From assembly GCA_002840245.1 (NCBI GenBank), contig PHAA01000030.1, positions 1 through 63,599 on the forward strand: a stretch of 63,599 bases of DNA, read 5' to 3'. A program made the translations under genes and the position numbers. This document shows positions 1 to 63,599 of this stretch, piece after piece. This DNA comes from Firmicutes bacterium HGW-Firmicutes-15. GTDB taxonomy: Bacteria > Bacillota > Syntrophomonadia > Syntrophomonadales > Syntrophomonadaceae. The stretch's first letter is position 1; each line of letters begins with the position of its first letter. A model generated the notes under the pieces. That model searched no databases and was not told the origin of the DNA. It saw only the letters and a list, made by a program, of their open reading frames with translations.

Positions 1-95
1 AGTCGGGTCACTTGTTAATACCTCCATTTCTTACCCTTGTGGAGATATTTTCTCATGCTTAGATTATATTGACCATGCACCTGAATACTGAGCGC

Positions 96-3000
96 TTACA
101 CTGTAACCGTACAGGTAGCCTTGTAATAACCATCGGCAGAGGTAGCAGTGATAGTTGCGCTGCCGGCTTTCAAACCTGTGATTTTACCATTAGCTACACT
201 TACTACGGTGGGGGCACTGGATATCCAGGTTACCTTTTGGTTGGTAGCATTGGCCGGGGTGAAATTTACGGTTAGAGTTTCGTAGCCTTTTACTGCCAGG
301 GTAGTTGTTGACTTGTTAAGGGAAATGCCGGTTGTCAGTACCGGCAGGACTACCACTCGGCAGCTATCGGTGAATTTTCCATCCAAAGTTGTGACGGTGA
401 TGACAGTGGTTCCTGGAGTCTTACCCGTAACCAGGCCAGTTGTTGAAACAGTAGCTACTGCAGCCTTACTGGAAAGCCAGGTGACCTTATTATTTGAGGC
501 ACCTGCGGGTGCTATTGTAGCAACTAGGGTTACCGTATCGCCAGGAGCAAGTTGTTCTATGATGTCTTGATCCAATGATACTCCGGTAACCTTTGATACT
601 ATAGTTACTTTGCATATAGCGGTTTTGTTTCCGTCGTCAGTGGTTACCGTGATATCGGCAGTCCCTGCTGCTACTGCGGTTACCAGACCATTTTCATCAA
701 CGGTGGCTATTTCCTCAGCGCTGGATGACCAGCTAACCCCGGAATTGGCAGGTGCAACAGGGGTAAAGATAGGGCTTAGTTTTTCACTTAGTCCGGTATT
801 TAAGGTCAATGCAGTTTTATTTAATTTAACTGCGGTAACACTGGAACCAGCGGTTACCGTTATGCTGCAAACAGCAGATAAACTTCCCTGGGATGCGGTA
901 ATGGTTGCAGTACCGGTAGCTATAGCGGTTACTTTTCCTAAACTGTCTACAGTTGCGATAGCTTCGTCACTTGACGCCCAGCCAATGGTCTTGTCGGTGG
1001 CATTAGCTGGTGTAATAACTCCAGCGAGTGTTTTGTTGGCACCAACCTTTAGTATTGCAGTGATTGGAGTAACCGTAATTTTAGTAGCAGCTACATTCCC
1101 AACGGTTACATCACAACTAGCCTCTTTATTACCATCGGTACTGGTGGCGGTAATGGTGGCCGTTCCAGCCTTAAGTCCTTTGATGCTTCCTTTGCTGTCA
1201 ACCGAAACAGTAGTGCCATCGCTGGATGTCCAGTTGATGGTTTTGACAGTTGCAGTGGTGGGATTGAGGGTAGCCTTCAAAACCTTGGTTCCACTAACCG
1301 GCAGGCTGGCGGTTGCACAATCCAAACTTATGCTTACTACCCGGGTTGGAACAGCGACTGTACAAATCGCGGTATAGGCCTTGGTGCCTACCTTGGCACT
1401 GAGAGTGACTTTGGCCGTACCACCGAGAGAGTTTGTTGGTGCACTGACAGTTATATCGGTACCACTCATGGCAACCGTGATAATACCAGTATTACTCGAT
1501 ACACATGTTATGGAGGTGGCACCTTCCTGGATGGTTGCAGTAAGAGCCGCACTGTCGCCCTTTTCTATACTTATGCTGGTTTTATCAAGGGAAACAACAG
1601 TTTTTGGGATAACCGTTATTACATAACTAGCGATCTTACTCCCATCTATAGTTGTAGCAGTAACCGTTGCTTCTCCTACAGCTAGGCATTTCACCAGGCC
1701 GTTGGTAACACTTGCTATATCGGGGTGATTGGAAGTCCAGTTAATAGTCTTATTGGTAGCATTGGTTGGAGTTATGGTGGCTATTAAGGTTTTACTCTGT
1801 CCTATAGGTAGTGAATCAGAGCTGGCGTTTAAGGTGATACTCTCTACCAGAACAGGGTTCACAGTTACGGTACAGGTATCGGTGAACTTGCCGTCCAAGC
1901 TGGTTGCGGTTATGGTTGCTGTACCTACGCTTACACCTTTCACTTTTCCGGTAGTATCTACGCTGGCTACTTTGGCATTACTAGTCGTCCAGGTGATTTT
2001 CTTCTCCGTGGCATCGGTGGTAAGGGTGGCAGTAAGGGTCTCGAACTCTCCTATCTTTAGCTGGGTAGTATCCTTGTTCAATTCGATACCCATCACCAAG
2101 ACAGGTTTAACCAGTACCTGGCAGCTATCACTAAGGCTGCCTATATCGGTAGTAGCTTTTATGGTGGCGGCACCGATTGCTTTAGCGGTAATGGTTCCGT
2201 TACTGTCTACAGTTGCTACAGCAGGATTGCTGGACAACCATATCATCTTTTTATATATTTTCTCCGGGTCGATTACAGGGGTGAGTGTTTCATTTTTACC
2301 AACCACCAAAGTGGTTGTTTCTTTGTTCAAGCTTATGCTATCAATATCTACCATACGGGAATGATTGTTTATATCGGCATCTGCCGTTGTGTAATGTGTG
2401 GTTGCAGCAGGGAAACTGGCGTTAGTCCAGGTTCTCGTACTGGCTATTTCGCTATCGGAAAGATTAAAGTAAGAATAGCCTACCCTTCCTTTGGTGTCAG
2501 GAAGCGGATCATTCCAGGTACAATCCAGGTGATACCAGTTACCGCCTAACTGAACCAGGTTCCAGGCGTGCGGTCCTCCGGCATTGCCATCAATAATCCG
2601 CGCTGGAATTCCTGCTTCAGTCAGCATCTTGTAAGCCAGTAATGCATAACCCTGACAGACGGTGGTTCCTTTCGCAAGGGAGGCATAGGCGCTGTGTTCT
2701 TTTAGAGTTTTGTCATAGGTAGTATATAAAACGATGTAATCATTTATAGCTTTTTCTTTTTCTTCATCGGACATGCCTGCTTGAATAATATCAGCCAATA
2801 TTTTATCTACCTGACTATCAACAAAAGCTGCCTGTTCAGGAGTCTCCCAATAGGTGAAGGCTGTAGTAATTTGGGTGCCTGTCACTCTACCGGGGCGGTA
2901 AGAAAAGGACCATCCTTTCATAGAAAAATGCCGATAATCGTTCCCATCCCGATTAAGAATCTCTTGAATTATGGTCTGCAGGGAGCCATTCCAATCAGAA

Positions 3001-3623
3001 ATATCATCACCTGTATATCTTATAGTCCCATTGCTGCTGCCCATTAGAAGGTCTTCAATATCCTGCGCCAGTTCCGTTTGATTAGCGGATACAATGGGAT
3101 TGAGAACAACCGGCCAGTAAGTGGCGGTAAATTTGATTAAGATATTGCCGGGTATGCCGGTATATGAATATCCATAGGTTTTGACCAGGAAGTTCAGGTT
3201 GCTGCTATTGGTGAAAATAGAAGTGAGTCTGGTATTAAGGTTTGTAGATAAATTCGTACTATCACCGGTATAAGTTATACTAAAGCTGGCTTTTTTAGCT
3301 GTCAGATTGATTTCGATACTTGATTGCACTTCATCCAACGTGGCCAAGCCGCTGACGCTGCCGGAATTAAAGATTATAGACGTGTCGAGACTATTTGACG
3401 ATGTAATTGCCGTCTCCCCAGTTGGAACCACAGTTTCTACAACTTTGCCCCCTAAAATCTCAGCGCCAAGGGAATGTTGTTCAGGTTGGGGGGATTGATA
3501 AGTACCGCCAACCATTAATGGTGCACCATTAGCCGGTTGTAAGCCAGTCTGGCTAAACGATAATGCTAGGATTATGAAGAATGCCAGAAAAAATGTTGGC
3601 ATCAGTTTGAGGGATTTTACCAT
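96..3623 (-). CDS. Secreted transglutaminase-like protein with nine Ig-like (Big_2) repeats
   Basis: A 1175-residue surface or secreted protein. Residues 1-33 look like a signal peptide (basic start, then a hydrophobic stretch). Residues about 285-380 resemble a transglutaminase-like cysteine-peptidase fold: Cys323 in TTVCQGYALL, His352 in GGPHAWNLV and Asp367 in YHLDCTWND are spaced as the expected triad. From about residue 424 to the end there are nine Ig-like repeats of about 80 residues, each opening with a V-x-x-I/V-x-L-N/D-like strand and carrying W-x-S-S/N and V-D-x-x-G-x-V-T-style motifs. This is typical of bacterial group 2 Ig adhesin stalks. It stands alone on the minus strand and faces away from the flagellar genes. 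The substrate is unknown; processing of peptides at the cell surface or in the wall is possible. No LPXTG sorting signal or C-terminal membrane segment is visible. Confidence 0.85.
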   Translation of the reverse strand: MVKSLKLMPTFFLAFFIILALSFSQTGLQPANGAPLMVGGTYQSPQPEQHSLGAEILGGKVVETVVPTGETAITSSNSLDTSIIFNSGSVSGLATLDEVQSSIEINLTAKKASFSITYTGDSTNLSTNLNTRLTSIFTNSSNLNFLVKTYGYSYTGIPGNILIKFTATYWPVVLNPIVSANQTELAQDIEDLLMGSSNGTIRYTGDDISDWNGSLQTIIQEILNRDGNDYRHFSMKGWSFSYRPGRVTGTQITTAFTYWETPEQAAFVDSQVDKILADIIQAGMSDEEKEKAINDYIVLYTTYDKTLKEHSAYASLAKGTTVCQGYALLAYKMLTEAGIPARIIDGNAGGPHAWNLVQLGGNWYHLDCTWNDPLPDTKGRVGYSYFNLSDSEIASTRTWTNASFPAATTHYTTADADINNHSRMVDIDSISLNKETTTLVVGKNETLTPVIDPEKIYKKMIWLSSNPAVATVDSNGTITAKAIGAATIKATTDIGSLSDSCQVLVKPVLVMGIELNKDTTQLKIGEFETLTATLTTDATEKKITWTTSNAKVASVDTTGKVKGVSVGTATITATSLDGKFTDTCTVTVNPVLVESITLNASSDSLPIGQSKTLIATITPTNATNKTINWTSNHPDIASVTNGLVKCLAVGEATVTATTIDGSKIASYVITVIPKTVVSLDKTSISIEKGDSAALTATIQEGATSITCVSSNTGIITVAMSGTDITVSAPTNSLGGTAKVTLSAKVGTKAYTAICTVAVPTRVVSISLDCATASLPVSGTKVLKATLNPTTATVKTINWTSSDGTTVSVDSKGSIKGLKAGTATITATSTDGNKEASCDVTVGNVAATKITVTPITAILKVGANKTLAGVITPANATDKTIGWASSDEAIATVDSLGKVTAIATGTATITASQGSLSAVCSITVTAGSSVTAVKLNKTALTLNTGLSEKLSPIFTPVAPANSGVSWSSSAEEIATVDENGLVTAVAAGTADITVTTDDGNKTAICKVTIVSKVTGVSLDQDIIEQLAPGDTVTLVATIAPAGASNNKVTWLSSKAAVATVSTTGLVTGKTPGTTVITVTTLDGKFTDSCRVVVLPVLTTGISLNKSTTTLAVKGYETLTVNFTPANATNQKVTWISSAPTVVSVANGKITGLKAGSATITATSADGYYKATCTVTV

Positions 3624-3780
3624 CGAATCACTCCTATCGATAATTAATTGATTGTAATTATAATAATACCATTATCTTCCGAACTGTCATAGATTCTTAC
3701 GGAGATTATTGAGAAATATGGATGATTTATTGAAGTTTACTTGGGGTATCATTTAAATTCGACTATTAGATGTTGATCTC

Positions 3781-3808
3781 TATAGTAAATACACCTTTCA
3801 GCCGATAA
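3781..3808 (+). promoter_or_regulatory. Possible sigma-D (FliA-type) promoter of yjfB-like gene
   Basis: TATA at 3781-3784, 16 bases, then GCCGATAA at 3801-3808. The Bacillus sigma-D consensus is TAAA, about 15 bases, GCCGATAT. The -10 box matches 7 of 8 and the -35 matches 3 of 4. It lies about 70 bases before a motility gene. The spacing equals that of the three other candidates in this window. Confidence 0.45.
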
Positions 3809-3878
3809 TATATACGTATGGGCCAGGTAATAATTTCCTGTGCTCTTACGAGTCAAATCTTTAGAAAGGGGGAATCAC

Positions 3879-4085
3879 ATGGATACCAATGCTATTGCGG
3901 GTATGGCAATGGGTATGAAGGCGGCTAGTCTTCAGCAGGCAGTAAGCACAGGTGTGCTTAAAATGCAGATGGATAGCACAGAACAATCTGCCCAGGCCCT
4001 GGTCAAGATGATGAATGTCAATACCCAGATCATGGAGAAATCAGTGAACCCCTACCTGGGAGCCAGCGTGGATATACTGGCCTAG
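3879..4085 (+). CDS. YjfB family putative motility protein
   Basis: A 68-residue protein beginning MDTNAIAGMAMGMKAASLQQ and ending NPYLGASVDILA. It has the size and pattern of the YjfB motility family (small proteins whose Bacillus member is in the sigma-D regulon). The start was taken at 3879 because AGAAAGGGGG lies just upstream with good spacing; a longer reading frame to 3840 has no ribosome binding site. It heads a run of late flagellar genes. Its biochemical role in the family is not known. Confidence 0.75.
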   Translation: MDTNAIAGMAMGMKAASLQQAVSTGVLKMQMDSTEQSAQALVKMMNVNTQIMEKSVNPYLGASVDILA

Positions 4086-4103
4086 TTACCAGGAAAACCT
4101 GTC

Positions 4104-4134
4104 AAAGCCTCCGTCCTCGGATGGGGGTTTTGAT
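4104..4134 (+). terminator. Probable terminator after yjfB-like gene
   Basis: CCTCCG, loop TCCT, CGGATGG (one bulged T), followed by a G run and TTTTGATATTT. The stem is short and imperfect, so this is a moderate call. Confidence 0.4.
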
Positions 4135-4324
4135 ATTTCAGCCTTTAAAAGGCAAAACTATTCGCTGCAACGAATTTAGAGTAAAGCATAAGTGTTTAAG
4201 TTACGATATATGCATAAAATATAATATAAATAAAACATCTAATGAATTATTTAGAGGAAATATAATGCTGGGACGCAAATCTCAAGTTGTTACCTGGCAC
4301 GAACAAGTAGGAGAGGAAGATATC

Positions 4325-4693
4325 ATGGAGAACCAAATTAGTATGTGTAGAGAAATTATCATCATGGGGGGGACTATGGAAGAGGGCCTGAATCATCTGG
4401 TGCGTAGAATGGGGGAAGGCCACTTTGAAGATACCCGCTATCTTTTTGATGATATTATGGAGGCTTTTAGAGCCATTAATGCAGCGCTGGAGACGGTAAG
4501 CATTCAATGGGAAGAAACGAAGGTGGGAGAACTATCTGATCGTTTACAGATGAGTATTGATAAGATGAACCAATTTTACGAAGATAATAAATTGGATCAG
4601 GGGCGTATAGACATGAAATTTGTATTAATGCCAGCTTTTTCAGTCTGGATACAAGAAATTGATAAATGTTTGAGTCCGCTCATTCAATCCTAG
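4325..4693 (+). CDS. Unknown protein in flagellar cluster
   Basis: A 122-residue, acidic, helix-rich protein (MENQISMCREIIIMGGTMEE...) that I do not recognise. There are no Cys/His metal sites, signal peptide or membrane segment. Its length and helical character resemble small flagellar chaperones or regulators, but that is only suggested by position between the yjfB-like gene and flaG. The start at 4325 follows TAGGAGAGGAAG. An upstream in-frame ATG at 4265 also has a fair ribosome binding site (AGAGGA) and would add 20 residues. The 50-base gap to flaG suggests co-transcription. Confidence 0.6.
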   Translation: MENQISMCREIIIMGGTMEEGLNHLVRRMGEGHFEDTRYLFDDIMEAFRAINAALETVSIQWEETKVGELSDRLQMSIDKMNQFYEDNKLDQGRIDMKFVLMPAFSVWIQEIDKCLSPLIQS

Positions 4694-4744
4694 AGTTGTT
4701 TGTTGCTGATATGATCGAGTTATAAAAGCGAGGGGGAGTAAAAT

Positions 4745-5164
4745 ATGAGTTTTGCAGGGCAGACCAATAGTGTGGTTGGAGTAATGAAACCTGAGGTCAA
4801 CGCCAGGGAGCAAATATCAAAAGGTATCTCGAAGAAACCATTAATAACCCTCGCGGATTTAAACGCACCAACTGTTAATCAACCTATTGACATTAAACTG
4901 CAGGAGGACAAAGAACCCGCTAGAGAAAAGCTTAAAAAGGTGGTACAAAAAACCAATAAATTAATAACTATGTCCAACTATCATCTTCAGTTCCGAATTG
5001 ATGAAGACAGCGAGCGCCTACAGGTAAAGCTGATTGATGATGAATCCAATAAAGTAATTAGGGAAATCCCCCCTGATAGTATGCTGGCGCTTTCGGCCAA
5101 GATTAAGGAAATAATAGGGACCTTCAGAAAAATGGTGGGAGTATTTGTTGATGTGCTCGCTTAA
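4745..5164 (+). CDS. flaG: FlaG family flagellar protein (copy 1)
   Basis: 139 residues. The first 75 are low-complexity and charged; the last 64 form a FlaG domain (SNYHLQFRIDEDSERLQVKL, then KVIREIPP and a C-terminal helix). FlaG proteins are associated with flagellar filament length or cap function in other bacteria, with the exact role variable. The start follows GAGGGGGAG. A second flaG lies 78 bases downstream; the C-terminal halves are clearly paralogous while the N-termini differ. Confidence 0.85.
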   Translation: MSFAGQTNSVVGVMKPEVNAREQISKGISKKPLITLADLNAPTVNQPIDIKLQEDKEPAREKLKKVVQKTNKLITMSNYHLQFRIDEDSERLQVKLIDDESNKVIREIPPDSMLALSAKIKEIIGTFRKMVGVFVDVLA

Positions 5165-5180
5165 TTTTGTGGAAAGATTG

Positions 5181-5208
5181 TAAAGTATTTTCATATTATC
5201 AACGATAG
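5181..5208 (+). promoter_or_regulatory. Possible sigma-D promoter of second flaG
   Basis: TAAA at 5181-5184, 16 bases, then AACGATAG at 5201-5208 (core CGATA retained, 5 of 8 in the -10). It lies about 35 bases before the second flaG start. Weak alone, but the spacing is the same as at 3781, 5705 and 50825. Confidence 0.3.
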
Positions 5209-5242
5209 TATTAGTAACTATATTTAGCACGGAGGCGATAAT

Positions 5243-5617
5243 ATGAAGATCGAGGGGCAAGGGATGGCCGCAGAATTAGTTGCTGCTAATCATGAAGTTG
5301 CTAAACCGGTTGTCGAAAAGAGCAGTGAACAGGATAAGCCTAAAGTGGGGCTTGAAGTTTTGAAGACTGTGCAGCCGGTGGATGAGGAACGTCTTAAGAG
5401 TTCTGTCGCAGTAGTCAATGAAGCCATGAAGATATCTAATTTCCATCTGGAATTCAGACTTTACAAAGATAGCGGGAGCTACCAGGTATCAGTAATAGAT
5501 TCAGATTCACAAAAGGTTATAAGAAAAATACCGGCTGATGATGTATTGGATTTCCAGGCTAAAGTAACCGCTATGCTGGATAAGATGATTGGTCTGCTTG
5601 TAGATGAAAGAATATAA
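5243..5617 (+). CDS. flaG: FlaG family flagellar protein (copy 2)
   Basis: 124 residues with a C-terminal FlaG domain (SNFHLEFRLYKDSGSYQVSV, KVIRKIPADD). It aligns by eye with the upstream copy over about 60 residues (N-Y/F-H-L-x-F-R at the start, K-V-I-R-x-I-P in the middle). The N-terminal 55 residues are a lysine/glutamate-rich linker. The start follows CACGGAGGCG. Probably a tandem duplication that has diverged; the two may serve different filaments or growth stages, which is inference. Confidence 0.83.
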   Translation: MKIEGQGMAAELVAANHEVAKPVVEKSSEQDKPKVGLEVLKTVQPVDEERLKSSVAVVNEAMKISNFHLEFRLYKDSGSYQVSVIDSDSQKVIRKIPADDVLDFQAKVTAMLDKMIGLLVDERI

Positions 5618-5704
5618 GTGAAATTAGCCTGTATATATATTTTTCTTATAGAACAGGAGCGTACTTTATTTTGCTCTATGGTCCTGGGAAATAAGTCCTA
5701 TTTA

Positions 5705-5732
5705 TAAAAATTTCCTGAAGATCTGCCTAATT
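5705..5732 (+). promoter_or_regulatory. Possible sigma-D promoter of fliS
   Basis: TAAA at 5705-5708, 16 bases, then GCCTAATT at 5725-5732 (GCC conserved, 5 of 8 in the -10). It lies about 48 bases before the fliS start. Low confidence alone. Confidence 0.28.
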
Positions 5733-5779
5733 TATAGTGAATTTATTTAATGCCGAGAAGATGCAAGGGGGCAATATTA

Positions 5780-6217
5780 TTGAATGCGAATGCGCAGGCG
5801 TATAACCAATATCAGAAAACCAGTATAGAGACTGTAGCCAAGGACAAATTACTGATAATGCTCTATGACGGGGCCATTAAAAATATTAACACTGCTAAAA
5901 AAGCTATAAATGAAAAAGATATCAATCTTGCTCATCAGAAAATCATAAAGACTGAAGATATCCTGGTAGAACTGATGTCAACACTAAATATGGATTATGA
6001 GGTATCCTTGGGCCTTTTTGCTTTATATGAGTATTTAATACATCAATTGGCTCAGGCAAACTATAAAAAGGACATAAGCTTATTAGAAGAAGTAGAAGAA
6101 TTTTTAGTGGATCTAAGGAAAACTTGGGCTGAAGCAATAAAATCAGTCAAAAGTGCTCCGGCGGATGTAGCTGCTGTAGTAGAAGCTCCCATCAGGACTA
6201 TTAATGTAAAGGGATAA
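5780..6217 (+). CDS. fliS: Flagellin export chaperone FliS
   Basis: 145 residues. FliS binds the C-terminus of newly made flagellin and keeps it unfolded for export. Family hallmarks are visible: the AYNQYQKTSIETVAKDKLL segment, LIMLYDGAI near the N-terminus, and alpha-helices throughout. The start is chosen at TTG 5780 because AAGGGGG sits 8-9 bases upstream and this puts the protein start (NANAQAYNQYQ) where FliS normally begins; an ATG at 5750 would add ten atypical residues. No flagellin gene is in the window, so the client lies elsewhere. The downstream gene follows after 7 bases, so they are an operon. Confidence 0.9.
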   Translation: MNANAQAYNQYQKTSIETVAKDKLLIMLYDGAIKNINTAKKAINEKDINLAHQKIIKTEDILVELMSTLNMDYEVSLGLFALYEYLIHQLAQANYKKDISLLEEVEEFLVDLRKTWAEAIKSVKSAPADVAAVVEAPIRTINVKG

Positions 6218-6224
6218 TGATGAT

Positions 6225-6695
6225 ATGGAAATGGATGTACATTGCGGGCAGGAGACGTTGCTCGTAATTAAGAGGCTTTATGAAGATATGCTGGAGATAT
6301 CTGTTCGGCAGAAGCAATTGCTGGAATCTGACCAGGAAATATCCTGGTCAATGGATTTAATGTTTGAACTTCAGGATGAACGCCAGGAAATTATGCAGCG
6401 CATTGATGAATTGGATAGCTTTTTTGGATCTGGTTCATCCTCTCCTGATTCATTGACAAATTCTACTTCGGGTTTAGCGACTTATACAAAGCTTTATCGG
6501 GAGATATTGTTGCAAATGCGCAGTATTATTAGAGCCATTGAAGCAAATGACCATAGTTGTCAAGACAGGTTGGAAGATGCAATGCAAAAAATGATGAGCA
6601 AATTATCTCAGGTGAAAGAGAACAAAAAAGCTCAGGTCGCTTATAATCAGGAGGATGTTTACGCACCGGCCTGGTTTTTTGACAAGAAACAATAG
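6225..6695 (+). CDS. Putative flagellar chaperone (FliT/FlgN-like)
   Basis: 156 residues, almost entirely helical, with no Cys clusters or membrane segments. It starts 7 bases after fliS. The heptad-like body (LYEDMLEISVRQKQLLES, DERQEIMQRIDEL) and the C-terminal tail ending in AYNQEDVYAPAWFFDKK are like small flagellar export chaperones placed after fliS in Firmicutes. FliT-type proteins bind the cap protein FliD; FlgN-type proteins bind the hook-filament junction proteins. Which of the two this is cannot be told from sequence reading alone. Confidence 0.6.
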   Translation: MEMDVHCGQETLLVIKRLYEDMLEISVRQKQLLESDQEISWSMDLMFELQDERQEIMQRIDELDSFFGSGSSSPDSLTNSTSGLATYTKLYREILLQMRSIIRAIEANDHSCQDRLEDAMQKMMSKLSQVKENKKAQVAYNQEDVYAPAWFFDKKQ

Positions 6696-6726
6696 TTGGT
6701 TACTTGGAGTAAAGGGCGGAATTTAA

Positions 6727-7200
6727 GTGAATATCAAAGAATTAATTGAAGAGATTCTGCGAAATTTTTATAAGCAGCAGGAACTATATCGTCAGATGGC
6801 GGATTGGTCACGTCAGCAACTAGATTTGCTTGAACAGGAAGATTGGGCTGGGGAGAGTCTTAACCTGCTCCTGGAACAGCGCCAGGGAATCATTGCCGAA
6901 ATAGATGTTCTAAGCAAACAAAATAGACAGTCGCAGCAACAAGTTACTTCAAGCCTGGATCTGGATGAGTTTGTTTTGAGCTCACTGGAAAAGAATTTGG
7001 AAGCGCCTCAATATCAGGCTCTTCAGGATGCCTTAAATGCCTTGGGCAATCTGCTGGCTGAAATAAGTGAGATGGATCGTCAAAGTAACAACCTGATTAG
7101 GAAGAAATTAGGGGATAGGAAGAGTGTGGGCAGAAGAGACAGCCGTCTGGTTCAGAAGGCCTATAAAGAAGCGATGCAGCAGGTAAAAAAACCAGAATAA
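6727..7200 (+). CDS. Putative flagellar chaperone (FlgN-like)
   Basis: 157 residues from a GTG start (GGGCGG upstream), predicted as a long helical hairpin: NIKELIEEILRNFYKQQELY, then LLLEQRQGIIAEIDVL. The size and the pattern of a bundle with a charged C-terminal tail resemble FlgN/FliT export chaperones. It follows a related-looking gene by 31 bases and closes the flagellar run. Assignment is by fold-like pattern and context only. Confidence 0.5.
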   Translation: MNIKELIEEILRNFYKQQELYRQMADWSRQQLDLLEQEDWAGESLNLLLEQRQGIIAEIDVLSKQNRQSQQQVTSSLDLDEFVLSSLEKNLEAPQYQALQDALNALGNLLAEISEMDRQSNNLIRKKLGDRKSVGRRDSRLVQKAYKEAMQQVKKPE

Positions 7201-7242
7201 TCCTAAAATTATTGCTATTTTATTGGATAAAGAATATAATTA

Positions 7243-7272
7243 TTGACGAGTCGGGTATTTTTAATTTATTCT
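7243..7272 (+). promoter_or_regulatory. Possible sigma-A promoter for zinc-ribbon gene
   Basis: TTGACG at 7243-7248 and TATTCT at 7267-7272 with an 18-base spacer, about 43 bases before the start codon. Moderate match to the vegetative consensus. Confidence 0.4.
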
Positions 7273-7314
7273 CTAAGGCTCGGCAATACTCAAAGAAGTG
7301 AGGGATATTTTTAG

Positions 7315-7602
7315 ATGTTTGAAGACAAAATTTTAGTGTGTCAGGACTGTAACCAAGAGTTTGTGTTTACTGTTGGGGAGCAGGAATTCTATCATGAGAA
7401 GGGTTTTGAAAATGAACCCAAGCGTTGCAAAGATTGCAGACAAAATCGCCGCAACAATAGTGGCAGCAGAGGACCAAGAGAGATGTTTACAGCTGTTTGT
7501 GCCGAGTGTGGAGCTAATACCGAGGTTCCTTTTAAACCGGTTGATGGAAGACCCGTCTTTTGTTTAGAATGTTTCCAGAGGCAAAAACAAGCAGCATTAT
7601 AA
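7315..7602 (+). CDS. Small zinc-ribbon protein (zf-trcl type), copy 1
   Basis: 95 residues with four CxxC pairs: CQDC, CKDC, CAEC and CLEC. The first half (FVFTVGEQEFYHEKGFENEP) is the signature of the probable zinc-ribbon family zf-trcl; the second half is another CxxC-x(17)-CxxC ribbon. Two structural zincs are expected. The function in the family is unknown; nucleic acid or protein binding is plausible. A close paralogue lies at 61965-62276 on the other strand. It has its own likely promoter and a strong terminator, so it is probably monocistronic. Confidence 0.8.
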   Translation: MFEDKILVCQDCNQEFVFTVGEQEFYHEKGFENEPKRCKDCRQNRRNNSGSRGPREMFTAVCAECGANTEVPFKPVDGRPVFCLECFQRQKQAAL

Positions 7603-7616
7603 TAAGAACAGTTTGA

Positions 7617-7642
7617 CCGGGCTTTTAGAAGCCCGGTTTTAT
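7617..7642 (+). terminator. Rho-independent terminator
   Basis: Perfect 8-bp stem CCGGGCTT / AAGCCCGG with a TTAG loop, followed by TTTT and a further T-rich tail. It ends the zinc-ribbon gene. Confidence 0.9.
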
Positions 7643-7695
7643 TATTTTTGAGGGGATACAGGCCTGGTATTTCACATAGTCTGTGGTCCCCTTGT

Positions 7696-9015
7696 TCACT
7701 CTGCTTCTTCACCTACAGGTAATTCCTGAACGTCTCGTAGCCGCCTTTCGATACTACGGGATCTTCGAGAGGCAGTATCGATGGTGCTGCTGGCCTCATC
7801 CAGCTTCTTTTTGGTCTTCTCCAGCACATCGCCAAACTTACCGAACTCGGTTTTAACCACCCCCAGCAGTTCCCACACTTCACTGGAGCGCTTTTCGATA
7901 ACCAGGGTTCTAAAACCAACTGCGAGGCTATTCAGAAGTGCCATCATAGTATTGGGTCCGGTAACAATAACCCGGCAGTCGTTCTGCAGCGAGGACATTA
8001 ATCCAGGTCTTCTTACCACTTCAGCATACAAGCTTTCCGTGGGCAAGAACATAATACCGAAATCAGTGGTATGGGGAGGCTCCAAATATTTATCCCGGAT
8101 ATGATGTGCTTCCAATTTTATCCGTTTTTCTAGTTGGCGGCCAGCTTCTTCTACCTGATCCGCCAGGCCGTTTTCACTGGCCTCTATCAAGCGTAAATAA
8201 TCTTCTTGTGGGAATTTGGCATCAATAGGGAGCCATACTTCCCCATAGCCCTGGTTTAGGCCAGGCAGTTTGACAGCAAACTCTACTCGTTCGTTGCTGC
8301 CCTGTCGGGTAACTACATTGAGAGAATATTGCTCCGGACTTAAAACCTGTTCTAATATATTGCCTAATTGGATCTCGCCCCAGATTCCTCGAGTTTTAAC
8401 ATTAGTCAGTACTCTTTTTAAATCTCCTACTCCAGATGCCAGGGTCTGCATTTCGCCTATTCCCTTGTGCACCAATTCCAGTCTTTCGCTCACCAGTTTG
8501 AAGGACTCGCCCAAACGGTTTTCCAGGGTTGCATGAAGCTTCTCATCTACTGTGAGTCTCATCTGCTCTAGCTTTTGGTTGTTGTCATCCTGGAGCAGCT
8601 TTATTTTTTCCTCTATGGTCTGTCGCATGCGGTCGAGTTTTTGCTCATTGCTTACGGTCAAGCGGGATAGTTGCACTGAAAATATATCGAGTTGATTTTT
8701 TTGAAAGCCGGCGATTTCGCTCATGCGGGCTAACAGGGAGTCCTGAAAATAGTTCAGGTTCTTAGCCATTTCTTCACGGCTGTACTGGGCTTGACTAGAG
8801 GACTCGCCGCGCAGGGTGGACAATTCATTGCTTAAGGCCTGCAGAATGCTAGCTTGACTTTTTTCTAGCATTGCCAGCCTGATTTCCAGTTGGGTTAGAC
8901 TGTCTGGCAAACGTTCCAAGCTCTTCATCCCGCTCCGAATACTCCTCTGCCAAAATATAAGGCTTATGATTCCCACGATTAAAACTAGATTCACTGTTAG
9001 TGCGGTCTTATCCAA
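7696..9015 (-). CDS. rmuC: RmuC family DNA recombination protein
   Basis: 439 residues. An N-terminal membrane anchor (about residues 7-23) is followed by a long coiled coil (about 30-185) and the RmuC domain (about 190-410; VLTNVKTRGIWGEIQLGNIL, PIDAKFPQEDY, GIMFLPTESLY). RmuC proteins have a restriction-endonuclease-like fold and limit recombination at inverted repeats in E. coli; the exact activity is not established. The start is TTG at 9015 after AGGAGG. It is monocistronic and divergent from the PAS-GGDEF-HD-GYP gene. The length is normal for the family. Confidence 0.9.
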   Translation of the reverse strand: MDKTALTVNLVLIVGIISLIFWQRSIRSGMKSLERLPDSLTQLEIRLAMLEKSQASILQALSNELSTLRGESSSQAQYSREEMAKNLNYFQDSLLARMSEIAGFQKNQLDIFSVQLSRLTVSNEQKLDRMRQTIEEKIKLLQDDNNQKLEQMRLTVDEKLHATLENRLGESFKLVSERLELVHKGIGEMQTLASGVGDLKRVLTNVKTRGIWGEIQLGNILEQVLSPEQYSLNVVTRQGSNERVEFAVKLPGLNQGYGEVWLPIDAKFPQEDYLRLIEASENGLADQVEEAGRQLEKRIKLEAHHIRDKYLEPPHTTDFGIMFLPTESLYAEVVRRPGLMSSLQNDCRVIVTGPNTMMALLNSLAVGFRTLVIEKRSSEVWELLGVVKTEFGKFGDVLEKTKKKLDEASSTIDTASRRSRSIERRLRDVQELPVGEEAE

Positions 9016-9149
9016 AAGCTCGTTCCTCCTTGCTCTGATCTCTGATAGTCTCCTACTACATTGTATATGAACTGGAGTTCGGAAGGAAATGGAATATATA
9101 TAGATTTATTGGACGTTAAGCTTATCTTTAAAAAGTACGATAATTGAGG

Positions 9150-9205
9150 AGAAGTGCTTAGTAAAAAGACCGGAGTAAATGACTTTATTACTGGATAGTC
9201 CCTTA
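9150..9205 (-). repeat. Dispersed repeat, fragment A (3' end only)
   Basis: Contains the conserved AAAAAGACCGGAGTAAATGA block at 9163-9182 and a terminal TTTATTACTGGATAGTCCCTTA-like end (to 9205), matching the right ends at 16352, 48174 and 61894. The left end is missing or unrecognisable. It ends about 20 bases before the -10 of the next promoter. Strand is arbitrary. Confidence 0.65.
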
Positions 9206-9223
9206 GGTGCTTATTAAGGTCTG

Positions 9224-9232
9224 TGTTATAAT
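9224..9232 (+). promoter_or_regulatory. Extended -10 promoter of the PAS-GGDEF-HD-GYP gene
   Basis: TGTTATAAT (TGn plus perfect TATAAT) at 9224-9232, about 80 bases before the TTG start. No good -35, consistent with an extended -10 promoter. The putative -35 region abuts the end of the dispersed repeat fragment A. Confidence 0.5.
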
Positions 9233-9310
9233 ACAAGTATATTTAACCTATCGATCTATTTCCCGAGTTGTAGATCCAGTCCTGAGCATTCTGTCTGAGG
9301 AGGCCATGAA

Positions 9311-11545
9311 TTGAAGGAGGATATTTCAAGGGAATATGAACTAGAACCAGAAAGCGCGGGTGACTGCTTTGCAGAGCGGTTGGAGCTTGGTGAGCGCGAA
9401 GTACTTCTGCGCCATATAGTTGAGAATATGGTAGATCTGGTTATGGTGATAAACACCTCCGCTGAGGTTACATATGTCAGCTCATCATGCCGGAAGGTGT
9501 TAGGCTGTAGACCAGAATACCTTCTGGGCCAATCATGGCTTGATTTAATCCACCCTGAAGATCAGCAGAAGTTCCTAGCTACCATAGAAAATGCTCGCGC
9601 TACTCGCTTGCCTATCAAATGGGAGTACCGCGCTCGTCATGCAGAAGGTCATTATTTATGGCTGGAGTCGGTGGGCAACCCCTTGACGGCGGTGGCGGGT
9701 GGGGGATACATAGCAAGTACTCGCGACATCAGTTATCGTAAGAGAAGCGAGGAAGCTTTGCAGGAAAGCGAAAAGAACTACAGTTCGCTATTTAACTCCA
9801 TGCAGGAGGGCTTCGTACTGTGGGAAACTGTTTATAACTCAGCAGGGGAACCTGATGATTACCGATTTCTCAATGTGAATCCGGCATTTGAAAAGATAAT
9901 GCAGGTAAAAAAACGTGAAATAATCGGCCGCTTGCTTTCGCAAACCAGCTTGGGTTTCGAGAGTTACTGGCTGGATAGCTTTGCTCAGGTGACCCGTACT
10001 AGGCAACCCTACAATTATGAAGGATATAATAGGACTATACAGTGTTACCTGGAGACTTTTATTTTCACTCCAGGAGACAATCTGCTGGCAGCTCTTTTTA
10101 TTGATGTTACCCGGCGCAAAATTGTAGAGAAGCAGCTCGAAAGAGAACGAGAATGGATGACGGTGACACTGGGTTCCATTGGTGAAGGGGTTATTGCTAC
10201 TGATGTCTCTGGCAAGGTGCTTTTAATAAACCGGGTTGCGTCTGACTTGCTGGGATGGCCTGAAGCTAAGGCGATAGGCCGATATTTAAGTGAATTATTG
10301 AACACTGTGGATGATATTGATAGGAGTTTTTATACCGAGCCTTTGCAACGTATAGCTCAGGCTGAAGAGGAAGTGGATATAAGTGGCAATACGATTAGCA
10401 TCGTTCGGAACGGGGAGCGAAGGATAATTTCTAATAGCGCTGCCTCAATCAGGGACATTGAGGGGCAAATCATCGGTACGGTAATGATTATACGCGATGT
10501 GACTGAAAAAGTTAGGAATGAGGCCAAAATTGAGCGTTTGAGTTATAGTGACAAGTTAACTGGTTTATATAACCGCGCTTATGTGGATCGTATTCTGGCA
10601 GACGAGGGAATAACTAGTCAGTTACCTTTTAGCCTGATTATGGGTGATATTGATGGTTTGAAATTGACTAATGATGTCTTTGGCCATCAGGCTGGGGATA
10701 ATCTGCTGGTTAACATTGCGAAGGTGATAAGAGGCTGTTGTCGTGAGAGTGACATCATGGCCCGCTGGGGTGGGGATGAGTTTTTGATGATTTTACCACA
10801 GACTAGCGAGAAGGTAGCTTTGAGGATTTGCGAGCGTATCGCTAATACTTGTGCTGAGATGGAGGCGGATCCTATTGAGCTGCATATTGCTTTGGGAACT
10901 GCTACTCGAAAAAGCCTGGAACAGGGAATGGAGGCTCTATTTACCTTGGCAGAAGAGGAGATGTATGAACATAAGATGCAACAGAGCAAGGGCTTTCGCC
11001 AAGCTATCCTATCCAAACTGGAAAAAGACCTGTGGACTAAAAGTCATGACACCCAGGAACACAATCACAGGTTAAGCAAGATGGCTATGGAAATCGGGGC
11101 GAGGCTCGGATTGGATCGATATGAGCGCGATAAACTGGCTTTGTTGGCTTCGCTGCATGATATTGGCAAGGTTGCTCTTCCTGAAGATATAATGTTTAAA
11201 AATGAGAAGCTCGAACCTGAAGAGCAGGAGATTATGAAGAAACACACCGAGATTGGTTATCGCATGGCTGAGGCCATTCCTGAACTAAGGCCGATAGCGG
11301 AAGCGATCTTATCCCATCATGAACGATGGGATGGCTCAGGGTACCCCCGAGGGTTGAAAGGGAATGAGATACCTTTTATTTCCCGTATTATTAACTTGGT
11401 TGATGTTTATGATGAAATGACATATAACCGGAATGGACAGGCAATCATTGACCCGCAGCTTGCCATGAAGGAACTGGAAAAGGGCAGTGGGGTTCAGTTT
11501 GATCCCGTAATTGTCCAGGCATTTTTGCAAAGTATCATTGAGTAG
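9311..11545 (+). CDS. PAS-PAS-PAS-GGDEF-HD-GYP cyclic di-GMP protein
   Basis: 744 residues, cytoplasmic (no membrane segment). There are three PAS-like sensor regions (about 32-145, 150-275, 285-400), then a GGDEF diguanylate cyclase with intact WGGDEF, and an HD-GYP phosphodiesterase with HDIGK and HHERWDGSGYP. A candidate inhibitory I-site RESD sits five residues before GGDEF, as in feedback-inhibited cyclases. Both making and breaking of cyclic di-GMP are therefore possible in one chain, and the PAS inputs probably decide the balance. The start is TTG 9311 after GAGGAGG; the ATG at 9306 is out of frame. It is near flagellar genes and another HD-GYP gene, so motility or surface-attachment control is a fair inference. 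Confidence 0.92.
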   Translation: MKEDISREYELEPESAGDCFAERLELGEREVLLRHIVENMVDLVMVINTSAEVTYVSSSCRKVLGCRPEYLLGQSWLDLIHPEDQQKFLATIENARATRLPIKWEYRARHAEGHYLWLESVGNPLTAVAGGGYIASTRDISYRKRSEEALQESEKNYSSLFNSMQEGFVLWETVYNSAGEPDDYRFLNVNPAFEKIMQVKKREIIGRLLSQTSLGFESYWLDSFAQVTRTRQPYNYEGYNRTIQCYLETFIFTPGDNLLAALFIDVTRRKIVEKQLEREREWMTVTLGSIGEGVIATDVSGKVLLINRVASDLLGWPEAKAIGRYLSELLNTVDDIDRSFYTEPLQRIAQAEEEVDISGNTISIVRNGERRIISNSAASIRDIEGQIIGTVMIIRDVTEKVRNEAKIERLSYSDKLTGLYNRAYVDRILADEGITSQLPFSLIMGDIDGLKLTNDVFGHQAGDNLLVNIAKVIRGCCRESDIMARWGGDEFLMILPQTSEKVALRICERIANTCAEMEADPIELHIALGTATRKSLEQGMEALFTLAEEEMYEHKMQQSKGFRQAILSKLEKDLWTKSHDTQEHNHRLSKMAMEIGARLGLDRYERDKLALLASLHDIGKVALPEDIMFKNEKLEPEEQEIMKKHTEIGYRMAEAIPELRPIAEAILSHHERWDGSGYPRGLKGNEIPFISRIINLVDVYDEMTYNRNGQAIIDPQLAMKELEKGSGVQFDPVIVQAFLQSIIE

Positions 11546-11607
11546 AGTTGGGGACCTATGGAAGTGTCAAAACCTGAAACGGTAATAATATAAAGGAGGT
11601 TAGTAAA

Positions 11608-11997
11608 ATGGAAAAGATTGAAGTAAAATTTAAAAAATTGGTTTCATGGGCTCATTTACCGGAATACGAGACTCGGGGTGCTGCAGGCTGTGACATAAGT
11701 GTTGCTTACCAGGAGGAAATAGTCCTTTATCCCAATGAGGTCAGGAGTTTTGGCGCCGGCTTTGCGATGATGATTCCAGCCGGGTATGAAGCGCAAATAA
11801 GAAGTCGGGCTGGTATGGCGGGAAAAGGTATAGTAGTTGCCAATGCACCTGCCACGATTGATGGGGATCATATCGGTGAAATTAAGATTTTGCTCCTGAA
11901 TGTAACCGATAAGCCGGTGAGAATTCTCCCCGGCCAAAAGGTAGCTCAGATGGTATTCAGCCCAGTGTTACAGGCGCTATTCAAGGAGGACAATTAA
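11608..11997 (+). CDS. dut: dUTPase-like protein lacking motif 5
   Basis: 129 residues. dUTPase hydrolyses dUTP to dUMP, keeping uracil out of DNA and supplying dTMP synthesis. Motif 1 (GAAGCDIS), motif 2 (IRSRAG), motif 3 (TIDGDHIGEI) and motif 4 (PGQKVAQMVF) are recognisable, with the likely catalytic Asp of motif 3 present. Two oddities: the uracil-contacting Tyr of motif 3 is His (DH instead of DY), and the chain stops about 15 residues early, so the glycine-rich motif 5 that closes over the nucleotide is absent. It may be a divergent dUTPase or dCTP deaminase-family relative with changed specificity. The start follows AAAGGAGG. Confidence 0.75.
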   Translation: MEKIEVKFKKLVSWAHLPEYETRGAAGCDISVAYQEEIVLYPNEVRSFGAGFAMMIPAGYEAQIRSRAGMAGKGIVVANAPATIDGDHIGEIKILLLNVTDKPVRILPGQKVAQMVFSPVLQALFKEDN

Positions 11998-12035
11998 GCT
12001 GAAATAGTAATTTTTTTCGAATTGAGGAGTTAAAG

Positions 12036-13034
12036 TTGTCAGAATCTAGGCTCAAACTTTTTACTGCCATCCTGGCTATGCTGGGCATAACGATAGTCAG
12101 TACTGGCGGGCTGGTTTACTTTGAAAGTTGGTCCATCTTTGACGCCTTCTGGGTGACCGTTATTAGTCTGACTACTACCGGTTATGGGGACATTGTTCCG
12201 CAAACAATGGGTGGGAGGATCTTCCTACTCGGAATGCTGGTCACCGGGGTGGGTATCGTCGCGTATTCTGTAGGAGCAATCATTAATATACTGGTGGAAA
12301 GTCAGATTTCAAAAATAATGGAGAAAGATAAAATGACCAAAGACATAAAAAAGCTGGAAAACCATGTTATTGTTTGCGGGGCCGGTCGGGTCGGCAGCAA
12401 TGTTGCCTATATACTTAAAGCTGAGAAGGTTCCCTATCTTTTAATTGAGAGGGATGAGGAACTGGTGAGTAAAATGCGGGAGGAAGGACATCTGGTGATG
12501 GTAGGAGATGCTACCCAAGATGAAATCCTGCAGGACGCTGGTATTCAACGAGCCAGAGGAATTATCTGCGCTCTTTCCGAAGATGCCTATAATGTTTTTG
12601 TGGTTTTAACAGCTCGAGCGATTAATCCGGGCCTTAAAATCGTGGCTAGGGCAGTAAACCCGGAAACCGTCGGAAAACTTCGCCATGCTGGGGCCGACAA
12701 AGTTATATCTCCTACCCAGATAGGCGGACATCAGATGGCTATGGCTATGTTGAAACCGGCCACTGTCGAACTGGTAGATACTCTGTTTAGCTCCCGCAAT
12801 CTTGAAATACAGTTGGAGGAAGTTATAATTACTGAACAGTCACCCCTGCTTTATAAGGAAATTAAAGATATTTTTAACCGGCAAGTAAGTAATGTTATCG
12901 TTGTCGCTATTATTCGAGGAGATGGGGTGCTTATGAATCCTCACGGCCATGATATCGTATTGCCGGGGGATACCCTGGTGCTTATTGGATCGCGCCAGGA
13001 TTTAGAAAAGCTGGAGACCAGTAGTTTTAAATAG
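12036..13034 (+). CDS. Two-TM potassium channel with RCK (TrkA-N/TrkA-C) domains
   Basis: 332 residues, from a TTG start after TGAGGAG. Membrane helix 1 (about 10-28), a pore loop with the K+ selectivity filter TTTGYGD (about 46-52), and helix 2 (about 62-87) are followed by an RCK/TrkA-N Rossmann domain (VIVCGAGRVGSNVA, with GxGxxG) and a TrkA-C domain (about 250-330). This is the MthK-like architecture: a ligand-gated K+ channel forming a tetramer with a cytoplasmic gating ring. RCK domains bind nucleotides, Ca2+ or cyclic di-AMP; the ligand here cannot be read off. It is 38 bases after the dUTPase-like gene. Confidence 0.92.
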   Translation: MSESRLKLFTAILAMLGITIVSTGGLVYFESWSIFDAFWVTVISLTTTGYGDIVPQTMGGRIFLLGMLVTGVGIVAYSVGAIINILVESQISKIMEKDKMTKDIKKLENHVIVCGAGRVGSNVAYILKAEKVPYLLIERDEELVSKMREEGHLVMVGDATQDEILQDAGIQRARGIICALSEDAYNVFVVLTARAINPGLKIVARAVNPETVGKLRHAGADKVISPTQIGGHQMAMAMLKPATVELVDTLFSSRNLEIQLEEVIITEQSPLLYKEIKDIFNRQVSNVIVVAIIRGDGVLMNPHGHDIVLPGDTLVLIGSRQDLEKLETSSFK

Positions 13035-13131
13035 TCCCTCAGGTGAAAGCAACAGGAACATTTCTCCGTAATAGAGTCAAAGGCGGGTCACTGAGTGACA
13101 AGCCATAAGAATTACTTGAGGAGGTTTTACC

Positions 13132-15117
13132 ATGAAGTCACCTTGGGGCAAATTTAAGGCTCTATTACCGGTTGTATCACTTTTAGTTTTTTTACTGACT
13201 GCGGGTGGGGTTACCTTAAGCCTTGCCACGCCCAATACACCTCTGCCCCAGCCACGCCCGGATTTACCACTGATCGGTACCTATGACAACCTACTGAAGC
13301 TGTTGGAGAAATCTGCAGGGCAGGCTCAGATGTACCCTCTCCGAGGCACGATGAAAATGTCAAGTTCAGCACTTGAAGCAGGAAGCCAGCAAGAAGCGAG
13401 TAAATCGGCGGCAGTTCCCAGCGCAGACATGGGATATTCTAATACCAATGTTCAGGTGCAGGGGGTTGACGAAGCTGACTTGGTAAAAACTGATGGCACA
13501 TATATTTATCAGGTTAATAAGGAGCAGGTATTGATTATCAAAGCTGTGCCAGCTGACCAGATGGAAGTCGTAGCTGCTATTCAGCTAGAAGATGCCGGAT
13601 TCATTCCAGTGGAGTTATACCTGGATGCCGAGAATTTAATTGTTATTGGAAATTATTCGCAGGATTTTCCCGTACTTCCGGGCCAAAGCCGGCTTAAAGC
13701 CCAGATCTACCCTCCCATACGTTCTTTTCAATCCACTCAGGCCATCATTTACAATATAAAAGACAAAAGCCAGGTTGTTAAGGTGAGGGAACTAGAACTG
13801 GAAGGTAACTACCTGTCTTCGCGCAAGGTGGATTCTTCCTTTTATCTCTTAACCAATAAATACCTGGATTATTACTATATTCAGAATAAGGAAGGCATTA
13901 CCCCCTTGTGGCGTGATACCGTGCAGGGAAATGGTTTGGTAGCCGAAAAGCTGGAAGAAATACATTATTTCCCGTATTGCGTCAGTCCCAACTACCTAAC
14001 GATAGCAGCTCTGGACTTAGGAAAACCTCAGGCAAAAGCTGATATCCAGACCTATCTGGGCAGCGGGAACCAGGTGTATGCTTCTTCGCAAAGCCTTTAT
14101 GTGGCTGTTAATCAGTATACTTATGCAGACCCTGCATCGCCCAGTACTAGCATTGCTTACCGGCCTGCAGATACCAGCACCAATATATACAAATTCGCGC
14201 TGGAACCTGGAAAAGTGCAATATTACGGATCAGGCGTTGTGCCAGGCGCCATCCTAAACCAATTTTCTATGGATGAAAATGGTGACTACTTCCGTATCGC
14301 TACCACCAGCGGCGAAATGTGGCGCAGTGACCAGTATATTTCCCGGAATAATGTCTATATACTGGATCAGGATTTGAAGCTCTGTGGTAAATTAGAAAAC
14401 ATTGCTCCAGGAGAGAGGATTTACTCCACCCGCTTTTTGGGCGATCGGGCCTATATGGTGACCTTTAAACAGGTAGATCCCTTCTTTGTGCTGGATCTTA
14501 AGGATCCGAAGAATCCAACAATTTTAGGTAAATTGAAAATACCTGGTTACAGTGATTATTTACACCCCTATGATGAAAACCATATCATAGGCTTTGGCAA
14601 AGATACCGTGGAGACGAACGGCTGGAATGGCCAAAGCCAAGCCTTTTATCAGGGAATGAAAATCGCCATATTTGATGTGACTGATGTCAGTAAACCGGTG
14701 GAAATGAGCAGGGCATTGATTGGCGACCGTGGTACCGATTCTGAGTTACTGCGTAACCATAAGGCATTGCTATTTTCCCAGCAAAAAAATCTTCTGGTTT
14801 TCCCCGTAACGGTCATGGAAGTCCAGAATAAACCGGCCTCGGGCGAGGGCAAATATATGCCCGACTATGGAAGTTTTGCTTTCCAGGGAGCTTACATTTA
14901 TCGGATTGATCTAACTGATGGTTTGCAGTTCAGGGGGAGGATTTCCCATCTCAGTCCCGAAGATTATACCAAGGCTGGGGACTCCTGGTTCGATACGGAC
15001 AAAAATGTGGAGCGGGCACTGTATATCGGGGATACCCTCTATACCTTGTCACCTGAGATGATAAAAGCTCATAACCTGTCCGGTTTGTGGGAGATAAAAA
15101 CTTTATCTCTTAAGTAA
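13132..15117 (+). CDS. Secreted beta-propeller domain protein
   Basis: 661 residues. An N-terminal hydrophobic segment (about 12-34) acts as a signal peptide or anchor. The body matches the secreted C-terminal beta-propeller family (PF09826): GVDEADLVKTDGTYIYQV, FLGDRAYMVTFKQVDPFFVL, LKDPKNPTILGKLKIPGYS and IGFGKDT. These are known as propeller-fold lipoproteins or extracellular proteins of unknown function in Firmicutes and archaea. The start has GAGGAGG upstream. The preceding 97 bases carry a small hairpin (GTCACT-G-AGTGAC, 13088-13100). Confidence 0.85.
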   Translation: MKSPWGKFKALLPVVSLLVFLLTAGGVTLSLATPNTPLPQPRPDLPLIGTYDNLLKLLEKSAGQAQMYPLRGTMKMSSSALEAGSQQEASKSAAVPSADMGYSNTNVQVQGVDEADLVKTDGTYIYQVNKEQVLIIKAVPADQMEVVAAIQLEDAGFIPVELYLDAENLIVIGNYSQDFPVLPGQSRLKAQIYPPIRSFQSTQAIIYNIKDKSQVVKVRELELEGNYLSSRKVDSSFYLLTNKYLDYYYIQNKEGITPLWRDTVQGNGLVAEKLEEIHYFPYCVSPNYLTIAALDLGKPQAKADIQTYLGSGNQVYASSQSLYVAVNQYTYADPASPSTSIAYRPADTSTNIYKFALEPGKVQYYGSGVVPGAILNQFSMDENGDYFRIATTSGEMWRSDQYISRNNVYILDQDLKLCGKLENIAPGERIYSTRFLGDRAYMVTFKQVDPFFVLDLKDPKNPTILGKLKIPGYSDYLHPYDENHIIGFGKDTVETNGWNGQSQAFYQGMKIAIFDVTDVSKPVEMSRALIGDRGTDSELLRNHKALLFSQQKNLLVFPVTVMEVQNKPASGEGKYMPDYGSFAFQGAYIYRIDLTDGLQFRGRISHLSPEDYTKAGDSWFDTDKNVERALYIGDTLYTLSPEMIKAHNLSGLWEIKTLSLK

Positions 15118-15142
15118 ATAAAAGAAGCAGCATGAAGATGTG

Positions 15143-15172
15143 TTGACAAATTGTGGAGGAAACTAGGATAAT
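15143..15172 (+). promoter_or_regulatory. Likely sigma-A promoter of phasin/MaoC operon
   Basis: Perfect TTGACA at 15143-15148, 18-base spacer, GATAAT at 15167-15172. About 175 bases of untranslated leader follow before the phasin-like gene; no known riboswitch was recognised in it. Confidence 0.5.
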
Positions 15173-15347
15173 TAATTTAGGGGTGAATATTACAAAACAC
15201 TTTGAAGCGAAGAAATGATAGAGTAACCTTAATGTAAAAATATGGATACTGTTGCATTTATATAGTGCCTTTGCATATATATGGATAGTGGCAGGAAAAA
15301 ACCGGGAGAGAAGATAAATCATAATAATTTGAGGAGGAGTTGGTATC

Positions 15348-15686
15348 TTGAAGACACAGGAACAATTGACAAAATCATTCACCGCAGCTGATGACATGGT
15401 GAAAAAATTCTGGGATATGTGGATGGTTGGTCTGGGCAGTGTAACATGGACTCAAGAACAAATGGAGATAATGGGTAAAAAGTACCTGGAACAACGCCAG
15501 TTGGCTCGTGACGAGAGCAAAAGGGTAATTGAAGAATTACTTAAGCAGGTTCAAACCAATCAGGCACAATCACAGAAAATGGTTCAAGAAGCGGTGGGAA
15601 CCATATTTACCACCGTTGATACGCCGTTCTCTAGCTTCTACGAGGATTTCGTTAAAAAGATGCAGGAGTTAGTAAAAGAAAACTAG
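15348..15686 (+). CDS. Phasin-like granule-associated protein
   Basis: 112 residues from a TTG start with GAGGAGGAG upstream. The sequence is amphipathic and helical throughout (KKFWDMWMVGLGSVTWTQEQ, then a Gln/Lys/Glu-rich coiled-coil region), like phasin-type proteins that coat polyhydroxyalkanoate granules. The next gene, 31 bases on, is a MaoC-type hydratase of the kind that feeds (R)-3-hydroxyacyl-CoA to PHA synthase. That context supports the call; sequence similarity alone is weak. A PHA synthase gene is not in the window. Confidence 0.6.
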   Translation: MKTQEQLTKSFTAADDMVKKFWDMWMVGLGSVTWTQEQMEIMGKKYLEQRQLARDESKRVIEELLKQVQTNQAQSQKMVQEAVGTIFTTVDTPFSSFYEDFVKKMQELVKEN

Positions 15687-15717
15687 GCGAACCTTAATTT
15701 GTAAAGGAGTATGCTAA

Positions 15718-16146
15718 ATGGTGGAGCATATTTTTGAGGAGTTAAAGGTGGGGGATACCGCCTATGTTGAAAAAACCATTTCTGAATTCGATGTTTATAA
15801 TTTTGCTGGAATAACTGGTGATTTTAGCTGGTTGCATATCAACGAAGAGAAATCCCGGGAAGGACACTTTAAAACTAGAATCGTACATGGCATGCTTTTG
15901 GTAGGGATGATTTCCAATGTAATCGGTAACCAAATGCCTGGTGCGGGAACTATTTATGGAAGCCAAAACCTGAGGTTTATAAGACCTTGCTATATACACG
16001 ATACGGTTCGAGCTCGAACCCAAATCATAGAATTGATGCCCGCTGGTAGGGTAAAACTTAGAACCACCTGCCATAATCAGAATGGAGAACTAATTATCGA
16101 TGGTGAGGCCATCGTAATTCCTCCCCGCAAACATGTAGTGCAATAA
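15718..16146 (+). CDS. MaoC-like (R)-specific enoyl-CoA hydratase
   Basis: 142 residues with a single hot-dog domain. The hydratase-2 active-site motif is present as ITGDFSWLHINEE, with Asp and His in the expected D-x(4)-H spacing. Such enzymes hydrate trans-2-enoyl-CoA to (R)-3-hydroxyacyl-CoA, linking fatty-acid oxidation to PHA synthesis (PhaJ). It follows a phasin-like gene and has an AAAGGAG ribosome binding site. The pair suggests storage polymer made from crotonyl-CoA, which fits a butyrate or crotonate user; this is inference. Confidence 0.8.
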   Translation: MVEHIFEELKVGDTAYVEKTISEFDVYNFAGITGDFSWLHINEEKSREGHFKTRIVHGMLLVGMISNVIGNQMPGAGTIYGSQNLRFIRPCYIHDTVRARTQIIELMPAGRVKLRTTCHNQNGELIIDGEAIVIPPRKHVVQ

Positions 16147-16158
16147 TAAATTCAAGAG

Positions 16159-16195
16159 GGGTAGTTGCTGACATTTTGCCAGAACTACCCTTCTT
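16159..16195 (+). terminator. Terminator of phasin/MaoC operon
   Basis: GGGTAGTT (16159-16166) pairs with AACTACCC (16183-16190), with further CTG/CAG pairing inside, then TTCTT. It directly precedes the dispersed repeat copy B. Confidence 0.65.
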
Positions 16196-16353
16196 AGGGG
16201 CTATCAATAAATAAATGAGACAGAATAGGCCGAGGATTTTTCGTGCTAGACAAGGCTTAAAGTGCAGTCATACTGGACGTATTTCAAGCTTTGAGAACAA
16301 AGGAGCGCGAAAAAGACCGGAGTAAATGACTGATTTATTTATTGATAGCCCCT
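16196..16353. repeat. Dispersed repeat, copy B: complete, 21-bp perfect terminal inverted repeats
   Basis: A 158-base non-coding element. The left arm 16196-16216 (AGGGGCTATCAATAAATAAA+T) is the exact reverse complement of the right arm 16333-16353. Inside, GATTTTTCGTGCT (near 16237) pairs imperfectly with AGCGCGAAAAAG (near 16302), so the whole unit can fold as a long hairpin. The blocks GTGCTAGACAAGG and AAAAAGACCGGAGTAAATGA recur in other copies. It has the form of a MITE or long REP-like element. No open reading frame and no clear target-site duplication were found. Confidence 0.85.
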
Positions 16354-16377
16354 TAATATAGTGAAAGGAGGGGGCGG

Positions 16378-16536
16378 CTAATCCATGGGTCCGCCTTCCC
16401 AGTACTGTCTTATCTTTCGTAGGGCATAACCCCCGAAAAACAGACCGTTAATAAATGCCACCGGTATGGCCATGGCGCCAAAGTTGATTTTTTGCTTTAG
16501 GTTGCGTTGATTAGTTACCCTACGAAGTCTGTTCAA
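16378..16536 (-). CDS. 52-residue single-pass membrane protein
   Basis: Reads from TTG at 16536 (AAAGGAGGG just upstream) to TAG at 16378-16380. The protein begins MNRLRRVTNQRNLKQKINFG, has a basic N-terminal half, one hydrophobic segment (GAMAIPVAFINGLFFGGYAL, about residues 20-39) and ends RKIRQYWEGGPMD. The strong Shine-Dalgarno, the basic-then-hydrophobic design and codon use like the neighbours argue that it is real. I do not recognise the family. It lies between the repeat element and an HD-GYP gene on the same strand. Confidence 0.6.
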   Translation of the reverse strand: MNRLRRVTNQRNLKQKINFGAMAIPVAFINGLFFGGYALRKIRQYWEGGPMD

Positions 16537-16623
16537 ACTAAATCCCTCCTTTAGCGTTATTTTTAGCCGAAGGGATAATAATTATAGCTGGTTTTCTATT
16601 TCAAATATAGCTTAAAATGGTAA

Positions 16624-17721
16624 TTAGGTTTTTTTTGTTAATTCATCAAGATCTTTATCGTTCAGTGCTTTTACTATTATTATGGTAGACAGCTTGGAGA
16701 GATCTACTTCATGGGGATGGTTTAACCTTTCACTGTTACTGTTATAAACTACCCTTACTACTGGTCGGGTAGGCATCTCTTTATTTACATCCACTACTAT
16801 GCCGACAACCCCCGAATTTAATTCCACAATGCTCCCAATGGGATAAACAGCGACATTGGCGATTAATGCCGTAATACAACGAGGATCTAAATAAGTTCCG
16901 GCCATGCGCTGCAAAATGGTTATAGCCTGGTTTACGGAATATGAAGAACGGTAGGGACGATCTGCCAATAAGGCATCGTAAACATCGGCTACTGCTACAA
17001 TCCGTCCATATTCATGAATGTCGTTCCCGGACAGTCCTCGGGGATAACCTGTGCCGTTCCAGCGTTCATGGTGTTGGAAGGCGATATGAGCTGAAAGCAG
17101 GGAAATATCGTCATATTTCCTTAGAATCTCAAAACCACTTTCGGCGTGTTGTTTAACCTCGAAGTATTCTTCCCGGGTAAGGTCGTCAGCCTTGTTTAAG
17201 GTACCTTTGTCCAGCTTTATTTTGCCTATATCGTGGAGCAGGGCACCTACACCCAAGTCTTTCAGTTTAATATCATCATAACTAAGGGTTACTCCAGTCA
17301 TTAAGGAGAGAATACATACATTAACTGAATGGGCAAAGGTATAATCGTCATAGCTGCGAATATCAGTTAGGTTTACCAGAACATTGGGGTTAAATAGGAG
17401 TTCCTCGACTAGATTATTGACCACGTCTTTTATCAGGCGAACATTTAATTTGTGGTTGCGTTCCATATTATTGAAGCTATCCCTGACAATTTTAACCGTA
17501 TCAATACGGGTTTTCTCGGAAATTACCTCAGGGATATGATCAATATCTCCGAAAATATCATCTTTTATATAAACGGAAGCGATCCCTAAGCTGAGGAGAC
17601 GTTCGATATAGGGTGCTGAAAGCATGACTCCAGAACTGAGTAAGATACGCCCTTCGCTGCTGAAGATATTGCGAGCAACTATCATATCAGCTTGCAGGTT
17701 TTCAATATTTATTCTTCTCAT
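16624..17721 (-). CDS. HD-GYP domain cyclic di-GMP phosphodiesterase
   Basis: 365 residues. A short N-terminal region (about 1-60, with LSSGVMLSAPYIERLLSLGI) of the kind often placed before HD-GYP domains is followed by an HD-GYP domain (about 120-290) with HDIGK, HAE and HHERWNGTGYPRGL, and a C-terminal beta-rich tail (SIVELNSGVVGIVVDVN). It is expected to hydrolyse cyclic di-GMP to pGpG or GMP. No GGDEF or membrane segment. It has an AAGGTGAT ribosome binding site. With the 9311 protein it gives two c-di-GMP enzymes close to flagellar genes. Confidence 0.9.
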   Translation of the reverse strand: MRRINIENLQADMIVARNIFSSEGRILLSSGVMLSAPYIERLLSLGIASVYIKDDIFGDIDHIPEVISEKTRIDTVKIVRDSFNNMERNHKLNVRLIKDVVNNLVEELLFNPNVLVNLTDIRSYDDYTFAHSVNVCILSLMTGVTLSYDDIKLKDLGVGALLHDIGKIKLDKGTLNKADDLTREEYFEVKQHAESGFEILRKYDDISLLSAHIAFQHHERWNGTGYPRGLSGNDIHEYGRIVAVADVYDALLADRPYRSSYSVNQAITILQRMAGTYLDPRCITALIANVAVYPIGSIVELNSGVVGIVVDVNKEMPTRPVVRVVYNSNSERLNHPHEVDLSKLSTIIIVKALNDKDLDELTKKT

Positions 17722-18030
17722 ACAATCACCTTATTATCTAATAACTCTTTTGTAACCATTCATACATATTATACAAATATATGCCTTTTCCTGCTTAGGT
17801 GGGTAAATTTTCTGACAAAAAGATATTTTAATCGTGACGATTCTCATAAAATAATCTGCAAATTAGAGGCTAATGAGGGATCGACAGGAGTCCATTTGCC
17901 ATCCTGCTAGCAAAATGTTAAATTAAATTAACTATAAAATAAAACTATAAAATAAACACGAAATAGAAGTCCTGTGATATACTCCTAGTCTGAACAATTT
18001 TTATGCAGAATTTCTATATAGGGGATAAAA
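17722..18030 (+). promoter_or_regulatory. Intergenic region with extended -10 promoter
   Basis: About 309 bases between divergent genes, AT-rich. TGATATACT (TGn plus TATACT) at 17975-17983 is a candidate extended -10 for the 665-residue protein 48 bases downstream. A repeated ACTATAAAATAA motif occurs just before it (about 17931-17956). No gene or riboswitch recognised. Confidence 0.4.
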
Positions 18031-20028
18031 ATGAAAAATAACAAAAAAACCAGCTTTCCTCGGGCTATGCTTAAAAAGTTAGCCGAAGATATTACCCAGC
18101 TTATCTCCACCAATGAGGGGAGCTTATCAATTCTGGAGATAGTGGAAGAGATTCCTTATGACGTTAGACCGGATGTCATCGAGGGCTTGTCTTCTTTTTA
18201 CGGATCTGAACTGGTGGCTTTTTACCAACTCATTAAACAGGAGTATGGCAAAGAATTTGAAGCCATATGCAACCGAGCTTTGGCTAAATACAGCCTAGCT
18301 GGGCTGGAAATTGATTTTGGGCCTATCGCCAAGGGAGATTTTTACAAGGCATATGCTACCGCTAGCCGACATACTGGGAGAATGACCATAGATGTTGCCT
18401 GGAAAAAGCCGGAAACAGGTTTATATGTGGAGTGTTTTTTTCTTACCTATAGCTCAGATGGGGTCCATAGTTTCTTTATCGTGGATAATATGAGTGTAGA
18501 ACAATACGAGGGTGATCGAAAAATTTTGGCCGACATGGTGGAAATTAGTTATGAGGAGAGCTGTTTCCTCATCGGTGATGCCTATAAGTTTAATGTGCGT
18601 TTTATGAGTCGACCAGCTCTGGGAAAATTCCTGTATCATAGATATTTGGATGATGATCCAGATTTCAGTCATGGTCGTTCAAATTCTGTCTTGAGGAAAC
18701 TCTGTGCTAAGCTTACACCGCGTCAAATGGTCAATAGTTTTTTCCATGCACTGCGTTGCCAGGATTTTAATTACATGTTTTCCATACTCTCAGATAGCAG
18801 TATGTCTCAAGGTATGCTGCTGCAACAGTTGAACCGAGCCATGAACCCGGGCGCTTTGCTCCTGGAAGGACAGGCTGAACAGGTAAAGGGCTCCAACAAT
18901 AGCGCTGAACTGACCGCCTACTCCATAACAATGTACGAACATGAAGTATACCGGAGCGATTATGTTTTTAAAATGCTTAAGGAACTTGATGGAGACTGGC
19001 TAATAGCAAGCATTGATCGGGTTGAGAACCGTAAGCTGGATGCTGGCTCGGAGTTTAATCCTTTTGCCATGCAGGTTTTCTGTCGGGTTTATGAAATTCT
19101 TGATGTAGATGAACTTTTTGAAATGCTGGATCGAGTAGATAATATCCGGGAGGTAGAGGAACTGCCTTATGGAATGCACATGAGAGTGACTTGTTTTGAG
19201 GATGACTTCAATCATGGGGTATCATTCATGACTGGAGTTATTGCGGACTTGGTTATAAATGGCGATGAGTTTGTGGTGATATCTCAGGATCACGATTCCA
19301 CGGAAGATTTCCACAATCTTTTCACTATTGATCGCCTGGGACCGCTGGTCGCCAGGGGGAAATATGAACTTAGTCTGACCAGCGCCTACAGTTACTTGAA
19401 TGGGCAATATTTAAATTTTGAGGATATACTCCTTAACGATGATAGGGACTCGTTTTTTGAAGATGGGATGCGCTTTATTACGGCTCGTTATATTGTAAAA
19501 GACCGCAACGAGGTCTTAAGTCGATTGGGAGAACTTGCGAGTTTAAAAATTGAATTGACGGGGGAATTTCAAGTTTTCTACCAGTCAGATAATTGCTATG
19601 ATAAGCCGGGTTTTTTGGCTGAATATATCTTGGGTACCAACTGGATTACGGTATCAGCTTTTGGCGATAAGGACATAGGGGTAATCCGCCAGCGTTTTGA
19701 AGAGGATATGTATGATGCGCTGGAATTTGATGGTTTGGAAGTCAGAGAAGAAGGGATATTTGAAATCCTTTCAATGGATGTAAAAAAACAATACCCTGAG
19801 CTGGAATCAGACTTAAAAGAAATGTACCTTAATAAATGGTATAATTCGCATCTGCCTCCTCTTAGGGGCATGAGCCCCTCTGAAGCCTGTCAAACTGAAG
19901 AGGGAACCCGACTGCTATGGACTATGTTCAAGAGGATCAAGAAGAAAGAGCATCAGAGGTATTTACAGGGGGAACGTAAACAGATTGGGTTAAAGGAATA
20001 TATTCGTAAGCTGAATTTGAATAAGTAG
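18031..20028 (+). CDS. Unrecognised 665-residue cytoplasmic protein
   Basis: I do not recognise the family. No signal peptide, membrane segment or obvious catalytic motif. It is acidic and rich in Asp, Glu and aromatic residues. An NTF2-like or SEC-C-associated segment may lie near residues 235-330 (RQMVNSFFHALRCQDFNYMF, ITMYEHEVYRSDYVF, LDGDWLIASIDR), as in proteins with a steroid-isomerase-like fold. The C-terminus, NSHLPPLRGMSPSEACQTEE and GTRLLWTMFKR, resembles the short P-L-x-G-x-x-P-x-E-A tail found at the ends of SEC-C or MbcA-type proteins. The start has AGGGGAT upstream. It is monocistronic, followed within 15 bases by the ilvD promoter. Confidence 0.75.
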   Translation: MKNNKKTSFPRAMLKKLAEDITQLISTNEGSLSILEIVEEIPYDVRPDVIEGLSSFYGSELVAFYQLIKQEYGKEFEAICNRALAKYSLAGLEIDFGPIAKGDFYKAYATASRHTGRMTIDVAWKKPETGLYVECFFLTYSSDGVHSFFIVDNMSVEQYEGDRKILADMVEISYEESCFLIGDAYKFNVRFMSRPALGKFLYHRYLDDDPDFSHGRSNSVLRKLCAKLTPRQMVNSFFHALRCQDFNYMFSILSDSSMSQGMLLQQLNRAMNPGALLLEGQAEQVKGSNNSAELTAYSITMYEHEVYRSDYVFKMLKELDGDWLIASIDRVENRKLDAGSEFNPFAMQVFCRVYEILDVDELFEMLDRVDNIREVEELPYGMHMRVTCFEDDFNHGVSFMTGVIADLVINGDEFVVISQDHDSTEDFHNLFTIDRLGPLVARGKYELSLTSAYSYLNGQYLNFEDILLNDDRDSFFEDGMRFITARYIVKDRNEVLSRLGELASLKIELTGEFQVFYQSDNCYDKPGFLAEYILGTNWITVSAFGDKDIGVIRQRFEEDMYDALEFDGLEVREEGIFEILSMDVKKQYPELESDLKEMYLNKWYNSHLPPLRGMSPSEACQTEEGTRLLWTMFKRIKKKEHQRYLQGERKQIGLKEYIRKLNLNK

Positions 20029-20042
20029 AAATAGAAAATTTC

Positions 20043-20072
20043 TTGACATTAAAGTTCGACTTCCTGTATACT
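20043..20072 (+). promoter_or_regulatory. Sigma-A promoter of ilvD T-box transcript
   Basis: TTGACA at 20043-20048 and TATACT at 20067-20072 with an 18-base spacer. Transcription should start near 20079, just ahead of the T-box leader. Confidence 0.8.
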
Positions 20073-20089
20073 ATTCCGAAATACATTAA

Positions 20090-20372
20090 AAATGGCCATG
20101 AAGGAAACGATCCTGCGAAATAGCTTGATTACAGAGAACCGGGGTAGCTGCAAACCGGTATCAATGCTTTGCAGGGGGCTCATTCTGGAGTCGCTATCTG
20201 AACAGCCTGGAAACAGGAATTAGTAGGTGGTGCCGGACGAACAAGTCCGTTAAGAAGTTAGCACAGCCCCTTAATTTTGTGCTGCAAGAGGTCGTACTTG
20301 TAAATAATGCGACAAACAGGGTGGTACCGCGGGATATACCTCTCGTCCCTGATAAGGACGAGGGGTTTTTTA
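20090..20372 (+). ncRNA. T-box leader, leucine (CUC) specifier
   Basis: A tRNA-sensing leader. The T-box sequence AGGGTGGTACCGCGGG spans 20319-20334, with TGGTACCGCG at 20322-20331 as the side that pairs with the tRNA acceptor end. The terminator stem is CTCGTCC (20342-20348) / GGACGAG (20355-20361) followed by a T run. Stem I carries AGAGAACCGGGG and, on its 3' side, CTC at 20179-20181 followed by ATTCTGGAG, the usual position of the specifier codon. Uncharged tRNA-Leu (GAG anticodon) should stabilise the antiterminator and allow ilvD expression. The Leu assignment rests on this alignment by eye. Confidence 0.88.
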
Positions 20373-20424
20373 TAACCTTTTTTAGATAAGATTTCCATTA
20401 ATTATTTAGTTAAGGAGAATCGTT

Positions 20425-22086
20425 ATGAAAAGCAATCTAGTAAAAAATGGTTTGGAAAAGGCTCCACATCGTTCACTTTTTCGGGCATTGGGTTTGACAG
20501 ATCAGGAAATCGAACGGCCCTTCATAGGTATAGTGAACTCCTATAATGATATCGTGCCCGGCCATATTAACCTGGATAAAATCGCGGCAGCAGTAAAAGC
20601 CGGAGTGAGGTTAGCTGGAGGAACTCCTTTCGAATTTCAAACCATAGCGGTTTGCGATGGCATTGCCATGAATCATATTGGCATGAAATATTCCTTAGGG
20701 AGCCGGGAACTGATTGCAGATTCCGTAGAGATAATGGCTACTGCCCATGCTTTTGATGCCCTGGTTTTTATACCCAATTGCGACAAAGTTGTCCCTGGCA
20801 TGCTTATGGCTGCCGCCCGGCTTAACATACCATCCATTTTTGTGAGCGGAGGGCCAATGTTAGCAGGAACGGTGGGAGATAGAAAGGTAAGCGTTACTCA
20901 GGTTTTCGAAGGGGTTGGAGCAGCAGCAGGGGGTAAAATAGATATAGAGGAACTGACTTACTTGGAAAACCAAGCTTGTCCCACCTGTGGTTCCTGTGCA
21001 GGAATGTTTACTGCCAATTCCATGAATTGCTTAACTGAGGCCCTGGGAATGGGCCTGCCTGGCAATGGAACCATTCCTGCGGTTTATTCTGAGAGAATAC
21101 GTCTAGCCAAGAGTGCTGGCATTAAAATTATGGAATTATGGGAAAAAGATATTAAGCCCAGCGATATTATGACTGATGCGGCTTTCAGAAATGCCATGAC
21201 CATGGATATGGCAATAGGGTGTTCTACCAATTCGGTACTCCATCTTATGGCGATCGCTAGTGAAGCTGGTGTGAAAATTGACTTGAATATGTTCAATGAA
21301 TTGAATAACATTACCCCGCATCTTTGTAAAATCAGTCCGGCTGGCAACCATCATATGGAGGATCTTTATCGGGCCGGAGGGGTGCAGGCTCTTTTTAACG
21401 AACTGAACAAGAAAGACTTGGTAGATAGGGGGGTGATGACCGTTACCGGTCTTACCCTCGGAGAAAACATTGCGAATGCGCCAGTACAGGACTACTCTGT
21501 AATTAGGCCTCTGGATAATCCATACAATCAAAGTGGCGGTCTGGCTATACTTTTTGGCAACCTAGCTCTTGAAGGCGCTGTAGTCAAGCAAGGGGCTGTA
21601 GACCCGGAGATGATGCAGCATCAAGGACCGGCTCGGGTCTTTGATAGTGAAGAAGAGGCTGTGGAGGCTATACTCAATAAGAAGATACTGGCCGGTGATG
21701 TTATCGTAATACGTTACGAGGGTCCTCGGGGGGGGCCAGGAATGAGAGAGATGCTTACCCCTACCTCGGTTATTGCGGGAATGGGACTAGATAGAGAAGT
21801 AGCTTTGATTACCGATGGAAGATTTTCAGGGGCCACCCGGGGATCTTGTATTGGACACGTATCCCCTGAGGCAGCCGCTGGTGGTTTGATAGCCCTGGTG
21901 GAAGAAGGGGACTTAATTCGAATAGATATTCCTCTTAAAAGCTTGGAGCTTCTAGTTGATGACAGTATTTTAGCCGCAAGAAAGCAAAAATGGATTAGAC
22001 CCGAACCCCGAATTAAAACTGGATATATGCAGAGATATGCAGAGATGGTGCAATCAGCCAGTACGGGAGCTATATTTAAAAAGTAA
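20425..22086 (+). CDS. ilvD: Dihydroxy-acid dehydratase
   Basis: 553 residues, normal length. It dehydrates 2,3-dihydroxy-isovalerate and 2,3-dihydroxy-3-methylvalerate to the 2-keto acids of valine and isoleucine. Cysteines expected to hold the Fe-S cluster are seen in NCDKVVPGM and [18 protein letters not shown], and the ending [19 protein letters not shown] is typical. First gene after the Leu T-box. A strong terminator follows, so the next genes need read-through or their own promoter. Confidence 0.97.
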
Positions 22087-22110
22087 TATTGCTCCCTAGG
22101 ATGATATAAA

Positions 22111-22137
22111 GCGGGCCATCACAAGCCCGCTTTTTTA
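22111..22137 (+). terminator. Terminator after ilvD
   Basis: Stem GCGGGC (22111-22116) / GCCCGC (22125-22130), followed by TTTTTTATTTT. It separates ilvD from ilvB. Confidence 0.85.
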
Positions 22138-22304
22138 TTTTACAAAAAAATACCAGGAGCTTCTTAAGAACAACAACTAAAGTTTATATTTGTTTTTAAG
22201 AACTATTTAGCTCGATATATTGTTTTAGTGTTTCATAATAATATCTGGTGATAGAGTGAATTAATGGTGTTTTTGTTATAAAATTAAAAGGCATCATTGT
22301 TTTA

Positions 22305-22326
22305 GAAAAAGGAGCAATCCTTTTTC
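22305..22326 (+). other. 9-bp hairpin with GCAA tetraloop in ilvB leader
   Basis: GAAAAAGGA (22305-22313), loop GCAA, TCCTTTTTC (22318-22326): a perfect stem closed by a GNRA-type tetraloop, 58 bases before the ilvB start. The 246-base gap between the ilvD terminator and ilvB otherwise holds only AT-rich sequence without a convincing promoter. Possible mRNA stabiliser or regulatory leader. Confidence 0.45.
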
Positions 22327-22383
22327 AAATCCTTAATTCAAATCAAGTTTCAAATCTTAATAATTATAACGGAGGTGATGGGA

Positions 22384-24075
22384 GTGAAGATGAAAGGAGC
22401 CGAGATTCTATTGCACTGCCTGCAGAAGGAGGGAGTCGATGTTGTTTTTGGCTATCCCGGGGGGGCGGTTTTACCAATTTACGATGCCCTGTATGATTCC
22501 AGCATAAAACACATCCTAGCTCGCCACGAGCAGGGAGCAGTTCATGCTGCGGATGGTTACGCCCGGGCGTCCGGCAAGACAGGGGTTTGTATTGCAACTT
22601 CGGGGCCAGGGGGAACCAATCTTGTTACCGGAATAGCGACCGCTTATATGGATTCAATCCCGCTGGTGGTTTTCACCGGACAGGTCAGCTCTTCATTAAT
22701 TGGTAAAGATGCATTTCAGGAGGCAGATATTACCGGTATAACACTGCCTATAACTAAACATAATTATTTGCTGGAGAGAACCGAAGATGTAGCCAGAATT
22801 GTAAAGGAAGCCTTCCATATTGCCAGGACTAATCGCCCAGGCCCCGTGGTAGTGGATTTACCCAAAGACTTAATGGAGAAATCGATAGATTTTGAGGACA
22901 ACGATGACGAGGTGCAAATGCGGGGTTATCGGGTAATGAAAGGCGTGAACTCTGGCCAAATTATTAATGCGGCTGAGATGATAAACCAGGCAGAAAGACC
23001 GGTTATTTACGCTGGAGGAGGCGTAATTGCGTCCGAAGCGTCGGCCGAACTCAAGGAAATGGCTGAAAAAATGAAGATACCAGTTACTACTACCTTGATG
23101 GGTATGGGTGCTTTTCCGGGGACGAGCTATCTGTCCCTAGGAATGTTGGGCATGCATGGAACTCGCTGTGCCAATTATGCTGTCGGGGAATGTGATGTAC
23201 TTATTGCAGTGGGGGTCAGGTTTGATGATCGGGTAACGGCAAAGATTGAACATTTTGCCCCTAATGCCTCCATCATTCACATAGATATTGACGCGGCTGA
23301 GATTGGTAAAAATGTGGATGTAGACGTACCTATCGTGGGCCAAGTCAAAGAAGCCCTGAGGTCTTTAATACCCCGACTGCAAGCTCGAGAGGAACTAAGC
23401 GAATGGCACCAGACCATTTCCCGGTGGAAGGACGAATTTCCTCTCCGTTATGGCAGGCCTTCTGAGGGGCGTATTATGCCCCAGCATGTTGTAGAGAAGA
23501 TCTACGAACTTACCCAGGGGGACGCTATCATTACTACCGAGGTAGGTCAAAACCAGATGTGGGCTGCCCAATATTATCAGTATAAAGAACCCCGTACCTT
23601 TTTAAGTTCAGGAGGATTGGGAACCATGGGTTATGGATTCCCGGCTGCCATCGGTGCCAAAATAGCCCGTCCTGATATGAAGGTTATCGATATTGCTGGG
23701 GATGGTAGTATTCAGATGAATATTCAGGAACTAGGCACAGCAGTTCAGTATAAGGTGCCAGTTGTGATATGTATCCTTAACAACCACTTCCTGGGCATGG
23801 TACGCCAGTGGCAGGGGCTTTTCTACAACGGGCGTTATTCCTTTACCGATATGAGTCATCAACCTGATTTTGTTAAGCTAGCTGAGGCTTATGGAGCAGT
23901 GGGAATCAGGGTTACTAAAAATGAGGAAGTAGAGGGAGCACTGCGGGAAGCATTCCAGGTTACTGATCGTCCGGTAATCATAGACTTCTGGGTGGAAAGG
24001 GAGGCAAATGTATATCCCATGGTACCACCTGGGGAGTCCCCGCTAAATATGCTGGGAGGTGAGCTTGATGAATAA
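22384..24075 (+). CDS. ilvB: Acetolactate synthase, large (catalytic) subunit
   Basis: About 563 residues. A ThDP enzyme that condenses two pyruvates to acetolactate, or pyruvate with 2-ketobutyrate. Seen: the ThDP-activating Glu in [19 protein letters not shown], the FAD-linked middle region, and the C-terminal ThDP/Mg motif [12 protein letters not shown] ... [13 protein letters not shown] near-perfect Shine-Dalgarno GGAGGTGAT at 22371-22379 best fits the GTG at 22384; GTG 22375 and ATG 22378 overlap the ribosome binding site, and ATG 22390 is a further option. It overlaps ilvN by 8 bases, showing translational coupling. Confidence 0.96.
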
Positions 24076-24550
24076 ACACACTCTGGCCGTTATCGTTGAG
24101 AATAAACCGGGGGTACTCACCCGAGTAGCTACATTATTTCGTAGACGGTGCTATAACATCGATAGTCTAACGGTAGGAACCACTGAAAATCCTGGGATTT
24201 CTAGAATGACCATTGTTGTTGAAGGGGATAATAAGGTTATTGAGCAGGTTACCAAACAATTATATAAGCTAGTGGATGTTATCAAGGTTATTGATATTAC
24301 CCGAGAGAGTGCAGTGGATAGGGAATTGGTTTTGATAAAGGTTAAGGCAGATAACAATGTTAGAGCGGAAATTGTCCAGCTAGTGGATATCTTTCGCGCT
24401 CGCATCGTGGATATTGGCCGGAACTCTTTGATCGTAGAGGCAACCGGGGACCGGGGTAAAATGGATGCCTTAGAAGATTCATTTCGGCCTTTTGGTATTA
24501 TTGAGCTGGTGCGTACCGGTAAGGTTGCCATGGTGCGCGGTTCCAAGTAG
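24068..24550 (+). CDS. ilvN: Acetolactate synthase, small (regulatory) subunit
   Basis: 160 residues. An N-terminal ACT domain ([20 protein letters not shown], about 3-75) and a C-terminal ALS_ss domain (about 85-158). It binds valine or other branched-chain amino acids and sets feedback inhibition of the catalytic subunit. The ATG at 24068 is preferred, 8-9 bases after GGGAGGTG; a GTG at 24059 in frame lies inside the ribosome binding site. Often named ilvH in other species. Confidence 0.95.
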
Positions 24551-24597
24551 TTAACAATTTAAAATATTTTAATAATAAAATAAGGGGGAAATTTAAA

Positions 24598-25611
24598 ATG
24601 GCAAAAATGTATTATGACGCTGATGCGAATCTGGATCTATTAAAGGGCAAAACTGTAGCGGTTATGGGCTTTGGTTCTCAGGGCCATGCCCAGGCTCAGA
24701 ATCTTCACGAAAGCGGCGTTAAGGTAGTAGTAGGTTTAAGGAAGCCTTGCGATGATTTTACTGAAAAAGAATGGAACAAGGTTATTGAAGCTGGTATCAC
24801 ACCTATGACCGTAGCAGAAGCTGCTGCCGCTGCCGATATTATTCAAATTTTACTGCCTGATGAAACCCAGGCTCGCGTTTATAAAGAAGAAATTCAACCT
24901 TATTTAAAAAAGGGCGATGCCTTAGGATTTTCGCATGGCTTCAACATTCATTATGGACAAATCGTTCCTCCCGCCTTCGTAGATGTGTTTATGATTGCTC
25001 CTAAAAGCCCTGGACATCTTGTTCGCAGAATGTATCAAAAAGGAGCTGGAGTTCCAGGTCTTATCGCAGTAGAGCAGAATTACAGCGGGCAGGCCAAAGA
25101 ACTGGGACTGGCTTATGCTTGCGGTATCGGTTGTACTCGGGCCGGGGTGATTGAGACCAGTTTCCAGGAAGAAACCGAGACTGACCTTTTTGGCGAACAG
25201 TGCGTTCTCTGCGGTGGAGCTACCGAGCTGGTTAAAGCGGGTTTTGAGACTTTGGTAGAAGCCGGCTATCAACCAGAAATAGCCTATTTTGAATGCTTAC
25301 ATGAATTGAAACTGATTGTTGATCTAATGTACGAGGGTGGAATGAGTTTTATGCGTTACTCCATCAGCGATACTGCGGAATGGGGAGATTACGTACAAGG
25401 GCCCAAAATTATCGGAGAAGAAGCTCGCTGGGCCATGCAGGAAGCACTAACAGAGATTCAGAATGGTACCTTTGCTAAGAACTGGCTCTTAGAAAATATG
25501 GTGGGCCGTCCACAGTTTAATGCTCTTAAAAAACAGAATCGGGAACACTTGATAGAGGATGTTGGGTCAGAACTACGTAGTATGATGCCCTGGCTCAAAG
25601 AAAGCAAGTAA
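24598..25611 (+). CDS. ilvC: Ketol-acid reductoisomerase
   Basis: 337 residues, the short class I form. It isomerises and reduces acetolactate or acetohydroxybutyrate with NADPH. The Rossmann motif [17 protein letters not shown] is at about residues 23-39, and the metal-binding region is conserved ([13 protein letters not shown]; later [11 protein letters not shown] with the Mg ligands, and DLMYEGG). It has an AAGGGGGAA ribosome binding site. It lies 47 bases after ilvN and is separated from leuA by a long hairpin. Confidence 0.97.
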
Positions 25612-25617
25612 GAAGTA

Positions 25618-25688
25618 ACAGGCAAGGGGGACGGTTAATTTGTCTGTGAAACAAATAAAACAGGCAAAAGAACCGTCTCCTTGCCTGT
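25618..25688 (+). other. Long imperfect hairpin between ilvC and leuA
   Basis: ACAGGCAAGG plus GACGGTT (25618-25636) pairs with AACCGTC plus CCTTGCCTGT (25671-25688), with small internal mismatches, and TGTCTG / CAGGCA can extend the stem inward. No T run follows, so this is not a standard terminator. It could be an mRNA processing or stability element that sets different levels of ilv and leu messages. Confidence 0.6.
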
Positions 25689-25702
25689 GATGGAGGATTT
25701 TT

Positions 25703-27238
25703 ATGGGAGATAATAATAGGGTGTACCTTTTTGATACTACCCTGCGAGATGGTGAACAGTCGCCGGGAGTTAGCCTGAATGTGGAGGAAAAGCTGGAAAT
25801 AGCTCAACAATTAGCACGCTTGGGTGTAGATGTAATTGAAGCTGGATTTCCTATTGCTTCGCCAGGAGACTTTCAGGCGGTAAAAAACATCGCTAAAAAG
25901 GTAAAAGGACCAATTATTGCGGGATTATGCCGAGCTACAAGGAAGGACATCGATCGGGGTTGGGAAGCATTGCAGTTTGCAGAAAGTCCCCGGATCCATA
26001 CTTTTCTGGCCACCTCGGACATTCATCTGAAGCATAAACTGCAAATAAGCAGGGAAGCGGCTCTGGAGCAGGCGATCGACGCAGTCAAATATGCTAAAAA
26101 ATTCTGTCCGGATGTAGAATTCTCAGCTGAAGATGCTTCTCGTAGTGATCTGGATTATCTGGCTAAAGTTGTAGAGGAAGTCATCGCTGCCGGAGCCAAT
26201 GTGGTAAATTTGCCAGATACCGTGGGCTATGCGGTTCCCGAAGATTATGGAAATTTCATCCGCAGCATTATGGAACGGGTGCCCAACATTCACCAGGCTA
26301 TAATCAGTGTACACTGCCATGATGACTTAGGTATGGCGGTGGCCAATTCCTTATCAGGGGTGGTAAACGGTGCCAGACAGATTGAATGTGCGGTTAACGG
26401 GATAGGCGAACGAGCCGGTAATGCTTCCCTGGAAGAGATTATCATGGCCTTATATACCCGGAAACCATTTTATAATAAAAATATTAATATCACCTATCAG
26501 GAAATTTATCGTACCAGCAGGTTGGTAAGCGGTCTGACTGGGATGATGATACAGCCCAACAAGGCTATTGTAGGCAGCAACGCATTTGCTCATGAAGCAG
26601 GTATTCACCAGGATGGGATGTTAAAAGATAGAAGTACCTATGAAATAATGAGCCCGGAACTGGTGGGCGTTAATCGAAGCAACTTGGTACTGGGCAAGCA
26701 CTCGGGCCGCCATGCTTTTAAAGACCGTTTGCAGGAACTTGGTTACATTTTGAGCGAAGAGGATTTGGGAAAAGCCTTTGCTGGTTTTAAAGAGATTGCC
26801 GATAAGAAAAAAGAAATTAATGATGAGGACCTGGAAGCTCTAGTAAAAGACCGGGCTAAATCCGTTCCTGAACGATTTAGCCTGCAGTATATGCACATAT
26901 CCTGCGGAACCAGCGTGATTCCTACTGCTACGGTAAAGCTGGCGATTGAGGATAAGTTTTTTGAAGCTGCAGCTACCGGGGTAGGCCCAGTGGAAGCGGC
27001 CTGCCGTGCAGTAGACCGGATTACCGACATCTATGGTAAAATGATTGAATATAAATTGCATGCTGTTTCGGCCGGAAAAGATGCTCTAGGAGAAGTTGAT
27101 TCGAAAATTCAAATAGAGGAAAAGGTTTATAATGGACGGGGTTTAAGTACGGATATAATTGAAGCTAGTGTAAAATCTTACATTAATGCTATAAACAAGT
27201 ATTACTATGAGAAGACCCTCAGCAGCCAGGAGATTTAG
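25703..27238 (+). CDS. leuA: 2-Isopropylmalate synthase
   Basis: 511 residues. First step of leucine synthesis: acetyl-CoA plus 2-ketoisovalerate. The HMGL-like TIM barrel has [17 protein letters not shown] at the N-terminus, the metal-site region [16 protein letters not shown], and a C-terminal LeuA allosteric domain (about 390-505) for leucine feedback. It starts at ATG after ATGGAGG. Full-length bacterial type. Confidence 0.96.
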
Positions 27239-27273
27239 ATAACAAATTAATATGGATTAACGGAGGAACAATT

Positions 27274-28536
27274 ATGGGAATGACTATCAGCCAGAAAATA
27301 CTGGCTGCACATACCAATAGGGATTTCATAGAAGCAGGAGAGTTAATCAATTGTAAACTGGATGTGGTTCTCGGTAATGACGTGACGGCTCCTGTTGCCA
27401 TAGCTGAGTTTCACAAATTGGGTTTAAAAAAGGTCTTTGACCAGGATAGCGTCGTACTGGTTCCCGACCATTTTACGCCCAACAAGGATATAAAATCAGC
27501 TGAGCAATGCAAAATAATGCGTGAATTTGCAAAGGAATATAGCATTAAAAACTATTTTGAAATTGGCCAAATGGGCATAGAGCACTGCCTGCTGCCTGAA
27601 AAGGGATTAGTGGGTCCAGGGGATCTAATCATTGGTGCTGATTCTCATACCTGCACCTATGGCGCCCTAGGGGCCTTTGCAACTGGAGTTGGTTCTACTG
27701 ATATGGCTGCAGCTATGGCTACCGGGGAAGCCTGGTTTAAAGTACCTGAAAGCATTAAATTTATTTATAAAGGCAAAACCCCTCGGTGGGTAGGCGGAAA
27801 AGATTTTATCCTGCATGCCATTGGCGATATTGGGGTTGATGGTGCCCGCTATATGTCCATGGAATTTACCGGAGAGGCCATTAGTTCACTTTCCATGGAT
27901 AACCGTTTTTCTATGGCCAACATGGCGATAGAGGCGGGAGCTAAGAACGGAATTATTGCGGCGGATGATATAACCATGGACTATATTAAAGGGCGAGTGA
28001 AGAGACCCTACAAAGTTTATCATTCCGACCCTGATGCGGTTTATGCGCGAACGATTGAATACGATGTATCTTCAATGGAGCCAGTGGTGGCTTTCCCCCA
28101 TTTGCCAGAGAACACCCGACCGGTAAGTCAGGCAACTGATGTATTTATTGATCAGGTAGTGATCGGGTCCTGCACCAATGGGCGTATTGAGGATCTGGAA
28201 GCAGCTGCTTCCATCTTGAAGGGACATAAGGTTCATTCTGAAATTAGAGTTATTATCCTGCCCGGAACTCAGGCTATATACCTGGAAGCCATGCGCAGAG
28301 GATTTGTGGAGATATTCATCGAAGCGGGAGCAATTGTCAGTACCCCTACCTGTGGTCCTTGCTTAGGTGGACACATGGGGATACTAGCCAAAGGGGAGAA
28401 GGCTCTGGCTACTACCAATCGCAATTTTGTAGGCAGGATGGGTCATCCCGAGAGTGAGGTCTATCTCTGCAACCCGGCTGTAGCCGCTGCCAGTGCTATA
28501 AAAGGCAAAATAACTCCGCCATGGGAGGTGTTATAA
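27274..28536 (+). CDS. leuC: 3-Isopropylmalate dehydratase, large subunit
   Basis: 420 residues of the shorter (archaeal/Clostridia-type) LeuC. With LeuD it isomerises 2- to 3-isopropylmalate using a 4Fe-4S cluster; cysteine ligands are seen in GSCTNGR and PTCGPCLGG. The gene before is leuA; leuD starts one base after its stop, so expression is coupled. This form is sometimes shared with (R)-citramalate isomerisation, which would suit the cimA gene downstream (inference). Confidence 0.95.
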
Positions 28537-28537
28537 T

Positions 28538-29029
28538 ATGAGGTTTACAGGTAAGGTTTATAAGTTTGGTAATAATATAGATACAGATGCCATAATACCG
28601 GCGCGTTACTTAAATACTTTTGATCCGCAGGAACTCGCCCGCCATTGTATGGAAGATGCGGATGCGGATTTTCCCAATAAGGTTAAGCCCGGAGATATAA
28701 TTGTGGCTGAGAAGAATTTTGGCTGTGGCAGTTCCCGTGAACATGCGCCGATTGCTATTATAGGGGCAGGGGTATCGTGCGTAATCGCTCACTCATTTGC
28801 CCGTATATTTTACCGTAACGCTATAAACACCGGACTGCCCATACTTGAGTCTCCCGAAGCAGCCGAAGCGATAAATGAAGGTGATGAACTGGAAGTGGAA
28901 CTGGAAACAGGGAGGATTCACAATCTTAGGACTGGGGAAATATATCAGGCCGCGCCTTTCCCTGATTTCATGCAAGGGATCATTGCTAAGGGCGGATTGA
29001 TAAATTATGTGAAAGATAAGGAGCAATAG
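28538..29029 (+). CDS. leuD: 3-Isopropylmalate dehydratase, small subunit
   Basis: 163 residues, short LeuD form. The swivelling domain has [15 protein letters not shown] and the [12 protein letters not shown] active-site loop. It partners LeuC, and may also accept citramalate. The start is immediately after leuC with GGGAGGTG inside the end of leuC; leuB follows after one base. Confidence 0.96.
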
Positions 29030-29030
29030 C

Positions 29031-30107
29031 ATGTATAAAATTGCAGTACTACCTGGTGATGGAATTGGTGTGGAAATCGTACCAGAGGCTATAAAAGCGC
29101 TGCAGGCAATTGGAGAAAAATTTGGCCATGAGTTTCAATTTACCGAAGCGTTGATTGGCGGAGCAGCTTATGATGCGGTAGGTCATCCTCTGCCAGAAAG
29201 TACCCTCGCTGCCTGCCGGGAATCAGATGCTGTATTATTAGGTGCTATAGGTGGTCCCAAATGGGAAGAGCTGCCCGTTCATTTACGACCGGAAGTAGGG
29301 GCCTTATTACCCTTGAGAAAGGAACTGGGCTTATATGCCAACCTGCGTCCCTGTATGCTTTTTCCGAGCTTGATACAAGCTTCCACCCTCAAAGAGGAGG
29401 TCATTGCAGGGGTAGATTTAATGGTTATTCGGGAACTGACCGGAGGGCTTTATTTTGGCGAGAAGAGCCGGGAAGCAACTGCTGATGGGGGGCAGAAAGC
29501 CACCGATATACTCAGTTATTCTACCTACGAGATTGAAAGGATTGTGCGTTTTGCTTATGAAACAGCCCGTAAACGCCGCCACAAGCTTTGTTCGGTGGAT
29601 AAGGCCAATGTTATTGAAACCTCTCGGCTATGGAGGGAAACGGTTACTGAATTAGCTAAGGAGTACCCGGATGTTGAGACCAGTCACATGTATGTTGACA
29701 ATTGTTCGATGCAGCTCATTCGTAATCCTAAACAGTTTGATGTAATTGTTACCGAGAATATGTTTGGGGATATATTGACCGATGAAGCTTCAATGCTGAC
29801 CGGATCTATCGGCATGTTACCCAGTGCTTCTATTGGCGGACAGGTTGGCGTATACGAACCTTCTCACGGAAGTGCTCCCGACATCGCCGGGCAGAGTAAG
29901 GCTAATCCCTTGGCCACCATATTGTCAGCCGCTATGATGTTACGGTATTCTTTTAATATGGAAAAGGAAGCCACCGTCATTGAGCAAGCTGTGCATCAAG
30001 TGATGGAGGATGGCTACCGTACCCCGGATCTTATGGAAGCGGGCAAAAATCTAGTTAATACCATTCAGATGGGCGATCTGGTAAAACAGAGCATTTTAAA
30101 AGGTTAA
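29031..30107 (+). CDS. leuB: 3-Isopropylmalate dehydrogenase
   Basis: 358 residues. NAD-dependent oxidative decarboxylation of 3-isopropylmalate (and probably of 3-methylmalate from the citramalate route). Motifs: [18 protein letters not shown], the ELTGGLYFG substrate loop, and the Asp cluster in [29 protein letters not shown] near the cofactor site. Tightly packed after leuD. Confidence 0.97.
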
Positions 30108-30136
30108 TTGGAGGGTTTAACATTGGGGATTTAAAG

Positions 30137-31705
30137 TTGGATGTTTTAATATATGATACTACCCTGAGAGATGGCTCTCAGGGGGAAGGTATTTCCTTAT
30201 CCGTGGATGACAAAGTGAAAATTGCCAGGAAACTTGATTACCTGGGAGTTTCCTACATAGAGGGAGGTTGGCCGGGCAGCAATCCTAAAGATTTAGATTT
30301 CTTTAGGCAGATGAAAAAATACGATTTAGAGCATGCTCGCCTAGCCGCCTTTTGTTCTACCCGTAAACCAGGGGTTAATGTCACTCAGGACAACAATATC
30401 ACTGCGGTCTTGGCGGCAGAGGTTCCTGTGGCCACGATTGTTGGCAAGGCGTGGGATTTCCATGTCCTTAAAGCTTTGGAAATAAGCCTGGAGGAGAATC
30501 TGAAGATGGTGCGTGAGACAGTTGCCTATCTGAAAGATCGTGGTCTAGAGGTTGCTTTCGATGCCGAGCACTTTTTTGATGGCTTTAAGAACAATGCCGA
30601 TTATGCAATGCAGGTTTTAGCCGCTGCTGCCGGGGCAGGAGCTGATTGGGTAGTTCTTTGTGATACCAATGGCGGGTCTTTGCCATGGGAGTTGGATGAG
30701 GTCATTGCTAAAGTGCAAAAAGTGATAAAAACTCCGCTGGGTATTCATGCCCACAATGATGTGGGTTGTGCCGTCAGCAATTCATTGATGGCTGTGCGAA
30801 GAGGTGTTACCCAGATACAGGGTACGATCAATAATTATGGGGAACGGTGTGGAAATGCTGACATCTGTTCGATAATACCCAATTTAGAACTGAAAATGAA
30901 TAAGCGATGTCTTCCATCTGGTAAGCTTAAGCGCCTGACAGAGGTGTCGCATTTTATCAATGAAATAGCGAACATGCCCAGCCCTAATAATCAGCCTTTT
31001 GTTGGTTACGGTGCTTTTGCCCATAAGGGAGGCATTCATGTAAGTGCACTCATGAAAGATCCTCTTACCTATGAGCATATTAACCCTGAAGAAGTCGGCA
31101 ATCATCGCCGGGTTCTGGTATCTGAGTTATCGGGGGTTTCTAACCTGCTCTACAAAGCCAAGGAGTTCAATCTGGATGTGAATACCTACGATGCTGAAAC
31201 TCGCAAGGTAATCAAGCAGATCAAAGAACTAGAAAGCGAAGGTTTTCAGTTTGAAGGGGCTGATGCTTCACTAGAACTGCTGCTACGTAAGGCCTTTGGA
31301 CAGTTTGATGACTTTTTCCAGCTCAAGAACCTGAAAATTATATTAGAAAAGAATGAAGACAGCGAATTTATCGCAGAAGCGGTCATTAAGGTTGAGGTAG
31401 GGGATAAGACCTTTCACACTGCCGCCGAAGGAGATGGCCCGGTCAATGCCCTGGATAACTCGTTGCGTAAGGCCCTAACCGAAGTATACCCTGAGATTAG
31501 CGAGATGCATCTCACTGATTATAAGGTGAGGGTATTAGACGGGAAACAGGGAACCGCTGCTCGGGTAAGGGTACTGGTGGAATCGTCCAACGAGGCAGAA
31601 AAGTGGAGCACCGTAGGCGTGTCCGAGAATATCATAGAAGCCTCCTGGCAGGCTATGGTAGATAGTATCAATTATATGCTGATGAAGAAAAGGCTGAACC
31701 AGTAA
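30137..31705 (+). CDS. cimA: (R)-Citramalate synthase
   Basis: 522 residues. Condenses acetyl-CoA and pyruvate to citramalate, giving 2-ketobutyrate for isoleucine without threonine deaminase. It begins LIYDTTLRDGSQGEGISLSV; the long insert and FDAEHFFDGFKNN motif mark the CimA branch rather than LeuA, and a C-terminal LeuA-dimer regulatory domain is present (about 400-518). The start is uncertain. TTG 30137 has only a weak GGGGA upstream, while the strong GGAGGG at 30110-30115 is ideally placed for an in-frame ATT at 30122. It closes the branched-chain cluster and is followed by a terminator. Confidence 0.93.
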   Translation: MDVLIYDTTLRDGSQGEGISLSVDDKVKIARKLDYLGVSYIEGGWPGSNPKDLDFFRQMKKYDLEHARLAAFCSTRKPGVNVTQDNNITAVLAAEVPVATIVGKAWDFHVLKALEISLEENLKMVRETVAYLKDRGLEVAFDAEHFFDGFKNNADYAMQVLAAAAGAGADWVVLCDTNGGSLPWELDEVIAKVQKVIKTPLGIHAHNDVGCAVSNSLMAVRRGVTQIQGTINNYGERCGNADICSIIPNLELKMNKRCLPSGKLKRLTEVSHFINEIANMPSPNNQPFVGYGAFAHKGGIHVSALMKDPLTYEHINPEEVGNHRRVLVSELSGVSNLLYKAKEFNLDVNTYDAETRKVIKQIKELESEGFQFEGADASLELLLRKAFGQFDDFFQLKNLKIILEKNEDSEFIAEAVIKVEVGDKTFHTAAEGDGPVNALDNSLRKALTEVYPEISEMHLTDYKVRVLDGKQGTAARVRVLVESSNEAEKWSTVGVSENIIEASWQAMVDSINYMLMKKRLNQ

Positions 31706-31782
31706 GCACTGCAAATTCATTAATAGACCCTGACCTTAACTTAAACCACCTCTGCAGCTATCAGATATGCTCCCTTCAGAGT

Positions 31783-31812
31783 AGACAGTGAAAAAACAGA
31801 CTGTCTTTTTGA
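31783..31812 (+). terminator. Terminator of ilv-leu-cimA cluster
   Basis: AGACAGT (31783-31789) / ACTGTCT (31800-31806) followed by TTTT. Flanked by TGCTCCCTTCA and TGAAGGGGGGCA, which can add an outer stem. Confidence 0.75.
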
Positions 31813-31854
31813 AGGGGGGCATCATTTTGCATACTAAATTTTGATTTTACAGCA

Positions 31855-32082
31855 CTATTCAACTTCAATCTTAGTCTCCCTAATATGTCTTGGCTCCAAA
31901 ACCTCTGCATAATTACCATATGACAGCACATACCCATAAAACCATTCATCCTCGGGGAAAGTTGCGGTTACAATAAAGCTTCCGTCTGAGTGGTAAAACT
32001 GGTAGGTGTGAACCGTAATTTGTTTGATTTGGATAAAAGGTGCTTTGTGGCAGGACGCCAGGGCACGTTTTTGTTGTGTCAT
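31855..32082 (-). pseudogene. Remnant of a WYL-domain transcriptional regulator
   Basis: A 75-residue frame whose second half, FYHSDGSFIVTATFPEDEWF and YGYVLSYGNYAEVLEPRHIR, matches the C-terminal end of WYL (YafY-type) regulators. The DNA-binding N-terminus and most of the WYL core are absent; no upstream reading frame in 32083-32219 restores it, and no ribosome binding site is seen. Most likely a decayed gene at the edge of the accessory patch. Confidence 0.6.
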
Positions 32083-32219
32083 TATGCCCTTTTGACGATG
32101 TTAAAGCACACACCAGTCATACGTGATATTTGCCTGAGGCTCAATCTTTCAATCAATTTAAGCTGATAAAAGCATTGTAATTGCGATCCGATTTGGAGAT
32201 TTCCTGTAATAGCGATGTA

Positions 32220-32600
32220 TTACAAAAGCAGCCCTACGCTTTCAATCATTTGAGCCAGTGAAACTAGTAATGTTGACACAAGAAGGGCCTTGGAAAAGTT
32301 AGTATTGAACTCCGGTCTTCCCTTTCTAAGATGATAGAAATGAAAGAAAAAAGCGAATAAGCCACCTGCACTCACTAGCATTGATATGAGGATACCCCAT
32401 ATACTTGAATCATGAACCAGTACTAAACCATAAAGAATGATGAAGAGCAGCGGGATATGAAAGGTTAAGAAACCATTAATCCCGCCTTTCTGCATAGGTG
32501 GAAAGAGATTCCATTCCTGCCAGTAGGCTGAATCGATTTCGTGATCGATTAGCAGGACAGCATTAAGCAGAGATAAGTAGAATAATACTTGGTAGCTCAT
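32220..32600 (-). CDS. Small four-helix membrane protein (DUF6713-like)
   Basis: 126 residues with about four hydrophobic segments: SYQVLFYLSLLNAVLLIDHE, FHIPLLFIILYGLVLVH, WGILISMLVSAGGLFAFFFH and ALLVSTLLVSLAQMIESVG. The start at 32600 has CGGAGGCGG upstream; a longer frame to 32645 would overlap the tetR stop. It appears co-transcribed with the TetR gene just upstream. It resembles small DUF6713-type membrane proteins; the function is unknown. Confidence 0.65.
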   Translation of the reverse strand: MSYQVLFYLSLLNAVLLIDHEIDSAYWQEWNLFPPMQKGGINGFLTFHIPLLFIILYGLVLVHDSSIWGILISMLVSAGGLFAFFFHFYHLRKGRPEFNTNFSKALLVSTLLVSLAQMIESVGLLL

Positions 32601-32625
32601 AGGTATCCGCCTCCGTTCATAATTT

Positions 32626-33204
32626 CTAAGTAGTTTTCGGTTCATTTATTATCCCTTTTAGAAGATAATCTGCCAGCATCTTCAAATCCTCCTTTATTGA
32701 GTCGGGATGTGCATATTTCAAAAAGTGTAGGGTATAGGCGTTGAAAATACGTATTAAAAGGGCGATGTCTACATCCTGTCTAAAATATTGGATGCTCTTA
32801 CCTCTTTCCAAGAAGACGGAAATTGAGTTGAAATAACGGTTTTGGGCTTGTGAGAACTCTTCTTCAATAGCCGGATATTCAAGTAGAACTGTTTTGACGT
32901 TTTCCATGGATAGGCGAGAGGCAAACTCAGCAAATTGCACTATAACCTCCAGAAATAAATCTGGGTAACTTCTATCTGCGTGAGAAATGCGCTCAATGGT
33001 ATTTTGATATTCTAAGATTCCGTCAATAAGAATCTCTTTGATTAATTGCTCTTTGGAGGAAAACATCCTATAGAGGGTATCTTTGGACATCCCGGTTTTG
33101 GCGGCCAGCATGGCCATATTCCAACCTTTAACACCTTGTAGAATAATGAAATTATGTCCTTCTTTTTTAACTCGTTCAATAATGGATTGATTGTTAATTT
33201 TCAC
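32626..33204 (-). CDS. TetR/AcrR family transcriptional regulator
   Basis: About 192 residues from GTG 33204 (GAAGGG upstream), giving normal TetR length. The frame stays open upstream to 33384, but those 60 residues do not look like a TetR N-terminus. The helix-turn-helix is at about residues 20-55 (MAMLAAKTGMSKDTLYRMFS, SKEQLIKEIL). The C-terminal ligand domain is all helical. It probably controls the membrane-protein gene downstream and perhaps itself; the ligand is unknown. Confidence 0.8.
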   Translation of the reverse strand: MKINNQSIIERVKKEGHNFIILQGVKGWNMAMLAAKTGMSKDTLYRMFSSKEQLIKEILIDGILEYQNTIERISHADRSYPDLFLEVIVQFAEFASRLSMENVKTVLLEYPAIEEEFSQAQNRYFNSISVFLERGKSIQYFRQDVDIALLIRIFNAYTLHFLKYAHPDSIKEDLKMLADYLLKGIINEPKTT

Positions 33205-33436
33205 AATACCATACCCTTCGTACCAAAGATGATCGACTAGTTTGATTTTATGGTAATAAATTGCATTTGTCAATCCTGCTTCATAAATTTTCGGAATGCC
33301 GGGACGGACTTCTGTGCTTATATTACAGTTGAATACTCTCCTTATGAGAATAAATAATGAAACAATGGATATTATAATATACATAATTATTGATTAAAAG
33401 GTTGTTGCATTATATAATTACCTTGAGGTGATGTCG

Positions 33437-34900
33437 ATGGCGATGTTTTCAGATGAAAAATTACTCAATTTGTTAATCCAATATAATCCATGGTGGCGAG
33501 GAATACCAATGGCTGAAAGCTATGCTCCGCCCAAGCGACGTTTTGCGTTTTACGAAGCGCATAGAACATTGTTTCATAGTGATTTAAGACGTTTTGTTGT
33601 ACTAAGTGGCGCTCGTAGAGTTGGCAAAACTACTATAATGTATCAATTAATATCTGAACTACTGTCTCATGGCGTGGCCCCTCGCAATATCGTCTATCTT
33701 TCTTTTGACAACCCAATATTAAAGCTGGGTGGCTTCGAAGGTGTTCTTAGAGCATATGAAAATGCATATCCAACTGACGGAAAGATTTATTTCTTTTTTG
33801 ATGAAGTCCAGTACGCAGAAGATTGGGAACGTTGGGTAAAAGTTTTATACGATACACGTCCTAATCTAAGATTGGTAGCTACTGGTTCAGCAAGTCCGGT
33901 TTTAGAAAAAGGTTCAGCAGATAGTGGTGTTGGGCGTTGGAACGTCTTGAGAATACCCACCTTGTCTTTTCATGAATACTGCGAATTATTACAGCTGCCG
34001 CAAAGACCGGATTTACCCTCTGGAATTAGACCAACCCAGTTATATAAGATGGATAAGGCTGATTTAAGCGATTTAATGAATCGGTTTGCGCCTTTGCAGC
34101 AACATTTTAATAGATATCTAACCGTGGGAGGCTTTCCTGAGCTTGCTTTATCTAAGGACGATTATGGAGCTCAGCGTATGCTTAGGGAGGATGTTGTTGA
34201 TAAGGTTATTAAAAGAGATGTTTTATCCTTGTTTAATGTTCGTAACCCACTGCAATTGGAAAAAGTGTTTTTATATTTATGCATGAATTCCTCAAGCATT
34301 ATCAACGTTACAGCGATGTGCAAAGAGTTAGACAATATGAATAAGTCAACGATCACTAATTATATTCAGTTTCTTAAAGAATCTAACTTAATATATATAA
34401 GTGATCCAATCGGAGTTGATGGTAAAGGCATACTCAAAGGCAGGTCAAAAATATATGTAGCAGATGCGGCAATCAGGAATGCTGTACTTATGTTAGAGGA
34501 TGTTATAACTAACCCGGAGGAAATGGGTATAATGGTGGAAACTGCGGTTTATAAGCATATTGCAGCTTTTTACTATACTTCTAATGCACAGGTTGGCTAT
34601 TATCGCAGGGTTAAGGAAAATGAAAAGGAAATTGATATTGTAGTAGAAATACCACAAGGTAGAATATTGTGCGAGGTTAAATATAGAGAAAACACCCATG
34701 TTAAAGAAAGCGATGCCATTATTGAATTAACTAATGATGAGAAGGCAAAGGTAATGGGTGCGTTATTAATTACGAAAAGGATAGAAGATTACGGAATAAC
34801 TTCTCATAACACAAGAATTCCGGTAATGCGAATTCCGGCGCCTGCTTTTTTATATCTGCTTGGAAACGCAGAAAAAGAAGGATATTCAGCAAAAATGTAA
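33437..34900 (+). CDS. AAA ATPase with DUF4143 domain
   Basis: About 487 residues. The N-terminal P-loop ATPase has Walker A SGARRVGKTT and Walker B KIYFFFDEVQ, then ATGSASPVLEKG (sensor-like). The C-terminal DUF4143 part ends in a PD-(D/E)xK-like nuclease region (EKEIDIVVEI then ILCEVKYRE). Such ATPases are common, mobile, and of unclear function. The start is among GTG 33428, ATG 33431, 33437 and 33443; 33437 gives the best distance from TTGAGGTGA. Its coding is more AT-rich than the flanking biosynthetic genes, hinting at transfer. Confidence 0.8.
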   Translation: MAMFSDEKLLNLLIQYNPWWRGIPMAESYAPPKRRFAFYEAHRTLFHSDLRRFVVLSGARRVGKTTIMYQLISELLSHGVAPRNIVYLSFDNPILKLGGFEGVLRAYENAYPTDGKIYFFFDEVQYAEDWERWVKVLYDTRPNLRLVATGSASPVLEKGSADSGVGRWNVLRIPTLSFHEYCELLQLPQRPDLPSGIRPTQLYKMDKADLSDLMNRFAPLQQHFNRYLTVGGFPELALSKDDYGAQRMLREDVVDKVIKRDVLSLFNVRNPLQLEKVFLYLCMNSSSIINVTAMCKELDNMNKSTITNYIQFLKESNLIYISDPIGVDGKGILKGRSKIYVADAAIRNAVLMLEDVITNPEEMGIMVETAVYKHIAAFYYTSNAQVGYYRRVKENEKEIDIVVEIPQGRILCEVKYRENTHVKESDAIIELTNDEKAKVMGALLITKRIEDYGITSHNTRIPVMRIPAPAFLYLLGNAEKEGYSAKM

Positions 34901-35135
34901 CCCTTACCGATTATTAAAGGTCAGGTTATCCCCGTTGCCACAGAGCACAAGCGGCAAATGGAACTTCCACCCCATTCTACTCAGCCCAAAATCGTCAAAG
35001 AAATGGATTGACGAGTCTAAGACTTGGCATTTGTGAACTATAATAAAAAGACAAAAGCGATTACGTTATTTTCACACCTCTACTGCAAGATACACAAATG
35101 TCAAAACGTAAAACTATCCAGGAGGTGTTTACATA

Positions 35136-36401
35136 ATGAAACGAATATTATCAGCCTTATTGATGGCGCTAATCCTGATTGCTAGCCAATCCCTATTTGC
35201 TCAGGCTCAGGATCAGAAAAACGCTTCAGTGTTAATCGACGGATTATCCTTAAACCTCGAGGTTTTACCTATTATTCAGAACGATCGTATCCTGGTGCCC
35301 TTCAGGGCCATAGCGGAGGACATGAACATAGATGTAAGCTGGGATAATCAAACCCGTGCCGTAAATGCAACTGACGGCAATACAACAGTACGGTTGCAGA
35401 TTGATAATCGGACTGCTTATCGTAATAACACTCCTATGACACTGGATGTTGCACCACAAATAATAGATGGGCGCACCCTGATTCCATTGCGCTTCTTCAG
35501 TGAAACCTTCAACTGTCAGGTGTATTGGAATGATACCATACATCAGGTTAGCATCATCACTCCCCGCCAAGCCATGACGGTTATAGGCTTTTATGCTCTG
35601 GGTGATAGCAAAACCAGCAGCTGGACCAATCTCTTTGGCCATACCTATCCCACTGCCACCGCAGGTAACACTGATGTAATATCTGAACTGGCCTTGGGCT
35701 GGTACAGTATCGATAAACAGGGTAACCTGCTTGACAGAAGCCGTACCGGGTGGCAGCGTCCTGACGGTTGGGAGACGGTATTAAATAGTGCTAAACAGTA
35801 TAAACTGTCGAGCGAAATGGTAATCCATGTGACCGATGGCGATGGTACTATTTCCTTACTGTTAAACGACCCAATAGCCATAACCCGGACGGTAAAAGCT
35901 GTAAGCGAAGAAGCCAAGCACTACAGTGGTGTTAACCTGGATTTCGAGGGTTTAGGCTTTAATGACAGTGGGGAACAGCTCAAACAGGTACAGCAGAGAT
36001 TTACCAGCTTTGTCAAGCTGCTTGATCAAGAGCTGAAGACTAACAGTACTGGACTCACCCTCACCCTGCATGCCCCCAACAGCGCTTATCCCGGTTACGA
36101 CTACCAGGCCCTGGGGCAAATTGCTGACCGTATCATTATCATGGCCTATGACTACGGTTCCAAGCCCGAGCCCGTGAACCTGGTAAAACAGGCCGTTGAA
36201 ATGGCTTGTAAGTCAGTCCCTGCAAATAAACTGATACTGGGCATTTCCGCCCCCAGCGAAACTGCCGAAAGCATAGCCACTAAAGTAGGGATTGCTAAAC
36301 GCTATAATCTGGGCGGTGTAGCGCTATGGAGATTGGGTGTAATAAATGATGGCATGTGGCAGAAATTAAGAGATAGTCTAATCGCAAATCGGCAACAGTA
36401 A
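35136..36401 (+). CDS. Secreted stalk-domain plus GH18-like glycosidase
   Basis: 421 residues. A signal peptide (about 1-25) is followed by a copper-amine-oxidase N-like domain (about 28-140; RILVPFRAIAEDMNIDVSWD, RTLIPLRFFSETFNCQVYWN), a non-catalytic stalk common in spore and surface proteins. Then comes a glycoside hydrolase 18 type barrel (about 148-415), with the catalytic strand GVNLDFEGLG providing D and E of the DxE motif and MAYDYG later. This resembles YaaH/YdhD-type cell-wall or spore glucosaminidases. It starts after GGAGGTG. The gap upstream (34901-35135) has a perfect TATAAT at 35039-35044 but no -35 at proper distance. Confidence 0.82.
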   Translation: MKRILSALLMALILIASQSLFAQAQDQKNASVLIDGLSLNLEVLPIIQNDRILVPFRAIAEDMNIDVSWDNQTRAVNATDGNTTVRLQIDNRTAYRNNTPMTLDVAPQIIDGRTLIPLRFFSETFNCQVYWNDTIHQVSIITPRQAMTVIGFYALGDSKTSSWTNLFGHTYPTATAGNTDVISELALGWYSIDKQGNLLDRSRTGWQRPDGWETVLNSAKQYKLSSEMVIHVTDGDGTISLLLNDPIAITRTVKAVSEEAKHYSGVNLDFEGLGFNDSGEQLKQVQQRFTSFVKLLDQELKTNSTGLTLTLHAPNSAYPGYDYQALGQIADRIIIMAYDYGSKPEPVNLVKQAVEMACKSVPANKLILGISAPSETAESIATKVGIAKRYNLGGVALWRLGVINDGMWQKLRDSLIANRQQ

Positions 36402-36447
36402 ACATTCCAAATATCTATTGCAAACATCGAGCAGCTAGGAGTATATA

Positions 36448-38205
36448 ATGAAAGGTAGATTTAGGATGAAGCGATCAGCAATATTTTTAATGTTAATGGG
36501 GTTAATAGTGGCATTGTTTAGCAGGCCTGTTTTGGCTGCTCCTTCATTGACGGTGCAAATAAACGGTTCGCTGGTGAATGCTCCGGCTGATATGGATATA
36601 ATCGAAGGCCAGGTGATGGTTCCCTTGCGCTGGGCGGCTGAGCAATTGGGAGCCAATTCCGTACAATGGGACTCCGAAACCCGTACGGTAACCATTAAGA
36701 CCTCACAGGATTTTTATAATATGGAAAAATTGACTTCCTATGCCAATGGTCTGCAATCCAAAGCTAATAAACAGGATGAGCAAATCTGGCCACTCCCGGA
36801 TAAGGCCAAAACCCTGGATCTACCCTATAGTGTGCCCAACCGTGCATGGGTATTAGAGCTGAAACAATTTAAACCGGAGAGAGTGGGCCTGACTCTGCCC
36901 ATCGACCGCGATCAGATTGACATACATATTACCAGTGACGCTGGCTCCTATGAACATAGTATGTGGGTCCATAGCATCGTAAATCACCAGGACCATTATT
37001 ACCTGCCCATGGACTGGTTGGAATACTTATTCAAGGCCAAGGTCAATTATGACCAGACTACCAATGTACTATCTATTCAGACCCCTGATCTGGACAAAAT
37101 CAAATCCGAGATTGCCCTGATAGAAAACACCCTTATTCCGGCCAGTGCTGATGAAGCCGTAAAATTATGGGGCCGGGGCGAACAGACGCGCAATGGAACC
37201 CTGCAATATGCAGCCTTATCGCCACAGCTGCGCCAGGAAGCAGACAAAAGTTACCAGGTCCGCGGGACATACTGGGTTACAGGCGGTTCAAGCCCATGGG
37301 TAGGCCCTATAACCATAATAAGCCAGAATAAACTTAACCCGCCATATTCCACCGCCACGGAAAAAATGGTGGTAGAAAAGCTGCTTAATAATGGTCAGGA
37401 AGGATGGTATATTACTCAAATCCTGCAATCCAGTGGCTATGGGATTGTTGAAAATGTTGGCACTGATAGAAAGAACCCAATAAATGAAATCGATATGGAT
37501 TGGCAGGCACTGGCGGCTGATTACAATCCTCCCGGTATAGGCGCTTTGTTGGCAGCGATTAAAGACAGCAATATCACACCAGATGGAAGTATAGACATCA
37601 CCTATAATATTAAACGGGAATTTAATCAGATGGGCGAGGATTACCGTTTTTTCTTTATGCCTGAGGTAGAATGGTATGATTTTGAGTCTATAGGTGCAGC
37701 TATGTCATATATGCTTTTTACATGGACAGGTGAATTTGGCACTTTCCCTGAGAAAGCACCCCAATATCAGGCTGAAGCACGGCTGCGTAAAATCTTTGCC
37801 GCACCTAATAATGAATATCCTCAAATTGAGCATCAACCCTATAGGAAATCGGTAATGTATGACGGCGCATCCTATAAACCCTGGCCCGAAAGCTATAATA
37901 GCAATACTATGATTTATGATTTAATCGAATTAAAAGAACGGCATAAAGGTGATTATACCTATTATACCGCTACAGCCAATGAATATGGGTTTGATGTAAA
38001 TAGTTACTATGAGGCGGGGGGAAATGAAAAATTTCTTTTGGCTAATTCTAAGGCTTTGGGGCTGGACTATAATGCTGCTTTAGAAAAGTTGCTAGAAAAT
38101 GGGGATATCATCCACGCAGAAAAAAGCCGAACTTATATAATAGAATTTTTTATTGAGGATAATAACACGATCCCAATGATTGTTTCTGTTGACAAGCTAG
38201 ATTAG
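36448..38205 (+). CDS. Secreted stalk-domain protein of unknown function
   Basis: 585 residues. A signal peptide (about 6-30, ending RPVLAAP) is followed by a copper-amine-oxidase N-like stalk (about 32-90; GQVMVPLRWAAEQLGANSVQ, WDSETRTVTI) and a second half-stalk (YYLPMDWLEYLFKAKVNYD). A middle region (about 225-345) has NTLIPASADEAVKLWGRGEQ and resembles NTF2-like domains seen in stalk proteins. The C-terminal 240 residues are not recognised. It lies 46 bases after the GH18-like gene, so probably in the same operon. It has a TAGGAG ribosome binding site. Confidence 0.7.
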   Translation: MKGRFRMKRSAIFLMLMGLIVALFSRPVLAAPSLTVQINGSLVNAPADMDIIEGQVMVPLRWAAEQLGANSVQWDSETRTVTIKTSQDFYNMEKLTSYANGLQSKANKQDEQIWPLPDKAKTLDLPYSVPNRAWVLELKQFKPERVGLTLPIDRDQIDIHITSDAGSYEHSMWVHSIVNHQDHYYLPMDWLEYLFKAKVNYDQTTNVLSIQTPDLDKIKSEIALIENTLIPASADEAVKLWGRGEQTRNGTLQYAALSPQLRQEADKSYQVRGTYWVTGGSSPWVGPITIISQNKLNPPYSTATEKMVVEKLLNNGQEGWYITQILQSSGYGIVENVGTDRKNPINEIDMDWQALAADYNPPGIGALLAAIKDSNITPDGSIDITYNIKREFNQMGEDYRFFFMPEVEWYDFESIGAAMSYMLFTWTGEFGTFPEKAPQYQAEARLRKIFAAPNNEYPQIEHQPYRKSVMYDGASYKPWPESYNSNTMIYDLIELKERHKGDYTYYTATANEYGFDVNSYYEAGGNEKFLLANSKALGLDYNAALEKLLENGDIIHAEKSRTYIIEFFIEDNNTIPMIVSVDKLD

Positions 38206-38329
38206 ATATATACCATAGGTTTTTCTTCAATAGCTAAAAATCCACTCTTGAAAATATCAGTCAACCCACTCTATTACCTTGACTCGTGAAACAACATATT
38301 TTTATATAAAAATCGCTGAGGTGATTGAC

Positions 38330-39055
38330 TTGATCGGCAAGAAACGCTGGCTTATATTATTGGTGGCAGTGGTAGGACTAGTACTATTATACCCACTATA
38401 TGGAAAAATACTAAGCGGATTAGGTATTTCTAATCTGTTAGTAAGCCAATACCAGGTACCTAAATGTGAAGTTCCGCAGTTGCTTTCTGCTCAGGATCAA
38501 AACCAAAATGGCATTCCCGATTCCATCGATATTGTAAATGGAGCGCGCCAGGAAGTGAAAAAAGGCACCGTTTATGACGGATCTTACTTTCAGGGTGGAT
38601 ACCCGCCGGAGGGCAGAGGCGCATGTACGGATGTAATATGGCGGGCTTTTAAAACTGCCGGCTATGATCTTAAGAAAATGGTAGATGAAGATATTAAAAA
38701 CAACCCTAAAGCTTATGGAGCAACAGGACGCGATCCTGATCCCAGCATTGATTTCAGGAGAGTGAGTAACTTGCAGGTGTTCTTTAAGCGCTATGGGCAG
38801 GAGCTGACCACAGAAATAGTTGCGGGAGATGTTACTAATTTAACCAACTGGCAGCCGGGTGATATTGTGGTATTTGGCCTGCCACTTGAACATATTGGCA
38901 TAATATCGGATCAAAGGGGACGGGACGGAGTTCCGCTGATGATTCATAATTGCGGCCCCAAGGCCAGTGAGGATGATTATTACTTGTTGAACTGGCCTAG
39001 CAAAATTACGTATCATTTCAGGTTCATTAGTTTACAAGATGGCTCGGCTGTATAG
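38330..39055 (+). CDS. DUF1287 family protein
   Basis: 241 residues. One N-terminal membrane segment (about 6-26, RWLILLVAVVGLVLLYPLYG) then a DUF1287 domain: ARQEVKKGTVYDGSYFQGGY, PPEGRGACTDVIWRAFKTAG, GDIVVFGLPLEHIGIISD and MIHNCG. The conserved Cys, His and second His suggest an NlpC/P60-like amidase fold. The start is TTG 38330, right after CTGAGGTGAT; the frame is open further upstream to 38279 without a ribosome binding site. With the two genes before it, it forms a small surface or wall-active group. Confidence 0.8.
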   Translation: MIGKKRWLILLVAVVGLVLLYPLYGKILSGLGISNLLVSQYQVPKCEVPQLLSAQDQNQNGIPDSIDIVNGARQEVKKGTVYDGSYFQGGYPPEGRGACTDVIWRAFKTAGYDLKKMVDEDIKNNPKAYGATGRDPDPSIDFRRVSNLQVFFKRYGQELTTEIVAGDVTNLTNWQPGDIVVFGLPLEHIGIISDQRGRDGVPLMIHNCGPKASEDDYYLLNWPSKITYHFRFISLQDGSAV

Positions 39056-39177
39056 TAAACAACAAATCATCTGTGTTATCGTGTAAATTTACCGTCCTTA
39101 GACGGCAGGAATAGATAGTATATTAAAGAAATATTTGAAAGCTTTCTGCCAGTTCTTTTGATATTTGTTTAGACCGG

Positions 39178-40830
39178 TCAGTGATTGGCTTTAGCAGTTC
39201 GCATCGATCTTCTTAATAGTGCTGTGATTATAAACCCTACGGCGGCAATAATTGCCGAGGCGGTAAACATATTGGTGTAGCCAGCATTTAAGGTACTCTG
39301 GAATACATTTTCAATACTGGAACGCATGCTTTCAATGCCCTGCATCACCATAGGGGAGACCTGCTCTGGTACCGTATGCTGGATACCACTCTTTAAGCGG
39401 TCCACAATACTGGTAACATCTGCTGTCTGCAAATTAGAGAATGCATTGGTGTTATCCCCGTTGCTAACGAGCCCAGGAGGCATACCCATGCTGGGTACAG
39501 CTGTATTCATAGTCTGCTGCAGCAGTTCTGTTAAGCGGGGGGGGAGATTTTTGGAGGCTTGTACAATAAAGCCAATCATTATCCCAGGGGAAACGGTCAC
39601 CCCAATAGATCTAATTAGGGACATGGTGGCGATGGCTGTGGTACCTTCCTTTTCAGGAACACTCTGTAATACCAGATAATTTAAAGGTGCTCCCATAGTA
39701 AATCCTATCCCAAATCCCACCAGAGCAAGGCCGATTATTACGCTGCTAAGACTCAGGGTACTGGTGGCAACATAGCCCAAAAAAAGACTCCCCATTACGA
39801 TAAATGCAAACCCGATTTCCAATACCAATGGGGCACCTTTCTTATCGGTCAAGCCCCCGCTGAGCGGAGCTGAAATTCCAGAAAAAACAGCCAACAGGGT
39901 AATCAAGTAACCCCCGCTGCCCACCTTAATTCTCAAAACATTTTCTGCAAACTGGGGGACAAACACTGTTCCCATCATGCCGATACCGGTAATAAAGGCT
40001 ACCATAAAGACCAGTATCATCTTCTTATTTTTAAAGTATTTAATATTTAAAACTGGATCTACGGCTTTATTTTCGACCATAACTAACACTGGTATTAGCA
40101 GTATAAAGGCCAGGAGATAAGGGAAAACCTTTAGATCTTGTATACTCGTGGATAAGTGAAAGAAATCTAAATTGGTGAGGCCATATAGAAGGGTAGCAAT
40201 AACTGCGGCAATAGTTATTGCACCTGCCAAATCCATCGGTTTGTTTTCTTCAATAAAAGTATTTTCCATGCGCGTACTTAGAAAAATGATCAATAGGCTA
40301 ATAGGTACATTGATAAAAAATATCCATCCCCAGCCATTAATTCCAGCTAGGCCCAATATGCCGCTTCCCAAGCTAGGTCCAATAATAGTAGCTACCCCGA
40401 AAATTGCTCCCACCATTCCCAAGGCAAAGCCTCTTTTTTCCTCTGGAAAGCTCAGGCCGATTACCGTTGTCGCAATGGGCATAATCCCACCAGCTCCAAC
40501 GGCCTGTATCACTCGCGCAAAAAGGAAAAAGCTAAAGTTGCCGTAAAAATTAGTTAAACCACAGAGCAATGACCCCAGGCCAAAAAGAGCAACACCCCAA
40601 ACAAATACTTTTTTATGACCTTTACGGTCGGCCATCTTACTTACAATAGGCATGGCAATAGCATAACAGAGAGTATAAAGGGTTATCATCCAGATTCCAC
40701 TGTTTCTGCCTTCGCCAAAACTATTCTCAATAATCTCTCGTGCGGGGGAAACTATTCCGCTATCAATGGCTCCCATAAAAATACCCAGGATGAACATGAT
40801 AAATACAGCTGTTGTTGTTTTTGACTTCAA
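39178..40830 (-). CDS. MFS multidrug exporter, DHA2 (EmrB/QacA) type
   Basis: 550 residues with about 14 hydrophobic helices. Motif C-type glycines and the DHA2 loop 2-3 motif (DRKGHKKVFVWGVALFGLGS) are seen; VPISLLIIFLSTRMENTF matches DHA2 members. An insert of about 110 residues near 430-520, between the last helices, is soluble and helical. It starts at TTG after GAAGG. It lies downstream of a tetR gene on the same strand and is very likely controlled by it. The substrate is unknown. Confidence 0.88.
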   Translation of the reverse strand: MKSKTTTAVFIMFILGIFMGAIDSGIVSPAREIIENSFGEGRNSGIWMITLYTLCYAIAMPIVSKMADRKGHKKVFVWGVALFGLGSLLCGLTNFYGNFSFFLFARVIQAVGAGGIMPIATTVIGLSFPEEKRGFALGMVGAIFGVATIIGPSLGSGILGLAGINGWGWIFFINVPISLLIIFLSTRMENTFIEENKPMDLAGAITIAAVIATLLYGLTNLDFFHLSTSIQDLKVFPYLLAFILLIPVLVMVENKAVDPVLNIKYFKNKKMILVFMVAFITGIGMMGTVFVPQFAENVLRIKVGSGGYLITLLAVFSGISAPLSGGLTDKKGAPLVLEIGFAFIVMGSLFLGYVATSTLSLSSVIIGLALVGFGIGFTMGAPLNYLVLQSVPEKEGTTAIATMSLIRSIGVTVSPGIMIGFIVQASKNLPPRLTELLQQTMNTAVPSMGMPPGLVSNGDNTNAFSNLQTADVTSIVDRLKSGIQHTVPEQVSPMVMQGIESMRSSIENVFQSTLNAGYTNMFTASAIIAAVGFIITALLRRSMRTAKANH

Positions 40831-40870
40831 ACTATAAGCCTTCTTTCCACCATTTATCTATACGAGGATC

Positions 40871-40907
40871 TTACGGGGACATTCCCCGTAAGGGGTGTGT
40901 CCCCTAA
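40871..40907 (-). promoter_or_regulatory. Mutually exclusive hairpins between tetR and MFS gene
   Basis: Fold 1: TACGGGGA (40872-40879) / TCCCCGTA (40883-40890), plus AGGGG / CCCCT (40891-40905). Fold 2: GGGGACA (40875-40881) / TGTCCCC (40898-40904) enclosing CCCC-GTAA-GGGG (40884-40895). The two cannot form together. It lies in the 104-base gap of the tetR-MFS transcript and may attenuate or stabilise the MFS message. Confidence 0.5.
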
Positions 40908-40934
40908 ACTTTTATTCGCCATAACGAAGGGGGC

Positions 40935-41498
40935 TTACTGTAAAACCTTGAGCAGCAAGGTTTCTAGTGATGAGTAGGGTAGACTTCTCATTTGACATAT
41001 AATGAAATAATTTTGGACGATAAAGTTAGCCATGTCTCTGGCTGCTAAAGGATAATTGAGGGCAGTTGGATCCCGCTTTTCCTCGATTATCAGAATAAGC
41101 TCAACCTTTTCTGCTAGTCTTTGCAGGTAATCATGGCCGGGGGGAATATGTTCATGTGTACAAATGGATTCGTTCTCACTCCGCATGCTCACCCACACAT
41201 CCCGAAAGCAAAGCACAAATGCCTCCATAATATCGAAAACTTTTTTGAGTTTGGCAAGTAATTCTTCATCGCTGGCGGTGGTTTTGTCTATGCATACAAA
41301 ATGTGTATCCCAGTAATTCGTCATCATCTGTAACAGGAGATGTCGCTTGGTAGGAAAATAGTTGTATATGGTTCCGGTGGCTATCCCGCAAGACTTGGCG
41401 ATAGCGCGCATGTTTAAAGCTCCATATCCGTCTGCGTCAAGAATTTTACGTGCATGCTCCAGTATGATTGCCTGTGGATTTTCAATAATCTTAGGCAC
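40935..41498 (-). CDS. TetR/AcrR family regulator of the MFS exporter
   Basis: 187 residues from GTG 41498 (TAGGAGGCAAG upstream). The helix-turn-helix is at about 17-58: ILDADGYGALNMRAIAKSCG, IATGTIYNYFPTKRHLLLQM. The C-terminal part (about 70-187) is helical with YFIICQMRSL. Its own promoter overlaps a palindromic operator (41524-41538), so negative autoregulation and control of the exporter downstream are likely. Confidence 0.88.
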   Translation of the reverse strand: MPKIIENPQAIILEHARKILDADGYGALNMRAIAKSCGIATGTIYNYFPTKRHLLLQMMTNYWDTHFVCIDKTTASDEELLAKLKKVFDIMEAFVLCFRDVWVSMRSENESICTHEHIPPGHDYLQRLAEKVELILIIEEKRDPTALNYPLAARDMANFIVQNYFIICQMRSLPYSSLETLLLKVLQ

Positions 41499-41523
41499 GG
41501 TATCTTGCCTCCTACTCGTCTTT

Positions 41524-41565
41524 ATGAACTAGGTTCATTATAAGGGAAGCAAATAAATATAACAA
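41524..41565 (-). promoter_or_regulatory. tetR promoter with overlapping operator
   Basis: On the minus strand TTGTTA (41560-41565), 17 bases, TATAAT (41537-41542). The palindrome ATGAAC-CTA-GTTCAT (41524-41538) overlaps the end of the -10 and the start site. This is a typical arrangement for TetR self-repression. Confidence 0.7.
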
Positions 41566-41762
41566 TGGAATATATTATTTAATCGTTTTGCTGATAAATA
41601 TCTGCCCATACGCATATATTAGACTTTTCAAAGTCAGACCAAAAGCATCAGAACAAATGCATGTAGGTGAAAATGTGGTGGCTAAGGCTGACTTTTATGG
41701 GAGTTCATGTTATATTGATTTGGGGCTGAGGAATATTTAATAGTGTTCAGGAGGACAGTAAT

Positions 41763-42758
41763 ATGAAAGCGATGATAATGGCGGCGGGGGTTGGAGCCAG
41801 GCTAATGCCTATGACAACGTATATTCCCAAGCCGATGATTCCCATGGCTAATCGGCCTTTGATGGCTAACACCGTACAACTATTGGCAGAGCATGGATTT
41901 AGAAGCATTATTGCCAACCTGCATTGCCATACAGATTATATTAGTAACTATTTTGGCGATGGACAGGCATTTGGGGTATCCATGGATTATTCTCGAGAAG
42001 AAGAACTCATGGGTACAGCCGGGGGGGTAAAACGTTGTGATTGGTTCCTGGATGAAACATTTGTAATTATAAGTGGGGATGCCCTGACAGACATAGATCT
42101 AGCTCTACTAGTTAAAACTCACAAGCGGAAAGGAGCCCTGGCTACCCTTGCGCTGAAAGAAGTGGAGGATGTTGAGCATTTTGGGATTGTTATTTGCAGT
42201 GATGATGGACTTATAAAGAGCTTTCAGGAAAAACCCCGGTCTGAGGAAGCTTTAAGCAGGGTAGCAAATACTGGGATTTATGTGTTTGAGCCGGAGATTT
42301 TTAAATACATACCTGCCGGGCAATTTTACGACTTCGGCAAGCAGGTGTTTCCGCATCTCGTAAAAGCAGGGTGCCCATTTTATGGTGTTACAGTAGATGA
42401 CTACTGGTGCGATGTGGGTAATATTGATCGTTACCGGCAGGCTAATGCCGATGTTCTGGCAGGCAGGGTGCGTGTGAAAACGGGGGGAAGGCTGCTTTCT
42501 AGTAAAAGTGGAGGCAGGGTTTTGCTGGGGGAAGGGGTCCAAGTCGGCAAAAGTGTAAGTTTTACAGGTACCGTAGTTATAGGCTCCGGATGCAGTATAG
42601 GTGATAGTGTCAAGATTAGCGATTCAGTAATATGGAATGATACCATTATCGGGGATCATAGCACTATTAAAGGAGCGGTGATCGGTGCTGACTGCAAGAT
42701 CAGTTCCGGTGTGGACATTGAGATGGGTGCAGTCATTCCCAGCGGGTCTGCGTTATAA
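41763..42758 (+). CDS. Sugar-phosphate nucleotidyltransferase (NDP-sugar synthase)
   Basis: 331 residues. The N-terminal NTP-transferase domain begins MKAMIMAAGVGARLMPMTTY, with the activating K in PKPMIP and sugar-binding GDALTDIDL. The C-terminal left-handed beta-helix (about 240-331, hexad repeats such as VVIGSGCSIGDSVKISDSVI) is of GlmU/GCD1 type. It most resembles mannose-1-phosphate guanylyltransferase or glucose-1-phosphate nucleotidyltransferases; the exact sugar cannot be told. It starts after CAGGAGGA. It is monocistronic, ending at a bidirectional terminator. Confidence 0.88.
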   Translation: MKAMIMAAGVGARLMPMTTYIPKPMIPMANRPLMANTVQLLAEHGFRSIIANLHCHTDYISNYFGDGQAFGVSMDYSREEELMGTAGGVKRCDWFLDETFVIISGDALTDIDLALLVKTHKRKGALATLALKEVEDVEHFGIVICSDDGLIKSFQEKPRSEEALSRVANTGIYVFEPEIFKYIPAGQFYDFGKQVFPHLVKAGCPFYGVTVDDYWCDVGNIDRYRQANADVLAGRVRVKTGGRLLSSKSGGRVLLGEGVQVGKSVSFTGTVVIGSGCSIGDSVKISDSVIWNDTIIGDHSTIKGAVIGADCKISSGVDIEMGAVIPSGSAL

Positions 42759-42783
42759 GGATGATAAACGCTAATGCGGCAAA

Positions 42784-42823
42784 AAAAGGAGTATAATAGG
42801 TTTTAACCTATTATACTCCTTTT
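42784..42823. terminator. Bidirectional terminator
   Basis: Perfect 13-bp stem GGAGTATAATAGG (42788-42800) / CCTATTATACTCC (42807-42819), flanked by A and T runs on both sides. It lies between convergent genes. Confidence 0.9.
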
Positions 42824-42843
42824 AAAATTATCGACGTTGTTTC

Positions 42844-43449
42844 TTATTTGGTTGCCCCGGTTTTCAACAAGCTGTCAAAGTTCTCATCAAGGACATTCAT
42901 ATCAACCTCTTTGATCTGCTCAAGAGTCTGGGGATCCATGGGGGACATATTAAAGATCCGCAATTGATCCTTTTCTTTAATTAGGAGGGCAGTCTCCATA
43001 CCGGTATCTTTCCCATTTTCTTTAAAGCTATAAACAACGATGGCGCTGTTTTTACCCATTTTGGTATATTCTTTCATTACTTCGATGGAAACGCCTTTAG
43101 GAATCGAATTTTCCTTCTCGATGTCAGCAATTACTTTGCTTACATCGGCTTCAATTTTAGTTCTATTTTCTAGAAGTTGTTCCGGTGTCATATTGGCATA
43201 ATCAGGCAAAAGGCGTACCGACCAAAACACGCTCAAGTTATTAGCTACGGTATCGAAATCACGATCAAAATAAGCTTGGTAGAAAGTTTTCACGGTTTTT
43301 TCCGGGGCCGGTGTATCCCCATAGGCTGCATACCAGTACAGTGCTGCCAAACCAGCTATTATTACGACAAAAATAAACCGGGGAACCCTCGGTTTTGATG
43401 GCGTATCTCCAACAGGCCGGTGAACATTTTCATGAGAAGACTTATCCAA
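42844..43449 (-). CDS. Membrane-anchored protein with NTF2-like (DUF4878-type) domain
   Basis: 201 residues from TTG 43449 (GGAGG upstream; a nearby ATG runs into a stop at once). One membrane segment (about 24-45, PRFIFVVIIAGLAALYWYAA) and an outside domain (about 50-190) starting TVKTFYQAYFDRDFDTVANN, the opening pattern of NTF2-like, DUF4878-type folds. No catalytic residues evident. Function unknown. Confidence 0.65.
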   Translation of the reverse strand: MDKSSHENVHRPVGDTPSKPRVPRFIFVVIIAGLAALYWYAAYGDTPAPEKTVKTFYQAYFDRDFDTVANNLSVFWSVRLLPDYANMTPEQLLENRTKIEADVSKVIADIEKENSIPKGVSIEVMKEYTKMGKNSAIVVYSFKENGKDTGMETALLIKEKDQLRIFNMSPMDPQTLEQIKEVDMNVLDENFDSLLKTGATK

Positions 43450-43604
43450 TTTTCATATTCCTCCGTTTCCAATACAATATATAATACATATTGTACTCCT
43501 TTTAGTTAGTATTAACAATTAAAAGGGGGAGGATATTAGTGTGATTAACGAAAAAAGATAAATATTCTGCTACCAAGCAGGAAGGAAAATCAGGAGGACT
43601 ATAG

Positions 43605-44843
43605 ATGAAGCCAATTATAGTAATCGGTGCCGGCCCAGCAGGTATGATGGCAGCTATTACTGCCGCTAACCAAGGAGCTGCGGTGACCATTGTGGAAAAA
43701 AAAGATAGCGTGGGCAGAAAGCTAAGCATTACCGGAAAAGGTCGCTGCAACCTTACTTCGTCTGTAGATAAAGACGAATTGATAAAGGGTTTTCCGGGTA
43801 ATGGACGTTTCCTATTCAGTGCTTTCCACGAGTTTTCCAATCTGGATGTCATAACATTCTTTGAGCAGCGCGGCTTGAAAACCAAAGTAGAACGGGGCAA
43901 TCGGGTATTTCCTGAATCGGATAATGCAGAGGAGGTCGTAGGGCTGCTTTATGAGAACATGAAACGAGCTGGAGTAAAAATTCAGACTGCTACAGCAGTT
44001 CAAGGGATTGCTATTGAATCCGGTAAGGTTGTGGGCGTAAACTGTGAGCGGGGGAGACTGCCGGCAGAAGCGGTTATTATTGCTACCGGCGGCATGTCGT
44101 ATCCGGGGACTGGTTCTACCGGCGACGGATACCAATGGGCGGCTGCAGCCGGGCACAGCATCGTAGAGCCGCGTCCCGGGCTAGTGCCATTGATGGCTCG
44201 CGAGGAATGGGTTAAAGATTTACAGGGACTCAGCCTTAAAAATACCAAGGCCACAGCTTATAACGCTCTGGGAAAGAAAATCAATGAGGATTGTGGCGAA
44301 CTACTCTTTACCCATTTTGGTTTATCTGGACCAATTATTCTTTCTATGAGCCATGGTATAGGGGGTTACTTGTATCAGCATAAAAAACCGGTTACTATCG
44401 AGCTGGATCTTAAACCGGCTTTGAGTGAAGAAAAACTGGATGAACGTTTGCAGCGAGATTTGAACAAGTATTCTCGTAAAATATTTAAAAACGCTTTGGA
44501 TGATCTTTTGCCCCAAAAATTAATACCTGTGATTATCCGGTTGAGTGGGATTGATTCTGGGAAGGCCTGCCACCAGATTAACCGCGGTGAAAGGCTGGGT
44601 ATGGTGCATCTGTTAAAACACCTGCAGTTGACTATATATGACACCAGACCTATAGCGGAGGCGATCGTTACCGCAGGCGGGGTAAATGTAAAAGAAATTG
44701 ATCCCAAAACCATGCAGTCAAAATTGGTGCAAGGGCTCTTTTTGGCTGGAGAGGTCTTAGATATAGATGGGTATACAGGTGGTTATAATCTGCAAGCAGC
44801 ATTTTCCACCGGCTATTTGGCTGGTAAATGCGCTGCGTTGTGA
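43605..44843 (+). CDS. HI0933 family FAD-dependent oxidoreductase
   Basis: 412 residues. The FAD-binding Rossmann start IVIGAGPAGMMAAITAANQG, then KKDSVGRKLSITGKGRCNLT, the family hallmark; the C-terminal NAD(P)-like motif ITAGGVNVKEIDPKTMQSK and LFLAGEVLDIDGYTGGYNLQ. Proteins of the HI0933/YhiN family are flavoproteins of unknown substrate. It has a CAGGAGGA ribosome binding site. Its end is 85 bases before the MoxR operon, with a possible promoter between. Confidence 0.9.
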   Translation: MKPIIVIGAGPAGMMAAITAANQGAAVTIVEKKDSVGRKLSITGKGRCNLTSSVDKDELIKGFPGNGRFLFSAFHEFSNLDVITFFEQRGLKTKVERGNRVFPESDNAEEVVGLLYENMKRAGVKIQTATAVQGIAIESGKVVGVNCERGRLPAEAVIIATGGMSYPGTGSTGDGYQWAAAAGHSIVEPRPGLVPLMAREEWVKDLQGLSLKNTKATAYNALGKKINEDCGELLFTHFGLSGPIILSMSHGIGGYLYQHKKPVTIELDLKPALSEEKLDERLQRDLNKYSRKIFKNALDDLLPQKLIPVIIRLSGIDSGKACHQINRGERLGMVHLLKHLQLTIYDTRPIAEAIVTAGGVNVKEIDPKTMQSKLVQGLFLAGEVLDIDGYTGGYNLQAAFSTGYLAGKCAAL

Positions 44844-44878
44844 ACGCGTTGACGAAGATACCCGATATCTGGTAATAT
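44841..44878 (+). promoter_or_regulatory. Candidate promoter(s) of MoxR operon
   Basis: TTGACG (44849-44854), 18 bases, TAATAT (44873-44878) is sigma-A-like. An overlapping sigma-D-like pair TGAA (44841-44844), 16 bases, CCCGATAT (44861-44868) is also present. Which is used cannot be told. Confidence 0.4.
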
Positions 44879-44928
44879 TCAACTTGATTATAGAATTTTA
44901 TTCGTAAATACGGGAGGAATTATTAGGT

Positions 44929-45798
44929 ATGACACAGAACATGACACAGTACCAGGGCTCATCTGATTATATCGTAAGTGATGAGTTGAGGAACAGCATC
45001 AACATTGCAATGGCTCTGGGAAAGCCCCTCTTAATCAAGGGGGAACCGGGTACCGGCAAAACCATGTTGGCTTTGAGTATAGCTGAAGCTCTGGGCAAGA
45101 ATATTTATATTTGGAACATAAAATCGACTACCAAGGCTCAGGAGGGACTGTATATTTATGATACAGTTCAGAGGCTTTATGATAGCCAGTTCAAGGATCA
45201 TGATGTGGCTAACATTAAGCAGTATATCAGAGCCGGCAAAATGGGTGAGGCCTTCCAGAGCAGTGAGCAGGTAGTGCTGTTGATCGATGAAATCGATAAA
45301 GCTGACCTGGAGTTTCCCAATGACCTTCTATGGGAATTGGATCAAATGACCTATTATATACCGGAAACCAAGGAAACGGTAAAAGCGCAAACCAGGCCCA
45401 TCGTCATTATTACCAGCAATGCGGAGAAAGAATTACCTGATGCCTTCCTGCGAAGGTGCATCTTTCATTATATTGCTTTCCCTGACCCGGAAGAAATGGC
45501 TCAGATAATAAAAGTGCATCATCCCAATCTGGATAAGCGTTTACTTGAACAGGCTATGGAAACGTTCTATATGCTTCGAAATATTCCTAATATGCAGAAA
45601 AAGCCCAGCACCAGCGAATTGATAGATTGGCTGCAGGCGCTGGTGGTAGGGGGGATTAGTCCTAATAAAATCAAGCAGGATATGCCCTTTCTGGGTGTGC
45701 TTTTAAAGAAAAACGAGGATCTGGATACACTCTTGAACCAGCTCCATAATAAAACTCAGACCAAGGTCCAGTCTCGCAGCAGCTATTGGAATCGTTAG
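44929..45798 (+). CDS. MoxR-type AAA+ ATPase
   Basis: 289 residues. Walker A GEPGTGKTML (about 39-48), Walker B VVLLIDEIDKAD, sensor 1 PIVIITSNAEKELPDAFLRR with the arginine finger region. MoxR proteins work with VWA-domain partners as chaperones for metal insertion or complex assembly; the next gene (10 bases on) is such a partner. It starts after GGGAGGAA. Confidence 0.9.
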   Translation: MTQNMTQYQGSSDYIVSDELRNSINIAMALGKPLLIKGEPGTGKTMLALSIAEALGKNIYIWNIKSTTKAQEGLYIYDTVQRLYDSQFKDHDVANIKQYIRAGKMGEAFQSSEQVVLLIDEIDKADLEFPNDLLWELDQMTYYIPETKETVKAQTRPIVIITSNAEKELPDAFLRRCIFHYIAFPDPEEMAQIIKVHHPNLDKRLLEQAMETFYMLRNIPNMQKKPSTSELIDWLQALVVGGISPNKIKQDMPFLGVLLKKNEDLDTLLNQLHNKTQTKVQSRSSYWNR

Positions 45799-45808
45799 GA
45801 GAAAAAAT

Positions 45809-47038
45809 TTGTTTACTGAGTTTTTTTATTACTTAAGAAATTTTGGGGTTCCCGTTTCTATGAACGAGTGGCAGAGTCTGATGGACGCCCTTGAAATGGA
45901 TATGGCAGGTTCGAGCTTAACAGGGTTTTATTATCTGTGTCGGGCATTGTTGGTTAAAACTGAGGCCCATTATGACAGGTTCGACTTAGCCTTCGCCAGC
46001 TATATGGGAGACTTGGAAAGCCCGGAGGGGCTCCCTGATAAAATATGGGATTGGCTGAATAAGGAACTTCCACCGCAAGAGATAACTGATGCAATGAGGC
46101 AGAACCATAATCAGCTCGACATCGAAGAGATGAAGCGAATGCTCGAAGAGAGATTGGCGGAACAGAATGAGGAGCATCATGGCGGTAATCGCTGGGTAGG
46201 TACTGGGGGTACATCTCCGTTTGGACATTCCGGCTATCATCCGGGGGGCATCCGTATTGGCGGCAATACCAGGAACTTATCGGCAGTAAAGGTAGCCGGC
46301 ATGAGGCGTTTCCAGGAATTTCGCACCGATGAGACCCTGGGTGTTCGGCAGTTTCAATTGGCTTTGCGTAAGCTGAGGCAATTTACCACTCGGCTGGACG
46401 GAGCCAGGCAAGAGCTGGATTTGGATGCCACAGTTGATCAGACTTGCCAGAATGCAGGCCGCTTGGAATTGGTATGGGCGAGACCCCGGGTGAACAGTAT
46501 GAAGGTCTTGCTGTTTATGGATGCTGGAGGTTCTATGCTGTCTTATAGCCGCCTGTGCAACCAGTTGTTTACGGCGGTAAATAAATCCAATCATTTTAAG
46601 GACCTGAAAAACTTCTATTTTCATAATTGTATCTATGACCGGCTCTATCATGACCCGAGTTGTAGAGGTAGTGACTATACCGACACCGAACACGTGCTGC
46701 GCACCTGTGATTCCGATTATCGGATAATTATCGTTGGTGATGCCAGCATGGGTCCTTCCGAGTTGATGCGCGTTGGAGGAATTATCGACTGGGATTTACA
46801 TAATGAACAACCCGCCATTGATTGGTTGAAGCGTATACGCCAGCACTTTGAATACTCAGTATGGCTTAACCCCTTGCCGGCAAAGTATTGGGAATGGGTG
46901 GAAGGTGCTTTTACCATCAGAACCATAGGGCAGGTATTTCCTATGGAGGAATTGACGGTAGAAGGGTTGGAAAGAGCCATAGCTAAACTAAAAAGTCGCT
47001 CAGCGGTGGGAGAGGGGACTAAAGTTGCTAAAAGATAA
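45809..47038 (+). CDS. VWA-domain protein, CoxE-like partner of MoxR
   Basis: 409 residues from a TTG start with AGGAG upstream. A helical N-terminus (1-120), a low-complexity Gly/His linker (about 123-155, GGTSPFGHSGYHPGG), then a VWA domain (about 230-380) whose metal-adhesion motif is DAGGS (Asp238, Ser242). This matches the CoxE-like family that pairs with MoxR ATPases in maturation of metalloenzymes. The client here is unknown. The end overlaps the next gene by 14 bases. Confidence 0.85.
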   Translation: MFTEFFYYLRNFGVPVSMNEWQSLMDALEMDMAGSSLTGFYYLCRALLVKTEAHYDRFDLAFASYMGDLESPEGLPDKIWDWLNKELPPQEITDAMRQNHNQLDIEEMKRMLEERLAEQNEEHHGGNRWVGTGGTSPFGHSGYHPGGIRIGGNTRNLSAVKVAGMRRFQEFRTDETLGVRQFQLALRKLRQFTTRLDGARQELDLDATVDQTCQNAGRLELVWARPRVNSMKVLLFMDAGGSMLSYSRLCNQLFTAVNKSNHFKDLKNFYFHNCIYDRLYHDPSCRGSDYTDTEHVLRTCDSDYRIIIVGDASMGPSELMRVGGIIDWDLHNEQPAIDWLKRIRQHFEYSVWLNPLPAKYWEWVEGAFTIRTIGQVFPMEELTVEGLERAIAKLKSRSAVGEGTKVAKR

Positions 47039-47672
47039 TAAGGTTGAAATTGTTGTGGATGGGGTAACTGGAGTGGGCAAATCCAGTCTGGTAAAGATCA
47101 TCTGTGAAGAGATGCAGTTAAAGCCGTTCAGTGAGATGTTCGAAGATGAAAATAGACTACTCCATAAATTTTTTTATGATCGTGAAAAATGGGCTTTTGC
47201 CATGCAGACAAATTTTCTGACTAATCGCTTTAAGCAGTACCAGCAGGCTATGAGGGTAGGCCAGGCGGTTATGGATCGCTCTATTTATTCCGATCGGATA
47301 TTTGCCCTCATGTACCTAAAACAAGGTTACTTAGGCCCTGAGGAATATGCTGTTTATAACAACCTTTTACATACCCTGCTGGAACATGTTAACCCTCCTA
47401 AACTGATGGTTTACCTGCAGGCAAGTACCGATGAAGCCATTCGGCGGATTCATCGGAGGGGACGCGCTGATGAGGTTGAGGTAGAACGGGAATACTGGGA
47501 TATGTTAAACCAGTTTTACGAAAAAAACTACCGGGACTTCGACCTTGGCCATCTTTTGATTCTGAATGTAGACCACCTGGACTATGTGCATAAACCCGAA
47601 GATCGCAAATATATCATGGGGGAAATCAGGCACGCCATAAACAATGTGTCCAGATCTGCCTCGGCCTTATAA
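47025..47672 (+). CDS. Deoxynucleoside kinase family protein
   Basis: 215 residues from a TTG start (GAGAGGGGA upstream, inside the previous gene). P-loop DGVTGVGKSS, the DRS motif (VMDRSIYSDR) and LID arginines (RRIHRRGRADEVEV) are those of the deoxyguanosine/deoxycytidine kinase family that salvages deoxynucleosides. Translationally coupled to the VWA gene, which is an unusual partner. The base specificity cannot be read off. Confidence 0.85.
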   Translation: MLKDNKVEIVVDGVTGVGKSSLVKIICEEMQLKPFSEMFEDENRLLHKFFYDREKWAFAMQTNFLTNRFKQYQQAMRVGQAVMDRSIYSDRIFALMYLKQGYLGPEEYAVYNNLLHTLLEHVNPPKLMVYLQASTDEAIRRIHRRGRADEVEVEREYWDMLNQFYEKNYRDFDLGHLLILNVDHLDYVHKPEDRKYIMGEIRHAINNVSRSASAL

Positions 47673-47694
47673 CTCAGCGGAAGGCGGTGGAACG

Positions 47695-48126
47695 ATGGGC
47701 GTGATATTGGTAGTTTTGGCAGGAATAATATGCCTCGTATATACCAGCTATTTTATTAGAATCATGAGAGGTGATCCCCAAGGTTTTGAGGTTCAAATGA
47801 TCAAAGCCTTGGCTGAATGGATTATCACTAAAGGTGCGGTGAGCAAACGCTATATCTGGGCTATGTTCTTCCTTTCGCTATTGGTAGAAATGCTATATTT
47901 CTGGCTGACCATAGTATTGATTAACAATCCGGTTATGATAGCTTTGACAGCCCTTTTCATAGCTGTAGAGAGTTATCATCTTATTAGAATCGCAGTGAGT
48001 CTGAACCGTTTCTTTATTGGCAAGGCCCTGCTCAGCCATATATTTAACTGGCGGGTGGAGAGGGCCAGTGCCATCTTCTTCTTTACCCATTCCTTCCTGG
48101 TCTTGGCCATCCTTATTTTTTTCTAG
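47695..48126 (+). CDS. Four-helix membrane protein, unknown
   Basis: 143 residues with about four membrane segments: VILVVLAGIICLVYTSYFIR, AMFFLSLLVEMLYFWLTIVL, PVMIALTALFIAVESYHLIR and IFFFTHSFLVLAILIFF. The start at ATG 47695 follows GGAAGGCGGTGG; the frame is open back to 47644. I do not recognise the family. Last gene of the MoxR operon; it ends 3 bases before the dispersed repeat fragment C. Confidence 0.65.
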   Translation: MGVILVVLAGIICLVYTSYFIRIMRGDPQGFEVQMIKALAEWIITKGAVSKRYIWAMFFLSLLVEMLYFWLTIVLINNPVMIALTALFIAVESYHLIRIAVSLNRFFIGKALLSHIFNWRVERASAIFFFTHSFLVLAILIFF

Positions 48127-48129
48127 CCT

Positions 48130-48175
48130 AAAAAAGACCGGAGTAAATGACTGGTTTATTTATTGAAAGTCCCTA
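48130..48175. repeat. Dispersed repeat, fragment C (right end)
   Basis: AAAAAAGACCGGAGTAAATG through TTTATTTATTGAAAGTCCCTA, matching the right ends of copies A, B and D. The left part is absent. Its last three bases are the stop codon (TAG, minus strand) of the P-type ATPase gene. Confidence 0.8.
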
Positions 48176-50299
48176 GTCCTGCTGATCTGAAACCCGTATC
48201 AATCGCATCCCGTTTAGGGTGACGAGCAGCGAAGTTCCCATATCTGCTATAACTGCCAGCCATAAGGTTAACCATCCGGGAATTACTAGCAACAGGATAA
48301 GTCCTTTGATCAGCAGAGAAAAGATGATATTTTGCTTCATGACCCGCAAGGTTTGGCGGCTGAGCTTGATGGTATAGGCAAGTTTAGACAGATCATCAGA
48401 CATAAGGGTGATGTCAGCAGTCTCTAGTGCCGCACCTGTACCTGCCGCCCCCATCGCAATACCTACAGTAGCTATTGCCATAGCTGGAGCATCATTTACA
48501 CCATCGCCTACCATGGCTACCTTGTCATATCGTGCTAACAAGTCTTTGACTGCATTGACTTTATCTTCTGGCAGGAGGCCAGCGGTGAAATCATCAACTC
48601 CGGTTTTCCGAGCAATGGCGTGTGCCGTCGCTTCATTATCACCGGTTAGCATGACTACTTTCTTGATACCGGAGCGTCGCAGTTTTTCGATGGCTGACTG
48701 GCTGTTTTCTCGAATGATGTCTGCCACAGCAATCACACCCATAATTTGCTCATCATTGCCTATGAGCATAGCAGTTTTCCCCTCATTCTGTAAATTTTCC
48801 AGCATCTGTGCTAAGGATAGGGAGATATTCAGCTCTGCAAAGAAGCGTATATTGCCGATATAATAAATCTTTCCGTTGACTTCTCCTTGGGCTCCAAGGC
48901 CAAGGATGGCTTCAAAACCAGTCACTGACGGAATGGTAATGTCCCGTTTCTTGGCATATTGCAAGATAGCTTCGCCCAGTGGGTGTTCAGAGCGGGACTC
49001 AATTGCGGCAGCAATGGAGAGTAATTCGTAGTCGTCTCCGGTCAATGCAATCAGGTCAGTTAGTTCCGGTTTACCTTTGGTCAGGGTGCCGGTCTTATCA
49101 AAGGCTATTACCGAAAGAGATCCTGCTTGTTCCAGGTGAATCCCGCCTTTAATCAGTACCCCCTTACGCGCGGCGCCGCCGATAGCAGAAACAATAGAGA
49201 CTGGCGTTGAAATAAGCAGGGCGCATGGGCAGGCGACCAGTAACAAGGCCAGGGCCTGATACAGCCATTTATCAAAGGGCTCCTTGAACAATAGGGAAGG
49301 AATCACAGCCACCAAGAAGGCGATTAAGATAACCGCTGGAGTATAGTATTTAGCAAAACGATCAATAAATTGTTGTGCGGGAGCCCGCTGACCTTGGGCT
49401 TCTTCCACCAGATGGATAATTCTTGCCATGGTATTGTCTTGGGCCAGTCTGGTTACTTCAACTTCCAGGGAACCCCGTTCGTTTATAGTACCTGCATATA
49501 CCTCATCGCCAGCTTGCTTTACAACCGGAATCGATTCCCCGGTAATTGCGGACTGATCCACTGAAGAAGATCCGGCCAACACCTGTCCGTCCATGGGAAT
49601 TCTTTCGCCTGGTCGAACAATGAATATATCTCCTACTTGGATTTTTGCAACTGGAAGCACGATCTCCAAGCCCATGCGGCGTACCAGGGCCTTATCCGGG
49701 GTGAGACTCATCAAGGCTCGGATGGAGTTGCGGGTCTTATCCATAGCACTAGACTGCAGGGAGTTACCCAATGAAAACAGAAGAACCACAACCGCTCCTT
49801 CTTGATACTCGCCAATTGCCACCGCACCAATGACAGCCACAGCCATAAGAACATTCATATCCAGCTCATGTGCGTTATACAGCATTAATAGTCCAGAGCG
49901 AGCCGGAAGAGCACCGCCCATGATGATGCATAGAGCATACATGGAATGGGTTAGTAGATCCGATACGCCAGTATATTCCATTACGATGGCCAGTAATAGA
50001 AAAAAACCAGCCATGATTGTGGAAAATGCATACTGCTTGGCTTTCCATAAGGCAACCGGCTGGGTAGTTACTGCTCCCTCGAAGCTGCCGGTATAGCCCA
50101 TTTTACTTATAACATTCACAATTTCGCTGACTGAGACCGCATGGGTAACATTCATTTTTGAAGCGCCAAAGTTTACTTGAACTTTTTCCACGCCTGGTAT
50201 CATCTGTATGCGTTTTTCCAGCTTGGCGGCACAGTCAGCACAGTCTAGTCCTTCCAGGCGAATAATATCCAGCCGGGATTTCCCCTCTGCTGCTTCCAT
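48173..50299 (-). CDS. Heavy-metal (Cd/Zn/Pb) exporting P-type ATPase
   Basis: About 708 residues. An N-terminal HMA metal-binding domain (GLDCADCAAKLEKRIQMIPG), eight membrane helices, the CPC transport motif (VACPCALLISTPV), phosphorylation site DKTGTLTKG, and GDGVNDAPA. This is the P1B-2 type, usually CadA/ZntA, exporting Cd2+, Zn2+ or Pb2+. Of two ATGs, 50299 is better spaced from GGGGGA than 50305. It is directly downstream of a CadC-like repressor gene (5-11 bases), so it forms the cad operon. The stop codon is supplied by the repeat fragment C. Confidence 0.92.
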   Translation of the reverse strand: MEAAEGKSRLDIIRLEGLDCADCAAKLEKRIQMIPGVEKVQVNFGASKMNVTHAVSVSEIVNVISKMGYTGSFEGAVTTQPVALWKAKQYAFSTIMAGFFLLLAIVMEYTGVSDLLTHSMYALCIIMGGALPARSGLLMLYNAHELDMNVLMAVAVIGAVAIGEYQEGAVVVLLFSLGNSLQSSAMDKTRNSIRALMSLTPDKALVRRMGLEIVLPVAKIQVGDIFIVRPGERIPMDGQVLAGSSSVDQSAITGESIPVVKQAGDEVYAGTINERGSLEVEVTRLAQDNTMARIIHLVEEAQGQRAPAQQFIDRFAKYYTPAVILIAFLVAVIPSLLFKEPFDKWLYQALALLLVACPCALLISTPVSIVSAIGGAARKGVLIKGGIHLEQAGSLSVIAFDKTGTLTKGKPELTDLIALTGDDYELLSIAAAIESRSEHPLGEAILQYAKKRDITIPSVTGFEAILGLGAQGEVNGKIYYIGNIRFFAELNISLSLAQMLENLQNEGKTAMLIGNDEQIMGVIAVADIIRENSQSAIEKLRRSGIKKVVMLTGDNEATAHAIARKTGVDDFTAGLLPEDKVNAVKDLLARYDKVAMVGDGVNDAPAMAIATVGIAMGAAGTGAALETADITLMSDDLSKLAYTIKLSRQTLRVMKQNIIFSLLIKGLILLLVIPGWLTLWLAVIADMGTSLLVTLNGMRLIRVSDQQD

Positions 50300-50310
50300 A
50301 AACATTCCCC

Positions 50311-50670
50311 CTACTCATTCACATGTTCTAGCCCCTGGGTAAACAGAGTTTGCACATGGTCGTCCAGCAGCGAATAGTATACAATCTTGCCAGCGCGGCG
50401 ATACTTGACCAACTTCTGGTTTCGCAGAATCCTGAGCTGGTGGGAGACTGCAGATTCGGAGGCTCCGCTTACAGCAGCCAGGTCACAAACGCATAGCTCA
50501 TTTAGCATCAAAGCAAAAAGCAACTTGATCCGAGTGGTATCGCCCAGGGTTTTAAATATATCTGCCAGGGCGCGGGCGGTATCCTCGTTTATCATATTGG
50601 CCCGTACCTCTTTAACATTCTCTTCGTGAATACACTGAACATCGCAACGATCTTCAAATTCAAATTCCAT
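50311..50670 (-). CDS. cadC: CadC-like ArsR family metal-responsive repressor
   Basis: 119 residues. The winged helix-turn-helix has CVCDLAAVSGASESAVSHQL and RRAGKIVYYSLLDDHV. Metal ligands of the CadC kind are visible: N-terminal Cys9 and Cys13 (DRCDVQC) and the CVC pair in ELCVCDLA, which together make the Cd/Pb-sensing site; the C-terminal DDHVQ/H pair suggests a second, Zn-type site. The start at 50670 follows AAGGGGGAA. It binds the palindrome just upstream and is released by metal, inducing itself and the ATPase (family knowledge). Confidence 0.88.
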   Translation of the reverse strand: MEFEFEDRCDVQCIHEENVKEVRANMINEDTARALADIFKTLGDTTRIKLLFALMLNELCVCDLAAVSGASESAVSHQLRILRNQKLVKYRRAGKIVYYSLLDDHVQTLFTQGLEHVNE

Positions 50671-50679
50671 CAAGAATTC

Positions 50680-50735
50680 CCCCTTTATTATATAAATATA
50701 TGAACGTCTGTTCATATATTTATATAATAAAGGGG
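50680..50735 (-). promoter_or_regulatory. cadC operator/promoter: 26-bp-arm perfect inverted repeat
   Basis: Arms 50680-50705 and 50710-50735 are exact reverse complements around GTCT. The centre ATGAAC-GTCT-GTTCAT is a CzrA/CadC-type operator. On the minus strand TGAACA, 16 bases, TATAAT (50687-50692) forms a promoter, and the near arm contains the AAAGGGG of the ribosome binding site. Confidence 0.8.
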
Positions 50736-50824
50736 CTAAGGTGTCAAGTAAAACAATTTATGCTTTTATTAAACAAAATACGGCATATAATCCGGAACGA
50801 TTCGACAAATTAGGACAAATTACC

Positions 50825-50852
50825 TAAATAAAATGAATATTACGACCGATAT
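50825..50852 (+). promoter_or_regulatory. Sigma-D (FliA-type) promoter of the Flp pilin / Tad locus
   Basis: TAAA (50825-50828), 16 bases, ACCGATAT (50845-50852): 11 of 12 consensus positions. It lies 74 bases before the pilin start. The best sigma-D match in the window. Confidence 0.6.
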
Positions 50853-50926
50853 TCCTTTTGAAGCTTTAAGGATATTATAAAATCAGGTAAATAAAACAGT
50901 ATGTAAAATATTTGGAGGTGGCGGAA

Positions 50927-51094
50927 ATGTTGAACACGTTAAAAAGATTGGTGGTAGAAGAACAGGGGCAAGGTATGGCAGAGTACGGTCTAATATTGGC
51001 CGGGATAGCGGTAGTATGCATAGTAGTAATTAAAGCGCTGGGACTTAATTTGGTAACTCTTTTTACCAGTGTTTCTACAGAACTCACTTCGTAG
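50927..51094 (+). CDS. flp: Flp/Fap type IVb pilin
   Basis: 55 residues. A short leader with basic residues, then the Flp motif: GQGMAEYGLILAGIAVVCIV, where Gly is followed by the cleavage and Glu/Tyr of the mature N-terminus, then a hydrophobic helix. The subunit of the Tad pilus, processed by the TadV-type peptidase downstream and assembled at the membrane. The start follows GGAGGTGGCG at good spacing. Two terminator-like hairpins follow, as expected for a pilin made in excess over the assembly proteins. Confidence 0.92.
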   Translation: MLNTLKRLVVEEQGQGMAEYGLILAGIAVVCIVVIKALGLNLVTLFTSVSTELTS

Positions 51095-51112
51095 GCGTAG
51101 CTATTATTGTAG

Positions 51113-51150
51113 CAATACTTTAATGGAAGACGAGCGCGTATTGCTTTTTG
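51113..51150 (+). terminator. Terminator after flp
   Basis: GCAATAC (51113-51119) / GTATTGC (51139-51145) with a 19-base loop, then TTTTT. Confidence 0.6.
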
Positions 51151-51198
51151 CCAGTGTCACCACAAACCTGTAGTATACTCCCGGTGGCTGGAGGAGTT

Positions 51199-51257
51199 AG
51201 AGGTCAATAAAAACGGTACCTCTCAGCCCTGCTTATTGTAAGTAGGGCTTATTTTTT
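51199..51257 (+). terminator. Structured leader and second terminator before tad genes
   Basis: A first hairpin AGAGGT / ACCTCT (about 51199-51224), then AGCCCT (51225-51230) / AGGGCT (51244-51249) with inner CTTA/TAAG, followed by TATTTTTT. The two adjoining hairpins look like an attenuator ahead of the tadV-like gene. It did not match a known riboswitch by eye. Confidence 0.7.
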
Positions 51258-51274
51258 CTAAGGGGGGATAACAA

Positions 51275-51787
51275 ATGCTTACGAATACTTGCCTGCTGAG
51301 CCTTCTTTTAATTGCAGTGATTTTCGATCTGAAGGAGAGGCGTATTCCCAACCTGCTGATCTTAATTGGAATGGCGATGGCTGTAAATTATCAGGTGTAT
51401 ACAGGCGGGTATACAGGGCTGATGTTTAGTCTCCAGGGTTTGGCAATCGGAATAGCACTACTTTTGATACCGTTTATTATGGGGGGTATTGGAGCAGGAG
51501 ATGTAAAACTTTTGGGTATGATTGGCGCTTTTAAAGGGAGTACCTTTGTAATTAGCACCTTTTTGTGGATGGCCTTATGGGGCGGAATCATAGCCGTAAT
51601 ATTATTGATAATTCAAGGGCGTTTGGGTGAAACCCTAAAACGGTTGGGAAAGGGTCTGGTTCTATCCGGGTTGGGTATTGCCAACCTTTCGGACAGCGTT
51701 AATAACGAAGAATTCAGTATCTATTATCCCTATGGAGTGGCAATAGCCTTAGGCGTATTAACCAGCTATTGCAGAGGTTGGTGGTAA
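51275..51787 (+). CDS. tadV: Prepilin peptidase (TadV/CpaA)
   Basis: 170 residues, about five membrane helices. Type IV prepilin peptidase A24: the two catalytic aspartates are in IFDLKERRIPN and GIGAGDVKLLG. Cuts the Flp leader. It starts after AAGGGGGG. Overlaps or abuts the tadE gene. Confidence 0.9.
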   Translation: MLTNTCLLSLLLIAVIFDLKERRIPNLLILIGMAMAVNYQVYTGGYTGLMFSLQGLAIGIALLLIPFIMGGIGAGDVKLLGMIGAFKGSTFVISTFLWMALWGGIIAVILLIIQGRLGETLKRLGKGLVLSGLGIANLSDSVNNEEFSIYYPYGVAIALGVLTSYCRGWW

Positions 51788-51789
51788 TA

Positions 51790-52191
51790 ATGAAGATGTT
51801 AAGAGAAGTATTTAAGTCGCAGCAGGGTCAAGCTCTGGTGGAACTAGCTCTGGTTTTACCCATATTATTAATGTTGCTTTTTGGCATTATCGAATTTGGG
51901 AGGATATTTGGGGCTTATATGGTAATCACCAACCTGTCACGCGAGGGTGCTCGTTATGGAGTAGTGGGACACGATGACAGCCAGATTCAAAATCTTATCA
52001 TATCAGGGCGAGCTTGGTTAGACGAAAGCAAATTCACGATTACCTTATCTCCGCCCTATACCGAGAGGGATAAGGGGGATTCTTTAGGGGTGACCATAGA
52101 CTATCCGGTAGATTTATTACTGCCTATTGTTGCTGAAATACTGCCCAATCCCGTTAACCTATCGGTTCAGTGTTTAATGCGGGTAGAGTAA
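51790..52191 (+). CDS. tadE: TadE-like pseudopilin
   Basis: 133 residues. The TadE motif QQGQALVELALVLPILLMLL at the N-terminus gives a prepilin-like transmembrane helix, followed by a soluble domain. Minor pilin of the Tad system. The start at 51790 has GAGGTTGG upstream; the frame is open back to 51769. Confidence 0.85.
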   Translation: MKMLREVFKSQQGQALVELALVLPILLMLLFGIIEFGRIFGAYMVITNLSREGARYGVVGHDDSQIQNLIISGRAWLDESKFTITLSPPYTERDKGDSLGVTIDYPVDLLLPIVAEILPNPVNLSVQCLMRVE

Positions 52192-52201
52192 TGCAAAGCA
52201 G

Positions 52202-53143
52202 GTGATTGCTATAAAAAAGATTAGGAAGTTCTTATGGAATGAAAAAGGGACAGTGCTGGTAGTGCTAGCTATTGCCATGTCAGTTCTGATAGGGTTTACA
52301 GCGCTGGTAACGGATGTGGGTTTCAAATATCTTAACGAGGCAAAAATGGCAAATGCGCTCGACAGTGCTGTGCTGGCAGGGGTTCAGGAACTTCCGGCAG
52401 AGCCCCAGCTGGCACTGGAACAAGCAATCAATTATGCCAACCTGAATGGGGTATTATCCGGAGAATCCAGTTTTCAGGTGGATGTTAGCAACAGATCAAT
52501 AAGCGGAACAGCTAATCGTCAACTGAACCTGTTCTTTGCCCGAGCATTGGGTTTTGAGACCACTCAGGTCAGTGCTAGTTCCAAAGCCCGTATTACGCCG
52601 ATTTCTTCTACCGGGGGGCTAGTCCCCTTTGGAGTAATTAAAGAGGCTTACACTTTCGGGCAGGAAGTTATCTTGAAGGAAGGTGCCGGGGATCAATCTT
52701 ATTCTGGTTGGTTCGGAGCCTTGCGGCTGGGTGGAAACGGGGCCCATGTTTATAGAGACAATATAAAGTATGGTTATCCAGAAAATATAAGTATAGGGGA
52801 TGTAATTGAAACTGAATCGGGTAATATGTCGGGACCGACTAGAGCTGGGATCGAATACAGGCTGAACGAGTGCCATCACGTACCCCGGTGCAGTATGAAT
52901 TCATATGTTAATGGTTGTCCCCGTATCCTAATAATACCTATGGTAAATGTTGAGGATATTAACGAAGGAGGCCATCCTTCCTCTATAAGGGTAGTTGGTT
53001 TTGCGGCATTTTTGGTTGACTGTTACATCGGCAATGGGCAAGAAAGCAATGTGGTGGGTCGTTTTATCAATTATGTTATTTCTGGGAGAACTGAAGAAAA
53101 TGGCTCTGATTTTGGACTCTATGGTTCACAGCTTTGCGAATAA
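52202..53143 (+). CDS. TadG-like pilus assembly protein
   Basis: 313 residues. The N-terminal TadE/G-like segment EKGTVLVVLAIAMSVLIGFT is a membrane anchor, followed by the conserved VTDVGFKYLNEAKMANALDS region. The C-terminal half carries spaced cysteines (ECHHVPRC, NGCPRI, VDCYIGN, SQLCE) that could form disulphides outside the cell. The start is taken at GTG 52202 though its ribosome binding site is poor; the AGGTGAT overlapping it would better fit a start a little downstream. Confidence 0.8.
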   Translation: MIAIKKIRKFLWNEKGTVLVVLAIAMSVLIGFTALVTDVGFKYLNEAKMANALDSAVLAGVQELPAEPQLALEQAINYANLNGVLSGESSFQVDVSNRSISGTANRQLNLFFARALGFETTQVSASSKARITPISSTGGLVPFGVIKEAYTFGQEVILKEGAGDQSYSGWFGALRLGGNGAHVYRDNIKYGYPENISIGDVIETESGNMSGPTRAGIEYRLNECHHVPRCSMNSYVNGCPRILIIPMVNVEDINEGGHPSSIRVVGFAAFLVDCYIGNGQESNVVGRFINYVISGRTEENGSDFGLYGSQLCE

Positions 53144-53158
53144 GGGGGGCCTCTAGGA

Positions 53159-53902
53159 ATGTTAAAAGGCAGTAGAAAATACTGGGTTATAGCGATTATT
53201 TGCGGGTTGGCAGCTTCTTTCCTATCTTACCGTTACCTGCAGGATATTAAGATTCGCTATTCTCCTGATGACCTGGTACCAGTAGTAATAGCTAAAGTCA
53301 CCATCAACAAAGATACTCCAATAAAAGCTGAACAACTTAAGGTGGAAAATCTTCCCGGCAAATATGTTCACCCAGATGCTCTGCATAATATTAAGGATGT
53401 AGCAGGTAAAATAGCTACGACCAGTATTATTGCCAGCGAAGAGATATTAGGACCAAAACTTTTATCTTCGGCCGATAAAGCCAATAGACTAGCATATATG
53501 ATTCCAGGTTCAAAACGGGCAGTATCTATACCGGTAAACGAGATAAGCGGCGTTGCAGGGTTTATCAAGGTCGGAGACCGGGTTGATATTATCGCGACAA
53601 TTGATTTGCCTTCAGTAAGCCTTCAGGGCGCAGAAAAAATGAGCGCATATAGTATTCTTACCCTGCAGGATATTGAGGTTTTGGCGATTGGTGAAAACCC
53701 GGAAATATTGGATAAAAAGAACCCAGGTGGAGGAAAAACACTAACTCTGGCCGTCTCTTTACAGGAAGCACAGCCTCTGGTTTTAGCCTCCGAACGCGGC
53801 AATCTAAGAGTTTTACTGCGTTCCCCGGTAGATCAATCAAGGACAAATCTAGCTCCCTTCCAGCTAAATAATTTCCTGGTATATTCTGGGGCACCTAATT
53901 AG
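53159..53902 (+). CDS. cpaB: CpaB/RcpC pilus assembly protein (SAF domain)
   Basis: 247 residues. One N-terminal membrane helix (about 8-25), a SAF domain (about 42-105; VVIAKVTINKDTPIKAEQLK) and the RcpC/CpaB domain with RAVSIPVNEISGVAGFIKVG, DRVDIIATID. In Gram-negative Tad systems it works with the outer-membrane secretin; none is found in this window. It starts after AAGGGGGG. Confidence 0.88.
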   Translation: MLKGSRKYWVIAIICGLAASFLSYRYLQDIKIRYSPDDLVPVVIAKVTINKDTPIKAEQLKVENLPGKYVHPDALHNIKDVAGKIATTSIIASEEILGPKLLSSADKANRLAYMIPGSKRAVSIPVNEISGVAGFIKVGDRVDIIATIDLPSVSLQGAEKMSAYSILTLQDIEVLAIGENPEILDKKNPGGGKTLTLAVSLQEAQPLVLASERGNLRVLLRSPVDQSRTNLAPFQLNNFLVYSGAPN

Positions 53903-53927
53903 TCATGAATAGGGCGGGGGAATGATT

Positions 53928-55091
53928 ATGAAAAAAGTTAAGGTAATCCTGGCCGATGCTAATGAGAAAAGCAGATCCAGCATTAGAGAGTTATTAGAAT
54001 TGGATAATTCTATCGATGTGATGACCGAAGCTGCTAATGGCAAAGAAGTGATTGATAAGATAAAGAGCATGGAACCGGAACTGGTAATTATAGATCTAAA
54101 TATGCCGGAAATGGACGGCATCGAAACTACGCGTTATATTACGATTCATTATCCTCAGGTATTTGTAATCATTATTTCGGTTAATGATGATACCCCCAAC
54201 TTCAGGCAAGCTATGCTGGCAGGGGCTAAAGAATACCTGGTAAAACCGCTGTCAGCAGCCGAACTTAACACTTCGGTAAGACAGGTGGCAATACTAAATA
54301 GAAAATGCATCAAAACAAAGCCTTCGGAGTTGGAAAGCAATGAAAACGGCACGAGGGTGAAGGATAATAAGCTAATTAGTATTTTTGGGACCAAGGGTGG
54401 AGTAGGCAAAAGTGTGGTGTGCACAAATTTGGCCGTAGCCACGGCTCAGAAATATAAGAATAAAGTGGGTTTGGTAGATCTGGACATCCAGTTCGGAGAC
54501 ATAAGTGTAATGATGAATATTAATCCCCGCAAGACTATATCAGAGTTATTGCAAGAAGGTGAAGAACCTGGGACGGAATTACTAAAGGATTATCTTTATG
54601 AAAGACATGGAGTAAATATTCTAGCTGCTCCTAATAAGCCAGAGTTGGCTGAATTAGTTACTCCCGATGGGATTACAAAAATATTGCAGCTATGTAAGGG
54701 GATGTATGATTTCACCTTTATTGATACCCCTTCTTTTATAGATGAAACCACCCTGACGGCATTGGAAATGTCGGATCTGATATTACTAATAATCTCCTTA
54801 GATCTTCCCACTATAAAGAACGTAAAAAAAGGGCTTGATATTCTACGTTCTTTGCAGCTTCTGCCCCGGACCCGGCTAATACTCAATCGTTCATCAGGGG
54901 TAGCTGGAATAGAGCCTAGAGATGTGGAAAGGGTGCTGGATATGAGAATAAGAGCTGAAGTGCCGAGCGATGGTAAACTTGTAGTAAGTTCACTTAATCA
55001 GGGTATTCCTTTTATTAAAATGAGTCCCAGAGCCCCAATCTCAAAAAGTATGGTAAACATTTTACAACTCATAGAAAATATTTTGATGTAA
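53928..55091 (+). CDS. cpaE: CpaE-like protein: receiver domain plus MinD/ParA-type ATPase
   Basis: About 387 residues. The N-terminal response-regulator receiver (1-120) has the phospho-acceptor Asp in LVIIDLNMPEMDG and Lys in EYLVKPLS. The C-terminal ATPase has a deviant Walker A (FGTKGGVGKSVVCTN) and DLDIQFGDISVMM. CpaE localises the Tad machine at the cell pole. The receiver here looks fully active, so a histidine kinase could control pilus positioning. The ATG 53928 is better spaced from GGGGGA than 53922. Confidence 0.9.
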   Translation: MKKVKVILADANEKSRSSIRELLELDNSIDVMTEAANGKEVIDKIKSMEPELVIIDLNMPEMDGIETTRYITIHYPQVFVIIISVNDDTPNFRQAMLAGAKEYLVKPLSAAELNTSVRQVAILNRKCIKTKPSELESNENGTRVKDNKLISIFGTKGGVGKSVVCTNLAVATAQKYKNKVGLVDLDIQFGDISVMMNINPRKTISELLQEGEEPGTELLKDYLYERHGVNILAAPNKPELAELVTPDGITKILQLCKGMYDFTFIDTPSFIDETTLTALEMSDLILLIISLDLPTIKNVKKGLDILRSLQLLPRTRLILNRSSGVAGIEPRDVERVLDMRIRAEVPSDGKLVVSSLNQGIPFIKMSPRAPISKSMVNILQLIENILM

Positions 55092-55115
55092 GGGACTGTC
55101 AAGGGAGGTGATTGT

Positions 55116-56465
55116 GTGTCTCTTTTAAAAAGGTTACAGAGCCAAAATAGTGAGCAGGTAAATCCAGCTCAATGTATAAGAGAAGTGGCTGCCAATCGCT
55201 TTCAGGAGCTGGTACAAAAGATACATAGGGAAGTAATAAAAGAAATAGGGTCGGATAATTTTAACCCACCAAAAGAGGGTGAGGTGCGCAGTCGGGAGCT
55301 TGAGGTGGACACCAGAAAAATGGTGGAATTAATGTTGGAAAAAGAACTGGAATTCTATACTCGCAATGATAAAGAGGAAATTATTATGCAGGTAGAGGAT
55401 GAGGTTTTTGGCTTTGGTCCCATAACCCCCTTGTTAAGGGATGAAACGATCTCTGAAATAATGGTTAATGGACCCAAACAGGTATATATAGAAAGAAGGG
55501 GCAAACTGGAAGCTAGCAAAGTAGTCTTCAGAGATAATAACCACCTGTATACCATTATTGAGAGAATTATATCTCCTCTGGGCAGGAGAATAGATGAAAG
55601 CATGCCCATGGTGGATGCCCGCTTGCCGGACGGATCTCGGGTAAATGCTATTATACCCCCCTTGGCTTTAAACGGCTGTGTTCTTACCATCCGCAAGTTT
55701 TCTTCCCAATTGCTAAAGGTGGAAGACTTGGTGAAAAATAATACCCTCACATTATCAATGGCGAGGTTCCTGGAAGCCTGTGTCAGGGGGCGCTTAAACA
55801 TCATAGTTTCCGGAGGAACCGGTGCTGGTAAAACCAGTACGCTAAATATTATATCTTCTTTCATACCCCATGATGAGAGGATTGTTACTATTGAAGATTC
55901 GGCTGAATTGGATTTACATCAGGATCATGTGATCTCCCTGGAGACCAGACCAGCTAATATAGATAACCGAGGCGAGATATCTATCCGTGATTTGGTGCGC
56001 AACTCTTTGCGAATGAGGCCTGATCGACTAGTAGTTGGTGAGGTAAGAGGCGGAGAAGCGCTGGATATGCTGCAGGCCATGAATACCGGACATGATGGTT
56101 CATTAACCACAGGTCACTCCAATTCACCGCGGGATATGATATCTCGGCTGGAAACTATGGTATTAATGGCGGGGATTGACTTACCCATAAGGGCGATAAG
56201 GGAACAAATATGTTCGGCCATAGATATAATTGTTCAGCAGAGCCGTCTTCAGGACGGTACTCGGAAAATAACCCATATTACCGAAGTTCTTGGTATGGAG
56301 GGTGATATCATTACTCTGCAGAATGTTTTTATTTTTGATAAAACCGGTATTAATGAACAGGGTAAAGTGCAGGGAAAACATCGGGCTACCGGATTGAATC
56401 CCAAATGTATGGAACAGTTAGCTTCCATGGGTATAAGCCTGCCGGGAGATTTCTTCAGTCCCTAG
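55116..56465 (+). CDS. cpaF: Tad pilus secretion ATPase (CpaF/TadA)
   Basis: 449 residues from GTG 55116 (GGGAGG upstream). The N-terminal helical domain is followed by the type II/IV secretion ATPase core with Walker A SGGTGAGKTS, Asp box ERIVTIEDSAEL, Walker B PDRLVVGEVRGGEALDML and the His box GHDGSLTTGHSN. It drives pilus assembly (and possibly retraction). Overlaps the reading frame of the next gene but precedes its real start by 53 bases. Confidence 0.95.
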   Translation: MSLLKRLQSQNSEQVNPAQCIREVAANRFQELVQKIHREVIKEIGSDNFNPPKEGEVRSRELEVDTRKMVELMLEKELEFYTRNDKEEIIMQVEDEVFGFGPITPLLRDETISEIMVNGPKQVYIERRGKLEASKVVFRDNNHLYTIIERIISPLGRRIDESMPMVDARLPDGSRVNAIIPPLALNGCVLTIRKFSSQLLKVEDLVKNNTLTLSMARFLEACVRGRLNIIVSGGTGAGKTSTLNIISSFIPHDERIVTIEDSAELDLHQDHVISLETRPANIDNRGEISIRDLVRNSLRMRPDRLVVGEVRGGEALDMLQAMNTGHDGSLTTGHSNSPRDMISRLETMVLMAGIDLPIRAIREQICSAIDIIVQQSRLQDGTRKITHITEVLGMEGDIITLQNVFIFDKTGINEQGKVQGKHRATGLNPKCMEQLASMGISLPGDFFSP

Positions 56466-56518
56466 GGAAAAGATGCGTGTATCGTTCTCTATATCCTACT
56501 AATCAGGAGGTGATGCAG

Positions 56519-57472
56519 GTGGAACTGGCTATTTACTTATTAATTTTTGGCTTGGTGGTCTTTTCGGTGACGGCATTATTCAAGTCGTTTTCTCATCATG
56601 ACCTTTATCAAAAGCGATTAGCAAGTGTTCTAGACGGTAATAATGCCGATAAAAATCCAACTAAGTCTTATCGTTTATCCTTCAAGGCGGTACTGAAAAG
56701 AATTTCAGGATTATTTGCTACTCGTTCTTTTGCCCAAAATATTCAGGTCCAGTTAATAAGTGCCGGGATCCCATTGAAAGCCGAAGAATATATAAGTTTA
56801 TGTGTGGTTCTTATACTGGTGCTGCCATTAATTCTGTATTTTTTGAGTAATAACCTATGGATGGCAATAATTGCAGTGATTTGTGGAACCTTTTTGCCGC
56901 ATATATATCTCCAACATCAGAAAGATCTGCGTCTGCGCACTTTTAATCAACAACTCGGGGATGCTCTGGTGGTAATGGCTAACGCGCTCAGAGCGGGATT
57001 CGGTTTTCAACAGGCGATGGATACGGTGAGAAGAGAACTGCCTGCCCCTATAGCAACGGAATTCACCTGGACCCTAAGGGAGATGAATTTAGGCTTTAGC
57101 CACGAAGAAGCTTTGTTAAACATGGGGAAGAGGTTGAATAGCCAGGATCTGGATATGATAATAACCGCGATAATAATTCAGAGACAGGTGGGAGGTAATC
57201 TGGCTGAGATTCTGGATAATATCTCGCAAACCATACGCGAGAGGGCTAAAATCAAGCAGGAGATTAAGACTCTGACTGCTCAGGGCAAGCTATCGGGATT
57301 AATTATTGGCCTACTTCCGGTAGTGTTAATTGGCGTGATGTTGATGATAAACCCGGAGTATTTTTATGTGATGATAACTGATTCCCGGGGTATAGCTGTT
57401 CTATCTGCAGCCTGTGTTGCAGAAGTATTGGGCTTAGTAATTATAAGAAAAATTATTGATATTAATCTATAA
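56519..57472 (+). CDS. tadB: TadB inner-membrane platform protein
   Basis: 317 residues. The type II secretion F domain has RAGFGFQQAMDTVRRELPAP and membrane helices near the N-terminus, around 120-165, and near the C-terminus (about 255-317). The start is GTG 56519, 8 bases after GGAGG; ATG 56513 is too close to it. With TadC it forms the membrane platform beneath the pilus. Confidence 0.88.
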   Translation: MELAIYLLIFGLVVFSVTALFKSFSHHDLYQKRLASVLDGNNADKNPTKSYRLSFKAVLKRISGLFATRSFAQNIQVQLISAGIPLKAEEYISLCVVLILVLPLILYFLSNNLWMAIIAVICGTFLPHIYLQHQKDLRLRTFNQQLGDALVVMANALRAGFGFQQAMDTVRRELPAPIATEFTWTLREMNLGFSHEEALLNMGKRLNSQDLDMIITAIIIQRQVGGNLAEILDNISQTIRERAKIKQEIKTLTAQGKLSGLIIGLLPVVLIGVMLMINPEYFYVMITDSRGIAVLSAACVAEVLGLVIIRKIIDINL

Positions 57473-57495
57473 GCCTATATTATGGGAGGTTAATT

Positions 57496-58383
57496 ATGGA
57501 GATTGTTTTATTTAGCCTGATAAGTCTTACGGTTACAACATTAGTACTGGGCTTTCTTTATTCTATAAATAGTACCAAGCTGCTCATAAACGATAGACTT
57601 GCCGGCTATACTTGCGAGCCAGAAAAGAACGCTTTGTCTCCAGAGTTAAATCAACCCTTGAAAGACCGGGTTTTAATGCCGGTTTTTCAGCATTTTAACC
57701 GTGTAGCCGGTAAGATAATAACTGGCGAAAAAAAACAGGTCTATGAAAAAAGCTTGCAAGCTGCAGGCAATCCTTACGGTTTAAATGCTCAAAGTTTTAT
57801 AGTTTTAAAATATGCTGTTTTATTGCTGGCGTTATTATTAGGAATACTGTTGCGTAACGGATGGTACTTGTTTTTATTGCTAATAATAGGAATTCTGGCT
57901 CCTGATTTATTTTTGAAATCAAATGAGAATAAACGCAAGGCTATGATTTTAAAAAGCCTGCCGGATGTACTTGACCTACTTAGTGTAAGTGTGGAAGCGG
58001 GTCTTGGATTTGATTCTGCTCTGCAAAAGGTAATTGAGAAATCTAACGGACCCTTAACGGCTGAATTTGAGAAAGCTTTGCAGGAGATTAATATGGGGAA
58101 ACCCCGGAGGGAGGCTCTGCGAGATATGGCCGAAAGGGTTAATGTAAACGATGTTACTATCTTTTTGGGTTCAGTAATCCAGGCAGATCAATTGGGGGTT
58201 AGTATTGGTAATGTGCTTAGGTTACAATCCCGGCAGGTTAGAGTTAACCGCATGATGAGAGCGGAAGAATCAGCCCAGAAGGCACCCATTAAGATACTTA
58301 TTCCCCTGGTGTTATTTATTTTTCCCACCCTGCTTATAGTACTTCTGGGGCCTGCCTTTATTCAATTAATGGATACTCTGTAG
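57496..58383 (+). CDS. tadC: TadC inner-membrane platform protein
   Basis: 295 residues with the type II secretion F domain: LPDVLDLLSVSVEAGLGFDS, FEKALQEINMGKPRREALRD. Membrane helices are seen at the N-terminus, about 95-135, and at the C-terminus. Paralogue and partner of TadB. It starts after GGGAGG. Confidence 0.88.
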   Translation: MEIVLFSLISLTVTTLVLGFLYSINSTKLLINDRLAGYTCEPEKNALSPELNQPLKDRVLMPVFQHFNRVAGKIITGEKKQVYEKSLQAAGNPYGLNAQSFIVLKYAVLLLALLLGILLRNGWYLFLLLIIGILAPDLFLKSNENKRKAMILKSLPDVLDLLSVSVEAGLGFDSALQKVIEKSNGPLTAEFEKALQEINMGKPRREALRDMAERVNVNDVTIFLGSVIQADQLGVSIGNVLRLQSRQVRVNRMMRAEESAQKAPIKILIPLVLFIFPTLLIVLLGPAFIQLMDTL

Positions 58384-58400
58384 AATTATGAGGGGGGATA

Positions 58401-58754
58401 ATGATGCAAAAAACCATCGTTTTTAATACCAGTAATGGACGTTTACTGGCTGAAGAAGGTAGTTTGGCAAATACTTTTCTTTCCCGGCTTAAAGGATGGT
58501 TAGGTAAAAAAGCAATGCCTGAAGGTGAAGGATTAATTATTTACCCGTGTACCAAGGTACATAGCATTGGAATGAAAATCGTTATTGACGTACTCTTTTT
58601 ATCGAGAAGTAATGAAATTGTATATATAATCGAACAAATGGCACCTAACCATATCAGTCCGTATATCAAGACCGCCCACTATGTAATAGAGCTGCCTGCC
58701 GGGCAGGTTTTAAGAACGGGCACAGTTGTGGGACACATAGTCTCTTGCTCTTAA
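58401..58754 (+). CDS. DUF192 family protein
   Basis: 117 residues with the DUF192 signature: TFLSRLKGWLGKKAMPEGEG, TKVHSIGMKIVIDVLFL and AHYVIELPAGQV. Small secreted or cytoplasmic beta-fold proteins of unknown function; members often sit near Tad loci. No signal peptide here. It begins ATG ATG after AGGGGGG; the second (58404) is equally likely. It lies 17 bases after tadC, so likely the last gene of the pilus operon. Confidence 0.85.
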   Translation: MMQKTIVFNTSNGRLLAEEGSLANTFLSRLKGWLGKKAMPEGEGLIIYPCTKVHSIGMKIVIDVLFLSRSNEIVYIIEQMAPNHISPYIKTAHYVIELPAGQVLRTGTVVGHIVSCS

Positions 58755-58991
58755 ACTTTTTTGCTCGGCCTGACTTTACGACAATCTGACCCTTTGCTGA
58801 TGGGAATTAATGCAAAATCACAGATAATTATTGAAAGGCAAAGTTATATTAATGAGTAGGTAGAAAGAGTTTTGAATGGGAAAAATCAACCATAGATAGG
58901 ACATGAGCAGTTGTGGGATACCCTTGCTGTGGGGTATAGTTTTTAATAAGTAGTGTAAGGTAACTAGAATTGAGAAAAAGGAGGTTATTTA

Positions 58992-59561
58992 ATGGAGTTC
59001 TTTGATGTCATCAAAAACAGACGGGCTGTACGGCAATATAAACCGGATCTGCTTAGCAAGGAAGATATACTTAAAATACTAGATGCCGGGAACTGGGCAC
59101 CTTCCGGGAGGAACCTTCAGCAATGGGATTTCATCGTGGTATCTGGGGAAAAGAAAATCGAGATGGGAAAAAGCTATAAAGTGATAAGTGAAGTTTACAC
59201 TGCAGACTGGGAACAATCTGCCCGCGATGCTTTTGTGCAGTATGCTGCTACCTATGGTGGTGCCCCGGTTATTATTGTGGTTCTAACCGATGCCGATAAA
59301 ATACCTGGGATACGTAAGATGAACCTGGAGAGTGCTAGCGCGGCCATGGAGAACATTCTACTTGCTGCTCGGGCACTTGGATTGGGTACCTGTTGGATGA
59401 CCGGCCCCCTGCAAGATGAGGCATCAATTCGCCAGATACTGCACATTCCGGAAAGCAAGGAGATCGTAGCAGTTACGCCTCTGGGATATCCGGTGGCCTT
59501 TCCAGAAGCACCGCCCCGATTGGACCCCGAACTGCGTGATAAGGTGAGCTGGATAGAATAA
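58992..59561 (+). CDS. Nitroreductase family FMN oxidoreductase
   Basis: 189 residues: FFDVIKNRRAVRQYKPDLLS at the start and LDAGNWAPSGRNLQQWDFIV (FMN-binding), and the ending WMTGPLQDEASIRQILHIPE. Forms an FMN dimer and reduces nitro or quinone compounds; the true substrate is unknown. AAAGGAGG ribosome binding site. The 237-base gap before it shows no recognised feature except a short GGATACCC/GGGTATA hairpin near 58917-58940. Confidence 0.88.
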   Translation: MEFFDVIKNRRAVRQYKPDLLSKEDILKILDAGNWAPSGRNLQQWDFIVVSGEKKIEMGKSYKVISEVYTADWEQSARDAFVQYAATYGGAPVIIVVLTDADKIPGIRKMNLESASAAMENILLAARALGLGTCWMTGPLQDEASIRQILHIPESKEIVAVTPLGYPVAFPEAPPRLDPELRDKVSWIE

Positions 59562-60146
59562 TCAAACAGACAAGCCCTGAATGATTTCTTTGACCTCTAG
59601 CCAATTATTTACCCGAGTTATGTTATTCACATTCAGATGAGCATTATAGGGATAATCGAACATTAAAACCGGTATTTTTTCGCTTAGTTCCAAAGACAGG
59701 TCGTGATGATCTTCAATCATCACATCAATATCATTTTCCAGGCAGGCTGCAAGCTTACTGAAGTGGTGCATGTTTTCAGTGTTATTCATGACCAACTTGT
59801 CATAGCTAAGCTGGTACCTGGATAACCACTCCAAGGTTGATTCTGTAATAGACAGATCTCGTTGGTTGCGTGAGGTTATTAAGATAATAGAGTGGCACTG
59901 ATGCAGATCCGTTATTACCTCGATAGCATGGGGTTTAGGTCTAACGCTGGCATAGATATCTTCTAAATAAGTGCTTAGAAAACGCTTAATGAGCTTTGCA
60001 TCCCACATTAGGGATTCTTCCAAGCTATATTGGGACAAATCCACCTTGGTTTTAAGACAGTTCTCCTGGTCGAATATTCGGACATAATCCAAAATAATTT
60101 CCCGAGTATTGGTGATGGTATTATCAATGTCAATGCCAATGTTCAT
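59562..60146 (-). CDS. HAD-type 5'(3')-nucleotidase-like protein
   Basis: 194 residues. HAD motif I is DIDNTITNT near the N-terminus, motif II is ILITSRN and motif IV is DVMIEDHHDL. It resembles the deoxyribonucleotidase (NT5C)/YqfW group that dephosphorylates nucleotides. Convergent with the nitroreductase (no gap). AAAGGAGA ribosome binding site. Confidence 0.78.
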   Translation of the reverse strand: MNIGIDIDNTITNTREIILDYVRIFDQENCLKTKVDLSQYSLEESLMWDAKLIKRFLSTYLEDIYASVRPKPHAIEVITDLHQCHSIILITSRNQRDLSITESTLEWLSRYQLSYDKLVMNNTENMHHFSKLAACLENDIDVMIEDHHDLSLELSEKIPVLMFDYPYNAHLNVNNITRVNNWLEVKEIIQGLSV

Positions 60147-60239
60147 AGCAAAGATCTCCTTTTAAGTATTAGGATAAATTATTATAACCTATTTGGGCAC
60201 GATGTAATGAAGCTATATTAGAAAGATGTTTCATCAAAA

Positions 60240-60269
60240 TAAAAGGGACAGGCGTTAAAACCTGTCCCT
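60240..60269 (-). terminator. Terminator of the acyl-CoA dehydrogenase gene
   Basis: Read on the minus strand: AGGGACAGG / CCTGTCCCT (60244-60269), loop of 8, followed by TTTTATTTT. Confidence 0.85.
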
Positions 60270-60290
60270 CGAGCTCAGTCTTTGTTTTGT

Positions 60291-61430
60291 TTAGCGTAGA
60301 ATATTTCCAGCGATAACCATGCGTTGGGCTTCGGAACTGCCTTCATAGATCTCAGTTATTTTGGCATCGCGCATTAGGCGTTCCACTTTAACACCTTTAA
60401 CATAACCATAACCACCATGAATTTGCACCGCCTTAACTGTATGCTTCATAGCAGCTTCCGAGCAAAATAGCTTGGCCATGGAAGCTTCCTTTGTAAATGG
60501 TTGGCCTTGGTCTTTTAACCATCCCGCATTATAGGTTAGGAACCTGCATGCGTTAAGATCCGTTGCCATATCAACAATCCACCACTGGACTGCCTGGTTT
60601 TTGGAAATTGGTTTGCTAAACTGAATTCTCTGTTTGGAATAGCTGATGGATTCATCTAGAGCCGCTTGAATAATGCCAATTGATTGGGCTGCAATTCCTA
60701 TCCGGCCATGATCGAAGCAATTCATGGCAATTTTCATGCCGCTGCCTTCACTGCCTAAAAGATTTGCTTTGGGAATGCGACAGTTGTTAAAGATAATCTC
60801 AGAAGTCTGAGATGCTCTAATTCCCATCTTCATGATATGACTGCCGATTTTAAGACCGGGAGCATCCTTCGATACGATAAATGAGCTCATTCCTTTAGGT
60901 CCTGCAGACTTATCAGTCCAGGCAAAAGTAACAAAAGTATCAGCAACTGGGCCGTTGGAACAAAAGGTCTTGGTTCCATTTAATACATATTCATCTCCGT
61001 CGAGGACAGCAGTAGTAGTAGCTGCGCCGACATCTGTACCTGCACCTGGTTCAGTTAGTGCAAAAGCTCCGAGGTGCTCACCTTTCGCCAGTGGGGTAAG
61101 ATATTTTTTCTTTTGTTCTTCGGTACCAAAAATGGAAATTGGCATTAAGGCTAGACTGGTGTGAACTGACATGGTAAAACCGGTTGCTGCACAGGAACGT
61201 GACAGCTCTTCTATGGCTATGGCGTAGGTTAAATAATCAGTACCCTGACCACCGTACTCTACAGGAAAGGGCATTCCCATCCAGCCACCCTCGCTAAGCT
61301 TTTGAATTACTTCCTTCGGATAGCGGGCTGTCTCGTCAAGTTCCACCGCAATGGGCTCTACATACTTTAGGGCAAATTCTCGCATGTTACTTCTGATCAG
61401 TTCTTGTTCCTCGGTTAATTTAAAATCCAC
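60291..61430 (-). CDS. Short-chain acyl-CoA dehydrogenase
   Basis: 379 residues from GTG 61430 (AAGGGGGG upstream), normal family length. FAD-binding segments are AFALTEPGAGTDVGAATTTA and TFVTFAWTDK; the catalytic base Glu is in ITEIYEGSSEAQ near the C-terminus. Oxidises acyl-CoA to enoyl-CoA, probably butyryl-CoA or similar short chains, passing electrons to electron-transfer flavoprotein. No etf genes are adjacent. In a syntrophic butyrate oxidiser it would act in the first oxidation step, which is inference. Confidence 0.92.
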   Translation of the reverse strand: MDFKLTEEQELIRSNMREFALKYVEPIAVELDETARYPKEVIQKLSEGGWMGMPFPVEYGGQGTDYLTYAIAIEELSRSCAATGFTMSVHTSLALMPISIFGTEEQKKKYLTPLAKGEHLGAFALTEPGAGTDVGAATTTAVLDGDEYVLNGTKTFCSNGPVADTFVTFAWTDKSAGPKGMSSFIVSKDAPGLKIGSHIMKMGIRASQTSEIIFNNCRIPKANLLGSEGSGMKIAMNCFDHGRIGIAAQSIGIIQAALDESISYSKQRIQFSKPISKNQAVQWWIVDMATDLNACRFLTYNAGWLKDQGQPFTKEASMAKLFCSEAAMKHTVKAVQIHGGYGYVKGVKVERLMRDAKITEIYEGSSEAQRMVIAGNILR

Positions 61431-61533
61431 CCAAAAACCCCCCTTATTTTATAGCTATAAGAAAACTATAGTTGGTATGCGGACTATCTGTCAACCAATT
61501 ATATTCTCTTTTTATCTGCATGAAATGACTTTT

Positions 61534-61894
61534 GGGGCTATTAAGGAATAAACAAGGCGGAATACGCCTAGGATTTATCGTGCTAGACAAGGCGTCACCC
61601 TTCGGGCACTACTAGTGCTCCCACCCTTCGGGTACCACTGATGCATCCTTGCGGATGCCAATAAGGTTGCTAGCGGTCGCTAATAATGTTGCAAAGCATG
61701 GTAATACTGGAGGTATTATCGCGTTTTAATAACGAAGTATAGTGCGAAAAAGACCGGAGTCAATGGTCGCTCCTTGCCATGGATGGCAACGGCAGCTCTT
61801 TGCCATCCATGGCAACGCTGCACTAGTCCTTCCGTGGACGTCGCGACATTAGTCCATCCTTGGACGTCACTAGTTTATTTCTTGATGGTCCCTT
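61534..61894. repeat. Dispersed repeat, copy D: expanded, carrying about ten short hairpins
   Basis: The left end GGGGCTATTAAGGAATAAA and right end TTTATTTCTTGATGGTCCCT match the family; GTGCTAGACAAGG and AAAAAGACCGGAGT are kept. Between them and after them lie short stems: CCC-TTC-GGG (61598-61606, 61624-61632), GCATCC/GGATGC (61643-61658), TAGCG/CGCTA (61671-61682), TAATAC/GTATTA (61702-61718), two mirror forms of TTGCCAT/ATGGCAA (61774-61789, 61800-61815) and two GTCC-type stems (61826-61839, 61852-61865). The rest of 61431-61533 has nothing recognised. Confidence 0.8.
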
Positions 61895-61911
61895 ATATAA
61901 TCCAGAAATAA

Positions 61912-61946
61912 AAAAGAGTTTGGTATTATAAATACCAAACTCTTTT
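61912..61946 (-). terminator. Terminator (bidirectional) after second zinc-ribbon gene
   Basis: A 16-bp perfect stem AAAAGAGTTTGGTATT / AATACCAAACTCTTTT with loop ATA, A and T runs at both ends. Confidence 0.9.
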
Positions 61947-61964
61947 AATTACCGAGAAATTTAA

Positions 61965-62276
61965 TTAACGGCTGTTGCGTCTAGCCTGGAAACAATCCCG
62001 GCAATAAACCGGTCTATCACCAGTGGGCTCAAACGGAACTGTTGTATCCTGACCACAAGAAGCACAAACTGTCTTAAACATTTGACGCTCTTCTCTGTAA
62101 CCAGAGTTACCGCCGCCACCGTAACCATTACGTTGCTGTTTGCGTGCTTTTCTGCAATCTGGGCAACGACCTGGTTCGTTTTCAAAGCCTTTTTCTGCAT
62201 AAAATTCTTGTTCTGATACTGAGAACAAAAACTCGTTGCCACAATCTTTGCAAACGATATACTTATCTTCTAACAT
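61965..62276 (-). CDS. Small zinc-ribbon protein (zf-trcl type), copy 2
   Basis: 103 residues with CKDC, CPDC, CASC and CRDC pairs. EFLFSVSEQEFYAEKGFENE matches the zf-trcl signature; it aligns with the protein at 7315-7602 along its length, with a glycine-rich insert (GYGGGGNSGY) between the two ribbons. AAGGGAG ribosome binding site. Function unknown; probably nucleic-acid or translation related, by analogy only. Confidence 0.8.
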   Translation of the reverse strand: MLEDKYIVCKDCGNEFLFSVSEQEFYAEKGFENEPGRCPDCRKARKQQRNGYGGGGNSGYREERQMFKTVCASCGQDTTVPFEPTGDRPVYCRDCFQARRNSR

Positions 62277-62452
62277 TTGTTCATCTCCCTTCTGGAATTA
62301 CTCTTGGACTAGTTTCCCCAAAAAGGAGATAATTTAAAGAACAAGGCAAGACAAATTGTAAATCAAATTTTTCCTATTGTCAAATATAATCACATAATTT
62401 TATATCTTTTGTTCAGTAGTATGATACAATATTCAAGTTGTTGAATTTATTT

Positions 62453-62499
62453 AGGGGCTGCCAAGGAATAAATTACTAATGTATTTTTTGAAAGTCCCT
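62453..62499. repeat. Dispersed repeat, copy E: internally deleted
   Basis: AGGGGCTGCCAAGGAATAAA at the left and TTTTTTGAAAGTCCCT at the right with almost nothing between: only the terminal inverted repeats remain. It ends 22 bases before the ABC-F start codon. Confidence 0.7.
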
Positions 62500-62518
62500 G
62501 ACAAGAAAGTCGGTATAA

Positions 62519-63599
<1,081 letters not shown>

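Follow-up and report, generated by a model that had tools for sequence, protein, structure and literature searches.

Small hairpin-forming repeats have been described from several kinds of genome. RPEs are short palindromic selfish DNA of about 150 bp, scattered in Rickettsia and often lying in frame in functional genes (PMC10969869, PMC3733652). The REP/BIME/RAYT systems and the CGTC-tagged REPs (PMC3733652) are likewise small hairpin repeats, some lying within genes, those for DNA repair among them. Mitochondrial double-hairpin elements, sponge RHEs and yeast GC clusters (PMC2800124, PMC4478555) are hairpins of about 40-50 bp that vary in copy number, merge and form tandem arrays. Cyanobacterial SDRs (Elhai et al. 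2008, as cited in PMC3733652) are very small mobile repeats of bacteria, described in PMC2884548 as about 20 bp long. How elements that are too small to encode anything, and that are without transposon ends, come to move has been a question for RPEs, SDRs and the mitochondrial hairpins.

We analysed a stretch of 63,599 nucleotides (the window) from Firmicutes bacterium HGW-Firmicutes-15, in which one repeat copy, copy D, carries a dense series of hairpins. We read copy D as a composite of non-autonomous mobile DNA, in which a 160-bp base element holds nested insertions of two hairpin units, A (48 bp) and B (51 bp), and we give this reading a probability of roughly 0.88. By the defining features tested, A and B do not place in the RPE, REP, SDR or mitochondrial families; the kind of element is itself known (PMC10969869, PMC3733652, PMC2800124, PMC4478555). 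Like RPEs, A lies in frame inside protein genes, here MutL and AddA as compared with relatives and Tex and CheA as compared with solved homologues. RPEs are set apart by their descriptions, being rickettsial and about three times as long, whereas A and B belong to Syntrophomonadaceae, nest in themselves and insert exactly and without duplication. A shares with REPs its small hairpins and its presence in genes, those of DNA repair included. The end of B, ..GGACGTC, recalls the CGTC tag, but the terminal stem of B is 4 bp long as against 8-9 bp and uses the first C of that tag. In comparison with GTAG REP/RAYT systems, neither unit has GTAG at a palindrome end, the units have two or more hairpins, and no associated Y1 gene was found (0 of 23 loci). 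One group of yeast GC clusters starts with ACTCCTTCGGGGT, much like the ACCCTTCGGGT of A, a resemblance in structure and one short motif that may be convergence; the yeast clusters are organellar and flanked by AG or ACT direct repeats, unlike A and B. The SDRs come from a different phylum. In the literature searched there was no description of such elements for Syntrophomonas.

Structure of copy D

The hairpins were confirmed in the window sequence at 61534-61894. Folded as single-stranded DNA, the stretch reaches -65.9 kcal/mol, compared with -45.6 +/- 3.9 kcal/mol for dinucleotide shuffles (z = -5.16), and none of 100 shuffles was as low. The hairpin array noticed in a preliminary description is real, as are its two mirror-form stems, TTGCCATGGATGGCAA (61774-61789) and TTGCCATCCATGGCAA (61800-61815), its two GTCC..GGAC stems and the linkers ACTAG, ACTGATG, AATAAGGT and AATAATGT. 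Its count of about ten distinct hairpins resolves differently, into two repeated units, A and B, each present twice with one nested in the other, together with stems of the base element. Every hairpin of copy D belongs to A, to B or to this MITE-like element.

When positions 61520-61905 were searched against the 3.47 Mb of the same genome (84 contigs), 104 matches were obtained. Since their ends fall repeatedly on the same query positions, the modules are discrete, and breakpoints that recur this sharply place the hairpin stretch far from chance. Copy D spans 61534-61892 and consists of the 160-bp inverted-repeat element with two insertions at exact points, A at GGCGTC/AAAGCG and B at AAATG/ACTAG (the slash marks the insertion point), each interrupted by a second unit of its own kind. 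Its parts, and the intact reference copy, are as follows.

16194 to 16355, plus strand: intact base element holding neither A nor B, the empty reference copy in the window, by sequence comparison
61534 to 61596, plus strand: left segment of the MITE-like base element with terminal repeat GGGGCTATTAAGGAATAAA; 83% identity to the intact copy (16194-16353), dozens of genomic copies
61597 to 61622, plus strand: 5' part of unit A1 (26 bp), starting exactly at the GGCGTC/AAAGCG point of intact base elements
61623 to 61670, plus strand: unit A2 (48 bp), nested in A1 at CTCCC/TAGCGG without target duplication; full-length model match, E = 5e-20
61671 to 61692, plus strand: 3' part of unit A1 (22 bp), completing its 48 bp
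61693 to 61765, plus strand: middle segment of the base element; the match to query 173-246 recurs in many copies
61766 to 61791, plus strand: 5' part of unit B1, with the GTCGC stem strand and the TTGCCAT-GG-ATGGCAA hairpin, starting at the AAATG/ACTAG point of intact base elements
61792 to 61842, plus strand: unit B2 (51 bp, two hairpins), nested in B1; full-length model match, E = 1.9e-15
61843 to 61868, plus strand: 3' part of unit B1, with the GCGAC stem strand and the GTCC..GGAC hairpin, ending in GACGTC, with an extra G at the nesting junction; alignment and model match
61869 to 61892, plus strand: right segment of the base element with terminal repeat TTTATTTCTTGATGGTCCC; genome matches

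The three base parts sum to 160 bp and the two parts of A1 to 48 bp. Those of B1 sum to 52 bp as against 51, which is the one extra G. Uninterrupted A1-type copies are held by several other base elements, and uninterrupted B1-type copies lie at C30:91093, C15:10095, C31:75125 and C81:2918.

The base element, of about 160 bp, has 19-bp terminal inverted repeats, no coding capacity and dozens of genomic matches. Of 25 complete copies, about 10, as counted by eye, have the same 3 bp, TTA or TAA, at either end. It is like MITEs in its terminal inverted repeats, its lack of a gene and its high copy number. A and B differ from MITEs in having neither terminal inverted repeats nor target duplication, or for A a duplication of 1 bp (C) at most; A begins with ACCC and ends with TTGC, and B begins with GCAGC or GTCGC and ends with GACGTC.

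Units A and B and their insertion sites

Both units show stem covariation. Among 15 aligned B sequences the outer stem covaries, with GTCGC paired to GCGAC in some and GCAGC paired to GCTGC in others, and the covariation exceeds that of all shuffles; among 21 aligned A sequences all five pairs of the second stem have changed on both sides. Search models built from these two alignments found at least 94 A matches and at least 24 full B units in the same genome. Of the A units, 69 were read in detail, and 49 of these are 48 bp long. They occupy 40 distinct contexts, 36 of which have C at position -1 (p about 5e-20). No tRNA was found beside the unit at C79:78585.

Empty base elements read straight through the two points used in copy D, and filled copies have exactly one A or one B in between. 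Further A sites in the base element are ATC/AAGG, TCC/AGTAT and CGC/TAATA, each exact in paralogous empty sites, and a further B site is CGAA/AAATCC. At the latter the five A bases of the empty site appear as two plus three in filled copies, so that no target was duplicated on insertion. For A, an element of 47 bp that duplicates 1 bp, a C, would look the same as one without duplication, since the unit ends in C and the preceding base is almost always C. A units are nested in A at CTCCC/TAGCGG, at CACTAC/TGGTG or in the loop of the first hairpin. Nested B occurs in two B subtypes, with one extra G in each, and a collapsed nested B at C37:28444 resembles recombination between copies. Since many copies lie in base elements that are shared by MITE descent, independent insertion events are fewer than copies. 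Both this shared descent and the extra G at the nested-B junction count against our reading of copy D.

Distribution and gain or loss between species

In a search of 151 genomes B was found in 18 and A in 43, nearly all of them in the same family, Syntrophomonadaceae. By pattern scan, the B core is carried by Syntrophomonas zehnderi OL-4, by S. wolfei subsp. methylbutyratica and by MAGs of Syntrophomonadaceae, Peptococcaceae and Gracilibacter. Two B-core matches were in contigs binned to Mariniphaga and Fermentimonas MAGs, and these contigs may be misbinned. Head-to-tail tandem arrays of A occur in S. zehnderi (G007) and in three other genomes (G031, G039 and G050), and perfect 48-bp periods are seen in relatives.

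In the sister genome, Syntrophomonas sp. STD2_151 (G006), the ortholog of the base element at C81:2735-2992 lies on two contig ends that overlap by exactly 127 bases; the flanks are 86.5% identical over 1.8 kb and 90% identical over 1.6 kb. The ortholog holds exactly one extra 48-bp A, nested in the A at CTCCC/TAGCGG, just where the window copy has its own nested A. In the same-genus genome G003 both neighbour genes of the window locus and the promoter are kept and the whole element is absent.

These comparisons strongly support the preliminary suggestion that hairpin cassettes were gained stepwise: the units occur genome-wide, with many second occurrences of those in copy D, empty and filled sites agree to the base, and an orthologous element in a related species differs in size by one 48-bp unit. 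The accompanying idea, that a small repeat type has inserted into copies of itself, is equally well borne out by A nested in A and B nested in B.

One related genome (G026), presumably the S. wolfei type genome, is a single contig of 2,936,195 bp that starts at dnaA and has 134 A matches. It contains a recurrent composite, a pair of equally oriented A units spaced by about 125 bp, for example at 530240/530366, 655391/655518, 676720/676845 and 1148570/1148706, which apparently moves as one repeat.

A units inside genes

Long ORFs that resemble MutL, AddA, AddB, CheA, ParA, TldD and Tex hold A units in frame, as 16 codons; the ORFs were named by sequence resemblance, and MutL, ParA, TldD, CheA and Tex also match solved homologues. 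For MutL in the window's own genome (G000), removal of the 48 bp restores ..PGNGN-LRDTV.., the uninterrupted form of the aligned relatives. The exception is G006, where an A-like insert of 57 bp occupies this point. Solved MutL proteins are without the 16 residues. AddA has two sites. At one, only G000 has the unit; it is missing from G006, which is 86% identical overall, and from the other relatives, of which G002 and G005 carry unrelated sequence there. At the other, G000 and G006 hold different A arrays and most other relatives have none. The solved homologues of Tex and CheA are without the inserted residues, and the ParA and TldD alignments show a break or gap at the unit, which is less clean than for Tex and CheA.

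By inspection, ten units are clearly or probably intragenic and all are 48 bp, while none of 20 units of other lengths lies well inside a conserved ORF, which fits the survival of frame-keeping copies. In G026 one of the 134 units is intragenic, in a doubtful ORF, and most units of that genome measure 47 or 53 bp, lengths not divisible by three; this would fit the purging of frameshifting copies. With their in-frame copies, mutL, addA, addB, cheA, parA, tldD and tex offer a natural experiment in the tolerance of proteins to insertions of 16 residues. At G000:C68:59286-66723 (L120, L124, L127 and L324) the adjacent addB and addA genes hold several A units, and mutL holds one; in other bacteria, too, repair genes have been reported as frequent sites of intragenic REPs (PMC3733652).

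How the units may move

Unit boundaries, empty and filled sites, base preference, nesting, tandem arrays, cross-species gain or loss and in-frame insertion can all be read directly from the sequences. The history that we read from them begins with the 160-bp terminal-inverted-repeat element as the base of copy D; one A and one B inserted into it, followed by a further A into A and a further B into B. Insertion of the units is precise, occurs in either orientation and duplicates no target, and A lands directly 3' of a C. The targets include intergenic DNA, other mobile elements, the units themselves and, for the 48-bp A, genes in frame.

As for the agent, we tentatively suggest that an HUH/Y1-like or other strand-transfer enzyme might act on the units in trans, most likely while they are single-stranded hairpins, a proposal we hold at rather less than even odds. 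Y1 (HUH) enzymes insert without duplication beside a short target, and for that reason they are the first suspects. IS200/IS605-derived elements insert 3' of a fixed short target without duplication and have hairpins near both ends. The units could conceivably be of this kind, with no duplication, C at -1 in 36 of 40 contexts and hairpins present, but a larger relative that encodes a transposase was not found. No transposase was linked to the units in these genomes: at 23 Y1-transposase loci, taken from the window's genome and from relatives, neither A nor B lies within about 1.5 kb, and no Y1 match was obtained in two drafts rich in A, G011 (at least 34 units) and G014 (at least 20). Among the partial A matches, which adjoin nested units, no gene was seen with half an A on either side, as would mark an autonomous partner. 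In G026, 65 of 103 unit clusters are oriented one way with respect to the replichore (65 to 38, Fisher p = 0.0096), a modest and confounded bias that points towards the Y1 route but is only a hint, since copies within composite repeats are not independent.

Spread could also need no dedicated enzyme, if units multiplied by slippage, template switching or gene conversion at hairpins, with arrays growing locally and being copied by recombination and MITE transposition. The perfect 48-bp tandem A arrays in relatives, the many A and B copies in the same MITE context and the recombination-like collapse at C37:28444 would all suit such a process. However, it has to account for 40 unrelated contexts, genes among them, where a full-length unit stands singly and with exact ends, and for the strong C at -1, and the precise insertions into mutL and addA are without obvious local homology and hard to obtain without specific strand transfer. 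We therefore consider it unlikely. We think it quite improbable that the hairpins were transcribed and the RNAs copied back by a reverse transcriptase of the retron or group II type: an RNA intermediate would suit compact covarying hairpins, and similar proposals have been made for yeast mitochondrial GC clusters (PMC4478555), but neither a promoter nor an intron nor a reverse transcriptase was seen in connection with the units, and there is no matching Rfam family, the window having no covariance model match at gathering thresholds.

Under the preferred reading of nested mobile units, A and B could be founding members of an undescribed class of ultrashort bacterial mobile elements, a proposition we place just short of an even bet. 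Its members would be hairpins of about 50 bases that an unrecognised enzyme inserts as single strands directly after a short target and without duplication. Their lengths, divisible by three, would let them survive in frame, as 16 codons, in housekeeping proteins, and they would nest in themselves and form head-to-tail arrays. The mechanism is testable because there are two families readable base by base, with empty and nested sites, cross-species gain or loss, and culturable relatives in S. zehnderi and S. wolfei.

Locus context

Copy D is flanked by the following features.

61465 to 61494, minus strand: acyl-CoA dehydrogenase promoter, TTGACA-18-TATAGT; conserved in G003, which is without copy D
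61912 to 61946, minus strand: intrinsic terminator of the zinc-ribbon gene, a 16-bp perfect stem and terminator-like scan match

Lying between this terminator and this promoter, copy D is probably not transcribed from either gene and is best read as inert, probably without function for the host. A functional RNA, or an array of 3' hairpins that stabilises mRNA, would fit the strong folding and the intergenic position. We regard it as very improbable, given that copy D lies beyond the upstream gene's terminator and before the next promoter, that the orthologous intergenic region of G003 keeps the promoter without the array, and that the same units occur inside coding genes and other repeats. 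The mRNA 3' protection first proposed is thus unlikely, and nothing was found in favour of a protein-binding scaffold. That copy D is an assembly artefact or collapsed repeat is scarcely credible. The draft assembly does consist of 84 contigs, and contigs are often broken at repeats, but independently assembled genomes, one of them a single contig, show the same units and the same nesting.

Other repeats were observed along the way. A base element at G000:C67:86542-86868 (L077) has a run of several partly nested A units and is probably the most complex A array in the G000 genome. In the window, a 45-bp base-element remnant, little more than the two terminal repeats, lies at 62454-62498 just upstream of an ABC-F gene, and partial base-element relatives are present at 9157-9206 and 48125-48174. 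Positions 901-962 and 2161-2222 form a 62-bp direct repeat (76% identity, 1260 bp apart), and at 50680-50735 a loop of 4 bases joins the perfectly paired 26-bp arms of an inverted repeat (CCCCTTTATTATATAAATATATGAAC) that is far longer than typical terminators.
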